Source: Kiritimatiellia bacterium
GTDB taxonomy: Bacteria; Verrucomicrobiota; Kiritimatiellia; SS1-B-03-39; UBA6053
Direction: 5' to 3'
NCBI GenBank assembly: GCA_018401235.1
Contig: JAGYLC010000004.1
Location: forward strand, 1-58,292
DNA length: 58,292 nucleotides
Part shown: in pieces, positions 1-58,292 of the stretch
Layout of the letters: each line of letters opens with the position of its first letter
How positions within the stretch are numbered: position 1 is the first letter of the stretch
The notes under the pieces: model-generated
Databases searched by the model: none
What the model saw: the letters and a program-made list of their open reading frames with translations, nothing else
What the model was told of the DNA's origin: nothing
Translations under genes and position numbers: made by a program

Positions 1-153
1 TTTTGGTGGGGCCTGAACGGAGGGATATGCCGCAAACCGGGGTCTTTCGGGGCTCGCGGCATTCCCTCCCCGGTCGACAAGCCTTCGTGTTCCTTCGTGT
101 CCTCCAGCGAGCTTGCGAGCGGGTGGTTCATTCGGGTACGGATGAAATCCGCG

Positions 154-1071
154 TTAGGGAGTGGTGGGTTGCAAGTGTCGGATTTCCCGGCGCAGAGAGG
201 ACTGGATTCCGCAGTGATAGCAATAGCGCATGAGCGAGCGGGTGCCGTGGAGCAGGAGTACAAACATTCCCAGTGGAAACAGAATGCAGTCAAACAGGTA
301 GCCCGCGATCAGTTGAATGGTCCAAAGAGCCATTTGCGAGCTGCGCTGTTTGAGTTGGGTGGCGATGAATTCGATGCGTTCAGGGATTTGCCTGACCCGG
401 ACCAGAAGGCTTTCGCTTGGATCTTCTCTTTCCGGAAACAAGCGGGCGCTGGTGTCGGCGAATCCCTGTTGGGCGGAGAGGATGGTGCCGCGGGTGATAT
501 GTTCCGAAAGGCGCGATGCAGACCAAATGGATACGGGCAACAGCAGGTAGACCACCAGCACCGCGAAGATGGACAGCATCGACGCGTCCCGCAGTACCTG
601 ATGGAATCCGGTGCAGGACTGCCGACATTCGCGCAGCCCCCACAGGATGCCCAGCAGAATCAGGCAGACTCCGAGCACATAGGCGTCGACCAGAGCGGCG
701 GCCTGTAGGAGATACTGCATGCAGAGCAGGGAAATGCAGCCGGCGAGAAGGGTCCGCCAGGCGATGTCCACATAGTCGTAGGCGGATTGGACGATATCGC
801 CCACTTGCAGATGCAGGGAGATTCCGGCGCTCACCCCGCCGGTGCTGCCCTCGATCACCGCCAGACCCGCTTTGAGACCGGACATCACCCCGAATCCGAC
901 CAGTGCCTTTTCGAAGGTGTCGTTGAGGTACTGTTCGTTCTGTTCACGCAGGGCGTTGGAGCCCAGACGTTGAATCAGCGGGTCCAGGTTTCCGCGAAAT
1001 GCCAAAATTCCAAGTGCTGTGCAGAGCAGAACCGGAATCAGAAATGAAAGACCTTTTTTCATTAGGGTCAC
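154..1071 (-). CDS. hypothetical multi-TM membrane protein
   Basis: 305-aa ORF with several hydrophobic segments; upstream of and co-oriented with the radical SAM gene; no family recognised. Confidence 0.6.
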   Translation of the reverse strand: MTLMKKGLSFLIPVLLCTALGILAFRGNLDPLIQRLGSNALREQNEQYLNDTFEKALVGFGVMSGLKAGLAVIEGSTGGVSAGISLHLQVGDIVQSAYDYVDIAWRTLLAGCISLLCMQYLLQAAALVDAYVLGVCLILLGILWGLRECRQSCTGFHQVLRDASMLSIFAVLVVYLLLPVSIWSASRLSEHITRGTILSAQQGFADTSARLFPEREDPSESLLVRVRQIPERIEFIATQLKQRSSQMALWTIQLIAGYLFDCILFPLGMFVLLLHGTRSLMRYCYHCGIQSSLRREIRHLQPTTP

Positions 1072-1083
1072 ACCAGTCGGTTT

Positions 1084-2424
1084 TCACCCGCAACAGTGTT
1101 TGAACTTTTTGCCGCTGCCGCAGGGGCAGGGATCGTTGCGTCCGGGAGGGGTGACGGGGGCAAGGTCGGGCTGTTGGGCGACCGCGTTCATCACCTCGGA
1201 GGCGGGACGACGATCTCGTAGCAGTTGGCACATGATATCCATGGTGGGTTTCATGTGATTGAAGATCCGTTTGTAGGCGGGGCAGAGATAGTTCAGTCCC
1301 GGCATACCGTCGGGGGTTTTCATAAAGCGGTGTTTGGGGCATTCGCCGTGGCAGGCGAAGCGCACGGTGCATTCCCGGCAGTATTTGGGCAGATTGTCGG
1401 CCTTGTCCCTCCCGAATTTACGTTGTTTGGGGCTTTCCACCATGGAGCGGATGGACTGGTTCATGATGTTGCCCAGTTTGTATTTGGGATACACGTAATG
1501 ATCGCAGGAATACAGATCCCCGTTGTGCTCGAGGGCCATGGCGGTGCCGCAGGTGGGGCTGAACACGCAGAGGGCTCCGCTCATACCCATCCAGTTGCCG
1601 AGGGCGACATCGAAAAACTGCACGAAGGTTTTCCCCACATCCTTGCGCACCCACTCGTTGTAGATAGTGACCAGAAATTCGCCGAAATCCTCCGGGACCA
1701 GACTCCACTCCGTGACCATGCGGTTGCGCTCGATGCGACGGAGTTCGGGGGGGAGGCTGAGATCGAGACCCAGATTTTTGGCCACCGCATCCGCATCGCG
1801 CTCGACCAGGGGGATAAACTGAATGTATCCGGAGCCGATCTCCTTGAGGTATCGATAGACTTCGGCGGGTTTTTGGCTGTTTTTTCGGCTCACCACGGTG
1901 AGGGTATTAAACTCCACCTTGTGTTTTTTGAGGATGGCGAGGCCTTGAAGTACCCGTTCGCTGGAGGGCCGGTCCCGTTTGTCTACTCGATAGGCATCGT
2001 GCAGGTCGGGGGGGCCGTCGATGCTTAATCCGACCAGAAAATCGTATTTGGACAAGAATTCACCCCAGCGGTCATTCAGCAGGGTGCCGTTGGTTTGGAT
2101 GGCGTTGGTGATTTTTTTGCCGTTGGCGTGTTTAACCTGCAAATCGACGATTTTTTGGAAATAGTCCACCCCCAGCATGGTGGGTTCGCCGCCCTGCCAG
2201 GCAAAGGAGATTTCGGGGACCTCCTGTTGCTCGATATATTGCCGGATATAGGTTTCCAACACGTCGTCGGGCATTCGGAACTGTTCGGTTTCCCCGAACA
2301 GTTTTTCTTTTTCGAGATAAAAGCAGTAGGTGCAGTTCAGATTGCAGATGGGGCCGACCGGTTTGGTCATCACATGGAAGGCCGGGATGTCGGATTGGGT
2401 TAGAGAAGGAGTGGGACTTGTCAT
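1084..2424 (-). CDS. anaerobic sulfatase-maturase-like radical SAM/SPASM protein with C-terminal SEC-C motif
   Basis: CNLNCTYCFYLEK radical SAM motif, SPASM-type cysteines (YCRECTVRFACHGECPKHR), C-terminal GRNDPCPCGSGKKFKHCCG. Confidence 0.9.
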   Translation of the reverse strand: MTSPTPSLTQSDIPAFHVMTKPVGPICNLNCTYCFYLEKEKLFGETEQFRMPDDVLETYIRQYIEQQEVPEISFAWQGGEPTMLGVDYFQKIVDLQVKHANGKKITNAIQTNGTLLNDRWGEFLSKYDFLVGLSIDGPPDLHDAYRVDKRDRPSSERVLQGLAILKKHKVEFNTLTVVSRKNSQKPAEVYRYLKEIGSGYIQFIPLVERDADAVAKNLGLDLSLPPELRRIERNRMVTEWSLVPEDFGEFLVTIYNEWVRKDVGKTFVQFFDVALGNWMGMSGALCVFSPTCGTAMALEHNGDLYSCDHYVYPKYKLGNIMNQSIRSMVESPKQRKFGRDKADNLPKYCRECTVRFACHGECPKHRFMKTPDGMPGLNYLCPAYKRIFNHMKPTMDIMCQLLRDRRPASEVMNAVAQQPDLAPVTPPGRNDPCPCGSGKKFKHCCG

Positions 2425-3584
2425 TTAAAATTTCCTCTGTCATCCAGATGAATGATACTTTCGATTACCGCCTGTTCCCCGGGATCCGAGCCAAGCAGAA
2501 CCGCGATCCATTGGGTTTCGGGTTTCGATTCCATGGCGATTTTGATTACCATGGTGAGGGGCACCGAGAGCAGCATACCCACTGCGCCGAAGACCCAGCC
2601 CCAGAAAATCAGGGACATCCACACCACCAGGGTGCTCAGCCCCAGGCCTTTGCCCATGACTCGGGGTTCAATCAGATTGCCGAAAACGATGTTGATGGTC
2701 AGATAGCTGGCCAGGCAGACCAGGGCCTTGGAAGTTCCGAACTCTACCAGCGCAAGCATCACCGGCGGGGCGGCGGCAAGAATGGAGCCGATATTGGGGA
2801 CATAATTGAACAGAAAAGCCAGGAGGCCCCACAACAGGGCGTAATTCAACCCAATTAATCTACATAACACGTAAGCCAACACCCCGGTGGCCAGGCTGAC
2901 CCAGCTTTTGATGGCCAGGTAGCGGTTCAGAGATTCGGTGAAGCGGTTCAAGGCGGGGATACTGGGGTGATCCGGGCCCAGCGCCATTTTCAGTTTGTTG
3001 GGGAAGCCCGCTAATTCCAGAAGTAGGAATACGACGGTTAACATGATTAAAAATGTATTTTTCAGCATTCCGGTAAAAAATTGCCGCAGGGTATCCACCA
3101 CCAAAGTCATGGCCCTGCCGGGATTGATCATGGAATTAAATGCATCGGAATTCACATCGATTCCCTTGGCCTCCAGCCACTGGATCCATTCGATGCTGAT
3201 CATCCGTAGACGGCGTTGATACAAGTCAGATTCGCTGACAAATTGGTTAATGGACACCCCGGCAATTTGCACCAGCACCCACAGAATGCCCATCACCGAC
3301 ATGATGATGATCAAAATCGAAAAAGCGGGTCTGATTCCCTTCTTTTTCAACCAGACCATGGCCGGCGAGGAGATAATGGCGATGAAACAGGCCAGCAAAA
3401 ACGGGATAATGATGTTGCTGGCCGCCCGTAGTCCGGCGATAAAAATAACAAATGCGGCGATACTGAACAGGCCGCGTGACAAACCTGATGAATTCATGAA
3501 AAAGGTAAACCAGAAAATTAGCCGGAGTGCGAGAAGGATTCGATGAAAAAATGGGGGGTGTCCGGATGGATTTCGCTTGGACAA
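2421..3584 (-). CDS. AI-2E/PerM family transporter
   Basis: 387-aa multi-TM protein with PerM-like C-terminal region (NYVPNIGSILAAAPPVMLAL, NIVFGNLIEPRVMGKGLGLS). Confidence 0.85.
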   Translation of the reverse strand: MSKRNPSGHPPFFHRILLALRLIFWFTFFMNSSGLSRGLFSIAAFVIFIAGLRAASNIIIPFLLACFIAIISSPAMVWLKKKGIRPAFSILIIIMSVMGILWVLVQIAGVSINQFVSESDLYQRRLRMISIEWIQWLEAKGIDVNSDAFNSMINPGRAMTLVVDTLRQFFTGMLKNTFLIMLTVVFLLLELAGFPNKLKMALGPDHPSIPALNRFTESLNRYLAIKSWVSLATGVLAYVLCRLIGLNYALLWGLLAFLFNYVPNIGSILAAAPPVMLALVEFGTSKALVCLASYLTINIVFGNLIEPRVMGKGLGLSTLVVWMSLIFWGWVFGAVGMLLSVPLTMVIKIAMESKPETQWIAVLLGSDPGEQAVIESIIHLDDRGNFK

Positions 3585-3612
3585 ACCGGGATTGTAATGC
3601 TAAACTACCTTC

Positions 3613-4137
3613 ATGGTTCTATTGCATTGCTTTGGTCGAATGATTTTAGTTGGGTTCCGGGTTTCACTCCGAGTTTCACTCCGAGTTTCACTTTTGGGGG
3701 GAATGATCGCGGGGGTGGTGGCTATGGGACAGACCGATGTGGGGGGGTTCCGGGTGCCGGAGGTAAATGACCAGGGAGTGCTTACCTCCCTGATGATTGG
3801 TGAAAGCGCCCGGATGTATCCGGATAAACCGATGGAGATCACGAATTTGACCATCCGGTTTTTCGAGGAGGACGGGAAAACAGTAAAAGTGGAGATTACT
3901 TCCCCGGGTTGCGCGTATGACAGCCGCCGGAGCGTGGCGACATCGGACAAGTCTGTGTTGATCGTGGGGCATACCTTCACAATCGAGGGAGTTGGGTATG
4001 TCTACGATTCCAACGAAAGCCAGATGGAATTGATGTCGGATGTGAAAGTAACCTTTTCGAATTTGAACTTTAAACCAGATCCAGTGTCTAATCTCGAAAC
4101 GGAATCGAATGAACGGATCGAAACGGAACATCCATGA
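3613..4137 (+). CDS. LptC-like LPS export protein (probable)
   Basis: N-terminal hydrophobic segment plus beta-rich body; directly upstream of and overlapping lptA-lptB. Confidence 0.5.
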   Translation: MVLLHCFGRMILVGFRVSLRVSLRVSLLGGMIAGVVAMGQTDVGGFRVPEVNDQGVLTSLMIGESARMYPDKPMEITNLTIRFFEEDGKTVKVEITSPGCAYDSRRSVATSDKSVLIVGHTFTIEGVGYVYDSNESQMELMSDVKVTFSNLNFKPDPVSNLETESNERIETEHP

Positions 4138-4604
4138 ACAAACGACTACTCCTCGCACGTGTGCGCACCCTCATCCTGATTCTGGTCTGTTTTCCCGCTT
4201 TCGCGGAGGAGCAACAAGAGGAGCGGATCACGGAAATCACCAGTGAAAAACTGTTTTTTGATTACGAGGGTAAAATCGCCATTTTTACCGGAAATGTGGT
4301 GCTGACCGATCCGGATCTGCAACTGACCTGTGAAAAATTGACGGTGTACATGACCGCAGAGGACGACATCGAGAAGTTGGACGCGGAGGGGAGTGTGGAA
4401 ATCAAAATGGAGGGCATGCACAGTAAATCCGGCAAAGCGGTCTACACCCTGGCCGACGGCAAGGTGGTACTCACGGAACAACCACAGGTTTCCCGGGACG
4501 GGTCGATTTTACAGGCGGAGAGAATACTGTACTGGCGCCTAGAAAACAAACTGGAAGCGTATCCCCGCGCCCGGGTGATTATGTTTCAGGAAGCGAATAA
4601 ATGA
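4134..4604 (+). CDS. lptA: LptA/OstA-like periplasmic LPS transport protein
   Basis: signal peptide and OstA-like pattern (ITSEKLFFDYEGKIAIFTGNVVLTDPDLQLTCEKLTVYM); next to lptB. Confidence 0.8.
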   Translation: MNKRLLLARVRTLILILVCFPAFAEEQQEERITEITSEKLFFDYEGKIAIFTGNVVLTDPDLQLTCEKLTVYMTAEDDIEKLDAEGSVEIKMEGMHSKSGKAVYTLADGKVVLTEQPQVSRDGSILQAERILYWRLENKLEAYPRARVIMFQEANK

Positions 4605-5386
4605 GCGAAGTGCTCCTGAAAGCGGAATCCGTTGATTCCCCCGCTACCGTACATTCTACCGTGCACCCGGTGATTCGCACGGAGGGTCTGGTGAAAATCT
4701 ACGGTGGCAAGCGGGTAGTCAACGAGGTGGAGATTCGGGTAAACCGTCATGAAATCGTGGGGTTGCTGGGGGCAAATGGTGCTGGAAAGACCACTTCTTT
4801 TTACATGATTACGGGCTTGATTCAGCCGAATGAAGGAAAAGTATTTTTCGATGATACGGAGATTACCCGTATGCCGATGTACGAGCGGGCGCGATTGGGA
4901 ATGGGGTATCTGGCCCAGGAGCCCTCGATTTTCCGTCGCCTAACTGTCGAGGATAATATCAAAGCCATTCTGGAGACCTTGCCTCTGAGCAAGGCCGCCC
5001 AGCGGGAGCGCTTGGCCAAGTTGATGGACGATTTGAAAATCACCCATTTGTCAGGCCAGAAAGCGTTTACCTTGAGCGGAGGGGAACGAAGACGTCTGGA
5101 GATCGCCCGGGCCTTAGTCACCGAACCGGCGGTGTTGCTCTTGGATGAACCTTTTAGCGGTGTGGACCCCAAATCGGTACACGATGTGCAGGAAATTATT
5201 TTGGAACTTAAAGAACGGGGGTTGGGGGTTCTGATCACGGATCATAACGTGCGGGAAACCCTGACGGTGACCGACCGTTCGTATATCATTTTTGAAGGGA
5301 AAGTGCTGCGGGAAGGTACCCGGGACTTTCTGATCAACGACCCTGTGAGCCGGGAGCTCTATCTTGGAGACCGGTTCTCTATGTAA
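4601..5386 (+). CDS. lptB: LPS export ABC transporter ATP-binding protein
   Basis: Walker A GANGAGKTTSFYMITGL, signature LSGGERRRLEIARAL, LptB-type C-terminus. Confidence 0.95.
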   Translation: MSEVLLKAESVDSPATVHSTVHPVIRTEGLVKIYGGKRVVNEVEIRVNRHEIVGLLGANGAGKTTSFYMITGLIQPNEGKVFFDDTEITRMPMYERARLGMGYLAQEPSIFRRLTVEDNIKAILETLPLSKAAQRERLAKLMDDLKITHLSGQKAFTLSGGERRRLEIARALVTEPAVLLLDEPFSGVDPKSVHDVQEIILELKERGLGVLITDHNVRETLTVTDRSYIIFEGKVLREGTRDFLINDPVSRELYLGDRFSM

Positions 5387-5416
5387 CCAAACAACCCCAA
5401 AACCTGGAGGATAAAT

Positions 5417-5752
5417 ATGAATATCACTGTAACCTGCCGACATATGGAAACGACCAATGCCCTGCGAGATCACGCGACCAGCCGAGCGGAAGAATCGCTT
5501 TCGGAATTCCCCCGGGTGGAGGACGTGCACGTGATTCTGGATGTGCAGCGGAAAATCAACCACGTAGCGGAAATCGTGGTGAAAGCCAAAAACCATGTGC
5601 ACGCGGAAGCTACGGAAATCACCTCGGATATGTATGCCAGCATTGATGCGGCCATGGACAAAGTTCATCGTCAACTTCGCAAACAACGCGATAAAATTCA
5701 GGACCATAAGCACACCGTAGGACTGGGCGAAGCGGAAGCGGGCCTCGCGTAA
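5417..5752 (+). CDS. hpf: ribosome hibernation-promoting factor, short form
   Basis: 111-aa S30AE-family protein (MNITVTCRHMETTNALRDHATSRAEE). Confidence 0.9.
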   Translation: MNITVTCRHMETTNALRDHATSRAEESLSEFPRVEDVHVILDVQRKINHVAEIVVKAKNHVHAEATEITSDMYASIDAAMDKVHRQLRKQRDKIQDHKHTVGLGEAEAGLA

Positions 5753-5773
5753 TTCTCTTCCCGAGGGTTTCTC

Positions 5774-6748
5774 ATGATTACCAGTTCCAAAACCGTCACG
5801 GTCGGGAATTTCCTTGAATATGCCCGAACACTGATGCCGTTGACCTTGTTGACGGGTGAGGAATACCTTGGAAACGAAATTCTGGAGGAGGCGATAAATC
5901 GGCCGGGCCTGGCCCTGGCCGATTTTTTTCAATATTTCGCCAATAAACGAATACAGGTGTTCGGATTGGCGGAAATGACCTATTTAAAATCCCTGGACCG
6001 GTCGGTGCGCGATTCGCGGCTGGAAAATCTGTTTCAGCAGGATATCCCCTGTGTGGTGTTAACCCGCAACCGGACCGCACTGCCGGAAATCGAGCGGATG
6101 TCACGGAAGTACAAGGTTCCTGTCCTGCGTTCGCCTTTGATTACGGGACGTTTTATCAATATTGCCACTCTGGCCATGGAGCAAATGGTGGCTCCGGTGG
6201 AACATTTTTCGGGAACCATGATGGATGTGATGGGGGTGGGGGTGCTGATCGAGGGGGCTCCTGGAATCGGCAAAAGTGAAGCCGCATTGGGGCTGATTGA
6301 AAAAGGATTCAGTTTGGTGGCGGACGATATTACCCTGATTCATCGGGACGCGCATGCCCAGTTGATGTGTACCTCCAGCGAACTGACCCGGTATCATATG
6401 GAAATTCGGGGTTTGGGGATTATTCATGTACCCAGCATTTTTGGCATGGCCTCGGTCAGTCTGGAAAAACGGTTGGATATGATTGTATCCCTTTATCCTC
6501 CAGACCCTTCCAAGGAAGGAGATCGATCGGGATTAAGCAAAAATACCCGGAAAATACTTGACGTGGAAGTGCCACTGGTAGAATTGCCTGTAGCTCCCGG
6601 CCGTGATATGGCCGGAGTGATCGAAGTGGCAGCCATGAATCAAAAATTGTCCTATTTGGGGCATGAGGCGGCCAAAGAATTCGATGAGCATTTAATTCGC
6701 ACCTTGCAGAAGAAGCGTTTACTGAATGCGGTACATCTAAAATCCTAA
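5774..6748 (+). CDS. hprK: HPr kinase/phosphorylase
   Basis: P-loop GAPGIGKSEAALGLIEKG and HprK signature ELTRYHMEIRGLGIIHVPSIFG. Confidence 0.95.
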   Translation: MITSSKTVTVGNFLEYARTLMPLTLLTGEEYLGNEILEEAINRPGLALADFFQYFANKRIQVFGLAEMTYLKSLDRSVRDSRLENLFQQDIPCVVLTRNRTALPEIERMSRKYKVPVLRSPLITGRFINIATLAMEQMVAPVEHFSGTMMDVMGVGVLIEGAPGIGKSEAALGLIEKGFSLVADDITLIHRDAHAQLMCTSSELTRYHMEIRGLGIIHVPSIFGMASVSLEKRLDMIVSLYPPDPSKEGDRSGLSKNTRKILDVEVPLVELPVAPGRDMAGVIEVAAMNQKLSYLGHEAAKEFDEHLIRTLQKKRLLNAVHLKS

Positions 6749-6754
6749 TCACCC

Positions 6755-7030
6755 ATGTCTACCGACACTCACAGTAAAGAATTTACCATCAACAACGAAT
6801 TCGGACTTCATGCCCGTCCGGCCGCGCTGTTTGTGAAATGCGCCAGTGAATTCGATGCGGAGGTCATGGTCGCAAAAGACGGATTGTCGGTTTCCGGGAA
6901 AAGCATCATGGGTCTGCTCACGCTGGAGGGACATCATGGCTCCACTCTGAAGATTGAAGCCTCCGGCGCACAAGCCGAGGAAGCCATCAAGGCGTTAACG
7001 GAATTGATCGAATCCAATTTCGGGGAATGA
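6755..7030 (+). CDS. ptsH: phosphocarrier protein HPr
   Basis: FGLHARPAALFVKCA (active His) and GKSIMGLLTL (regulatory Ser). Confidence 0.95.
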   Translation: MSTDTHSKEFTINNEFGLHARPAALFVKCASEFDAEVMVAKDGLSVSGKSIMGLLTLEGHHGSTLKIEASGAQAEEAIKALTELIESNFGE

Positions 7031-9063
7031 TTTCCCCTTTTATACCCGACGAAGGAGGGGCTGACGAGGAGCAGCGCCCTTTCTATCCCGATTGCGCCGA
7101 ACAGGTCCGCTGGATGCTGGGAGCGGATGGGCGGATGGCTGAGGTGTTTGCGGAGGAGGGCAAGGGCTACGAGTCCCGTCCGCAACAGGTGGAAATGGCG
7201 GCGGCCATCGCGCAAAGTATTCATGAAGGCCATCATTTAGTGGCGGAAGCCGGAACCGGGGTGGGCAAATCCTTCGCCTATCTGGTTCCCTCCCTGTTGG
7301 CGGCGATCGCCAGCGGACAAAAGGTGGTTGTGAGCACTTACACCATCAGTCTGCAGGAGCAATTGATAAATCTCGATATGCCGCGGCTGTGCAAGGCGCT
7401 GGGGCGCGAGGTGCGGGCGGTGTTGGTGAAGGGGCGAAGCAACTACCTGTGTCTGCGACGATTGCAATTAGCCCGGCGCATGGGGGGCGATATGTTCCGT
7501 CCGGATCAACAGCAGTGGCTGGACCGTCTGACGGAGTGGTCCACCCAAACCGAGGACGGCTCCCTGCAGTCCCTGCCCGAAACCCCGCCGCCCGAGATCT
7601 GGTCGCAGGTCTGTGCAGAAGAGGGGACCTGCGTGTATCCGTCCCAGCGGGAACATCAGAACTGTTTTTTGACGAAGGCTCGGGCGCGAATGCAGGATGC
7701 GGATATTTTGATTGTGAATCACGCCCTGTTTTTCGCCGACCTGGCCATGCGGGGTCAGGGGGGCGGGGGAGGCTTGCTGCCTGAATTCGATGTGGCGATT
7801 CTGGACGAGGCCCACCAGATGGAAGAGGCTGCAGGCCAGGCTCTGGGCATTCGCTTGACGCCCTGGAGTTTTATTCGCTGGACCCGGAGTTTGTATCATG
7901 CGGATTCCAAAAAGGGCTTGTTAAGTGTGTTGAAGCAGGGGAATCTGGCGCATGAAGTCGGACAGGTCCAACGGCATGTGGACCGTCTGTTTGAGCAAAT
8001 GCAGGCCTGGGCGTTTCAGCGCGGGGACGGTAAAGGTTGCATCCGGGTGCGGGAGCCGCTGGATGTGCAAACCCCGCTGCCCCGCATGTTGCTGCAGTTC
8101 AGTCAGAAGTTGAAAGAAGTGGAATTGGAGGTCGAGAATTCGGAGCTGCGGGCGGAAGTGGCGCTGGCGAGGCGGCGGGCCGGCGAGTTGGCTACCAGTC
8201 TGACCAGTTTTCTGGAACAGCGCGATCCGGGCTACGTGTACTGGGTCGAAGAAGACAACCGGGGTGCCAACAGTCGGGTGGTGCTCTGCGGATCCCCCAT
8301 CAACGTGGGCGCGGTGCTGCGGGAATTACTGTTTGACCGGCTGCATTCCGTCATCATGACCAGCGCCACTCTGTCGGTAGGAGGGGGCATGGAGTATTTC
8401 CGCAAGCGGGTGGGTGCGACCATGGCGCATGAACTGCAGGTGGGCAGTCCCTTCGCGTACGCCCGGCAAATGCGGGTGTATCTTCCCTCCGGAGTCCCTG
8501 AACCCAATCAAGCCGGATTTCCCGACGCGTTGGCGGAGCAGATACTCATCCATGTTCGCCAGACCCGGGGCGGGACTTTTGTGCTGTTCACCTCTAATGC
8601 CATGCTCAAAGAAGTACTCAAGCGGGTGGAAAAAGATCTGCTGAACGAGGGCTATCCCCTGTGGGTGCAGGGGAGAGGCGAATCGCGACATCAGCTACTG
8701 ACCTCATTCAAGCGGGATGACCGCAGCGTGCTGTTCGGGCTCAACAGTTTTTGGACCGGGGTGGACGTGCCCGGGAACGCCTTGCGTTCGGTCATGATTA
8801 CCCGACTTCCCTTCGCGGTACCGGATCATCCTCTGGTGGAGGCGCGAATGGAGGAGGTCACCGCCAGCGGCGGAAACGCCTTCAAAGACTATTCGCTGCC
8901 GGAGGCTGTGTTACGCTTCAAGCAGGGAATCGGCCGCCTAATCCGAAGTCAGAACGATGAAGGCCGCATCGTCATCCTCGATCCCCGCATCAAAAGCAAG
9001 TGGTACGGACGCTGGTTCGTGAAAGCGGTCCCCGAGTGCCCCTGGATTACGGACGAGGATTAA
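7027..9063 (+). CDS. DinG-family ATP-dependent helicase
   Basis: Walker A EAGTGVGKSFAYLVPSLL, DEAH box, GIGRLIRS motif VI, Cys residues consistent with an Fe-S domain. Confidence 0.9.
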   Translation: MISPFIPDEGGADEEQRPFYPDCAEQVRWMLGADGRMAEVFAEEGKGYESRPQQVEMAAAIAQSIHEGHHLVAEAGTGVGKSFAYLVPSLLAAIASGQKVVVSTYTISLQEQLINLDMPRLCKALGREVRAVLVKGRSNYLCLRRLQLARRMGGDMFRPDQQQWLDRLTEWSTQTEDGSLQSLPETPPPEIWSQVCAEEGTCVYPSQREHQNCFLTKARARMQDADILIVNHALFFADLAMRGQGGGGGLLPEFDVAILDEAHQMEEAAGQALGIRLTPWSFIRWTRSLYHADSKKGLLSVLKQGNLAHEVGQVQRHVDRLFEQMQAWAFQRGDGKGCIRVREPLDVQTPLPRMLLQFSQKLKEVELEVENSELRAEVALARRRAGELATSLTSFLEQRDPGYVYWVEEDNRGANSRVVLCGSPINVGAVLRELLFDRLHSVIMTSATLSVGGGMEYFRKRVGATMAHELQVGSPFAYARQMRVYLPSGVPEPNQAGFPDALAEQILIHVRQTRGGTFVLFTSNAMLKEVLKRVEKDLLNEGYPLWVQGRGESRHQLLTSFKRDDRSVLFGLNSFWTGVDVPGNALRSVMITRLPFAVPDHPLVEARMEEVTASGGNAFKDYSLPEAVLRFKQGIGRLIRSQNDEGRIVILDPRIKSKWYGRWFVKAVPECPWITDED

Positions 9064-9068
9064 ATCGG

Positions 9069-9890
9069 TTACCTGACCTCTAAATCAACGCTTTCGGAAT
9101 GGCTGTTGAATTCGGGGGCGTACATGCATTGCACCTGCGCAATGCCGGTCTGATACGCGCCGGGATGCTGAACGCGGACCGAATATTCGAAGACATAGGT
9201 GCCCTTCGGCAAGTAGTCGATGAAGAAGTGGCTGGCGGTGTCGCGGGTTGACTCGTAGTAGCGGAGGCCGTCCACCTTTTCGAGCATCGGCCCCCGCGCG
9301 GTATTCCGCTTGATATAGAGTGCTTTTTCGAGGGTCAGCGGGGTTCCTTCGTGCGGCGTGATTTTGTCGATATCTTCCAAGTATTGCCAATGCAGACTAC
9401 CCCAGGCCACGCCTTCATCCCTTTTGGTGACGGTCACTTCGCCCATTTCCGGCTTGATATCGGGGCCGACGAAACGCTTTTCGTAGTACCCGGTCCCGGC
9501 CTCCACATCCTCCGCTTCGATTTTCAATCTGGCCAGGGAGACCTCAACCACTTCGTCGGAGGCCAGGATGTCGACTCCGCGCAGTAGAAGCGCGTAGACC
9601 GCGTAGACCGCGTCGGCCGTGGCTTTGGTGGTTTTCCAGTCCTGCGTCTGCTTCTGCTTCAACAGCCAAACCCGGCATTCTTCGACGGCTTCCGTATCGT
9701 TCATCACTTCATCGAAGGCTTCGATCATCAGTGCCTGGGTTTCGATGGGTGCTCGGAACCACCACCAGGACAGCTCAAGCTCGCGCCAGAACATGCCGAG
9801 TTCCTCGTCGGTCACCGAACGTTCTTTGATCGAGTGCATATAATCGGGCGGGCCTTGAATATGCTCAAGAGTTAGATCAGGTCGCAAGGC
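9069..9890 (-). pseudogene. 3' remnant of a bacterial alpha-2-macroglobulin-family gene
   Basis: C-terminal A2M-type sequence (FWRELELSWWWFRAPIETQALMIEAF, DWKTTKATADAVYALLLRG-like, YLPKGTYVFEYSVRVQHPGAYQTGIAQVQCMYAPEF); the rest of a normally much longer gene is absent. The ORF runs on to 10163 but that part is antisense to another relic. Confidence 0.75.
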
Positions 9891-10085
9891 AAAGCTTTTG
9901 AGGAGACGGGCGGTTTCAGCGAGCGGCTCATGACCAAATGCATTAAGGCGAGGGAGGAGTCGCGCGATGCGGAAGCTCCCGCTTGCCCCGCCTGTGAAAA
10001 CTCCATGCGAAAGCGGCGCTTCGCGAAAGGGGAATTTTGGGGGTGCTCCCGCTTTCCCGACTGCAAGGGGACCCGGCCGATCTGA
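9879..10085 (+). pseudogene. 3' remnant of a four-helix-bundle suffix / topoisomerase-type zinc-ribbon protein
   Basis: Frame ending at TGA 10083-10085 reads EETGGFSERLMTKCIKAREESRDAEAPACPACENSMRKRRFAKGEFWGCSRFPDCKGTRPI*, a CPxC...GC...C zinc ribbon; no 5' part; not in the supplied ORF track. Confidence 0.7.
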
Positions 10086-10100
10086 GCGCAATCTGAAGAG

Positions 10101-10184
10101 TGGGGACCTGATTGACATCATTGACTTTATTGACGGTGTGGTCAATGAAGTCAGTAAGGTCAATTAGGTCAATTAGGTCCCCCC
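10101..10184. repeat. inverted array of 9-bp units (large hairpin)
   Basis: tggggacct(gattgacat)(cattgactt)(tattgac) ggtgtg gtcaatgaa gtcagtaag gtcaattag gtcaattag gtcccccca. Confidence 0.8.
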
Positions 10185-10245
10185 AAACGCTTTAACAGAA
10201 ATATTTTTCTTAAACTGGCATCCCGACGCTTGACCTGAGACCTTA

Positions 10246-10287
10246 AAAAGGTATATCGGATATCTTATATCCTGTTAAATACCTTTT
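10246..10287. promoter_or_regulatory. nested palindrome upstream of ccoI, candidate Rrf2-type operator
   Basis: AAAAGGTAT(10246-10254) atc GGATAT-CTT-ATATCC(10258-10272) tgttaa ATACCTTTT(10279-10287). Confidence 0.5.
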
Positions 10288-10297
10288 GTCCTTCACT

Positions 10298-12757
10298 ATG
10301 TCAACCTCGATCCAGGAAGCCGCGCCAGCGGCGGATGTGCCTTGTGTGCACTGTCAGACCCTTTGCGGTCACAGTGGCGTCACGGAACACGGCAAGCCGT
10401 TTTGCTGCCGCGGCTGTGCCATGGTGTATTCGATCCTGAAGGGGAGTGGTCTGGATGATTTTTATACCCTGGACAAGCAGGCGGGGACCCGGGCCGATCA
10501 CGAGGCGGAGGCGGGGATGTACGACTTTCTCGCGGACCCGGAGGTGAAACGCAAAATCATCGACTTTACGGATGGCCGCAATACCCGGGTGACCTTTCAT
10601 CTGCCTCAAATCCATTGCGTGGCCTGTGTTTGGTTGCTGGAACGGCTCTACAAGCTCAACGACGGCATTGGCCAGCCGGTGGTGAACTTTACCCGCAAAA
10701 CCCTGACGGTTCCGTTTGTGGAGGAGAAGGTGACTCTGGTGGAAATCGCGGGTCTGCTTTCGCGTCTGGGCTATCCGCCCGAATTCCATTTGCAGAATCT
10801 TCAGCATACCTCCGGCGATCAGGCCCGCCGTCGCGCCTGGATGCAACTGGGAGTGGCCGGATTCGCGTTTGGCAACATCATGCTGCTGTCCTTTCCCAAC
10901 TACCTGGGACTGCACATGGCGGAAACGCCCTGGATTCACGCGATGTTCGCCGGGATTTGCTGGGTGTTGTCGCTGCCGGTGCTGCTGTTCAGCGCCCGCG
11001 ATTATTTTCGCTCGGCCTGGTTGGGGCTTCGCCACCGCGAATTGAGTATAGACGTGCCCATCGCGGTGGGCATTTCGGCCCTGTTTATTCAAAGCACCCT
11101 GGATATTTTGCTGGGATGGGGGGACGGATACCTGGATTCCATGGCCGGACTGGTGTTCTTTCTGTTGATCGGAAAAGCCTTTCAACGGCGAACCTTCGAC
11201 GCCCTCTCTTTTGACCGGGACTACACCAGCTATTTTCCTCTGGCCGCTCTGCGGGTGAACCCCGACGGCAGTCGCCACACCACTTCCCTGGCGCGAATCG
11301 TGCCCGGTGACCGCATTTGTATCCGTAACGGCGAACTGATCCCGGCGGATTCGATTCTGATTAATGGGCCCGCGTTGATCGACTACAGCTTTGTCACCGG
11401 AGAGTCCCGTCCCGAGGAACGTCTCAACGGGGAAACCCTTTATGCCGGCGGACGTCATCACGGGGCCCCCATCGAGGTGGACGTGATCAAAGAGGTGAGT
11501 CAGAGTTATTTGACTTCGCTGTGGAATCATAAGAGTTTCCGCAAAGAAAACGAACGCAGCTTCGACCGCATGACCCGGGAAATCAGCCGGGTGTTTGTCT
11601 GGACGGTGCTGGCTATCGCGCTGGTTACTTTGGTCGCCTGGCTGTTCATTGATCCCTCGCACGCGATGCGGGTGGTGTCCGCGGTGCTGATCGTGGCCTG
11701 TCCCTGTGCGTTGGCTCTCTCAGCTCCTTTTGCTTTCGGCACCGCACTGCGCATTGTGCGACCTTACGGCCTGTATCTCAAAAACGGCTTTGTGGTGGAA
11801 GGCATGGCCCGGGTCCGCCATTTGGCCTTCGATAAAACCGGAACCCTCACTAAAGGCGGCCTGGGAACGGTGCGCTGGGTGGGCAAGGCACTGGACCACG
11901 ATCTTGAATCCTCCATTCGCGGACTCGCCGCCGCTTCCACTCATCCTCTGAGTCGGGCGATCGCGGACCATCTCCATGCGGACACGTTGAAACCGGAGAG
12001 CATGAAAGAGCTTCCGGGGAAGGGAATTGAAGGCTGGCTGCGGGGGCGTCACGTCCGCCTCGGCTCCGCCGAGTGGATGCGCGAAGCAGGTTTGACCCTT
12101 CCCGAATCCAAGGATGCCGATTATGTGCAAAGTTGGTTGGCTGTCGACAAAGAGGTGCGGGGCGGATTCGCCTTTGAGGACGCGCCGCGGGAGGGAATGA
12201 CCGCTTCCATGCCCTCGCTGAGTCGCCGCTACGATGTCAGCGTGCTCACCGGAGACCGGGCGGAGGGACTGGCGCATCTGCGGGAATGGTTCCCCGGCTG
12301 CCGCGACGCACGTTCGGATTTGTCGCCCTCCGATAAGCTCGAGGCCATCGATATTCTCCGCCGGGACGGACGCGGAGTGATGATGCTCGGCGATGGACTC
12401 AACGACGCCGGCGCGCTGCGGCACAGCGATGTCGGAATCGCGGTCACCGAGAATATTCATTCCTTCAGCCCCGCCTGCGATGCCATTCTCGAAGCCCACC
12501 GCCTCCCGCACCTTCCAAGCTTTTTACGGTTTTCCCGTTTCACCACCTATGTGGTGATGGTGTGCTTCGGGGTGTCGCTGCTCTACAACGTGATCGGCAT
12601 CTCGGTGGCGGCGAGCGGACATCTGTCCCCGCTGTTCGCGGCGGTGCTGATGCCGCTGAGTTCGGTCAGCGTGCTGCTGATCAGCGTGATCGGAACCCGC
12701 ATTGCGGCCGGAGTGGCCGGGCTCTCCTCCCGGCATTTAACGGAGGGGTCCGGATGA
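10298..12757 (+). CDS. ccoI: cbb3 oxidase assembly copper P-type ATPase
   Basis: Cys-rich N-terminus, CPC metal site (VACPCALAL), DKTGTLT, GDGLNDAGAL; ATG at 10298 preferred over TTG at 10286. Confidence 0.92.
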   Translation: MSTSIQEAAPAADVPCVHCQTLCGHSGVTEHGKPFCCRGCAMVYSILKGSGLDDFYTLDKQAGTRADHEAEAGMYDFLADPEVKRKIIDFTDGRNTRVTFHLPQIHCVACVWLLERLYKLNDGIGQPVVNFTRKTLTVPFVEEKVTLVEIAGLLSRLGYPPEFHLQNLQHTSGDQARRRAWMQLGVAGFAFGNIMLLSFPNYLGLHMAETPWIHAMFAGICWVLSLPVLLFSARDYFRSAWLGLRHRELSIDVPIAVGISALFIQSTLDILLGWGDGYLDSMAGLVFFLLIGKAFQRRTFDALSFDRDYTSYFPLAALRVNPDGSRHTTSLARIVPGDRICIRNGELIPADSILINGPALIDYSFVTGESRPEERLNGETLYAGGRHHGAPIEVDVIKEVSQSYLTSLWNHKSFRKENERSFDRMTREISRVFVWTVLAIALVTLVAWLFIDPSHAMRVVSAVLIVACPCALALSAPFAFGTALRIVRPYGLYLKNGFVVEGMARVRHLAFDKTGTLTKGGLGTVRWVGKALDHDLESSIRGLAAASTHPLSRAIADHLHADTLKPESMKELPGKGIEGWLRGRHVRLGSAEWMREAGLTLPESKDADYVQSWLAVDKEVRGGFAFEDAPREGMTASMPSLSRRYDVSVLTGDRAEGLAHLREWFPGCRDARSDLSPSDKLEAIDILRRDGRGVMMLGDGLNDAGALRHSDVGIAVTENIHSFSPACDAILEAHRLPHLPSFLRFSRFTTYVVMVCFGVSLLYNVIGISVAASGHLSPLFAAVLMPLSSVSVLLISVIGTRIAAGVAGLSSRHLTEGSG

Positions 12758-12948
12758 ACGTGATTGTGATTTTGTTGGGCGCCAGCCTCACCCTCGCCCT
12801 CAGTTTTTTAGCCGCATTTCTGTGGTCGGTCCATCGTGGTCAATTCGATGACACGGTGACGCCGGCCCTCCGTATGTTACACGACGACGATGTCGGTGCC
12901 CCAAAGCCCGACCCGTCCGAACCCAATGAAAAGGAACCCGACCTATGA
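12754..12948 (+). CDS. ccoS: cbb3 oxidase assembly protein CcoS
   Basis: MNVIVILLGASLTLALSFLAAFLWSVHRGQFDD, typical CcoS, overlapping the ccoI stop. Confidence 0.88.
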   Translation: MNVIVILLGASLTLALSFLAAFLWSVHRGQFDDTVTPALRMLHDDDVGAPKPDPSEPNEKEPDL

Positions 12949-15104
12949 GCCAAGTGGAAACCTTCCGATACGATAACCGCATTGTACGCGACTTTGCCTT
13001 CGCCACCGTGATCTGGGGCGTGGTGGGCATGACCGTCGGGGTGCTGATCGCCTTGCAACTGGTGATGCCCGCCCTGAACATGGGCGCGCCGCTCACCTTC
13101 GGCCGCCTGCGTCCGTTGCACACCAACGCGGTGATTTTCGCCTTTGTGGGCAACGCGATTTTCATGGGAGTCTACCACTCCACCCAGCGGCTCTGCAAAG
13201 CGCGCATGTTTAACGACCTGCTCAGTCGGGTTCATTTCTGGGGCTGGCAACTGATTATTGTTCTGGCCGCGCTTTCGCTGCCGGCGGGGAAGACCAGCAG
13301 CAAGGAATACGCGGAACTCGAATGGCCGATCGACATTCTGATCACCCTGATATGGGTGGTATTCGCGGTGAACTTTTTCGGAACCCTGTGGCGTCGACGT
13401 GAGCGGCACATGTATGTGGCCCTGTGGTTTTATATCGCCACCATCGTCACGGTGGCGGTGTTGCACATTTTCAATTCCCTGGCCGCGCCGGTGGAATTGA
13501 TGAAAAGCTACTCCGTGTACGCCGGGGTGCAGGACGCGCTGGTGCAGTGGTGGTACGGGCACAACGCGGTGGCTTTCTTCCTCACCACGCCCTTTTTGGG
13601 CTTGATGTATTATTATCTGCCCAAGGCCGCGAACCGCCCGATTTTCAGCTACCGCCTGTCGATCATTCACTTCTGGGCGCTGATTTTCATCTACATTTGG
13701 GCCGGTCCGCATCACCTGCTCTTCACGTCCCTGCCGGATTGGGCGCAAAGTCTGGGCATGGTGTTCTCGATTATGCTGATCGCCCCCAGTTGGGGGGGGA
13801 TGCTCAACGGTCTGCTGACCCTGCGCGGGGCCTGGGACAAAGTGCGGGAGGAGCCCGTGCTCAAATTCCTGGTGGTGGGCATTACCGCCTACGGCATGGC
13901 CACCCTTGAAGGTCCGATGCTCTCGATCAAATCCGTGAACGCGCTCTCGCACTATACCGACTGGACTATTGCCCACGTTCACACCGGGGCCCTGGGCTGG
14001 AACGGGTTTATGACCTTCGGGATTCTGTACTGGCTGGTGCCGGTGCTCTACCGCACGGAAATCTACAACAAGAAATGGGCGAATATGCATTTCTGGATCG
14101 GCCTTTCCGGTATCCTGGTTTATGTGGTGCCGCTCTACTGGGCCGGGGTCACCCAGAGTCTGATGTGGAAGCAGTTCACCGACGAGGGTGTGCTCGCCTA
14201 TCCGAACTTCCTGGACACGGTCACCAAACTGATTCCCTTTTACGCCATGCGGGCCATTGGCGGCATGTTGTATCTGGGCGGAACCATCCTCATGGCGGTG
14301 AATCTGTGGAAGACCCTGAAGCAGGGAAGTTTCGAAGCGGAAACCGAGGCTTCCGCTCCCGCCCTGCGGGATCAGCCCATGCCCAGCAAAGAGGACGAGG
14401 CGCATGCCTATCGCCACCGGGCCCTGGAGCGGCTGCCCCTGCTGTTCACGGTGCTCAGCACAGTGGCCATTCTGATTGGCGGTCTGGTCGAGTTGGTGCC
14501 GTTGTACCTGATCAAATCCAACGTGCCCACCCTCAGCTCGGTGACGCCCTACAGTCCGCTGGAATTGGAGGGACGCGACATCTACATCCGCGAAGGCTGC
14601 GTGCAGTGTCACTCGCAAATGATTCGGCCCTTCCGCTCCGAAACCGCCCGCTACGGAGACTACAGCAAGGCCGGGGAGTTCGTGTTTGACCATCCCTTCC
14701 TTTGGGGCTCCAAGCGGACCGGACCCGACCTGGCCCGCGAGGGGGCGAACGGACGCAATCATGCCTGGCATTACCTGCACATGGAACGTCCGAAATCCAC
14801 TTCGCCCGGTTCGATCATGCCCGCCTATCCCTGGCTGCATCGGAATGAGCTGAAAACCAAATCCACCGCCAAAAAAATATCGGTGATGCGTAAACTCGGG
14901 GTGTCGTATCCAATGTATTTCGAAGACATCGCTGTTGATCGTCTTGAGCAACAGGCGGAGGAGATCGCGGCGAAATTGCGCGAGCAATTGCCTGACCGGG
15001 CGGATGACATTGAAGCCGACCGTGAAATCATCGCCTTGATTGCCTACCTGCAGCGTTTGGGAACAGACGCGTTGCGGGAAGTTCCCTACGAGGAGGAACT
15101 CTAA
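12945..15104 (+). CDS. ccoNO: fused cbb3 cytochrome c oxidase subunits I and II (CcoN-CcoO)
   Basis: N-terminal heme-copper oxidase with 12+ TM; C-terminal CcoO with GCVQCHSQMIRPFRSETARYG. Confidence 0.93.
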   Translation: MSQVETFRYDNRIVRDFAFATVIWGVVGMTVGVLIALQLVMPALNMGAPLTFGRLRPLHTNAVIFAFVGNAIFMGVYHSTQRLCKARMFNDLLSRVHFWGWQLIIVLAALSLPAGKTSSKEYAELEWPIDILITLIWVVFAVNFFGTLWRRRERHMYVALWFYIATIVTVAVLHIFNSLAAPVELMKSYSVYAGVQDALVQWWYGHNAVAFFLTTPFLGLMYYYLPKAANRPIFSYRLSIIHFWALIFIYIWAGPHHLLFTSLPDWAQSLGMVFSIMLIAPSWGGMLNGLLTLRGAWDKVREEPVLKFLVVGITAYGMATLEGPMLSIKSVNALSHYTDWTIAHVHTGALGWNGFMTFGILYWLVPVLYRTEIYNKKWANMHFWIGLSGILVYVVPLYWAGVTQSLMWKQFTDEGVLAYPNFLDTVTKLIPFYAMRAIGGMLYLGGTILMAVNLWKTLKQGSFEAETEASAPALRDQPMPSKEDEAHAYRHRALERLPLLFTVLSTVAILIGGLVELVPLYLIKSNVPTLSSVTPYSPLELEGRDIYIREGCVQCHSQMIRPFRSETARYGDYSKAGEFVFDHPFLWGSKRTGPDLAREGANGRNHAWHYLHMERPKSTSPGSIMPAYPWLHRNELKTKSTAKKISVMRKLGVSYPMYFEDIAVDRLEQQAEEIAAKLREQLPDRADDIEADREIIALIAYLQRLGTDALREVPYEEEL

Positions 15105-15304
15105 TGTATAAGGATGTGTTGCAATCGATCGAGGGTATCGGCCTCTATGGGGTGATTTCCTTGGTTATTTTTGTGCTGTTTTTCACCACCGTGTTCCTGT
15201 GGGTCTTCCGCATTCGCAAGCCCCATGCCGAGCACATGGGCTCCATGCCGCTTCACGATGGAACCGAACCTCACACTCATGCAGGAGATTCCCGCCATGG
15301 CTGA
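15104..15304 (+). CDS. ccoQ: CcoQ/FixQ-like small subunit
   Basis: 66-aa single-TM ORF between ccoNO and ccoP. Confidence 0.7.
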   Translation: MYKDVLQSIEGIGLYGVISLVIFVLFFTTVFLWVFRIRKPHAEHMGSMPLHDGTEPHTHAGDSRHG

Positions 15305-15878
15305 ATATGATGAAACCGTAGTATCCGAACACGATGGAATCCAGGAACTGGACAATCAGTTGCCACGCTGGTGGGTGTGGCTGTTTGTGTTCAGCATCAT
15401 TTTCGCGGTGCTGTATTTCTCTTGGTATCATGTCCTCGGGTTGGGTCGGGGGCAGGAAAAGCGCTACCACGACATGGTGGCCCAGGCCGAAGCCGCCCAG
15501 GCCGCCCGCCAAAGTGAAATGATGGCGAATCTCGACCTCGGCACTCCCTCCCGCTTGGACGAGGTGTTGGCCGAGGGCAAAGACATTTATCTCGCCAACT
15601 GCGCCAGTTGCCACCACAGCACCGGACGCGGGCTGATCGGGCCCAACCTCACCGACGCTTACTGGATCCACGGTCCGAATTTCGAAGACACCATGCACGT
15701 GATCGCCAAAGGGGTGCTGGAGAAGGGAATGCAGGCGTGGGAGAACAGCCTGTCGCTGCGCCAGCGTCACGCGGTGGCCAGCTACATCTACAGCATCCGC
15801 GGCAGCGAACCGCCCGACCCCCGGGCTCCTGAAGGCGAGTTGGTGGAAAATTCCGACGACCCGAATTATAACCTATGA
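15297..15878 (+). CDS. ccoP: cbb3 oxidase subunit III CcoP, mono-heme
   Basis: MAEYDE...DNQLPRWWVWLFVFSIIFAVLYFSWYH and a single CASCH heme site. Confidence 0.88.
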   Translation: MAEYDETVVSEHDGIQELDNQLPRWWVWLFVFSIIFAVLYFSWYHVLGLGRGQEKRYHDMVAQAEAAQAARQSEMMANLDLGTPSRLDEVLAEGKDIYLANCASCHHSTGRGLIGPNLTDAYWIHGPNFEDTMHVIAKGVLEKGMQAWENSLSLRQRHAVASYIYSIRGSEPPDPRAPEGELVENSDDPNYNL

Positions 15879-15904
15879 TCCGACAGATCCGACCGATCCG
15901 ACCG
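15878..15904. repeat. 9-bp tandem repeat (ATCCGACMG x3)
   Basis: atccgacag atccgaccg atccgaccg between ccoP and ccoG. Confidence 0.8.
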
Positions 15905-15918
15905 ATCCCCCTCACCTC

Positions 15919-17361
15919 ATGACAGACCCAGACAAAGATTTCCGAGACACCATTCCCACCGTTGACGCTGCCGGCAAGCGGATCTGGATGTATCCCCGCA
16001 AACCGCCGACCGGGAAGCGGGCGTCGCCGGACGCGCCGAACTACTACACCCTCCGCACCTGGTTGTCCTGGGTGTTGCTGGTGATTCTGGTCACGGGTCC
16101 GTTTATCAAAATCGGCGGAAATCCCCTGCTGATGATGAATATCGTGGAGCGGAAATTCTCCATTTTCGGGATCATGTTCTGGCCCCAGGATTTTTATCTG
16201 TTCGCCCTGGCCATGATCACCGGGTTTATGATGATCGTCTTTTTCACCGCCGCCTGGGGACGCATCTGGTGCGGATGGCTGTGTCCGCAAACCGTGTTGA
16301 TGGAAATGGTGTTCCGCAAAATCGAATACTTGATTGAAGGCGATGCCCGGGATCAGAAAGCGCTCAACAAGCAGGAGTGGACCCAGGACAAGATCATCAA
16401 AAAATGCATCAAGCATGGAGTCTTTTTCCTTCTCTCTTTCGGGGTGGCAAATCTGTTGCTGGGATATGTGATCGGCGGGGACGCCCTGATCGACCTGATC
16501 ACGGATTCGCCCACCGAACACGCCAAAGGCTTTTTTGCCTTGCTGCTGTTTACCGGGCTCTTTTACGGGATCTTTGCGCGTTTCCGCGAGCAGGCCTGCA
16601 CCTTCGTCTGTCCCTACGGACGTTTTCAATCCGTGCTCATTGACGAGAACAGTCTGGTGGTGGCCTATGACTATGTTCGAGGCGAAAAGCGTGCGCGCAA
16701 AGTGAAAGGGGAAACCTGGGAGGAACGGTTGTCCATTGGCAAGGGGGACTGTGTGGACTGCGATTTGTGCGTGGCGGTGTGCCCCACCGGTATCGATATT
16801 CGCAACGGAACCCAGATGGAATGTGTGAACTGCACCAACTGCATCGACGCCTGCAATTCGGTGATGCACAAGGTCGGGCGCGACCCCGGGCTCATCCGCT
16901 ACGCCTCCATGGACCAGATTGAAAAGAAAACCTCCAAACTGAGACTCACTCCGCGACTCAAAACCTACGGCATCATCATGACCGCGCTGTTTTTGTTGCT
17001 GTCGGGATTGTTGATTGCCCGCAAGTCGGTCACCATGGATTTGCTGCGGGTGAGGGGAACCTACTACCAGGTGATGCCGGACGGACAGATTACCAATTTC
17101 TATGAAGGGCGCTTTCTCAATAAAACCGGGCGCGAGATGGATGGAAGCCTGGAACTGCTCAACGCGGAAGGACAAATGCTCTACAGTGATCAGCACCTGT
17201 ACATGCATCCGCAGGAGGAGGCGGAGAGCATTATCGTAATTACGCTGCCCCGGGACCAACTCACCGGAACCGAAACCAAACTCAAGCTGGGATTGGTGGT
17301 GGACGGCAAACGGATCAACACCACGACCACCACTTTCCTGGCGCCCGGAGGCGGATCATGA
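15919..17361 (+). CDS. ccoG: cbb3 oxidase accessory ferredoxin-like protein CcoG/FixG
   Basis: two 4Fe-4S motifs (CVDCDLCVAVCPTGIDIRNGTQMECVNCTNCIDAC), WCGWLCPQTVLME. Confidence 0.93.
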   Translation: MTDPDKDFRDTIPTVDAAGKRIWMYPRKPPTGKRASPDAPNYYTLRTWLSWVLLVILVTGPFIKIGGNPLLMMNIVERKFSIFGIMFWPQDFYLFALAMITGFMMIVFFTAAWGRIWCGWLCPQTVLMEMVFRKIEYLIEGDARDQKALNKQEWTQDKIIKKCIKHGVFFLLSFGVANLLLGYVIGGDALIDLITDSPTEHAKGFFALLLFTGLFYGIFARFREQACTFVCPYGRFQSVLIDENSLVVAYDYVRGEKRARKVKGETWEERLSIGKGDCVDCDLCVAVCPTGIDIRNGTQMECVNCTNCIDACNSVMHKVGRDPGLIRYASMDQIEKKTSKLRLTPRLKTYGIIMTALFLLLSGLLIARKSVTMDLLRVRGTYYQVMPDGQITNFYEGRFLNKTGREMDGSLELLNAEGQMLYSDQHLYMHPQEEAESIIVITLPRDQLTGTETKLKLGLVVDGKRINTTTTTFLAPGGGS

Positions 17362-17801
17362 GCCGCTCCCGTTTTAATCCCTGGCCCTGGGCGATTATCG
17401 CCTGGTTTGCGGTCATGATTGCGGTTTGTGTGGGATTTGTGATTAAATCATTGGGCATGAAGCATGATTTGGTGACAAGTGAGTACTACGCGGAAGGATT
17501 GGACCACGACAGCCGCCAAACCGCGTTGAGTCGTACCCGGGGATTGGAGACCCCGCCCCGTATTGAACTCGACTACGAAGGCCACCGCATGATTGTGCGT
17601 CTGCCCGATTTCGCGCGGGGGGCGGTGCTGAGCTTCTATCGACCGTCGGATGCCCGGCTCGATTTGAAATACGCCCTTCAAGACGGAGTTCCCTCTGTGC
17701 TCTCCACCCTCGATCTGCATCCCGGAAAGTGGCAGGCTAAGATTTCCTGGGAAACCGACGGGGTGCCGTATTACCATCAGGAGGATGTATTTATCCAATG
17801 A
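17358..17801 (+). CDS. ccoH: FixH/CcoH family protein
   Basis: N-terminal TM plus FixH-like domain (VTSEYYAEGLDHD), operon position. Confidence 0.82.
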   Translation: MSRSRFNPWPWAIIAWFAVMIAVCVGFVIKSLGMKHDLVTSEYYAEGLDHDSRQTALSRTRGLETPPRIELDYEGHRMIVRLPDFARGAVLSFYRPSDARLDLKYALQDGVPSVLSTLDLHPGKWQAKISWETDGVPYYHQEDVFIQ

Positions 17802-18496
17802 TGACCCTGGCCTCCATCGGATCCGCGTTGGCGCTTGGACTTGCCGGCAGTTTGCATTGCCTGGGCATGTGCGGGCCTTTGGCACTGGCGCTTCCCGCGA
17901 ATCAGGAAGCCTCCACCCGTCAGCGGGCTTTGGGCCGTTTGTTGTACAATCTAGGGCGGGCGGTCACTTATGCATGTATGGGTATTTTCGCCGGACTGTT
18001 CGGGCGGATTCTGCAGGTGGCCGGATTTCAACAGGCGCTGTCGATTGCGCTCGGAGTTTTGCTCATGGCCACGGTGTTTTTGAATACCCATCATATGCCC
18101 CATTGGGTCCTGAACACCTTTTACCGCCCCGTGCAAAAAGGGCTGGGGAAAATCCTGAAGCGGGGAAGTTATTCGGGGCTTTTTCAAACCGGATTGCTCA
18201 ATGGATTGCTGCCCTGCGGACTGGTCTACGCCGCTCTGGCGGCGGCTTCATTGCAGGCAGGCCCCGTGCAGGCGTCCATGTACATGTTTCTGTTCGGTCT
18301 CGGCACCCTGCCGCTGATGTTTGCCCTGTCCCTGGGCGGACTCCGTTTGCATTCCCCACGTTTTCAGCCGGTGCTGAACCGACTAATTCCCGCCCTCCCC
18401 CTTACCGTCGCCGTTCTATTGATCCTGCGCGGGTTATCGCTTGGTATCCCCTATATCAGCCCCAATTTGAGCGGCGCAAGCTGCTGTTCCCATTAA
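17798..18496 (+). CDS. sulfite exporter TauE/SafE-like family protein of the cbb3 operon
   Basis: LGLAGSLHCLGMCGPLALALP and LNGLLPCGLVYAALAAA. Confidence 0.85.
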   Translation: MMTLASIGSALALGLAGSLHCLGMCGPLALALPANQEASTRQRALGRLLYNLGRAVTYACMGIFAGLFGRILQVAGFQQALSIALGVLLMATVFLNTHHMPHWVLNTFYRPVQKGLGKILKRGSYSGLFQTGLLNGLLPCGLVYAALAAASLQAGPVQASMYMFLFGLGTLPLMFALSLGGLRLHSPRFQPVLNRLIPALPLTVAVLLILRGLSLGIPYISPNLSGASCCSH

Positions 18497-18517
18497 TTTA
18501 TTCACCCGGAGTCTGTT

Positions 18518-19042
18518 ATGTTACTCACTAAAACCACCGAAATCGCCATCCAATGCCTGGTGCTGCTTTCCCGCATGCCCAAGGGCACGCTGATCACCCC
18601 ACAACCGATCTCTCAGACCCTGGGGTCCTCGGAATCCTATACGTCCAAAATCCTGCGTACCCTGGCCAAGGCCGATCTGCTGGAATCCCATCGCGGGGCC
18701 AGCGGCGGATTTTCGTTGGCGCGCGAACCTCGGGATATCACCCTGTTGGCGGTGGTGGAGGCCTGCGAAGGCGCCATCATCGGCAATCACTGCCGTGAAT
18801 TTCCCGATCCGGCCATGGTCAAACGCACTTGCGGATTTCATCAGGCCATGGTCCAGTTCCAGGAGGGAGTGAAAGAGTTGCTTCGCCAGTGGAGCATAGA
18901 GGATATCGCCACCAAACCGTTGTCTGATTCCAAAGACGCTCCGGACTGCAAACTGCGCCGAATACTCGACGCGGAAAAGAGCCTTCCCAAGCGCGGATCG
19001 GAGGTTCTCGGAGCGCCGGTGATTTCATCGCTTCGAGAGTAA
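18518..19042 (+). CDS. Rrf2-family transcriptional regulator with putative Fe-S cysteines
   Basis: wHTH (YTSKILRTLAKADLLESHRGASGGFSLAREP) and CEGAIIGNHCREFPDPAMVKRTC. Confidence 0.9.
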   Translation: MLLTKTTEIAIQCLVLLSRMPKGTLITPQPISQTLGSSESYTSKILRTLAKADLLESHRGASGGFSLAREPRDITLLAVVEACEGAIIGNHCREFPDPAMVKRTCGFHQAMVQFQEGVKELLRQWSIEDIATKPLSDSKDAPDCKLRRILDAEKSLPKRGSEVLGAPVISSLRE

Positions 19043-19057
19043 AGACGAAATCGAAGG

Positions 19058-19090
19058 TCGAACATTGAACGTTCAACTTTGAACATCGAA
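19058..19090. repeat. low-complexity palindromic intergenic word
   Basis: gaacattgaacgttcaactttgaacatcgaa, with perfect palindrome ttgaacgttcaa. Confidence 0.4.
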
Positions 19091-19145
19091 TCGTCCCGAT
19101 TCTGATGCTCTAACTTCCAGAAGACACAAGGAACCGTCCCATGCG

Positions 19146-19718
19146 ATGGTCCACTGCCATCCGGATGTGATACTGGAACGCTACAGCATACGGGATCCGG
19201 CCAGCCCGCGCATGGTCGGCATTCCGTTCGCGTGCAAAGAACGGCTGGAGCGACACGGGTTCAATGCGGTGGTCTCGGGCACCGCCGTCAACCGCCGTCT
19301 GAATCTGACCGGGCCTATCCCCCGCCGGACGGAGTACGAGGATGTAGGAGGCCCCTTTTTTCTGGATGCCGGGGGGACGCGTCCCGATCCGATTCACGAC
19401 GATCTGGCCTTGTGGTTCGAGACCGCGGAAGGGTTGGTGGTCGTCCTGGGATGCGCCCACGCCGGTATTGTCAACACGGTCGACTGCTGCCGGAGGCAAT
19501 CCGGCGTCGAACGCGTCCACGCGCTCATTGGAGGTTTTCACTTGGTGAATGCGGACGAAAACCGTCTGACAAAGACGATTGCCGCCCTGCGGACCATGGA
19601 TCCGGATCTTCTCGCGGCCTGTCACTGCACCGGGGCCCGCGCCGTCGAACGCCTGAAAACCGCTTTTCCGGAAACCTTCATTGAATGCCATGGCGGCTCG
19701 GTATTCCGCTGTCGCTGA
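19146..19718 (+). pseudogene. N-terminally truncated MBL-fold metallo-hydrolase
   Basis: C-terminal MBL features (VVVLGCAHAGIVNTVDCCR, HALIGGFHLVNADENRLTKTIAALR, AACHCTG) but no HxHxDH-containing N-terminal half. Confidence 0.65.
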
Positions 19719-19854
19719 GCGATTCAAAATTACCCTGCCCCTTGGCGATCACGAGATCGGCCTGTTCAAAAAGCTTGTGAAACTCCGGCTGCCGCGCGGT
19801 TCGGATTCCGATCGTTCAACGCATGTCGGTCGTGTACCGCAACCCGCATGCGGT

Positions 19855-20232
19855 TCATTTCGTTCCGTTGGAGTGATGGTGATGGTGATGATCGCAAAGC
19901 CGGGCGGGGTCGAACGGGGTCAGCTCCCCGGCATGGGCGGCGCGCAGCGCGTCCCGGATCCAGCGGTATCTGCCGGCGTCGAGCACGGTGACGCCCCCGG
20001 GCCGGAGGCATTGATACGCGCCGTCGCCGATGCCGAGGCAGGCCACATGGGTCACCCCCTGCCGCAGTATCCAGTCGATGGGGGCACAGTCCCCGGACGG
20101 TCGGTCGTCCCGGTTATGGCGGGCGACCTCCAGGAGGTCTTCCACTACCAGATGGTACTGTGCCTTTCCAAAATGGGGGCTAATCCGGGAGTCCGCGAAC
20201 GTGTCGCTTTGGGTGGGGATGCAGATTTTCAT
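19855..20232 (-). CDS. NifB/NifX dinitrogenase iron-molybdenum cofactor family protein with natural His6 tail
   Basis: MKICIPTQSDTFADSRISPHFGKAQYHLVV...CLGIGDGAYQCL; C-terminal CDHHHHHHSNGTK. Confidence 0.85.
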   Translation of the reverse strand: MKICIPTQSDTFADSRISPHFGKAQYHLVVEDLLEVARHNRDDRPSGDCAPIDWILRQGVTHVACLGIGDGAYQCLRPGGVTVLDAGRYRWIRDALRAAHAGELTPFDPARLCDHHHHHHSNGTK

Positions 20233-20705
20233 GAGAGTTTTCCTTCTGTTGTTTCCTGTTCCTGATTTCGAATGGCCATGAATTTGGCGGCGGCCCACAC
20301 CACCAGCGTGTCCGCCTGATGGACCTCCGCCCGGCAGCGGTAGACGCCGAGGCGCTCGGTCTCCACCCAGCCGGTCACATGCACTGGTTCGTACAGTTTC
20401 ACTTTCTGCCGGTAGCGGATCCGGCAGTCCGCCGTGACCCCCGCAATGCCTCCGGCGAAAATCGCATGCACCATCGCGCTGTCCAGGAGGGTGGCGATAA
20501 TACCACCATGTACGCGATCGGGGTAGCTGCTGAAGTCCGGGGTGGGCATCCAGACGGCAGCGGCGATTCCATCCTCTCCAACATGAAAGTGAAGCTGCAG
20601 ACCCAAGGGATTGCAGATGCCGCAGGCAAAGCAGTCCCGGTGCAGGTCTTTCAACGCAGGCCGGGATTTTGCCCCGGGTGATGTATGGATGTTTTCAGTG
20701 CGCAT
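20229..20705 (-). CDS. PaaI-family thioesterase
   Basis: hotdog signature YPDRVHGGIIATLLDSAMVHA; overlaps the NifX-like start by 4 bp. Confidence 0.85.
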   Translation of the reverse strand: MRTENIHTSPGAKSRPALKDLHRDCFACGICNPLGLQLHFHVGEDGIAAAVWMPTPDFSSYPDRVHGGIIATLLDSAMVHAIFAGGIAGVTADCRIRYRQKVKLYEPVHVTGWVETERLGVYRCRAEVHQADTLVVWAAAKFMAIRNQEQETTEGKLS

Positions 20706-20903
20706 GACGACTCCGTTTTACCTGTGGCGACTTCGGTTTCTTTTTCGTTTCCGCCCCGGCATGTCTCCGGCCCAGAATGGCCGCAAATCCGCAGAGCGCA
20801 ACTGGAAGATGCCCTCCTCTATCTGCAGGGATTTTGCCACATAGTGATTCTCCGGCAGCTTGTCGGTCCGAAACACCTCGGCCTGTATTTTGAGCCCCGA
20901 TAT

Positions 20904-21242
20904 CTATTCACGGGAGATCTCCCGGGGAATGGGGGATGAGGGAAGAAAATGTTCCAGTGGCGCGTTTCCCTCCTCGATGCACACGGCATGGCCTTCCACC
21001 AGTGCCCGGGTGATTTTTTTTCGGGCCGACTTGAGAATACGGCTGACGGTGGTCCGGGACACCCCCATTTGTTTCGCGGTCGCCTCCTGATCGAGATCCA
21101 GAAGATTCGTCAGACGCAGGGCCTCCATCTCGTCGAGGTGCAAGGTCACCTGTTCGAGCCGGGTCATGGGGATGCCAACCGGCTTGAAGGCTCTCATGCC
21201 GTGTTGATGCCGAATGCAGCGTGATTTGTGGGGTCTTGCCAT
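20904..21242 (-). CDS. DUF134 family HTH protein
   Basis: MARPHKSRCI...LHLDEMEALRLTNLLDLDQEATAKQMGVSRTTVSRILKSARKKITRAL. Confidence 0.9.
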   Translation of the reverse strand: MARPHKSRCIRHQHGMRAFKPVGIPMTRLEQVTLHLDEMEALRLTNLLDLDQEATAKQMGVSRTTVSRILKSARKKITRALVEGHAVCIEEGNAPLEHFLPSSPIPREISRE

Positions 21243-21328
21243 TACGGGTGGATTCTCCTTGTGTTGATTATAAGAATATGTTCATAATAACGTGTTGTCA
21301 AGAACGCACTTTCTTCCAAGGAAATTTT

Positions 21329-22969
21329 ATGCAGACCCAAGAGAATCTAATGCTGACCGGAGTGCCCGTTTCGCCCGGACTGGCCTCCGGTGCCGCGTTC
21401 CTCTTCCAGGATATTTTGGAGCGCGAGATTCGGGCCTATTCCATCGAACCCCATCAGGTGGATTCGGAACACGCACGGCTGCAGGGAGCGGTAGAGGATG
21501 TGACCGGCGACCTGCGCCGCGCGGCGGATCAGATGGAAACCGATATTGACGCCGCCGTGGCGGATATTTTCCGTGCACACGAACTGATGTTGCGGGACGA
21601 GGAGTTTCTAGGCGGGATCCGAAAGGAAATCGAACACGATCTTGTCAACTCGGAGCGGGCACTTCAGCGGGTGCTGCGACGTCTGAAACGTGATTTTGGA
21701 TCCAGGCGGAGTGAATTCTTCCGCCTGCGGGCCGATGACATAGAGGATCTGGGTCGTCGTCTGTTGCGTTCACTGGCCGGGATCCGAAGCCATTCACTGG
21801 AACGCATACCTTTGGGGTCGGTGGTGGTGGCAAAGCGTTTGATGCCTTCGGAGACCGTGTTCCTGTCCCGGCGGTCCGCAGTGGCGCTGGTGACCCAATT
21901 CGGCGGAACGGGATCGCATTGCGCGATTCTTGCCCGGGCGATGGGAATTCCCGCGGTGATTCAGAATTCGGATTTGTTTCAGATGCTCACGTCCGGGGAT
22001 GAAGTGCTGGTCGACGGGCTCCGCGGTCAGGTGGTGATCCGGCCCGGGCCGGAGGCCAAACAAAACTTTCATGTGGAGCGGGAGCATTACGACAGGAAAC
22101 ATGCGGAGGCCGTCTCACGCGCCGCGGAACCCGCCGTTACCCGGGACGGATACCGAATCCCCGTGCTGGCCAATATCGGATGCAGGGAGGACGCGGAAAA
22201 AGCGCTTGAAAACGGGGCGGACGGCATCGGACTCTACCGGACCGAAACCTTTTACCTGGCTTGCGATGAACTTCCCGCCGAAGATAAGCTTTTCGAGGAA
22301 TACGAGAGCGTGATCGAGCCGTTCAAAGGAAAGTCCGTTTGCGTACGGCTGCTCGACATTGGAGGCGACAAACCCTTGCCGTATCTGCCCCTTCCCCCAG
22401 AGCCGAACCCGAATCTGGGTCGGAGAGGCATCCGACTTTTGCTGGACTATCCTCATGTGCTCCAGACCCAGCTTCGGGTCATGTTGCGGCTTGCCCGGGA
22501 TCATGATCTGACAGTGGTCGTGCCCATGGTCAGTCGGAAGCACGAAATGAAGGTTGTCCGAAAGATGCTGCTCGTTCTCGCGGACGAACTGGGAACAGAG
22601 CGCATCCCCCGTCTGGGGGCCATGATCGAAACCCCGGCCGCGGTATTTCTGATGGACGAAATCCTCGAGGACGCGGAATTTCTCACCATCGGGACCAATG
22701 ATCTGACGCAGTTCATTATGGCGGCCGACCGCGAGAATCCCTTTGTGGCCACTATCTACCGGGACAGTCACGCGGCGATCCTGAAGGCGGTGTCCTGCGT
22801 ATGCCGGCAGAAAAAAGGCCGGGAGATAGCGGTCTGCGGTGAGCTGGCGGCGGAACTCAATCAGATCGAACCTTTGCTGCAGGCCGGAATCGGCACTCTC
22901 AGTGTCGCCCCGCCCATGGTCCCCCTGGTGAAGCAATCCGTACGGGCAGCGCAAGCCAAACCTGTTTGA
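21329..22969 (+). CDS. ptsI: phosphoenolpyruvate-protein phosphotransferase (Enzyme I)
   Basis: GGTGSHCAILARAMGIPAVI and TNDLTQFIMAADREN; ATG at 21329 preferred over the longer ORF. Confidence 0.93.
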   Translation: MQTQENLMLTGVPVSPGLASGAAFLFQDILEREIRAYSIEPHQVDSEHARLQGAVEDVTGDLRRAADQMETDIDAAVADIFRAHELMLRDEEFLGGIRKEIEHDLVNSERALQRVLRRLKRDFGSRRSEFFRLRADDIEDLGRRLLRSLAGIRSHSLERIPLGSVVVAKRLMPSETVFLSRRSAVALVTQFGGTGSHCAILARAMGIPAVIQNSDLFQMLTSGDEVLVDGLRGQVVIRPGPEAKQNFHVEREHYDRKHAEAVSRAAEPAVTRDGYRIPVLANIGCREDAEKALENGADGIGLYRTETFYLACDELPAEDKLFEEYESVIEPFKGKSVCVRLLDIGGDKPLPYLPLPPEPNPNLGRRGIRLLLDYPHVLQTQLRVMLRLARDHDLTVVVPMVSRKHEMKVVRKMLLVLADELGTERIPRLGAMIETPAAVFLMDEILEDAEFLTIGTNDLTQFIMAADRENPFVATIYRDSHAAILKAVSCVCRQKKGREIAVCGELAAELNQIEPLLQAGIGTLSVAPPMVPLVKQSVRAAQAKPV

Positions 22970-23050
22970 TGGACTGGTGGTGTTCCTCGCCGACAACGGG
23001 GCCTGCAACGAGGATATTGCACCGGCCATGGCTGACGGCATCCGTGCGGG
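22967..23050 (+). pseudogene. possible sulfatase C-terminal relic
   Basis: frame reads FDGLVVFLADNGACNEDIAPAMADG, resembling the sulfatase [LIV]FLSDNGxC segment; no flanking domain. Confidence 0.3.
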
Positions 23051-23285
23051 TCGCCCCAGTGGGCGCATCCGAACCCGTGCTTTTCTACGCAAGCGCCTGA
23101 GCAACCGCGGCAAGAGCGCTATGTCTTCATTCGGTCGAAAACGGCCTCGCACCCGCTTTCACCTTGACTTCTGCCCCTCAATTCCCAAGGAATACCAATA
23201 TGTTCTCTCCCCTCACAACCCTGATACCGCCTCTCACTCTCAAAGCGCGAAAAGCGATTTACTATCCATCAATGCGAGGTGGCAG

Positions 23286-23681
23286 ATGAAAATCGAGATG
23301 CGTCCGATTGGCACATTTTACACGAAGGAAACCGATATACCGCGGCACTGGAGCATTTCCAAGGCAAGAGGCAGAATCGAGATCATCCCGGATTTTTCTG
23401 CGGCCTGCGCGACGTGGTCATTGGCGAGCGGATCGTTGTGTTGTTCTGCTTTCACAAAAGCCAGGCCTTTTTCCGGATTACTGCGCAGAAACCGCCGCAC
23501 GGGGACCGTCCTTTGGGGTGTTTTCCATCTGCTCGCCCTGGCGGCCCAATCCCATCGGCTATCTGTGCTGCGCGTAACAGATATCCGGAAAACGTCCTGA
23601 GGTGGTATCATCGACATGCTTGATCAGACTCCGATTTTGGATATCAAGCCGCATATCAGGGGGAATGGCCTGGCAAATTAG
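23286..23681 (+). pseudogene. frameshifted TrmO/TsaA-like tRNA methyltransferase
   Basis: Pieces in different frames: MKIEMRPIGTFYTKETDIPRHWSISKARGRIEIIPDF; GLRDVVIGERIVVLFCFHKSQAF; GVFSICSPWRPNPIG; LSVLRVTDIRK; GIIDMLDQTPILDIKPHIRGNGLAN*. Confidence 0.85.
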
Positions 23682-23869
23682 CTGGCAATTGGGGGTGTTG
23701 TCAGCCCGCGATATTTTGTATTTTCGGTTTTTCTTAAGCAGGTACCTCTCACATATTTATTCCGCAACCAGGCCAAAAGTTGTGTGTTACTTTCGGTAAT
23801 CGTACGTTTTCATGGTAAACATCTAACCAGATATGGTCTGATTCTCAAGATGGCCAGCTTGAAAGCATT

Positions 23870-24958
23870 TCAGGCAAATATCACTTCCCCATGCACCCAT
23901 AAAAATAACCTGGGAGCCCATTTTCCCTTATCGCGCTGCTGCCCGTCCACATCGCGGTCCGGCTTGCCGGAATCTGCTGGGGCTGGAACTTTCACTCTGT
24001 CGGGAAGAACTAAATCAACCGGCGCGGGGGGAGTTTCGTGTATTTTCCGTTTCCGGATCCATTCGATCCCGGCGATCACCAACATGCCCGCCAGCATCAG
24101 GGCCAAGGCGAGACTAAAATCGGCATTCAGTTCCGGCAGGATCAGTTTGTCCTCCAGCACGATAGTTTCCCCGTCCCGGATCATGACATTTGTGGCCTCT
24201 TTCCAGGGAAACAGTTTGCGGAGGGAGCCGAGCATAAACCCGATCAGGGTGGCCACCGCCAGGTGGTGCCAGCGATGTAACAGCCAGCTTAAAAAACGGG
24301 TGAAGGCCAACAACCCCAGCATCGCTCCGAGGGCGAAGGGGGCGAGGGTCAACACATCCAGATCCTTGACCGCCGCGATCGCGGTGTCGTATTTGCCCAG
24401 AATCAGCAGAATGAACGATCCGGAGATGCCGGGAAGAATCATGGCGGTAATCGCGACAGCGCCGCAGAGGGTGTGGACCAGGAAGGTGGAGGGCAATTGG
24501 TCGATGGGTGCCACGGTCACCGCCAGGTAACCGATCAGGGTGCCCAGAATCAGCCCGCCCGCCCGCCGAAGGGTCCAGGGCACATCGCGGGCCAGCAATA
24601 TAGCGGAGGCCAGCACCAACCCGAAAAAGAAGGCGTAGAGGAAAAGACGATGATGCTCGTAGGCGTTGTGCAGCGCTCCGGCCAGGGTGAGAACGGATGT
24701 CGCCAACCCGGTGGCGAGAAGTAGCAGAAATTGCCAGGGGATCTGTGCGAACACCGCTTTGACGTCGAAACGAAGCGCCTTTTGGATCAGCGTGAGGTTA
24801 AAGGTCTTGATACCGTCCAACAGATCCTGATAGATCCCCATAATAAAGGCCATGGTGCCACCGGAAACCCCCGGCACAATGTCGGCGGCCCCCATGCACA
24901 TGCCGGTAAAGAAGATGTAGAGACGTTCGGACCAGGAAGCAGGTTTGGAGTATGACAT
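23870..24958 (-). CDS. DUF368 family protein (PopT-like undecaprenyl-phosphate translocase)
   Basis: GMCMGAADIVPGVSGGTMAFIMGIYQDLLDGI and AITAMILPGISGSFILLILGKY. Confidence 0.9.
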   Translation of the reverse strand: MSYSKPASWSERLYIFFTGMCMGAADIVPGVSGGTMAFIMGIYQDLLDGIKTFNLTLIQKALRFDVKAVFAQIPWQFLLLLATGLATSVLTLAGALHNAYEHHRLFLYAFFFGLVLASAILLARDVPWTLRRAGGLILGTLIGYLAVTVAPIDQLPSTFLVHTLCGAVAITAMILPGISGSFILLILGKYDTAIAAVKDLDVLTLAPFALGAMLGLLAFTRFLSWLLHRWHHLAVATLIGFMLGSLRKLFPWKEATNVMIRDGETIVLEDKLILPELNADFSLALALMLAGMLVIAGIEWIRKRKIHETPPAPVDLVLPDRVKVPAPADSGKPDRDVDGQQRDKGKWAPRLFLWVHGEVIFA

Positions 24959-25079
24959 AGAAAAAAGGGGGGAGGGGGATGAATTGGAAGAGATTTGTTT
25001 AAACCCCGAGTTCGAAATTGTAAAACCCAAAGCGTGTGTTCATGAATATTCCGATTTCAGCCACAAAAAGGCACCTACC

Positions 25080-25475
25080 TCATCCCAAAATTTTCCGCAC
25101 CGCATTCAGCAGGGTTTCCGCCGTGTAGGGTTTGGGAAGAAAATGAGTAACCCCCGCCTCTGCGGCCTGGGTGATCTTTCCTTTAGCGGTGATACCGCTT
25201 GCTCCGATAATACGCACCTCGGGATTGAAGCGGCGAAGTACGTTGATGGTGGCGGGTCCGTCCATCACCGGCATCATCATGTCGGTGAGGACCACATCGA
25301 TTTCGTTCTGCTTTTCCATGTAGACCGACACCGCCTCGGCTCCGTCGGCGGCTTCCATCACCCGAAATCCGAAGGCTTCCAGGGTCTGTCGGGTGATTTG
25401 ACGGGCGGCGGTTTCGTCGTCCACCACCAGGATGGTCTCTCCCCGTCCGTAAGCGACGGGGGGTCTTTCTGAAAT
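25080..25475 (-). CDS. response-regulator receiver domain, probably the C-terminal remnant of a hybrid histidine kinase
   Basis: Frame open from a stop at 25476-25478: ISERPPVAYGRGETILVVDDETAARQ...VLTDMMMPVMDG...LPKPYTAETLLNAVRKILG; only internal GTG as start. Confidence 0.75.
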   Translation of the reverse strand: MSERPPVAYGRGETILVVDDETAARQITRQTLEAFGFRVMEAADGAEAVSVYMEKQNEIDVVLTDMMMPVMDGPATINVLRRFNPEVRIIGASGITAKGKITQAAEAGVTHFLPKPYTAETLLNAVRKILG

Positions 25476-25525
25476 TCATGCGTTTGGTGATTTTCGATTG
25501 GCCGGGGACAGGGTATCCTGTGGTC

Positions 25526-26659
25526 ATGAACATGAAAACGCCTATTCAATACCTGACGCTTTCCGCCTGTCTCTGGACGGGAACCTCCCGTTTGCTGGTT
25601 GCACAGGAAGTCTGGGAGAATTCCCGCCGCCCACTCTCGGAATTGATCGAGTTGCGGGATGAAAAAGCGACCCTGCCCGAATCCAAATGGGTGGGGCGGG
25701 ACCAGCGTAAAGTGGATCGGGAAATGGAGAAAATCCAGAATCGCCTGTTGCAGGTGTTGGAAAGGTCTGAATTGACGTTTCATCGGGACGCTTACCATTC
25801 GGTGGCGGGTGAACAGGAGGGATTGCGGCTTCAACTCCGGGAACTGCGTGAACAACGGGTCGGTGCTCCTGAACAGAAAGCCGCGCACCAGGTGTTCACC
25901 AAATCGAAGGAGGATTACGATCAGGACATCGCCAAGGTGGAGGAGCAAATTCGGGCATTGGATCGCGAACGCGACCGGCATGTCGAGGCGATGCGGGCCG
26001 AGTACGCGAAAATGGGAATCGGGTTGAAAGAGGACCAGGTGCGGTTTTACCTGTCCAGCGTTTCAGGGAATGATATTATGGCGATGAGTTCATTGTTTCA
26101 TCACACCCGGGAAATCAACCGGCAATTGGAGGAGCTGATCAAAGCGAATCCTGGGGATATCGAGGCTTCCCGGCGGTATTACGGCGTGCATGTGGTGTTG
26201 TTGGAAACGATGAAACACGCCCACGAGCGCATGATCGACAAGATCGACAATCAATATATGGGCGCGCTCTCGGAGATTGAACAGGAAAACGAACGCTTGA
26301 TCCGGGAGACGGAAAACCTGTTGACCCGGTCGACATCGGATCAGCGGGATCTCCTCATGCGCAACCGGGAACTGCAGGAATTGACCGCGGACACCCTGGT
26401 GGCCTACCGACACCATTTGGACCAAGTGCGCACGCAAGTGTCCCAAAGACTGGACCAATTGGGGGTCCGCCACGAAATCGCCGCCAATTCCTACGCGACC
26501 CTTCGCGTCTCCTCCGCCCTGGCCAACCAGATTCAACAACTGATGGATGAACTGAATCTCCTTCGGGACATGCATCTTCCTTCCCTCATTCCCTTTGAAA
26601 ATGAAGTGCTGGAAGAGAAATTCAGGTCGATTACGAGGGAATTGGAGGGGGCTCGGTAG
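25526..26659 (+). CDS. secreted/periplasmic coiled-coil protein, unknown function
   Basis: signal-like N-terminus (MNMKTPIQYLTLSACLWTGTSRLLVAQ) and extended heptad-like body. Confidence 0.7.
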   Translation: MNMKTPIQYLTLSACLWTGTSRLLVAQEVWENSRRPLSELIELRDEKATLPESKWVGRDQRKVDREMEKIQNRLLQVLERSELTFHRDAYHSVAGEQEGLRLQLRELREQRVGAPEQKAAHQVFTKSKEDYDQDIAKVEEQIRALDRERDRHVEAMRAEYAKMGIGLKEDQVRFYLSSVSGNDIMAMSSLFHHTREINRQLEELIKANPGDIEASRRYYGVHVVLLETMKHAHERMIDKIDNQYMGALSEIEQENERLIRETENLLTRSTSDQRDLLMRNRELQELTADTLVAYRHHLDQVRTQVSQRLDQLGVRHEIAANSYATLRVSSALANQIQQLMDELNLLRDMHLPSLIPFENEVLEEKFRSITRELEGAR

Positions 26660-27557
26660 GGGAGGGGGCCCGGGTTGATGCAGAGGTTTCCGCACCCAGT
26701 TGGATCAGCACGTTGGTACCGTTTGCCGGGATGATTTCTACAGGCGCATTGCTGGATAGGAGTTGCTCGGTTTCCATCACGTCCATGACCGCCTCTAGAA
26801 TTTCCGTGTCTTCGGCGGCAATCGCATTCAGGGTCTCTCCCACGATGCGCGGGCGGGCGGCGGCGGCTTCGGCCATTTTCGTGGACACTTTTTTGGCGGT
26901 TTCACTTCGAATAAGTCCCACCCGGTTTTCGCCATCCTGTTTCATGGCGCTGGTGACCTGAACCAGACGTTTGACGACCTTCTCGGTGATGTTTTCCACC
27001 ATCAACTCGTCGGTAAAAGCTACTTTTCGGATGTACACGGATCCCAGTCGATATCCCCACTTTTCGGAGAGTGGGGAAACGGTTTCCCGCACCGTCCGGC
27101 TGAGACTGTGGCGGTCCTCGAGCATTTTTTCCATTTCGAGGTTGCTGAGTACGGAAATGGTGGCGCTGGTGACATTCGCGTCCAGAGACGCTTCCGGATT
27201 GCTGTTGGTGAACAGGTAGGCGACCGGGTCGATAACCTGCTTTTCGTACCAGATCCCCACCCCCATGGGCGTGCCTTCTTCCGAGTTTACCATCAATCGA
27301 CGCAAATAATGCTGACGCAGGGCGGTGTCCACTTTGTAATTTTTGCCGAAGAACGGAAACAGCAGCGCTTTGGGGCCGAACTTGAACATGGGGATGTGCA
27401 ATCCGGGCTCTTGGAGGGTACCCACCACCTTGCCAAAGAGAGTGAACACTTGCGCTTCGCATTCGTGTACGATGGCGAAAAAGCCAAACAGATTGGCGAT
27501 TTTAAGAAAGAGCGGGATCGCAACCAGTCCGAGAATAAAACCGGGAATGAAATTCAT
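26631..27557 (-). CDS. SPFH/Band 7 domain protein
   Basis: N-terminal TM, VFTLFGKVVGTLQEPGLHIPMFKFGPK, SPFH-like body. Confidence 0.85.
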   Translation of the reverse strand: MNFIPGFILGLVAIPLFLKIANLFGFFAIVHECEAQVFTLFGKVVGTLQEPGLHIPMFKFGPKALLFPFFGKNYKVDTALRQHYLRRLMVNSEEGTPMGVGIWYEKQVIDPVAYLFTNSNPEASLDANVTSATISVLSNLEMEKMLEDRHSLSRTVRETVSPLSEKWGYRLGSVYIRKVAFTDELMVENITEKVVKRLVQVTSAMKQDGENRVGLIRSETAKKVSTKMAEAAAARPRIVGETLNAIAAEDTEILEAVMDVMETEQLLSSNAPVEIIPANGTNVLIQLGAETSASTRAPSPTEPPPIPS

Positions 27558-28573
27558 CGTGAGGCCTCCGTGGCGGGCAGATCGTTTTGCAGAGTTTGAA
27601 CAATGCGTTTAGTGCGCCCCAGCAGGGGAACCCGCATATTGCGAATGTACGCCCGGAGTGCGGGGGAACCGCCTGTTTGCTTCACCTTCAGAAGGGTGGA
27701 GGCCAACTCGCGGAGAGGGGCGACTTCGGCTTCCGCATTGTTGCTTGCGATATCCACTGCGCGTTTACTCATGGTGATTTGCTGCTCGGCATCCGCCCGT
27801 GCGGTGCTGATATCGGCGGCCACCAGATTGCGGGTGCTGTTAATGGCGGAAAGGGCGCGGTCCACTTCCGGGGGCGGGTCGATTTCCGTGATAAGAGCCG
27901 CGTCCAGTTGAATTCCATAGCGATGAACGGTGGTTTCACACTGGGTTTCCATGTAACTGTTGATCATGGGCAGATTTTTACGTAAATCGTTGATCGAAAC
28001 CCCTTCGGAAAGTTCCACCGCAGTGCCGCTGGAGTTTTCTTCTTCCTCCTCAGTGGTTGCCGTCAGAATCTCACTCCCCCTCGGATCGACAAAATTAGCG
28101 ATCCGTTCCCGGAGGACGGAAACAAAATAGCCCATCACATTTTCGAGCGGGCTGCTGACACCGAAAAGGTAGGGATACAGATTGGATTCACTGACCTGAT
28201 AGCGAATTTGTCCGTTGACGCCTGTCGTAAGATTATCTTTGGTTACCGCTTCGATCGTACTTTGGGCTTTGGTGGGGTCCCAGGTGAGATCCACCGCCTG
28301 AGTTGCAATGTCGACCTTGTGAACTTTTTGCCAGGGCCATTTGAAGTACGGTCCGCCGGGACCGATTACCTGCAGGGCCGGGTACGCATATCGTGCGGGT
28401 TCGCCGTCTGACGAGGGAGTGGTGGATACCTGAGGTTCACCGGGCAGACGGCGCGCCCGACCGAAACTGGTGATCACCGCCCGCTCATTCGGACGCACCG
28501 TATAAAACCCGGACAACAATGCCCGATAGAGCCCGTAGAGTAACAGGCCGATAAATAGTCCAATGCCAATCAT
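27554..28573 (-). CDS. SPFH/Band 7 domain protein (HflK-like)
   Basis: N-terminal TM, YTVRPNERAVITSFGRA, SPFH body; overlaps the next SPFH gene by 4 bp. Confidence 0.85.
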   Translation of the reverse strand: MIGIGLFIGLLLYGLYRALLSGFYTVRPNERAVITSFGRARRLPGEPQVSTTPSSDGEPARYAYPALQVIGPGGPYFKWPWQKVHKVDIATQAVDLTWDPTKAQSTIEAVTKDNLTTGVNGQIRYQVSESNLYPYLFGVSSPLENVMGYFVSVLRERIANFVDPRGSEILTATTEEEEENSSGTAVELSEGVSINDLRKNLPMINSYMETQCETTVHRYGIQLDAALITEIDPPPEVDRALSAINSTRNLVAADISTARADAEQQITMSKRAVDIASNNAEAEVAPLRELASTLLKVKQTGGSPALRAYIRNMRVPLLGRTKRIVQTLQNDLPATEASR

Positions 28574-28639
28574 AATTCCTCCTGGTTTAAATCGGGTTTA
28601 GTGATACCCGATCCGGACACGGGTACAAGGGAAAGTTGA

Positions 28640-29787
28640 TCCTTTCATCAATTTCTCATTTTCGGGGCATCCACCCCTCTGAGCGATTCCACCCCCGGGA
28701 TATCCACCGGCAGTGGTTTTCCCGCTTTTTCGTTTCGACCGAAGCATCCGCGATATTCCCGCATCAGATCCTCCAAAACTCCGGACTTCCCACTTTCCAA
28801 TCCCCGTCAGCCAGCGCATTCGCTGATGCAGCATCCACCATCGGCAACACTTTCCCGACGCCTTATACCCGCCACCTCCAGCGGATCTATCCCCTTCCGA
28901 TCCCCTGAATTTTTCCTGTGATTGGGGGTCCTCCGTCCCGTCATTCCTGTGCAGACAGCCAACCTGTGGTGGGCCTGTTGCACCCGTCCTGGCTTTTCGG
29001 AGCGCAACTGTTGCTCCCTCCTCAGAGCTTCTCCCACCTCCCCATCCCTTGTCGGACTCTTTGAGGAGTTGTTTTCCGCACCGACACCGCCGAATCCGGC
29101 ACCCCCGCGAACAGCGCACCAGCAAGTCCAGCCCCTTCCGCGAAGCCGAATCACCCCCGCAAGCCGAGCCATAGCCACTCCACACCGACTCCACCGGATC
29201 TACTACCAGACCTGCCCGCACCGGATTCAGGTCGATATATGCCGCAACCGACAGCAACGCCAGCGGATTACCCTCCACCACCACACTCCGATACCGCGCA
29301 TCCCACAGCGTCCCCTTCCGACCCTCCTTCGCATTATACCAGCAGGTAAAGGTTTGCTTCAGCACCCGCATAAACTCCGGCAAATCGCCCATACGCTCCA
29401 CCATTGCCGCGTCCATCGCCTCCCGGGTATCGCGTATAGTCCCCTCATAATAAGCCTCCCACTCCTCCAATCTCTCTTTCGGCCACCAGCTTCAACCGCT
29501 CCACAATCACCTCATGATCCAGCTCACTCACCTTCGGAACCCACAACAACAGGTGGAAATGATTATCCACAGACACGTGTCACCACCTCAATCCCCGAAA
29601 ACACCGCCCACGCCCGCATTTTCAAAACAGCCCCGCCTTCAACATCCCCGAACAAAAACGCCTGCCCCACGGCTCTGCTCGTGACATGCACAAAAAACGC
29701 CTCCCGCTTCGGCAGCACCCGCAAGCCCCGCTTCCGCTTCTCACCCACCCCCGCCCATACACTTGGAATCTGATTGGTTGTTTTCAT
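28640..29787 (-). pseudogene. Y1 (REP-associated/IS200-like) tyrosine transposase with multiple frameshifts
   Basis: Frame pieces FFVHVTSRAVGQAFLFGD..., DNHFHLLLWVPKVSELDHEVIVERLKLVAERE, EEWEAYYEGTIRDTREAMDAAMVERMGDLPEFMRVLKQTFTCWYNAKEGRKGTLWDARYRSVVVE...AYIDLNPVRAGLV. Confidence 0.85.
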
Positions 29788-29942
29788 AAAGCGATGATGG
29801 AATATTGCGATCGGAAAGTCAACATAAATATCACCTGTTGTTATATAGGTTATATATTAAATCACCTGTTGCAATAATAATAATTTTCTGGAAATTTGCT
29901 GAGTAGCTTGACGTTGGGGGGAATTGGGGGTAGCACCCCTGG

Positions 29943-30251
29943 ATGAACGAGAAAGCTCCTGATTTGGATCATGTGGATATTACTTATGTCGCGAAGTTGG
30001 CCCGTATTGAATTGTCGGTCGTGGAAACGGAACGGTTTCAGACCGATCTTGACGCGGTGCTGGCGTATATTCATCAGTTGAATGAGCTAGATCTGGGTGG
30101 AGTTGAGCCGATGTCGCATCCCACGCCCCGGAAAAATGTGCTGCGGGAGGATGTGGTGTCTCGGGGGGCAGATCGGGAAGAGATGATCAGGAATGCGCCT
30201 GCTACGATTCAGGGGCTGGTGCGGGTGCCTCAGATGATGGAGGAGTTATGA
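29943..30251 (+). CDS. gatC: Asp/Glu-tRNA amidotransferase subunit C
   Basis: VAKLARIELSVVETERFQTDLDAVLAYIHQLNELD; operon with gatA and gatB. Confidence 0.93.
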   Translation: MNEKAPDLDHVDITYVAKLARIELSVVETERFQTDLDAVLAYIHQLNELDLGGVEPMSHPTPRKNVLREDVVSRGADREEMIRNAPATIQGLVRVPQMMEEL

Positions 30252-31714
30252 GTGAATTGGCATTGAAAGGCATTCAGGAGTTGCGGGGGCTGTTGGAGTC
30301 GGGAGCTTGTTCCTCCAGGGAAATTATCGAGTCGGTGTATGCCCGCATTCAGGAAGTGGATCCGAAGATTAACGCCTATCTTAAGGTCGACGTGGAATCG
30401 GCTCTGTTGGAGGCGGATGCGGCGGATTCACGGCGGTCCGTAGGTGAAAAGGGGCCTTTGCTGGGGATTCCGGTGGCGATCAAGGATTTGTTGAATGTGA
30501 AGGGGCAATCCTGCAGCTGCGCCTCTAAAATTCTGGAAGGCTATATATCTCCCTACGATGCGGGTTGCGTGGCCAAACTTCGGGAAGCAGGGGCGATTCC
30601 ATTTGGCCGGGTGAATATGGATGAGTTCGCGATGGGGGCTTCTACGGAGCGGTCGGCGTATGGAATTACCCGAAATCCTTGGAACCTTGACCACGTCCCT
30701 GGTGGCTCAAGCGGGGGAAGTGCGGCGGCCGTGGCTGCGGACGAGGCAATTGTTTCGCTGGGGAGTGATACGGGAGGCAGTGTTCGTCAACCGGCTTCGT
30801 TTTGTGGATGCGTGGGACTTAAACCCAGCTATGGGCGGGTGAGTCGATTCGGCCTGACCGCGTTTGCCAGCTCGTTGGATCAGGTGGGAGTGCTTTCAAA
30901 ATCAGTAGCGGATGCGGCGGATACCCTGGGCGTGGTTGCGGGTCATGACTCGAGGGATACCACCAGTGATCGGGCCGCGGTTCCCGATTATGGGAAATCA
31001 TTGGATGGCTCGATGAAGGGAACGAAAATCGGAATTGCGGAGGAGTTTTTTGGGGTGGGGGTGAATCCGGAGGTGGCGGAACGGGTGCGGGACGCGATTG
31101 ATTTCTGTGTGTCGTTGGGCGCGGAGCTGGTGTCGGTCTCTTTTCCTCATCTTAAATATGCGGTTAGTGTCTATTACATTTTGGCACCCGCTGAGGCATC
31201 TGCTAATTTATCCCGGTTTGATGGCATTCGCTACGGCAACCGGGTGGAGGCTGAGGATCCGGTGACATTGATGTGCAAAACCCGGGAGGCCCATTTCGGG
31301 GATGAGGTGAAACGGCGTATTTTGCTTGGTACCTATGTGTTGAGCTCGGGTTATTACGATGCCTATTACGTAAAAGCTCTTAAAGCCCGGGCGTTGATCA
31401 AGCAGGATTTTGACAAGGTTTTCGAGAAATGCGATGTGCTGATGTCACCGGTTGCGCCAACTACCGCCTATAGAATTGGGGCGGAATTGGACGATCCACT
31501 GGCACTTTATTTGGGCGACATCTGTACCATCCCCAGTAATCTGGCTGGTGGATGCGGGCTTTCTGTTCCCTGTGGATTCAGCGATGCGGGTCTTCCCATA
31601 GGATTGCAAATTTTGGGGCCTGCTTTTGCGGAGGAGCGCATTCTCCGCGCGGGTTTCGCCTACGAACAATCCGCTGGATTTCAATCTCAACGAACATCGC
31701 TTTTCAATGTGTAA
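30248..31714 (+). CDS. gatA: Asp/Glu-tRNA amidotransferase subunit A
   Basis: amidase signature GGSSGGSAAAVAADEAIVSLGSDTGGSVRQPASFCG. Confidence 0.96.
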   Translation: MSELALKGIQELRGLLESGACSSREIIESVYARIQEVDPKINAYLKVDVESALLEADAADSRRSVGEKGPLLGIPVAIKDLLNVKGQSCSCASKILEGYISPYDAGCVAKLREAGAIPFGRVNMDEFAMGASTERSAYGITRNPWNLDHVPGGSSGGSAAAVAADEAIVSLGSDTGGSVRQPASFCGCVGLKPSYGRVSRFGLTAFASSLDQVGVLSKSVADAADTLGVVAGHDSRDTTSDRAAVPDYGKSLDGSMKGTKIGIAEEFFGVGVNPEVAERVRDAIDFCVSLGAELVSVSFPHLKYAVSVYYILAPAEASANLSRFDGIRYGNRVEAEDPVTLMCKTREAHFGDEVKRRILLGTYVLSSGYYDAYYVKALKARALIKQDFDKVFEKCDVLMSPVAPTTAYRIGAELDDPLALYLGDICTIPSNLAGGCGLSVPCGFSDAGLPIGLQILGPAFAEERILRAGFAYEQSAGFQSQRTSLFNV

Positions 31715-31735
31715 CCGTTTTCCTCTACTGACCTT

Positions 31736-33160
31736 ATGACGCTTCTTCCAACCATCGGACTCGAAACCCACGTGCAACTGAACACCCGCAGTAAAATCTG
31801 GTGTGGATGTGCGGTGGAGACCGCCGCTAATCCCAACACCCATGTCTGCCCGGTGTGCATGGGATATCCTGGAGCCCTTCCGGTATTAAATAAAGAAGCC
31901 GTAAAAAAAACGGTACAGACGGGTTTGATGCTGGGGTGCACGATCGCGTTGAAGAGCAAACATGATCGGAAAAGTTATTTTTATCCGGACATGCCCAAAA
32001 ATTATCAGATCACCCAGTACGATCAACCCTTGTGTCTGGGCGGCTCCTTGGAAATCGAGGTTTCCGGTCGCCAAAAAACCGTTCACATCAACCGGATTCA
32101 TTTAGAAGAGGACGTGGGAAAATCGACCCATTTGCGGGGAGCGAGCGGCATTGATTACAATCGAGCGGGAACTCCATTGATGGAAATTGTCACCGAACCG
32201 GATTTGCACAGCGAGGAAGAGGCCTTCGCCTATTTAACGGCACTGAAACGGATTTTGGAATACGGGAACGTGAGTCATTGCAATCTCGAAGAAGGCAATA
32301 TTCGCTGTGATGTGAATGTGAGTGTGGCTGAAGCGGACAGCCACATGCTGGGGGTAAAAGCGGAAATTAAGAATATGAACACCTTCCGTGGGGTACACCG
32401 GGCCTTGGTTTACGAAATCAAACGCCAGACCCGCGCGGTGGAAACGGGGATTCCGTTGGTTCAGGAGACCCGACGCTGGGACGATGACCAGGGGATGACC
32501 TCTTCTATGCGGACAAAAGAGGATGCGCACGATTATCGTTATTTTCCAGATCCCGATTTGGCTGAAATCGCTCTGAGTGCGGAGCAAGTCGAAGTCTGGG
32601 GGGCGGAACTGCCCGAATTGCCCGAGCGGCGGCGGCAACGATTTATCCGGGATCTGGAGTTGCCGGACTATGACGCGGCGGTTTTGGTCGCGGATCTGCA
32701 TGTTGCGAACTACTTCGAGCAGGTGGTGGCGGCCGCGGCTGGATCTGCCAAGGCGTCCAGCAACTGGGTGATGACCGAGGTGATGCGGGAGCTGTCGGAG
32801 AGCGGAGGTTCTCCCGCTGACCTGAAGGTGACTCCGAAAGCGTTGGGTACACTCATTCTGCTGGTGGAAAAGAAAGTTCTCAATCATGCCAAGGCGAAAG
32901 AGGTTTTCTCGTTATTGGTGAAATCCGGTGGGGATCCAGAACAAATCGTTAAAAATGAGGGGTGGGCGCAGGTGAGTGACAGTTCGGCTATTGAAGGTTT
33001 TGTGAAATCCGTCATTGACGAAAATCCTTCGGTGGTGGAAGATTACCGCAATGGTAAGCACGCCGCGTTGCAGTTTCTGATGGGACAGGTCATGCGGGTT
33101 AGTAAAGGAAAGGCCAACCCGAAAATAGTGCTGGAACTTCTCAAAGAAATGCTTGCCTAA
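31736..33160 (+). CDS. gatB: Asp/Glu-tRNA amidotransferase subunit B
   Basis: GLETHVQLNTRSKIWCGC, SYFYPDMPKNYQITQYDQPL. Confidence 0.96.
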   Translation: MTLLPTIGLETHVQLNTRSKIWCGCAVETAANPNTHVCPVCMGYPGALPVLNKEAVKKTVQTGLMLGCTIALKSKHDRKSYFYPDMPKNYQITQYDQPLCLGGSLEIEVSGRQKTVHINRIHLEEDVGKSTHLRGASGIDYNRAGTPLMEIVTEPDLHSEEEAFAYLTALKRILEYGNVSHCNLEEGNIRCDVNVSVAEADSHMLGVKAEIKNMNTFRGVHRALVYEIKRQTRAVETGIPLVQETRRWDDDQGMTSSMRTKEDAHDYRYFPDPDLAEIALSAEQVEVWGAELPELPERRRQRFIRDLELPDYDAAVLVADLHVANYFEQVVAAAAGSAKASSNWVMTEVMRELSESGGSPADLKVTPKALGTLILLVEKKVLNHAKAKEVFSLLVKSGGDPEQIVKNEGWAQVSDSSAIEGFVKSVIDENPSVVEDYRNGKHAALQFLMGQVMRVSKGKANPKIVLELLKEMLA

Positions 33161-33218
33161 TGGCTGTTGCTTGTTCTAGCTTACCTATATACGATTTTGA
33201 CCCACAAAAGGAACTGTT

Positions 33219-34937
33219 TTGACACCCAAGGACGAATACACACTCGAAACTCTCCGCGCAGCTGGTTTAATTGACGATGCGATCGCTGAAAAAGCGGCCT
33301 TTCTCGCGGATGAGAAAGGCATGGATGTCAGTGACGTACTGGAAGAATCCGGGATGATCACCGGAGAGGAGATTACCCAGGCCATTGCCGCGCACTACGG
33401 AATGGAAATGGTGTCTCTGCGTGATCTGGACATCCAACAGGATGTGATTGATGCGATGCCCTCGGATATTGCCCGCCGCTACGGGGTGATCCCGGTTTAT
33501 AAGCGCGACAATGAATTGACGGTGGCTATTTCAGATCCACAGGACATGGATACGCTGGACAGCCTCCGGTATACCCTGTCCTTTGACGTCGTGCCCGTAG
33601 TGGCATCCGAGAGGGAGATTAAATCCTCGATCAATCTGTTTTATTCAGGTGGAGGAATGGGGCGGGCAAGCAATGCGCTCCAGGAGCTGACCGAAGCGAC
33701 CATCGCAGGGATCGCCACGGATGAAACCGCTGAGTTGTTCGGGGACGCCGAGGAGGCAACGGAGCAGGACGCGCCGATTATCAAGCTGGTGAGTTTGATC
33801 ATCATCGAGGCCTTTCGCAGTCGGGCATCGGATATTCATGTGGAACCCATGGAAAAGCAACTTCGGGTTCGCTACCGGATTGACGGGGTATTGCAGGAAA
33901 TGGAGAGTCCGCCCAAACGGTTGCAGTCCGCCATCCTTCAGCGGCTCAAGATCATGGCAAACATGAAAATCGCCGAGAAACGGGTATGCCAGGACGGACG
34001 CATTCAAATCAACGTGATGGGCCGCGAATTAGATTTACGGGTGTCCGTGGTTCCCTCCAACCATGGGGAGTCGGTGGTAATGCGTATTCTGGATAAGGAA
34101 AGTTTGAAGCTTGGATTGCCTGAACTGGGATTCTTTACAGATGATCAGCAAACCTTCCGTTCCCTGATCCAATTAGCTGACGGAATTGTACTGGTGACCG
34201 GCCCCACGGGTTCGGGTAAAACTACCACGCTTTACTCCTGCTTGAATGAAATTAACAAACCGGACCGTAAGATTATCACCGTGGAAGACCCGGTTGAATA
34301 CCAGTTGAGCGGGATCAATCAGGTGCATGTGAGAGCGGACATTGGTTTGACCTTTGCAAATGCGCTTCGATCCATCTTGCGTCAAGCCCCGAACATTGTG
34401 ATGATCGGGGAAATCCGCGACATTGAAACTGCCGAAATAGCGGTGAATGCTTCACTGACCGGCCACTTGGTGTTCAGTACATTGCACACGAACGACGCGC
34501 CCAGCGCGATTACCCGGTTAATTGATATTGGAGTGAAGCCTTTCCTGGTGGCCTCATCTTTGCGGGGCATCATGGCCCAACGTCTGGTACGGAAAATCTG
34601 CGGTAAATGTTCGGAAACTTATAAACCGACGGAACGCGAAATGCGCCAACTGGGTGCATTGGCCGGTCAAGTGGAGGATGTGGAACTTACCCGGGGCAAA
34701 GGATGTCAGAATTGTGCGTACACCGGCTACTCGGGCCGAATTGGTATTTTTGAAATTTTCACGATTACCGAAGAGGTTCAACACCTTATTTATGAACAGG
34801 TTAATTCCAGTACCATGCGCAACAAAGCCCGAGAATTAGGAATGCGCACCCTGCGAGAAGACGGCCTGCGCAAGGTGATTGCCGGTCAAACCACCTTGGA
34901 AGAAGTCTTCAGGGTCACGCTTGGAGATATGGAATGA
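33219..34937 (+). CDS. pilB: type IV pilus assembly / type II secretion ATPase (GspE/PilB)
   Basis: [18 protein letters not shown], Walker B/His box, C-terminal zinc motif [12 protein letters not shown]...[15 protein letters not shown] start. Confidence 0.9.
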
Positions 34938-36019
34938 GTACGACAGTCGCTTCGGAAATTACGATGGAGGATCTGCTGGCCATTGTGGTCGAAGAGGGAG
35001 CTTCCGATCTGCATATCGGGGTGGGCAGTCCGCCCGTACTTCGAATTAATGGCCATTTGAACGGGCTGGATACCGAACCATTGCGTCCGGAGGACACGGA
35101 CCGCCTGATGCGTGCGGTCACCTCCGAGGATAATGTTCGGCTACTGAGCGAAATCGGGGGTGCGGATTTTGGTTTTGGCTTTCAGGATCTGGCCCGGTTC
35201 CGGGTAAGTATTTTCAAGCAGAAAGGACATGTGGGAATGGTCTTGCGCCAGATTCCAAACGATTTACTTACGCTTGAACAGATCGGGTTGCCGCCTCAGA
35301 CCAAGGAATTGCTCTACAAACCCAAAGGGCTGGTATTGGTGACCGGACCCACGGGTTCCGGTAAATCCACTACCCTGGCCAGCATGATAAATATTGTCAA
35401 TGAGGACCGTGATTGTCATATTATCACGGTCGAGGACCCGATCGAGTTTTATCACGAACATAAACAGAGTTTGGTCACTCAACGTGAACTCGGGGTGGAT
35501 GTGGGATCGTTCAGCAAAGCGCTGGTGAGCGCGTTGCGACAGGACCCTGATGTGATTCTGGTTGGGGAAATGCGGGATTTGGAAACCATGGAAGCCGCAA
35601 TTTCCGCGGCGGAAACGGGGCATTTGGTGTTTGCGACCCTGCACACGACCGGTGCCGCCCGCACGGTGGACCGTATTGTGGATGCGTTCCCCACCAATCA
35701 GCAGGAGCAAATCCGAACCCAGTTGGCCTCCACCTTGGAGGCGGTAATCTCCCAGGTGCTGATCCCGAGGATTGACAAGGAGGGACGGGTGGCTGCCTTT
35801 GAAATCATGATGACCACACCCGGTATTCAGGCCCTGATCCGCGACAATAAAACTTTCCGTATCACCTCCGATATCCAAACGGGTGCCCGCAAGGGAATGG
35901 TTACACTCGACACCTCACTCTACACCTTATACCGCAACGGAGTCATTAGCTTTGAAAGTATGTTGCTAAAAGCGAATGATCCCGAAGCACTTGCTCAAAA
36001 AGTCCACGCCGGTTCCTAA
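34934..36019 (+). CDS. pilT: twitching motility ATPase PilT
   Basis: [48 protein letters not shown]. Confidence 0.93.
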
Positions 36020-36038
36020 TCTCAGCCCCATTAACCTT

Positions 36039-37751
36039 ATGTCCGAAATTACTTTTACCGATCAACTTCTCGATCACCTGCTTGAACATGGATACGTGAC
36101 CCAGACACAGGCCACGGACGTCGTGGATGAGCACAACCGCACCGGACGCTCGGTGCGTCAAATCGTGCTGAACATGGAAATCATGACCGAGGATGAATTG
36201 CTGGAGCAACAGGCTCTGTTGATGGGAGTTCGGGTTCTGGATCTCAGCCGCCACAACATAAGCTCTGAATTAGCGCACAAACTTCCCGCCTCGCTGGCCC
36301 GAATGTACAATCTGGTGCCGGTGAATGTGGATGCGGTGGCCATGGAACTGGCGACTTGCGATTTTATTACTCCTGAACTGGTGGACGAGCTACGTTTTGT
36401 TTTGGCCATGGATGTCACATTCGTGGTGTGCAGAGAACGCGACATCAAAGAACATGTCGTGAAGTTTTATGCGGAGGACGACGATGATTCCGTCGGAGGA
36501 ATGCTGGCGGAACTCGAAAGTGAGCTTGAGGGTGCGGGTGATTTGGGGCGGGGCGGAACGAATTTGACCGAAGAGGATTTATCCAGTTCCGCCAACGCGG
36601 CCCCGGTGATCCGCTTTGTGAATTTGATTATTTATCAGGCCGTACAAGACCGGGCATCGGATATTCACTTCGAACCCTTTGAGCACGAATTCAAAATTCG
36701 CTACCGGGTAGACGGGGCTCTGTATGAGATGTCCCCACCACCCAAGCACTTGGCCCTGCCGGTCATTTCACGCATCAAAGTGATTTCCGGGCTGGATATT
36801 TCCGAGCGGCGTCTGCCTCAGGATGGCCGGATTCAAATGAATATTGCAGGCCGCCCCGTCGACTTCCGGGTCTCCACCCTGCCCACCCAATTCGGGGAAA
36901 GCGTGGTGCTCCGGGTGTTGGACCAGAGCGCGGTGGGCCTGGAGTTGGAGCGTCTGGGTATGCCGGACGACGTCTACGACAACTTCACCGAAGACATCAA
37001 CATGCCCAACGGCATCATCCTGGTGACCGGACCCACGGGTTCCGGTAAAACCACGACCCTCTATGCCGCACTCGGCCGACGGAATGAAGTGGGTGTCAAG
37101 ATCCTCACGGCGGAAGAACCCGTGGAATATGATATTGATGGCATTGTGCAGGTAAACGCCAACCATCGCATTGGCCTGACCTTCGGAAGTATTTTGCGGG
37201 CGTATCTGCGTCAGGACCCGGACGTGATTCTGGTGGGGGAAATTCGTGACCTGGAAACCGCTCAAATCGCCATTCAGGCTTCGCTGACGGGGCACTTGGT
37301 GTTCAGCACCCTCCATACAAACGACAGCTCTGGAGCGATCACCCGTATGATTGATATGGGGCTGGAACCTTTTCTGGTCGCCTCGACACTACAATCGGTC
37401 ATGGGAACCCGCCTTGTCCGTACCATCTGTAAAGAATGCAAAACTGCTTTTGTACCGGACGACTTGCAAGTGAAATCACTCGGACTCAACCGGGACGTCA
37501 TTGGCGACAATAACTTCTTCTATGGAGGTGGCTGCGATAATTGCCATGATACCGGATACCACGGACGGCGGGGTATTTATGAATATCTGAAAATAACCGA
37601 TCCTATTCGGACTCTGATCACCGAAAAGCGACCGACCGTGGTGATCCGTGACCGGGCGCGTGAGTTAGGGATGCGCACTCTACGGGAAGACGGGATTCGG
37701 TGTATCCTGGACGGAGTCACTACCATTGAAGAAATCGTTAAATACACATAA
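36039..37751 (+). CDS. second GspE/PilB-family ATPase
   Basis: [17 protein letters not shown], GspE-II N-terminal domain, CKECKTAF...CDNCHDTGYHGRRG. Confidence 0.9.
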   Translation: MSEITFTDQLLDHLLEHGYVTQTQATDVVDEHNRTGRSVRQIVLNMEIMTEDELLEQQALLMGVRVLDLSRHNISSELAHKLPASLARMYNLVPVNVDAVAMELATCDFITPELVDELRFVLAMDVTFVVCRERDIKEHVVKFYAEDDDDSVGGMLAELESELEGAGDLGRGGTNLTEEDLSSSANAAPVIRFVNLIIYQAVQDRASDIHFEPFEHEFKIRYRVDGALYEMSPPPKHLALPVISRIKVISGLDISERRLPQDGRIQMNIAGRPVDFRVSTLPTQFGESVVLRVLDQSAVGLELERLGMPDDVYDNFTEDINMPNGIILVTGPTGSGKTTTLYAALGRRNEVGVKILTAEEPVEYDIDGIVQVNANHRIGLTFGSILRAYLRQDPDVILVGEIRDLETAQIAIQASLTGHLVFSTLHTNDSSGAITRMIDMGLEPFLVASTLQSVMGTRLVRTICKECKTAFVPDDLQVKSLGLNRDVIGDNNFFYGGGCDNCHDTGYHGRRGIYEYLKITDPIRTLITEKRPTVVIRDRARELGMRTLREDGIRCILDGVTTIEEIVKYT

Positions 37752-37830
37752 TTCACCTTGCACATTCCCCCGAAGATAGAGTAGAGTTACATCTACCCAT
37801 GTCCCACGATTTACCGAAGGAACACTGAAC

Positions 37831-39120
37831 ATGCCAAAATATAGATTTGTCGCCGTTGACCAAAAAGGAAAAGAATATTCCGGAAACATGGACGCCGCGG
37901 ATGAGGCGGAAGCTCAATCCAAGCTGCGCGACAAGGGGTTGTTTCCCACATCCGTGACCGCGGATTCAGGCGGAGGGACTGCTAAAAAAACCGCGGCCAA
38001 AGGAAAGAAAAAACCAGCCGGAAAGCAGAGCCTGCAGAAAGAAATCACTATGCCAAGCTTTCTGCAGAAGGTCAAACCCAAGGAACTTATGTCCTTTACC
38101 CGGCAGTTGGCCACCCTGGTGAATGCGGGGCTGCCGCTGGTGAGAGGGCTGCAAGTACTAGGGCGTCAGGAAAAAAATCCGATGCTGAAACGGGCGTTGC
38201 GGGATATGGGAGATGCGATCGAGAGTGGCAGTAACTTTGCCGAAGCTTTGGTACAACACCCCCGTATTTTTGACAAATTGTATGTGAACATGGTAAAAGC
38301 CGGTGAGGTGGGCGGGGTGCTGGACAAAGTGCTGCTGGCCCTGGCCGAATTCATGGAGAAAGTCCAGAAAATCAAGAACAAGGTCAAAGGGGCGATGATC
38401 TACCCGATCGTGGTGTTGACCCTGGCCATGGGCATTATGGTTTTCCTGATGGTTTTTATCATTCCGAAATTCGAAAAAATCTTTGAAGACATCATGCAAG
38501 GTAAAGAATTACCTTGGCTGACCCGTCAAGTGGTGGCTGTTTCAGAGAATATGTTCAATGTGACCACTATTATCACCACTATAGTAGTGATTGTTGTTTT
38601 AATTATTGCATTAAGTTTCTTCAAAAAGAGCCGAAAAGGCGCGTACATGATTGACTGGAGCAAGTTGCATATGCCGTTGTTCGGATCGCTGTTTATGAAA
38701 AGCGCGATCGGGCGATTCACCCGCACCCTGGGTGAGTTGATGGATTCCGGGGTACCGGTTCTGCAGGCCTTGACCATTGTGGGGGAAACTTCCGGAAATA
38801 ATGTGGTTGAGGTTGCCGTTCATGAAGTGCATGACGCGGTGAAAGAAGGGGAAAACATTGCACCGACTCTAGACTCAACCGGAATTTTTCCGCCCATGGT
38901 GATTTCCATGGTGGAGGTCGGGGAGGAAACCGGTGAATTGCCCCAGATGCTCCGGCGTATCGCGGACAACTTCGACGATGAAGTGGATAATGCGGTTGCC
39001 GGCTTGACCTCGGTGATCGAGCCTCTGCTGATCGTGATGCTGGCGTTGATCGTGGGTACCATTGTGATTGCGCTTTTCCTGCCCCTCATCGGCATCATCG
39101 AAGGTCTGAACACGGGCTGA
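37831..39120 (+). CDS. pilC: type IV pilus/T2SS inner-membrane platform protein PilC/GspF
   Basis: ELMSFTRQLATLVNAGLPLVRGLQVL, IFPPMVISMVEVGEETGELPQML, three TM segments. Confidence 0.92.
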   Translation: MPKYRFVAVDQKGKEYSGNMDAADEAEAQSKLRDKGLFPTSVTADSGGGTAKKTAAKGKKKPAGKQSLQKEITMPSFLQKVKPKELMSFTRQLATLVNAGLPLVRGLQVLGRQEKNPMLKRALRDMGDAIESGSNFAEALVQHPRIFDKLYVNMVKAGEVGGVLDKVLLALAEFMEKVQKIKNKVKGAMIYPIVVLTLAMGIMVFLMVFIIPKFEKIFEDIMQGKELPWLTRQVVAVSENMFNVTTIITTIVVIVVLIIALSFFKKSRKGAYMIDWSKLHMPLFGSLFMKSAIGRFTRTLGELMDSGVPVLQALTIVGETSGNNVVEVAVHEVHDAVKEGENIAPTLDSTGIFPPMVISMVEVGEETGELPQMLRRIADNFDDEVDNAVAGLTSVIEPLLIVMLALIVGTIVIALFLPLIGIIEGLNTG

Positions 39121-39231
39121 GGAAAGGGAAAGATGTCAGGAGTCACTGGTCAGTTGAGAATCGTAATTTCTCTACCAAAAGGCTCCTCGTGGGAGCGGGT
39201 GAAAGAGACTCATACGCCCGGCTTCCCTCGG

Positions 39232-39275
39232 AAAGACTATTTTCAGAATGCACTTGCTTTTTGAAAATAGTCTTT
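39232..39275. promoter_or_regulatory. 14-bp perfect inverted repeat upstream of recA
   Basis: AAAGACTATTTTCA(39232-39245) - 16 nt - TGAAAATAGTCTTT(39262-39275). Confidence 0.7.
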
Positions 39276-39313
39276 TATACATGTGTATATACTGCAACCA
39301 ATAAGGATTCGAC

Positions 39314-40348
39314 ATGGCAACTAAAAAGAAAAAAGAAGATGGACCCACCGGAAATCTAGATACTCTGATTTCCCAAATCACCAAGCAATTTGGGGAAGGC
39401 TCGATTATGAAGCTGGGGGAGGACGAAATCAACTCCCGCAAAGTTCCAAGCATTTCCACTGGGGCCCTGACCTTGAATATTGCACTGGGTATAGGCGGGG
39501 TTCCCCGGGGACGGGTAGTGGAGATTTTCGGTCCCGAGTCCTCCGGGAAAACCACCTTGATGCTGCATATCGTGGCTAATGCCATGAAGGCGGGCGGATC
39601 CTGCGCGTTTATTGACACGGAGCACGCGCTCGACCCGACCTATGCCCAGAAAATCGGGGTGGACTTGGACAATTTACTGGTTTCCCAACCCGATTCGGGT
39701 GAAGAGGCTCTGAATATTTGTGAAGCTCTGGTTAAATCCGGTGAGTTGGATGTGGTGGTACTCGACTCGGTGGCGGCCTTGGCACCCAAAGCCGAGCTGG
39801 ATGGGGAAATGGGTCAGAGTCACGTGGGCTTGCAGGCGCGTCTGATGTCGCAGGCCTTGCGTAAATTAACCAGTGCCATTAACCGCTCCAAGACCTGCGT
39901 ACTCTTCACCAACCAGATTCGCGAAAAGGTGGGCGTGATGTTCGGCAGTCCGGAAACCACTCCCGGTGGCCGTGCCCTGAAATTCTATGCGTCCGTTCGA
40001 TTGGATATACGCCGCATTGCCACCATTAAAGATAATGCCGGAGTGGCCGTGGGAAGCCGCGCCCGGGTGAAGGTGGTGAAAAACAAAGTGGCTCCTCCTT
40101 TCACGGAGGCCGAATTCGATATTCTGTACGCGGAAGGAATCAGTTGGGAGGGTTCGATCCTGGATCAGGCCATGGACCTCAATCTCATTGAGCGTCGTGG
40201 CTCCTGGCTATCGCTTGATGGTACCCAACTGGGGCAGGGGCGCGATGCCGCCCGGGAAGTGCTGCGGGATAATCTGGAGATGCAGCAACAACTGATCGAC
40301 AGAGTCTACGCTGCGATTGAAGAAAAGAAAACCGCCGGTAAAAAATAA
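39314..40348 (+). CDS. recA: recombinase A
   Basis: [36 protein letters not shown]. Confidence 0.98.
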
Positions 40349-40350
40349 AG

Positions 40351-41484
40351 TTAGATACTCTCCAATGCCCATTGGCACTCTGCAATCATGTTGCCGGTGA
40401 TGGAATTTCCTGCTTGAATTGACTCCGGCAAGATGTTGAAGGTGTAGGTTTCTACTTCCAGATGACGGCAGTTGGATGCACGCAGGGCTTGCCAAAATCC
40501 CCGAGTCAGGGTGTGTCGGGTGCTGCGGAGATCGGTGCTCCCCGGCCAATGAAGAGGAACGTGGGCGTGAATGCGGAGGCATCCCGCATCCAGATCAGGT
40601 GAGTGGAGCCAATCGGGTATGTCCCTCCAGGATCGACCGGTGGATGATTTCACCTGATGCAGATACACCCCGTCATCGAACTCGCGTAGGCCTTCGGGAT
40701 CGATCTCCCGGGCATCACACTCCAGAGCGGCGCTTATCTGCACTTTGGACAGGCGGATTCCGGCTTGCTCCAACTGCCGCAGGCTGGCTTCCGGGTTTTC
40801 GAATTGCATGGCCACGTGGCAGGTGTCCATACAAACTCCGATGTGACGCCGGACCAGGGGTTCACCCGCTCCGGCAGCCGCGTATAACTTCTCAAAAAAG
40901 GCAATGGCTTCGTCCGTGGTTTCCAGCAGGCAGTCCGGTTCCGGTTCCAGGCCCAGGTGTAATTCGGTTCCGGTTTCTGCTTCGATGCGTCCGAGGTGCT
41001 TGGCTATAGTAAGTAGGTGGTGGATTTGCGCGTGGGATTCAGATGGGGAGGGCTCGGGTTTGAATTTGTATCCGAGGGGGACCGTGCTGATCGATCCGGC
41101 GACACCATCCGGGAGCAGGGCCGCCAGTTGATCAAACAGGTCACAGGTATAAGATGCGCGACCAGGATTTGACCAGTCGGGAAGGTACACATTCTCTTTT
41201 ACCCGGGTGTGATGAAATGCACCGTAGGGAAATCCATTGATCGTGTAGGCGTAACAGCCCGCCTGCTCCAAATCCTGTTTAAAACGATCAAGCTGTCCGG
41301 GTTCTTTCAGATCGATGGACGCCTGATGAGCGATGCGCAGCCCCAGACCGAAAGGGGCATCGGGGCTAAGAGCCTGTTTGATTTCCGGAATCTGATTTCG
41401 CAGGACCTGCCGCACGTCCTCCAAAGATTCACCGGGGTGGACATTGAGGCAGTAACTTAAATGACGATTTTGACTTAGTTGCAT
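40351..41484 (-). CDS. eboE: metabolite traffic protein EboE-like (xylose isomerase-like TIM barrel)
   Basis: HLSYCLNVHPGESLEDV...LSPDAPFGLGLRIA...TINGFPYGAFH...VKENVYLPDWSNPGRASYT...GSISTVPLGYKF...LHLGLEPEPDCLLE. Confidence 0.88.
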   Translation of the reverse strand: MQLSQNRHLSYCLNVHPGESLEDVRQVLRNQIPEIKQALSPDAPFGLGLRIAHQASIDLKEPGQLDRFKQDLEQAGCYAYTINGFPYGAFHHTRVKENVYLPDWSNPGRASYTCDLFDQLAALLPDGVAGSISTVPLGYKFKPEPSPSESHAQIHHLLTIAKHLGRIEAETGTELHLGLEPEPDCLLETTDEAIAFFEKLYAAAGAGEPLVRRHIGVCMDTCHVAMQFENPEASLRQLEQAGIRLSKVQISAALECDAREIDPEGLREFDDGVYLHQVKSSTGRSWRDIPDWLHSPDLDAGCLRIHAHVPLHWPGSTDLRSTRHTLTRGFWQALRASNCRHLEVETYTFNILPESIQAGNSITGNMIAECQWALESI

Positions 41485-42644
41485 GGTGACATCTGCAGGG
41501 CTTGAATTTCCTCGTCCAGCCAGCCCGAATTTAGTTCGTGTATTTCGCGAATGGAGCCGATGGGAGCGGGGAGGGAGAGGGTCAGTCGCCCGCCCAGGTG
41601 TTCGCGGAATTCCTCGAGCCCCTGCAGCACCTGCAGAGAGCCGTCACCCAGGCGTTGGGTGAGTTCGGGAGGTGACAGATCAAAGCCACAGGTGAGAAGG
41701 GCTTGTTTGAGTGCGGAGACCTGATCCGACTCGATCCATCCCATGCGGGCCGCGTAGGCGGAATCGAGCACAATACCAATAGCCACCGCGTGGCCGTGAC
41801 TGATTCGATAATTGCTGATGGATTCCAGTTTGTGCGCCGACCAGTGCCCGAAATCAAGCGGACGCGCGGATCCCAGTTCAAAAGGATCGCCGCTGGTGGC
41901 GATATGTTCAAGATGCAGTTCGGCGCAGCGAATGATTAATCGCTGCATGGCTGCGGCTTCCCGGCGTCCCAGGGCCGGTGCCAGTTCCAGTAATTCGTTG
42001 AAAAAGGCGGCATCTTTGATCATGGCTACCTTAAAGGCTTCGGAAATTCCATCGCGCCAGCTTTGATCGTTCAACCCCTCCAGAAGAGAAAAGTCATTAA
42101 TCACCGCATATGGAGGGGCGAATACGCCAATGGTATTTTTGCCTCCATGCAGGTTCATACCGTTTTTTACTCCGATCCCTGCATCATTTTGAGCGAGGGT
42201 GGTGCTGGGCATCCGAATCAGGCGCAGTCCCCGGTGTACCAGCGAGGCTGCAAATCCAACCGCATCCAGCACCGCCCCGCCGCCAATCACCAGCACAAAG
42301 CTGTGACGGCAAAGGTGATAGGCCAGCATTTGATCCACCAGACTCATAAGGAGGCGGTAGTCGTTTTTCAGCGCCTCGCCACCGGGAACAATTTCGGGTG
42401 GGCGGACTAAATGAACATACTCTGAATGGGAGTCAAACCAATGGGAGACGCGGTTTAAAAGTGCAGGAAAGGCATCGGCCACTCCGGAATCGACCACGAC
42501 CATCACGTTTACAGGGGATGTACCGGTAGTTGGAATCAACGAAAGTAACTGATCGTTGTTTTCCGAAAAAACATTGTGGGTGAACAAAACCGGATACTGA
42601 AAATCAACGGAAAAGGATTGCGAAAATGTGGTATGGGAACTCAT
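41475..42644 (-). CDS. eboD: EboD-like 3-dehydroquinate synthase paralog
   Basis: FSVDFQYPVLFTHNVF N-terminus; VIGGGAVLDAVGFAASLVHRGLRLIRMPSTTLAQNDAGIGVKNGMN; DFGHWSAHKLE; overlaps eboE by 10 bp. Confidence 0.85.
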   Translation of the reverse strand: MSSHTTFSQSFSVDFQYPVLFTHNVFSENNDQLLSLIPTTGTSPVNVMVVVDSGVADAFPALLNRVSHWFDSHSEYVHLVRPPEIVPGGEALKNDYRLLMSLVDQMLAYHLCRHSFVLVIGGGAVLDAVGFAASLVHRGLRLIRMPSTTLAQNDAGIGVKNGMNLHGGKNTIGVFAPPYAVINDFSLLEGLNDQSWRDGISEAFKVAMIKDAAFFNELLELAPALGRREAAAMQRLIIRCAELHLEHIATSGDPFELGSARPLDFGHWSAHKLESISNYRISHGHAVAIGIVLDSAYAARMGWIESDQVSALKQALLTCGFDLSPPELTQRLGDGSLQVLQGLEEFREHLGGRLTLSLPAPIGSIREIHELNSGWLDEEIQALQMSPCN

Positions 42645-42861
42645 GGCCCCAGCATACAGCAATTAGGACGATTTGTTTAGAAATCAGTTCTAAAAAAACA
42701 AGGGAGATAAGCGCAGGCCCCTTTATTGGAGGGAATAGCCGATGCCCGAACCTGAAATCGTCTCTCTTTGACCTCTAAACAAAACAATATACTCTACCCA
42801 TAGAAACATAACGGAACCATTCATTGTGTATGATAGATATAATAGTTTTACCGTTTGAAGA

Positions 42862-45800
42862 TCACAACTCCAGCAATTCACGAACATCCTGCCAGTCCAA
42901 GCGCTCCATGACCACCTCGTCGCCCTCCAGGGCTGCTTCGATGAGCCCCCTTTTTTCGTCCTGCATGCGCACGACTTTGGCCTCGACGGTTCCGCGGGTG
43001 ATGAGCTTCATGGCGTACACGGTTTTTTCCTGCCCGATGCGGTGGGCGCGATCGGTGGCCTGATCCTCCACCGCCGGATTCCACCAGGGATCGAAGTGGA
43101 TGACCACATCGGCACCGGTAAGGTTGAGTCCGGTTCCGCCGGCTTTGAGGCTGATCAGGAAGACGGGTAAATCCTCGCGTTCATTGAAGTCGTGCACCAA
43201 CGCCTGGCGGTTTTGGGTGGAACCGTCCAGATAGGCATACTCCACTCCTTTGGCATCCAGGGTCTCTTTGAGAATCGCCAGCATGGAGGTAAACTGACTG
43301 AACACCAGCACCCGGTGTCCGCCGTCGATGATTTCGTCAAGCAATTCCATAAACACCTCTACTTTTCCGCTCTGACCGCTTTCCGCCGGGGCCTTGGTGA
43401 TCAGCGAAGGATGTCCGCAAATTTGGCGCAGCCGCATCAGTCCCTGCAATACCGCGAGCTTGGACCGACCCTGTTCGGCCTCGGCCTTTACTTGGGCGTT
43501 CACTTCATCGTACAATTGACGCTGCAGGTCACTCAAATCGCAATAGACCCGCCGTTCCAGTCGGGGAGGAAGATCCTTGGCTACATCCTGCTTCAATCGG
43601 CGCAGCAGGAAGGGCTTGAGCTTGCGCCGCAACAGGTGAAGTGCGGTGGTGGAGCCGGCCCCGCCGGATTCGATCAGGGAGGAAAAGCGCTTTTTGAAGT
43701 CAGCGGCGGAGCCCAGATAGCCCGGCATCAGAAAATCCATCAGCGACCACAAATCACGCACCTGATTTTCCATCGGAGTGCCGCTCAACACCAATCGGCA
43801 TCCAGCCCGCAGTTGCTTGGCGGCCTTGGCGTTCTGAGTGCCGGGGTTTTTGATGTGCTGAGCTTCGTCGAGAATCACCGCCGACCAGTCCACCGCTTCG
43901 GCCTGCTTCAAATCCCGTCGCAACAGCGCATAAGAGATCACCACCAGGTTTTGCTCATCCACCTGTTTCCATAAATCCGCTCTTTTGGCACCGATGATAG
44001 CCATAGACCGGAATTCCGGTATAAAGCGATCGGCTTCCTCCACCCAGTTTTCAACCAGGGAGGAGGGGCAGACCACCAGGGCAGGTCCTGAAAAGTCGGA
44101 TTTTAAACGTGCAAGCGACAGCCAGGCCAAGGTTTGCAGGGTTTTACCCAGCCCCATATCGTCCGCCAAAATGCCGCCGTAATTTCCTTTTTCCATCAGA
44201 CGCAGCCACTGTACCCCGGTCAACTGATAAGGACGGAGGGTTTGTTCAAGCAGTGGAGCGAGATCCACGGGGTCGAGACTGAGTTCCTGATTCTGGGAGG
44301 CGGCCTCCCGCATCCAGGAATCATCCCGCTGTACCGGAATATCGGTGTCGTTTTCCAGAAGGGAATTAAGATAGCCGCAGGCGCGTTTGGGAACTTGTAA
44401 GGAGCCATCCGCCGCCGGTTTGGCTTCCCGTACCGCGTCGACCAGGGCTTCGGTTTGAGACCGGGGTAATAACACGAAGCTGTCGCCGATTTGAATAAAC
44501 TCTTCTCCCTTGTCCAGTGCTTTGCGCAGGGCAGCTTCGGTGAGCTGTTCGCCTCCGGTTTCGCGAAGGGTGAGATTCATTTGGAACCAGTCCGGGGTGT
44601 CCGCTTGGTGGAATTCAATTCGGGCCAGGAGTATTCCCGCTTTGGCGGCAATGCTTTCGAGGTTTCCGCTCAATTCCACCTCCCAGCCCAGAGGTTCCAA
44701 TTCAAAGCGGACCCGGGACAAGGCGTTGAGGATGTTGGATTGCCCTTCGATGGTGCCCAGGCGGTCCCCGGAAGAGGCGGCGAAGCCCCATTTTTTCAAG
44801 CGGTAGAGGGCCTCGGATTCCGCCTCCAGATTACGGCCCCCGTAGCCCAACGGATCATCCGGATCGGGTAGACTGCATGCTTTGTCCGGGTCGGGGCCGC
44901 CCGCCAACACATCCACATCCCCGTAGCGGGCAATCAAAACCCCGCTGATAAATTGCAGGCCTCCTTTTAGACGTAACTGAAAGGGAGGACACACCGAGGC
45001 GGTGGTAAACGCGTCGTCGGGCACCCGATTGTCGACCAGCAGACGCTGTTCCAGTTCCGGGAGATCCTCTTTAAGAAAGCGCATCACCCGGGTGCGGGGA
45101 ATGCGCACGGTTCCCGAACACAAGCCCCGCAATTCGGCGGGGGGAACCGCCTCCAGGGGCCAGGCGTGCGGACCGGAGATCACCCAGCCGCTGCGGGGGG
45201 CCAGCACCAGCAGCGGAGAACTGCCGGCGGGAGGAGGGTGGGGCAGGTCCAATTTCAGGGTAACCAACAGCTCGCCGGATTTTCGGTCCAGATCCACGGT
45301 CAACATGGGCAAGACAGATTCGGAATGAAGCTGAAGCGGGGATGGCCATTCCAGAATCTTTATCGAATCGGGCGAACGAAAATCGAGAATTTGGGCAAAA
45401 TCGTCTATGGATACCGGAAAAACGGGATCGAGGGGGTTTCCGTTGATTTCTTCCAGTAAGACCAGTATTCGCTGGTCGGATTCGGTGAGTTTGAGGACTT
45501 GACCGGGGTGCAGTTGATCCGGACGGCGGACGCGTCCTTCCAATTCGAAGGAGGGAATCAGGTGAATTTCACCTTTTAGGAGTTCTTCGGACCAGTTTCG
45601 GCGCAGGCTGAGGTGTAATTGGGTGTCGACCCCGGATTCTCCCAGGCGTCGGGTGTGTTGGCGTCGTTCGGGTTCGATCCGCATGATCTGATCGATGCGG
45701 GCTTTTCGTTCCTCGAGGGGATCGGCGTTTTCGGCTCGCCAAGCCAGCATGATGGCGATGACGTGGCCACAGACCATTCCCTCCACGCGATTAACCCGGC

Positions 45801-46002
45801 AGGGGCACACATTTCGTGGAAGGCCTTGGCTGTCCAGGGTGAAGCGGCAGATTTGGGAGCGGTCCCGAATGGAGATGCGGCCTTCGAATGCGCCGTCTTT
45901 TTCAGTGTAATGCTCCACCTTGCCCGCTTCAAACCAGGCTTCGCCCTCCTGATAATAACGGGGGGAAGTCCACTTTTTCAGATCCGCAATTGATACCAGC
46001 AT
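42862..46002 (-). CDS. SNF2-family helicase with N-terminal SWIM-type zinc finger
   Basis: LADDMGLGKTLQTLAWLSLARL, DEAQHIKNP, DRAHRIGQEKTVYAMKLI; N-terminal CPCRVNRVEGMVCGHVIAI. Confidence 0.93.
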   Translation of the reverse strand: MLVSIADLKKWTSPRYYQEGEAWFEAGKVEHYTEKDGAFEGRISIRDRSQICRFTLDSQGLPRNVCPCRVNRVEGMVCGHVIAIMLAWRAENADPLEERKARIDQIMRIEPERRQHTRRLGESGVDTQLHLSLRRNWSEELLKGEIHLIPSFELEGRVRRPDQLHPGQVLKLTESDQRILVLLEEINGNPLDPVFPVSIDDFAQILDFRSPDSIKILEWPSPLQLHSESVLPMLTVDLDRKSGELLVTLKLDLPHPPPAGSSPLLVLAPRSGWVISGPHAWPLEAVPPAELRGLCSGTVRIPRTRVMRFLKEDLPELEQRLLVDNRVPDDAFTTASVCPPFQLRLKGGLQFISGVLIARYGDVDVLAGGPDPDKACSLPDPDDPLGYGGRNLEAESEALYRLKKWGFAASSGDRLGTIEGQSNILNALSRVRFELEPLGWEVELSGNLESIAAKAGILLARIEFHQADTPDWFQMNLTLRETGGEQLTEAALRKALDKGEEFIQIGDSFVLLPRSQTEALVDAVREAKPAADGSLQVPKRACGYLNSLLENDTDIPVQRDDSWMREAASQNQELSLDPVDLAPLLEQTLRPYQLTGVQWLRLMEKGNYGGILADDMGLGKTLQTLAWLSLARLKSDFSGPALVVCPSSLVENWVEEADRFIPEFRSMAIIGAKRADLWKQVDEQNLVVISYALLRRDLKQAEAVDWSAVILDEAQHIKNPGTQNAKAAKQLRAGCRLVLSGTPMENQVRDLWSLMDFLMPGYLGSAADFKKRFSSLIESGGAGSTTALHLLRRKLKPFLLRRLKQDVAKDLPPRLERRVYCDLSDLQRQLYDEVNAQVKAEAEQGRSKLAVLQGLMRLRQICGHPSLITKAPAESGQSGKVEVFMELLDEIIDGGHRVLVFSQFTSMLAILKETLDAKGVEYAYLDGSTQNRQALVHDFNEREDLPVFLISLKAGGTGLNLTGADVVIHFDPWWNPAVEDQATDRAHRIGQEKTVYAMKLITRGTVEAKVVRMQDEKRGLIEAALEGDEVVMERLDWQDVRELLEL

Positions 46003-46005
46003 GCG

Positions 46006-46815
46006 TTACAGATCGATGTGACCTTCAAATACATGCACAGCGGGGCCGGTGAGAGTCACGTCCTTGGGGCCTTCCGGGGTCGACTGATAATTGACTTCCA
46101 GCACGTCGCCCGAAGCGCAGGTGATCTTAACCGGGGTGGTGACCCGTCCCAGAGAGCCCGCCACCAGACCGCAGGCGACCATGCCGGTGCCGCAAGCCAG
46201 GGTTTCCGCTTCGACACCACGTTCGTAGGTGCGCACGGTCAGGCGGTCGGGTCCGGTGCATTGGATAAAGTTGACGTTGGTGCCTTTGGGCTTGAAGTGA
46301 TCATGATAGCGGATGACGGCACCGATAGTGGCAATCTCGATGGTCTGCATATCCTCCACTTCGAGGACCACGTGGGGGACACCGCTGTTGACAAAATGAT
46401 AGGGCATGGATTGGCCCTGCACATCCAGTTCCGCATTCAGTTCCAGTCCGGTCGGGGGCGTCATGGTGAGCCGAATCTGGTCGTTCCCGAGAACTTCGGC
46501 GGAGATGAGCCCGGCCACCGTATCAAAGCACATAGATTTCGGTGCGACCCCGATTTCGTGGGCGAGTCGGGCGACGCAGCGGGCACCGTTTCCGCACATT
46601 TCGACTTCATTTCCATCGGGATTATAAAAGCGCATGCGGAAATCGGCGGTTTCCGAGGGTTGAATCAGGATGACGCCTTCGGAGCCCACCCCGTATTTCG
46701 GGGAGGCTAGACGGTGAATCAGGGGGTGGTCCTGATCGGGAAAGGTCTGCTTCCTGTCGTCAATGAGAATAAAGTCATTACCGGCGCCGTGCATTTTCCA
46801 AAAAGAGGTTTTCAT
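46006..46815 (-). CDS. dapF: diaminopimelate epimerase
   Basis: KMHGAGNDFILID, YNPDGNEVEMCGNGARCVAR, ETLACGTGMVACGLVA. Confidence 0.95.
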   Translation of the reverse strand: MKTSFWKMHGAGNDFILIDDRKQTFPDQDHPLIHRLASPKYGVGSEGVILIQPSETADFRMRFYNPDGNEVEMCGNGARCVARLAHEIGVAPKSMCFDTVAGLISAEVLGNDQIRLTMTPPTGLELNAELDVQGQSMPYHFVNSGVPHVVLEVEDMQTIEIATIGAVIRYHDHFKPKGTNVNFIQCTGPDRLTVRTYERGVEAETLACGTGMVACGLVAGSLGRVTTPVKITCASGDVLEVNYQSTPEGPKDVTLTGPAVHVFEGHIDL

Positions 46816-46939
46816 AAGGAGTTGGTTGTGGATGATTTCAGGGGTAAGTTCAATTCCAATGATGAAAAATCTTAAGCTTGGATTTCTGCCGTTAAGAAGA
46901 AGGAACTTCGAATTCCAGTTCCAAAGATCCTCCCAGACC

Positions 46940-46959
46940 GACAGACAGGAATGTCTGTC
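46940..46959. repeat. short perfect palindrome, REP-like
   Basis: GACAGACA ggaa TGTCTGTC directly adjoining the nhaA stop codon. Confidence 0.6.
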
Positions 46960-48264
46960 TCACTGTTCTTGTTTCGCCGGAGCCAGGCCGAACCAGGTGA
47001 GGGGGGTGCCGATGAGCATGGCGGTGATGGAGGCGGCCAGGATGCCCAGTTTGGCTTCTTCCAGATTGAGACTGCCGGGGACAAACGCGAGCACGGAGAT
47101 GAACAGGGACATGGTGAAGCCGAGGCCTGCAAGGTAACTGACACCAATCATGGCCTTCCAGTTGACCTCGCTGGGAAGGTGGGCCCAGCCCTTGGCGACC
47201 GCGATGCGGCAGGCGAGCAGCACCCCCAGCGGTTTTCCCATCACCAGGCCAAAATAAATGCCCATCACGTGGGGTTCGAAGATCAGAGACCAATTGAGGT
47301 GGGTGGGGAGGTGGACTCCGGCGTTAAAAAACGCGAACAGGGGCATAATTACAAAGCCTACCCAGGGGTGCAGAAAGTGTTCAAAGCGGTAGAGGGGACC
47401 CTCCACGTTTCGGATGACCCGGGAGAGGGCATCCAGGTGATGTTCTTTGAGGTCGAAATCGTCTCCGGTAAAACTTTCCTTGAACTCCTCGTTGATTTGC
47501 TTGAGGTTGTATTTTTGGCGCAGAGGGATAGTCATAGCCATGATCACCCCGGCAATGGTGGAATGGATGCCCGATTCCAGCATGAAATACCAGCACCCCA
47601 TGCAGAACGCGGCGTAGACCACGCCCCGGCTTCCGTTCATTTTTGCGTAAATAAAACTTCCGGCCACAAACAGCAGCGAGAGCAGCAGCGCGGTTAACTG
47701 AAAATTTTCGGTGTAGAAGAGGGCGATCACCAGGATCGCTCCCAAATCGTCGACGATGGCGAGGGATGTGACAAACACCTTCAGGGAGAGCGGCACCCGG
47801 CTGCCTAATACACTGAGCACTCCAACCACAAAGGCAATATCGGTGGCCATGGGGACTCCCCAGCCGCCGCGGGTTTCGGGCGCCAACAGATTGAACAAAG
47901 AATAAATCAGAGCAGGCACCACCATTCCCCCAATGGCCGCGTAGACGGCCAGGGCCGCTTTGCGGGGGTCGGAGAGTTCTCCCACCAGCACCTCCCGCTT
48001 GATTTCAAGCCCCACCAGGAAAAAAAAGAGGACCATCAATCCTTCGTTTACCCAGTGGTTGATGTCCAGATCCAGTTGCCATTCTCCAAATGACACGCTC
48101 AAGTGGGTATGGCTGAGCTGATTGTAGATTTCCCAGTAAGTACTATTGGCTAGAAAAAACGCAAATCCCGATACCAGCAGCAACACAACTCCGCTGGCGG
48201 TTTGACTGTGCAGAAACGAGGAAAATACCGAGTCCTGATGGCTTTCTTTTTCGAGTAAATCCAT
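46960..48264 (-). CDS. nhaA: Na+/H+ antiporter NhaA
   Basis: GGMVVPALIYSLFN, GVPMATDIAFVVGVLSVLGSRVPLSLKVFVTSLAIVDDLGAIL. Confidence 0.95.
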   Translation of the reverse strand: MDLLEKESHQDSVFSSFLHSQTASGVVLLLVSGFAFFLANSTYWEIYNQLSHTHLSVSFGEWQLDLDINHWVNEGLMVLFFFLVGLEIKREVLVGELSDPRKAALAVYAAIGGMVVPALIYSLFNLLAPETRGGWGVPMATDIAFVVGVLSVLGSRVPLSLKVFVTSLAIVDDLGAILVIALFYTENFQLTALLLSLLFVAGSFIYAKMNGSRGVVYAAFCMGCWYFMLESGIHSTIAGVIMAMTIPLRQKYNLKQINEEFKESFTGDDFDLKEHHLDALSRVIRNVEGPLYRFEHFLHPWVGFVIMPLFAFFNAGVHLPTHLNWSLIFEPHVMGIYFGLVMGKPLGVLLACRIAVAKGWAHLPSEVNWKAMIGVSYLAGLGFTMSLFISVLAFVPGSLNLEEAKLGILAASITAMLIGTPLTWFGLAPAKQEQ

Positions 48265-48315
48265 AAAATCATCGAACCCGCAGGTTCGAGAAGAAGAGGT
48301 TGATTAGAAGTCTTC

Positions 48316-49113
48316 TTAGAAAATTCGTTCGGGTATGAAGACCACATCGCCCGCGCGCAGACTCACATCCTCCGCTTGTTCGCCTCTTCTGGCCAAGACA
48401 TTCAGGTCTACCCGAATTAATTCCACGGTATCTTCCTGCGGGTGAGGACGATAAATCCGGATAGACCCTTTGTTTGCGGACGCGGCTACGCCTCCCGCGC
48501 GTTTTACCGCCCCGCTCACGGTGAGCAGGCCGGTTGCGGGCATCGAAATGGGGCCGGGGGATGCGACATTCCCCATCATGGTGATAAATCCCCAGGGGGA
48601 TTCGCTCGGATCTTCGGGGGAACCCACGAACTGTACACTGACCAGAGGGGCCTGGTAATATTCCTTATAGGATTCCGTGAGCATTTTTTCGATGTCAAGC
48701 AGGTCCATTCCCCCCACTCGTACGTTCATCAGCAGTGGAAGCCCGATTTCTCCCGCCTGGTTAATTCGCTGGGCTTCGGTTGCCAGTTCGGCCTGGCCTT
48801 GCACCATCACCGTGACCCGAATCATCATGCCGTTGCGGATAATGCCGGAGGAACCTTCCGGAATCCAGCCCTGGGCATTGGCGGCGATATTGAAAGCGGC
48901 TATTTCCTCCTCCGTAGCGTCACCCGTGTCATTTTTGGCAATCGCTTCCTGAGCTTTTGCGACCGGGATGCGAATACGTTGAGTTTGGGTATCCGTGCTG
49001 GGCGGCAGGACGAGTTCGCTTTTCACAGGAGCGAGTAAGGACAAGAGGAGAATCGCAAGAGCTGCTTCCCACCTGAAATGGAATCCGGTATGAAGGAATG
49101 GAGCTGTTTTCAT
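48316..49113 (-). CDS. polysaccharide-export (Wza-like)/SLBB domain protein
   Basis: LTVSGAVKRAGGVAASANKGSIRIYRP...VDLNVLARRGEQAEDVSLRAGDVVFIPERIF, N-terminal signal peptide. Confidence 0.75.
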   Translation of the reverse strand: MKTAPFLHTGFHFRWEAALAILLLSLLAPVKSELVLPPSTDTQTQRIRIPVAKAQEAIAKNDTGDATEEEIAAFNIAANAQGWIPEGSSGIIRNGMMIRVTVMVQGQAELATEAQRINQAGEIGLPLLMNVRVGGMDLLDIEKMLTESYKEYYQAPLVSVQFVGSPEDPSESPWGFITMMGNVASPGPISMPATGLLTVSGAVKRAGGVAASANKGSIRIYRPHPQEDTVELIRVDLNVLARRGEQAEDVSLRAGDVVFIPERIF

Positions 49114-49154
49114 AACATGTCTGATTAAAGGTGGAGCTAAAGGTTCAATTTGAA

Positions 49155-50381
49155 TTAAAGAAAATCTATGATGCCTTTCCAGTCGTCCACCACCACATAC
49201 CGGGTGGGGCTTTCTTCGGAGACGGGTTCAAGCAGTTCATTGTAAAAGGAATCCTGCAGATCTTTTTTTAACTCACGATTGGTGGATTTCCAGTCGCCGC
49301 TGCTCTGTTTTTCCGAAATCTTTATAAGCAGTTCCGCCAGGGAATCTCCGTTTTCGGGTATCAATTTCTCCAGCAGTTCGATAAATTCCACCGGGGGGGC
49401 GGGGGCGTCTTCGTTGATGTTTTTAACATCGAAATCGGCTTCAGTCAGGGTGGGGAGGTCCTGTTCCTCTTCCGCCGGAGCCTCAGCTTCAGCAGAGCCG
49501 CCTTCCACCATGTCCACAGTGTCCAGGAGCGGGTCCACCTCCGCGTTGCCGGAGGGGGCGCTCCTGCGGCTTGGCCGTTTTTTGCGGGGAGTGGTTTCTT
49601 CACTGACGGCGTTGTCCTCCTCGTCCGTGTCTTCCGGGATGTCCTCTCCGGGGAGCAGCACATGGCTGGCATTCCCTTTCTCCACCAGTTGGATGAGGTT
49701 GCGGCTGGCCGCATCGGAAATGAAATCCTTAAACTTACGCATGGGGCGCCCGTCCTGATCTTTCATGCGGGTTTCGTCAAAGCGACGCATCCGGCGGCGC
49801 ATCCGCTGCTTGAGGGATGTGAGCAGGACCCGTTGTCCTTTTTCCCGTCCGCGGGTGACTTCATCGACCAGGATTTCATACGGATCGAGTTTGGGAGCTG
49901 AATCAGAGTCGTCCCGGCTGGATTTTGCGTTCTGTGAACGTCCGGACCAGATGGCCACATCGTCGCAAACGGAGCGGAGGCCGTCGAGGGTGCCCCGGTC
50001 GGTGCCGGCGATGATCACGTTGTAGCCCGCCCGTTGCAAAAACGCGGCGGGACTCGCCAGGCGTTCGGTGTCCGACCCAGCCAGAATGAATTGGCTGATG
50101 TGGGCGTAGGTGCACATAAATTCGTGCAGACGCACCATCAGACCTCCGGTTAGGGCGGCGGAGGTGTCACTTGCGGAGGCCAGAACAGTGAGGCTCGCGC
50201 CCCCATCCAGCAGCATGGATGCGGTTTTTTCGGAGAGGGGATTATCGGAAATCACTTCTACGTGCACGATGCGTTCATCTGAATTGGGTAGTTGTTTTAA
50301 ACTCCGCAGGTCGCCGGGTAGTTGCCCGCTGTCGGGGAGTTCGTCTGTGGAAATGGAAATAAAAATTGCGGTATCGCTCAT
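49155..50381 (-). CDS. degenerate NYN-like domain plus OST-HTH/LOTUS domain protein
   Basis: HISQFILAGSDTERLASPAAFLQRAGYNVIIAGTDRGTLDGLRSVCDDVAIW (NYN-like) followed by DPYEILVDEVTRGREKGQRVLLTSLKQRMRRR...RPMRKFKDFISDAASRNLIQLVEKGNASHVLLPGE (LOTUS-like). Confidence 0.6.
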   Translation of the reverse strand: MSDTAIFISISTDELPDSGQLPGDLRSLKQLPNSDERIVHVEVISDNPLSEKTASMLLDGGASLTVLASASDTSAALTGGLMVRLHEFMCTYAHISQFILAGSDTERLASPAAFLQRAGYNVIIAGTDRGTLDGLRSVCDDVAIWSGRSQNAKSSRDDSDSAPKLDPYEILVDEVTRGREKGQRVLLTSLKQRMRRRMRRFDETRMKDQDGRPMRKFKDFISDAASRNLIQLVEKGNASHVLLPGEDIPEDTDEEDNAVSEETTPRKKRPSRRSAPSGNAEVDPLLDTVDMVEGGSAEAEAPAEEEQDLPTLTEADFDVKNINEDAPAPPVEFIELLEKLIPENGDSLAELLIKISEKQSSGDWKSTNRELKKDLQDSFYNELLEPVSEESPTRYVVVDDWKGIIDFL

Positions 50382-50482
50382 AAAATACTGTTAAAGTGAA
50401 TGGTTAAAATGGTGATGGACCGGGAGGACCTCCTCCTGGAACCTGCATCACACTGGTTAGAGCTTGTATGGGATCGATCCCG

Positions 50483-51232
50483 TCAACGCAATTTTAAATT
50501 ACGTAGTTCTTTCCAGTATTTTTGATCGTTTTCATCAATGAAATGTGCTGAAAAAGGGCGTAAAGCCCCGGATCCCTTCAGCGGCAGGTCGGAGGTGGTG
50601 CCAATCAGGACCTCATTGTGACTGTGCGGAGGGCGCACGGCCCGGACGGAGGGGAAGCGGGTGAGAAAGGCTTTGCGGGCACCGCGATGCAACAGGTGAT
50701 GTCCGCGTCCCACCACGAAATTCATCACCAGGCTTCCGCCCGGAACCAGCTGTCGGGCGTGCCCGGAGAGCATGGCTTCGTTGACGGCGGCCGGGCGTTC
50801 CACGTCGCGGTCCCCGCAGCGATAGAGGTCGTCTACCACCACGTCGTATCTATTCAGGTTATGCTCGAGGAAATCGAATGCATCCGCTTCGATCACCTCT
50901 ACATTCAGGCGGTCCAGTTCCATGTGGCGGCGGGCGAGTCCGATCATTTCCGAATCGATTTCAACGGCGGTAATGGAGATGTCCGGCAGAAACTGCCGAA
51001 GTTGACGCAACACGGTTCCGCCCCCCAGACCGAGCATGAGCAGATGGTTGTGCTCCCCCGGATGCAGCAGGACCGCGGCGGTGATGGCATCCCAGGCGTG
51101 TCCGGTCATCAATCGGGTCGGATGCCAGGTGGCGTGGGTGGCGCCGATGACGTTGAAATCAATGCTGCCATCCCAATTTTCCCAGACATCCACATCATTG
51201 TAGGGGGTTTGGATGGACTCCAGACGTCTCAC
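50483..51232 (-). CDS. spermidine synthase-like methyltransferase
   Basis: LMLGLGGGTVLRQLRQFLPDISITAVEIDSEMIGLARRHM, DVVVDDLY. Confidence 0.85.
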   Translation of the reverse strand: MRRLESIQTPYNDVDVWENWDGSIDFNVIGATHATWHPTRLMTGHAWDAITAAVLLHPGEHNHLLMLGLGGGTVLRQLRQFLPDISITAVEIDSEMIGLARRHMELDRLNVEVIEADAFDFLEHNLNRYDVVVDDLYRCGDRDVERPAAVNEAMLSGHARQLVPGGSLVMNFVVGRGHHLLHRGARKAFLTRFPSVRAVRPPHSHNEVLIGTTSDLPLKGSGALRPFSAHFIDENDQKYWKELRNLKLR

Positions 51233-52152
51233 GGGGACACTCCATATTTTTCCTCTAGATACTCGAAGAGCCCGTAGAGTTCATCATCGCTGAGAGCCCG
51301 GTCATACAGATAGAGTTCGCCGATCCAGCCACCGTAATCGTAGTCGCCCGACTCCAGACCTCCCACTTGCAGGGCCGGGAGGATATTATCATCCGGTTGG
51401 AGCTTCGACGAAGCAGATTCCGCCAGATGGGCGGCATGATTTCCAAGGAAAGCCTCTTCCCGCTCCGGCCTACGCCGGAAACCTACAACAAAGGGTTTGG
51501 CGCGTTCGGTGGATGAGAGGGTGAGTCTGGCCAGCCCTTTTTCGGTCTCGAAGACGAAACCGCCGGTGAGGGAACCGCTGGCGTAGATTCGAAAGCTACG
51601 GGTGCCCGCTGCCCGGGGATGAATTCCCAGCAGGACTTGTTCCGTTGCTGAGGAAGCCTTGGGATCATGATGACTGATAGTGACCAGCGTAAATTCGGGT
51701 TCCCGATGCAGGGAGAGAGAGGAGGCCATGCGCTTGCCCGTCAGCATCAGTACCGGCGGTAGTGGGGGGTGGGAGTCTACGACGGGTTGCAGGTCGGGGT
51801 TTGCCTGTAAAAAGGTATACTGCGGATTTTCCGGATCGGACCAGGTTCCGGCGTGCCCATATACGGAACTGGTGGCTCCTGCGGGGTCGAGGTGGAGGAG
51901 CAGATCGGGGATCTGGTCGGGAGTGATCGGGTCCCTCTGCACATCTGGAATCGGGGTGGGAACCGGCGTGGCGGTAGGTTGGGGCATGGGGGTTGGAGCC
52001 GGAGTGGCCGTGGGAGAGGGGGGGGGCGAAGCTGGAGCCGGGGTGTCGGTAGGTGCCGGGGTGGGAGAGGCTGCGGGCACTGCGGACCGGCGTTTCCTTT
52101 CCGGTATCGAGATCAACATGGCAAGCACGATACCGGTAAGCACCAGCAGCAC
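51229..52152 (-). CDS. TM + Pro/Thr linker + LamG/concanavalin-like domain; likely the detached C-terminal half of the upstream kinase
   Basis: TM segment (FVLLVLTGIVLAMLISIP), PTP-rich linker, C-terminal YGGWIGELYLYDRALSDDELYGLFEYLEEKYG. Confidence 0.65.
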   Translation of the reverse strand: MLLVLTGIVLAMLISIPERKRRSAVPAASPTPAPTDTPAPASPPPSPTATPAPTPMPQPTATPVPTPIPDVQRDPITPDQIPDLLLHLDPAGATSSVYGHAGTWSDPENPQYTFLQANPDLQPVVDSHPPLPPVLMLTGKRMASSLSLHREPEFTLVTISHHDPKASSATEQVLLGIHPRAAGTRSFRIYASGSLTGGFVFETEKGLARLTLSSTERAKPFVVGFRRRPEREEAFLGNHAAHLAESASSKLQPDDNILPALQVGGLESGDYDYGGWIGELYLYDRALSDDELYGLFEYLEEKYGVSP

Positions 52153-52856
52153 GAACCAGCCAATGGATTCCTTTGTTCGGTTCGGTTTACATGGTAAACG
52201 GGTGCGTTTGTGGGCGTGGGAATTTCCCGTTGCCCGCGTGGCATCAGGGACTTGAGTTCGTGAAGGTGCTGGTTCAACTCCTGATAATCGGAGGGTCGGT
52301 TTTCGGGTCGGCGCTGAAGCAGGATATTCCTGGGCATGACATCCCCGTGCATGATGCCCTGTTCATGCATGTCCTTCAATCCGAAAACGATCCCCTGTAC
52401 GAAATCCACGATCTGAGATTCGGTCAGCGTCTCGTTTTGCATCACTTCATGCAAAAAATTCCCTTCGATATGCTCCATCACCATGAAAGGTTGCCGATTA
52501 TGTATCCCAAATTCGTACACTTTGAGCACGTAAACGGAATTCAGGGAGGCGGCGGCCAGAGCCTCGCGCTTGAATGCCTCCACCAACTCCGGATTTTTAC
52601 TCAGCACGTAGTTGAGGATTTTCAGGGTTACATTCCGGCCCAATTTAGGATCAAACGCGTCGAACACGGAACTGGTGACGCTTTCACTTTGCAGGTGATA
52701 GAGCAGAAAGGGGCCGAATTTACCGGGGACGGTGATCTCGTTGCCGCAATGCGGACATGTCATCTGGGTGAAGGCCTCGGGGTATGGGCTGGATAAGGCT
52801 ACGCCGCAACGCGGGCAACTAAAGGTTTCCAGAGAATCGAGGGTGACGTCTTGCAT
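52113..52856 (-). pseudogene. zinc-ribbon Ser/Thr protein kinase lacking its activation segment, then frameshifted
   Basis: CPRC/CPHC ribbon; VTLKIL; IMHGDVMPRNILL joined directly to QRRPENRPSDYQELNQHLHELKSL; no DFG or APE. Confidence 0.65.
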
Positions 52857-52866
52857 GAATGGTTAA

Positions 52867-52943
52867 TGGTACCCCGGGCGGGACTCGAACCCACTACCTC
52901 AGGATTAGGAATCCTGCGCTCTGTCCTGATGAGCTACCGGGGT
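52867..52943 (-). tRNA. tRNA-Arg (anticodon CCT), CCA encoded
   Basis: Cloverleaf on the minus strand: acceptor ACCCCGG/CCGGGGT, D-arm GCTC..GAGC, anticodon loop TTCCTAA, T-arm GTGGG TTCGAGT CCCGC, 3' A-CCA. Confidence 0.95.
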
Positions 52944-53009
52944 GACTGTGAATTCACCTTTGACATATGCGGAACCCCCGCAAAGGGCAAGACCGGATTG
53001 ACCGGGAGT

Positions 53010-54755
53010 TTACATGCGGGTTGTGTTGGCGAACTGTAGATCGTACAGGTATCGATAGACCCCGCTTTGGGCGAGAAGAGCATCGTGGGTGCCCTGTTCA
53101 ACGATACGCCCTTCCTTGAGCACCAGGATGCGGTCGGCGTGTTGAATGGTGCTGAGGCGGTGGGCGATGACAATGCTTGTGCGGCCTTTCATCATTTCAT
53201 TGATGGCGGATTGGACCAGTCGCTCGCTTTCGTTGTCGAGAGCGCTGGTCGCCTCGTCCAGAATCAGAATGGGCGCATCGCGGTAGATCGCGCGGGCGAT
53301 GGCGAGGCGTTGGCGCTGTCCGCCACTGAGCCGTCCCCCCCGCTCACCGACCAGAGTCTGGTACCCTTCGGACATTTCCAGAATGAATTCGTGGGCATTG
53401 GCTCTGCGGGCCGCGTCTTCGATTCGGTCCGGATCCACATCCGCTTGGCCGTATGCGATATTGTTGGCGATGCTGTCGTTAAACAGAAAGGTATCTTGCG
53501 TGACCAGCGCGATTTGAGTGCGCAGGCCCTGAAAGCTGAACGCCTTGAGGTCGATACCATTCAAGGTGACCCGCCCATGGGTAGGATCGTAAAAACGGGG
53601 CACCAGGCTGGCCAGAGTGGATTTACCGCTGCCGGAACTCCCCACCAGGGCCACTTTTTCGCCCGATTCTATCCGGAGATCGATCTGGTTAAGTACCGGA
53701 CCATCCCCATAACTGAAGCTCACATTTTCGAATCGAAGTTCCCGCACGGGCTCGTCCAGACCGACTCCATTTGTTGGCTCGGTCACTTCGACGGGTTCGT
53801 CCAGCAACATAAAAATACGTTCGGCGGATCCCATGGCTTTCTGTATTTCCATATGAACTTTACCCAGCATTTTGGCGGGATGGTACATAAGCGCGAGAGC
53901 TGCGGCAAAAGAGATGAATTCTCCGTAGGTCATCCGGTGCAGGTAGACGTACACCAGCACGGAAACAATGCCGAGCGCGGAAACAATTTCCATGAGGGGC
54001 TGGTTGACGTTTCGGGCGAGCACGATTTTAATCAGGCGTCCGAAGACTTTCCGGTTTTCCCGGTTGAATTTTTCTTCTTCATAGACCTCCATGCCGAAGG
54101 CTTTGACCACGCGGACCCCGCTGACGTTTTCCTGGAGAACGGAAGAGAGATCGGAGAGATGTTCCTGGCTTTGTTTGGAATATTTGCGGACCTTGCGTCC
54201 GAAGATGACCACCGGGGCGATACATATGGGGAAGACGACCAGACTGAGGACGGCCAGGACCCAGTCGGTATAGAGCATGTACCCGAGGGCGGCGATCAGG
54301 GCGAAGGGCTGCTGCGCAATGTCGGCGACCACCCCGGAAACGGCATGTTGGACTTGGGTGGTGTCATTGGTGACGCGGGAGATGAGTTCGCCGGAGCTGT
54401 GGCGGCTGTAGAAGCTAAGTTGCAGCTTTTGAAGTTTACCGAAGCATTCGCGGCGGAGGTCCTCCACGACTTTGAAGCCGACCCAGTTAATAAAATAAAT
54501 AGAAAAATAGTGGCCGATACCGCGGAGGGTGAAGAAAACAATCAGCCCGACGGACGTGACAAGTAGGGATCGGAGACTGCCGGTGGCAAAATCGAAGGCG
54601 GAATCGGTGACATCACCCAGGTTTTTGAGCAGGCCGAAGACGCTGCCTCCGCCGATGATGCCGAAGAGAAGTCCCACGAGCAGGCGACCGCTGTACGCGA
54701 GGCCGTATCGATATAGCCTCCGCAGGGGGCGGGCTTCAAGGGGTACCTCACTCAT
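53010..54755 (-). CDS. msbA: ABC transporter, lipid A exporter (MsbA)-like
   Basis: N-terminal ABC TM domain, Walker [39 protein letters not shown]. Confidence 0.88.
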
Positions 54756-55678
54756 GAGTGCCCGATATGTTCCAAATAACGCTCGGCTTCGAGCGCGGCC
54801 ATACAGCCGGTTCCTGCAGCACTGATGGCCTGGCGATACACGCTGTCCTGCACGTCGCCGGCGGCGAACACGCCGGGGAGGGTGGTTTTGGTGGAGTCGG
54901 TAATGAGGTATCCCGTTTCATCCATTTCCAACTGACCCTTAAAGGGGTCGGTATTGGGTTTATGGCCGATCGCCAGAAACAGGCCATCCACTTTCAACTC
55001 CGTCACCTCACCGGATTTGGTGTTTTTGATCGTAAGGCCCTTCACGCTTTTATCCTCCACACCCAGCACCTCTTCCACCACTGTGTTATAGATGACTTCG
55101 ATTTTTTCGTTGGCCCGCATCCGGTCGATCATGATAGGGGAAGCCCGGAATTCCTCGCGGCGATGGATCAGATACACTTTGCTGGCGAAACGGGTGAGAA
55201 AGGTTGCCTCTTCCATGGCAGAGTCGCCCCCGCCCACCACCGCCACCGGCACATCCCGATAAAAGGCCCCATCGCAGGTGGCGCAGGAGGTGACACCATA
55301 GCCGATCAACGCTTGTTCCGAGGGGATTCCCAAGTATTTCGCCGAGGCTCCGGTGCAAATGATCACCGCTTTTGCTTCCAGAGTCTCCCCGGAATCCAAG
55401 GTCAGCGACTTCACATCCCCGGCGAGATCCGCTGATTCCACGGTGCCATATTGATACCGGGTGCCAAAGCGGGCAGCCTGCTTGCGCATGACCTCCATCA
55501 ACTCGGGCCCCTGAATCCCGTTTTCAAATCCCGGAAAATTCTCGACTTCGGTCGTGGTGGTCAATTGTCCACCGGGCTCCCGCCCTTCAATCACCAACGG
55601 ATTCAGATTCGCCCGTGCGCAATAAATGGCCGCAGTCAAACCCGCAGCGCCCGTTCCAATGATAATGACATCTTCCAT
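54752..55678 (-). CDS. trxB: thioredoxin reductase
   Basis: [34 protein letters not shown] redox motif. Confidence 0.96.
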
Positions 55679-55888
55679 GAAAGTAGCTCCTTAAACTGTA
55701 AAGCAGAACCCCTACCCGGAGAAAAGAGATTTGCAAGCGGGATTGTTGTCAAACACTCAGGCTGAACGCGGCTTTCGCCATGTCGGGGGTGCCGAGACCA
55801 AAGTCGAAGGGAAATTCGGGTTTATTGGGTATTTTTCTGTTGGGTTTTACTACTGGACAAGTGGATAGGAATACTGCAAGGAGGTCGC

Positions 55889-56980
55889 ATGAGTCATCAA
55901 TCAGAAACTGTACACGTTGATTTGGCGGACCGCTCCTATGATATACGCATAGGAGAAGGACTGTTGGACCAAATCGGGGCGCACTGCGGGGAAGTGACCG
56001 GGACGGCTAAGCGGGTATTGATCGTAAGTGACGACAATGTGACTGACCATTATCTGGAGCGGACAACTCAATCCCTGGAAGCGGCCGGATTCCGGGTGGC
56101 GGCTTGCGTGCTGCCAGCGGGGGAGGGTACCAAGTCGGTGGAATTCCTGGCCAAGTTGTGGGAAGCGGCAGTGGAAGCACGATTGGATCGGAAAAGTGTG
56201 ATGGTGGCCCTGGGGGGTGGGGTGATTGGGGATCTGACCGGATTCGCGGCGGCCTCTTATTTGAGGGGGGTCGCTTTTATGCAGGTGCCGACATCCCTGC
56301 TGGCCATGGTCGATTCGGCAGTGGGCGGAAAAACAGGCATGAACCTGCCGCAGGGAAAAAATTTGGTGGGAGCTTTTCATCAGCCCTCCCGGGTGCTGGT
56401 GGATCTGGAGGTGTTGCGCACCCTTCCTCCCCGCGAACGAAACGCGGGCATGGCGGAAGTGATAAAATATGGCGTGATTTGGGATGCGGAGATGTTCGCG
56501 TTTATCGAGCAAAATGTCTCCGATATCCATAAGCTGGACGCGGAGAGTATGCGCTATCTGGTGAAACGGTCCTGCGAGATCAAGGCGGAGGTGGTGCGCC
56601 GGGATGAGCGGGAAGGGGGAGTGCGGGCGATTCTCAACTTCGGACACACCCTCGGCCACGCCATTGAAAATGTATGCGGCTACGGCGAGTGGCTGCACGG
56701 CGAAGCGATTGCGGCGGGCATGGTGTACGCAGCTCGACTGTCGGAAACCCTGCACGGGTTTGACCCGGCAGAGACCCGGCGACTGATCGAACTGTTCCTG
56801 GCCTTTGAGCTTCCGGTGTCCTGGGAGGGTCTGGACTGGAACGCCGTCTTCACCGCGATGACCGCGGATAAAAAAGCGGAAAACGCTCTGCCCCGCTTCG
56901 TCCTCGCCACCGAAATAGGCAAGGCAGGCTTGCCGGAAGAGGTTTCCGAAGCGCAATTAAAGAGTGTATTTGAAAATTGA
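55889..56980 (+). CDS. aroB: 3-dehydroquinate synthase
   Basis: VALGGGVIGDLTGFAAASYLRGVAFMQVPTSLLAMVDSAVGGKTGMN, AEVIKYGVIWD, NFGHTLGHAIE. Confidence 0.96.
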   Translation: MSHQSETVHVDLADRSYDIRIGEGLLDQIGAHCGEVTGTAKRVLIVSDDNVTDHYLERTTQSLEAAGFRVAACVLPAGEGTKSVEFLAKLWEAAVEARLDRKSVMVALGGGVIGDLTGFAAASYLRGVAFMQVPTSLLAMVDSAVGGKTGMNLPQGKNLVGAFHQPSRVLVDLEVLRTLPPRERNAGMAEVIKYGVIWDAEMFAFIEQNVSDIHKLDAESMRYLVKRSCEIKAEVVRRDEREGGVRAILNFGHTLGHAIENVCGYGEWLHGEAIAAGMVYAARLSETLHGFDPAETRRLIELFLAFELPVSWEGLDWNAVFTAMTADKKAENALPRFVLATEIGKAGLPEEVSEAQLKSVFEN

Positions 56981-57057
56981 ATGATTGAACCACGAATGAA
57001 CGCAGAATTCACCCGCAACCGAAGAGTGAGTGGACAATAATAACTATGAAGTACAGG

Positions 57058-57200
57058 ACCACGGATAGCCATGCCGGACCACGGATGAAGGGTAAAGTTG
57101 ACACGAAACTTTTCGGAGTGTCGCGTAGGAGGATATCGAATGAGAGTCGACCGATTATTGTTTTCTTCTATCCGTGGTCCGGCAAGGCTATCCGTGGTAT
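57058..57200. repeat. long imperfect inverted-repeat element
   Basis: ACCACGGATAGCCATGCCGGACCACGGATGAAG (57058-57090) against CTTCTATCCGTGGTCCGGCAAGGCTATCCGTGGTAT (57165-57200). Confidence 0.8.
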
Positions 57201-57264
57201 ATTCTCTTCCTGCAAAAAACATTATCTGGAACAAACCTAAGTTTAATACAATAAAAAGATACAA

Positions 57265-58292
57265 ATGACCGAACGTGAAGCATTGATAGCCTTGAATATG
57301 GTGGATGGAATTGGCCCGGTCCGGGTGCGGGAACTGATGGAGGTGTTGGGGTCGGCGGCGGCGATTTTACAGGCGGATGTGGAGGAGTGGGTGCGGGCGA
57401 AAGGGGTTGGGCGGGTGTTGGCGGAAAAATTGAGGGGGCGGTTGCGGGATCTGGATGTGGAGGCGGAAGTGCGCAGGGCGGAGCGCTGCGGCGCGGAGAT
57501 TATTACCTGTATAGACGAGGCATATCCTACGGCCTTGAAAACAATTCACGATCCTCCGCTGGCCCTATATGTGAAAGGGACCCTGCGTCCGCAGGATGTA
57601 CATGCGATTGCGGTGGTGGGCTCACGGCGTTGTACCCACTACGGAACCCAGGTGGCGGATCGACTGAGTTTTCAGTTGGCCAAACAGGGCTATACCGTGG
57701 TGAGTGGGCTGGCGCGGGGAATTGATGCGGCGGCGCACCAGGGGGCCATGAAAGGGGGCGGACGCACCCTGGCGGTGTTGGGTACGGGCATTGACCAGGT
57801 ATATCCGGCGGAGCACCTCAAGCTGGCGGAATCGATTGCGGGACAGGGGGCGGTGATCAGTGAATTTCCGGTGGGATTCAAACCCACCCGCCAATCCTTT
57901 CCGCAACGAAATCGAATCGTCGCGGGACTGAGCAAAGGGTGTCTGGTGGCGGAGGCGGCCCGGGGATCCGGGGCGATGATGACGGTTGATTTTGCTACTG
58001 AACAGGGACGGCTCATTTTTGCGGTTCCGGGCCGCATTGACAACCCGAGCGCGGGAGGATGCAACGGACTGATCAAGAACGGAGCGAAACTGGTGGAGGA
58101 TGTGGACGATATTCTGGAGGAGTTTGAATATTTGATTTCACCCAAACCTGAAGGGCGCGAGGATCCCGTACACGCGAAACCACAGGTGCAGATGAATGAA
58201 AACGAGGCGGCGGTCTTGCACAGTCTGGGACGGGAAGAGGTCACTCAGGACGAGGTGATTCGAGGAACCGGCCTGTCCGCGTCGGTGGTGGC
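57265..58292 (+). CDS. dprA: DNA processing protein DprA (cut by window end)
   Basis: VVGSRRCTHYGTQVADRLSFQLAKQGYTVVSGLARGIDAAAHQGAM...VLGTGIDQVYP...FPQRNRIVAGLSKGCLVAEAARGSGAMMTVDFA. Confidence 0.93.
   Translation, partial: MTEREALIALNMVDGIGPVRVRELMEVLGSAAAILQADVEEWVRAKGVGRVLAEKLRGRLRDLDVEAEVRRAERCGAEIITCIDEAYPTALKTIHDPPLALYVKGTLRPQDVHAIAVVGSRRCTHYGTQVADRLSFQLAKQGYTVVSGLARGIDAAAHQGAMKGGGRTLAVLGTGIDQVYPAEHLKLAESIAGQGAVISEFPVGFKPTRQSFPQRNRIVAGLSKGCLVAEAARGSGAMMTVDFATEQGRLIFAVPGRIDNPSAGGCNGLIKNGAKLVEDVDDILEEFEYLISPKPEGREDPVHAKPQVQMNENEAAVLHSLGREEVTQDEVIRGTGLSASVV

Follow-up and report, generated by a model that had tools for sequence, protein, structure and literature searches.

The window (the whole 58,292-nucleotide stretch of DNA that was analysed) contains, at positions 49155 to 50381 on the minus strand, a gene whose 408-amino-acid product is best read as related to the bacterial NYN-LOTUS (LK-nuclease/OST-HTH) RNases but nuclease-dead, and is probably a non-cutting RNA-binding regulator. 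As the residues for cutting are nearly all lost in every relative found and the RNA-binding part is the most conserved, this pseudo-NYN-LOTUS protein probably binds RNA without cleaving it.

The original prediction had placed a 408-amino-acid open reading frame here, and we located it at exactly that position. Full-length orthologs were found in nine further genomes, all of one taxonomic family (f1; its named records are Kiritimatiellota/PVC-group bacteria); none of the 10 copies, that of the window included, has internal stops, and a chance reading frame is thus excluded. The gene is present in 10 of the 11 f1 genomes searched and absent from all 277 other genomes of the class that were searched. 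Among the closest usable pairs, dN/dS was 0.006–0.12 in the NYN domain and 0–0.03 in the LOTUS domain, values well below 1 that indicate a maintained gene under purifying selection.

Domain architecture and constraint

The N-terminal part of the protein (residues 1–146; 49944 to 50381, minus strand) had been described as having the shape of an NYN/LabA nuclease. Searched as a single sequence, the window protein has no match in Pfam, NCBIfam or the PDB sequences, and the assignment therefore needs its relatives and the structure. Three of the nine orthologs match the Pfam NYN profile (PF01936) below threshold (E 0.046, 0.07, and 0.16), the first two colinearly over almost the whole profile; the best ortholog scores 14.7 bits against a gathering cut-off of 24.2. 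Matches to FtsY, uL14, and nitrite reductase in a PDB profile search were set aside as chance. An AlphaFold2 model, the check proposed for the NYN fold, was built from a shallow alignment of 9 sequences (pLDDT 72 overall and ∼85 in the N-terminal domain; pTM 0.39) and gives residues 1–146 the alternating strands and helices of a PIN-like alpha/beta fold. When this model was compared with 350,542 PDB chains using Foldseek, the best four matches were NYN domains, namely three MARF1 chains (6fdl/5yaa) and VPA0982 (E 5e-5 to 8e-4, probability 1.0), MARF1 being the best at E 5e-5; the LK-nuclease/DUF88 assignment rests on the VPA0982 structure (PMC2848206). In hhalign comparisons, the NYN domain alone matched a diverse NYN-LOTUS set with P 1.2e-4, a score reached by 0 of 100 shuffles; the same domain did not pass against the canonical set only, as 2 of 100 column shuffles reached the score. 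The model and the profile matches support a predicted NYN/LK-nuclease fold for residues 1–146, the shape originally claimed.

The middle domain (residues 166–246; 49644 to 49886, minus strand) is better conserved than any other part of the protein. Its profile (residues 166–248), searched against 289 genomes of the phylum, gave a weak match (E 0.05) aligned to the LOTUS domain of a 338-amino-acid reading frame, L042. The latter is a canonical NYN-LOTUS protein, matching Pfam NYN at 1.2e-36 and OST-HTH at 0.0023 with 18.2 bits, below the cut-off of 23.8 that its relatives L119 and G014 pass. Most of the other class and phylum matches that we read were chance, including UvrB (L030, L034, L051) and an OmpH-like protein (L033). 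Against 30 canonical sequences, the domain alone gave hhalign P 1.2e-5, with 0 of 100 shuffles reaching the score. The elements predicted in the AlphaFold2 model come in LOTUS order, three helices (167–180, 187–197, 217–226) being followed by a two-stranded wing (231–235, 238–242). The hallmark Y-G-F/Y before the third helix is missing, and all orthologs have RxKDxxG(R/K)PM instead. The basic LOTUS-like domain that had been noticed is supported, from profile comparisons with L042 and the canonical set, as a putative divergent LOTUS domain.

The long acidic linker expected after it is present at residues 247–325 (49407 to 49643, minus strand), has a charge of −17 to −44, and is predicted to be disordered, with pLDDT below 50 for residues 252–283 and 285–307. 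Within it, a DPLLD..D motif (residues 283–290; 49512 to 49535, minus strand) is nearly invariant in the ortholog alignment. The second, C-terminal wHTH suggested at the outset was upheld in one respect only: residues 330–408 (49158 to 49394, minus strand), ending in VDDW..IIDFL, have a winged-helix-like topology in the AlphaFold2 model, but they show no sequence similarity to LOTUS (hhalign P 0.18–0.32), and a second LOTUS copy at the C terminus was unsupported by the sequence profile.

A Foldseek search with the LOTUS and C-terminal part of the model returned generic winged helices, none of them a LOTUS and none with E < 0.1. Since these are DNA-binding winged helices and the middle domain is very basic, the protein could be a transcription factor that contacts DNA through the middle domain and the C-terminal wing and uses the NYN fold for dimerization only. 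We regard this as unlikely: the wHTH matches are weak, with E > 0.1, and by profile the middle domain matches the LOTUS domains of NYN-LOTUS proteins, a family predicted and reported to bind RNA.

Relationship to the NYN-LOTUS proteins is most evident over the whole length. The full protein matched the 30 canonical sequences with hhalign P 3.4e-6 and the diverse NYN-LOTUS set with P 9e-7, the latter alignment being colinear over both domains (51–236 to 52–240); its score of 53.8 compares with a maximum of 24.0 among the shuffles (0 of 100 reach it) and with 13.0 after reversal. The full-length score against the canonical sequences was likewise reached by 0 of 100 column shuffles, and reversal removed the signal in these comparisons and in that of the middle domain. 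The mean identity in the pseudo-NYN-LOTUS family is 53.1% in the NYN and 82.4% in the LOTUS domain, against 85.4% and 65.8%, respectively, in the canonical NYN-LOTUS proteins of the class; as the canonical set is taxonomically broader, what counts is which of the two domains ranks higher in each set and not the absolute identities. The net charge of the LOTUS domain is +4 to +9 in the pseudo-NYN-LOTUS family versus about −3 to +2 in the canonical proteins. In family f1, it is now the LOTUS domain, and no longer the nuclease, that bears the selective weight.

Of 146 class genomes, 64 carry canonical NYN-LOTUS, the sister family f2 being represented among them. In the f1 genomes searched, the only match is a weak one in G092, which we consider chance, as its contig carries type I restriction and related genes. 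This distribution is suggestive of the pseudo-NYN-LOTUS gene having replaced the canonical gene in f1. Against replacement, many other families also lack canonical NYN-LOTUS, and a neighborhood shared between the pseudo-NYN-LOTUS and canonical genes was sought and not found. In a tree, the family forms a long branch; because of this, its placement was not achieved, and descent from the canonical gene was not separated from descent from another NYN branch.

Gene neighborhood

The ortholog loci have a conserved cluster order consisting of a Ser/Thr kinase, a spermidine-synthase-like protein, and the pseudo-NYN-LOTUS protein. In the window, the conserved neighbor, a spermidine-synthase/methyltransferase-like protein, is encoded at 50483 to 51232 (minus strand) and a protein with a zinc ribbon, a Ser/Thr protein kinase, and a C-terminal region at 51229 to 52856 (minus strand); the zinc-ribbon kinase gene precedes the spermidine-synthase-like gene wherever the contig extends far enough. 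On the other side lies a gene for a polysaccharide-export (SLBB) protein-like product (48316 to 49113, minus strand); of the nine ortholog loci read, five have such a gene directly after the pseudo-NYN-LOTUS gene. G101 is the one f1 genome searched that lacks the pseudo-NYN-LOTUS gene; there, the spermidine-synthase-like and SLBB genes lie side by side in divergent orientation (L146, G101:C276:10934-12500), and the pseudo-NYN-LOTUS gene has thus been gained or lost between them.

Clustering with a Ser/Thr kinase would also fit a protein-interaction adaptor without a nucleic-acid role, which the adjacent kinase would target or bind. The acidic linker with its conserved DPLLD motif is consistent with such a function, and LOTUS domains of animals bind Vasa (PMC5458760). 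This explanation appears unlikely to us, however, as a LOTUS domain that is nearly invariant and has gained positive charge suits a nucleic-acid surface, and this genome has a broken kinase but an intact pseudo-NYN-LOTUS gene.

The kinase genes vary in their own right. What is usually a single reading frame of ∼650 amino acids in relatives is present here as two overlapping reading frames at 51229 to 52856 (minus strand), the kinase part being without ∼95 C-lobe residues; the split is either genuine or an artifact of the assembly. In strain B12222 (L002:2981-4156), the neighboring kinase has 391 amino acids and is without the C-terminal region of other relatives, that region thus being dispensable.

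Erosion of the active site

The catalytic positions were located with the profile alignments, those of strand 1 by eye. As had been noticed, the window copy has AGSDTER in place of SGDSDF and an altered N-terminal motif, FISIST, which stands where FCDFEN is expected. Across the 10 orthologs, position 9, the beta-1 Asp that closes strand 1, reads SSVVTALAAA (S/V/T/A/L); the Asp of KNxxD maps to position 74, which is S, T, G, E, or D; and position 80, the helix Asp, is Gly in all 10. The first and second Asp of SGDSDF, positions 104 and 106, read DDDDQQEEEE and EDDDEDENSS, respectively. The sole canonical catalytic acid that is invariant in 10 of 10 orthologs is D140, the last NYN Asp, and the conserved acidic active site of PF01936 is missing from the family.

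The eroded active site originally inferred from the single copy therefore extends to the whole family. Orthologs with the full acidic tetrad, which would have made the losses local to this copy, were sought by checking Asp conservation, and 0 of 10 have the full set; the acid losses are common to all. The 10 intact orthologs, which share these losses, and the dN/dS values rule out a reading of the window copy as a local mutant or decaying pseudogene.

Other positions of the NYN domain hold an acid in every one of the 10 orthologs, either invariant or alternating between D and E (D3, D/E13, E/D14, E42, D46, and E87), which makes a relocated metal site possible, and judging from these sequences the domain may keep residual or relocated catalysis. 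We consider it unlikely that the NYN domain remains a nuclease whose active site has been rearranged, using D13/E14, shifted by about one helical turn, together with D46, E87, and D140: all these positions are invariant or always acidic and D140 is the retained last NYN Asp, but the helix Asp is replaced by an invariant G80, the beta-1 position is small or hydrophobic, the SGDSDF positions drift freely, the NYN domain is less conserved than the LOTUS domain, the opposite of the catalytic family, and in MARF1 cleavage is strongly reduced once two active-site Asps are changed (PMC6294520).

Proposed function and known systems

From the computed fold, homology, acid loss, reversed constraint, purifying selection, and gene cluster, we infer RNA binding, lack of cleavage, a regulatory role, and a partner. 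In a non-cutting RNA-binding regulator, the NYN fold would be kept as a structural or interaction module after loss of its metal-binding acids, and the strongly basic LOTUS domain, under the tightest constraint, would bind RNA; LOTUS domains are reported as RNA-binding (Ding et al.). The flexible acidic linker would carry the small C-terminal winged-helix-like domain, which probably contacts a partner, and the parts together could form a regulator perhaps tied to the neighboring Ser/Thr kinase. A bolder version, which we offer tentatively and think rather unlikely, is that a bacterial NYN-LOTUS RNase has become an RNA-binding hub that no longer cuts but forms condensates or RNPs and is controlled by the neighboring kinase, with the basic LOTUS domain, the acidic disordered linker, and the partner-binding C terminus as its parts; it would be a functional counterpart of the nuclease-free LOTUS proteins of eukaryotes.

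Among the latter, Oskar, TDRD5/7, and MIP-1/2 use LOTUS without an active nuclease, and MIP-1/2 have disordered regions (PMC5458760, PMC8331183); unlike the pseudo-NYN-LOTUS protein, they have no NYN remnant, and the likeness is one of way of working only, with no sign of descent. MARF1 (Limkain b1) is likewise an NYN-LOTUS protein, with the NYN domain closest in structure to ours, but it keeps the active-site Asps 358, 426, 427, and 452 and cleaves RNA (PMC6294520), whereas most equivalents of these Asps are missing here.

An NYN domain followed by OST-HTH is a stereotyped bacterial architecture (PMC2848206), and the pseudo-NYN-LOTUS protein resembles the bacterial LK-nuclease (DUF88/NYN)-OST-HTH proteins (PF01936 + PF12872) in this domain order and in the full-length profile match. 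It differs from them in the lost acids, in a strongly basic LOTUS domain without YGF, and in the additional acidic linker and C-terminal domain. It differs also in having a conserved neighborhood, as a survey of bacterial NYN-LOTUS genes reports no conserved linkage to known RNA-processing systems (PMC2848206). Nearly all descriptions of bacterial LOTUS proteins concern fusions to an active NYN/LK nuclease. An entire bacterial family with this architecture but without the active site, in which constraint has passed to the LOTUS domain, is a simple natural experiment on LOTUS acting alone in bacteria, and would illustrate a route from an RNase to an RNA-binding regulator.

Three proteins of the same phylum (L111, L114, and L117; 406–467 amino acids) similarly combine NYN-LOTUS with a further C-terminal region. 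They differ from the f1 family in keeping most of the catalytic acids, and their C-terminal similarity to it, at P 0.007, is not established. One of the three, L114 (G401:C329), has lost the Asp at the start of the NYN helix, with NTAAG for NSADI, possibly an independent erosion.
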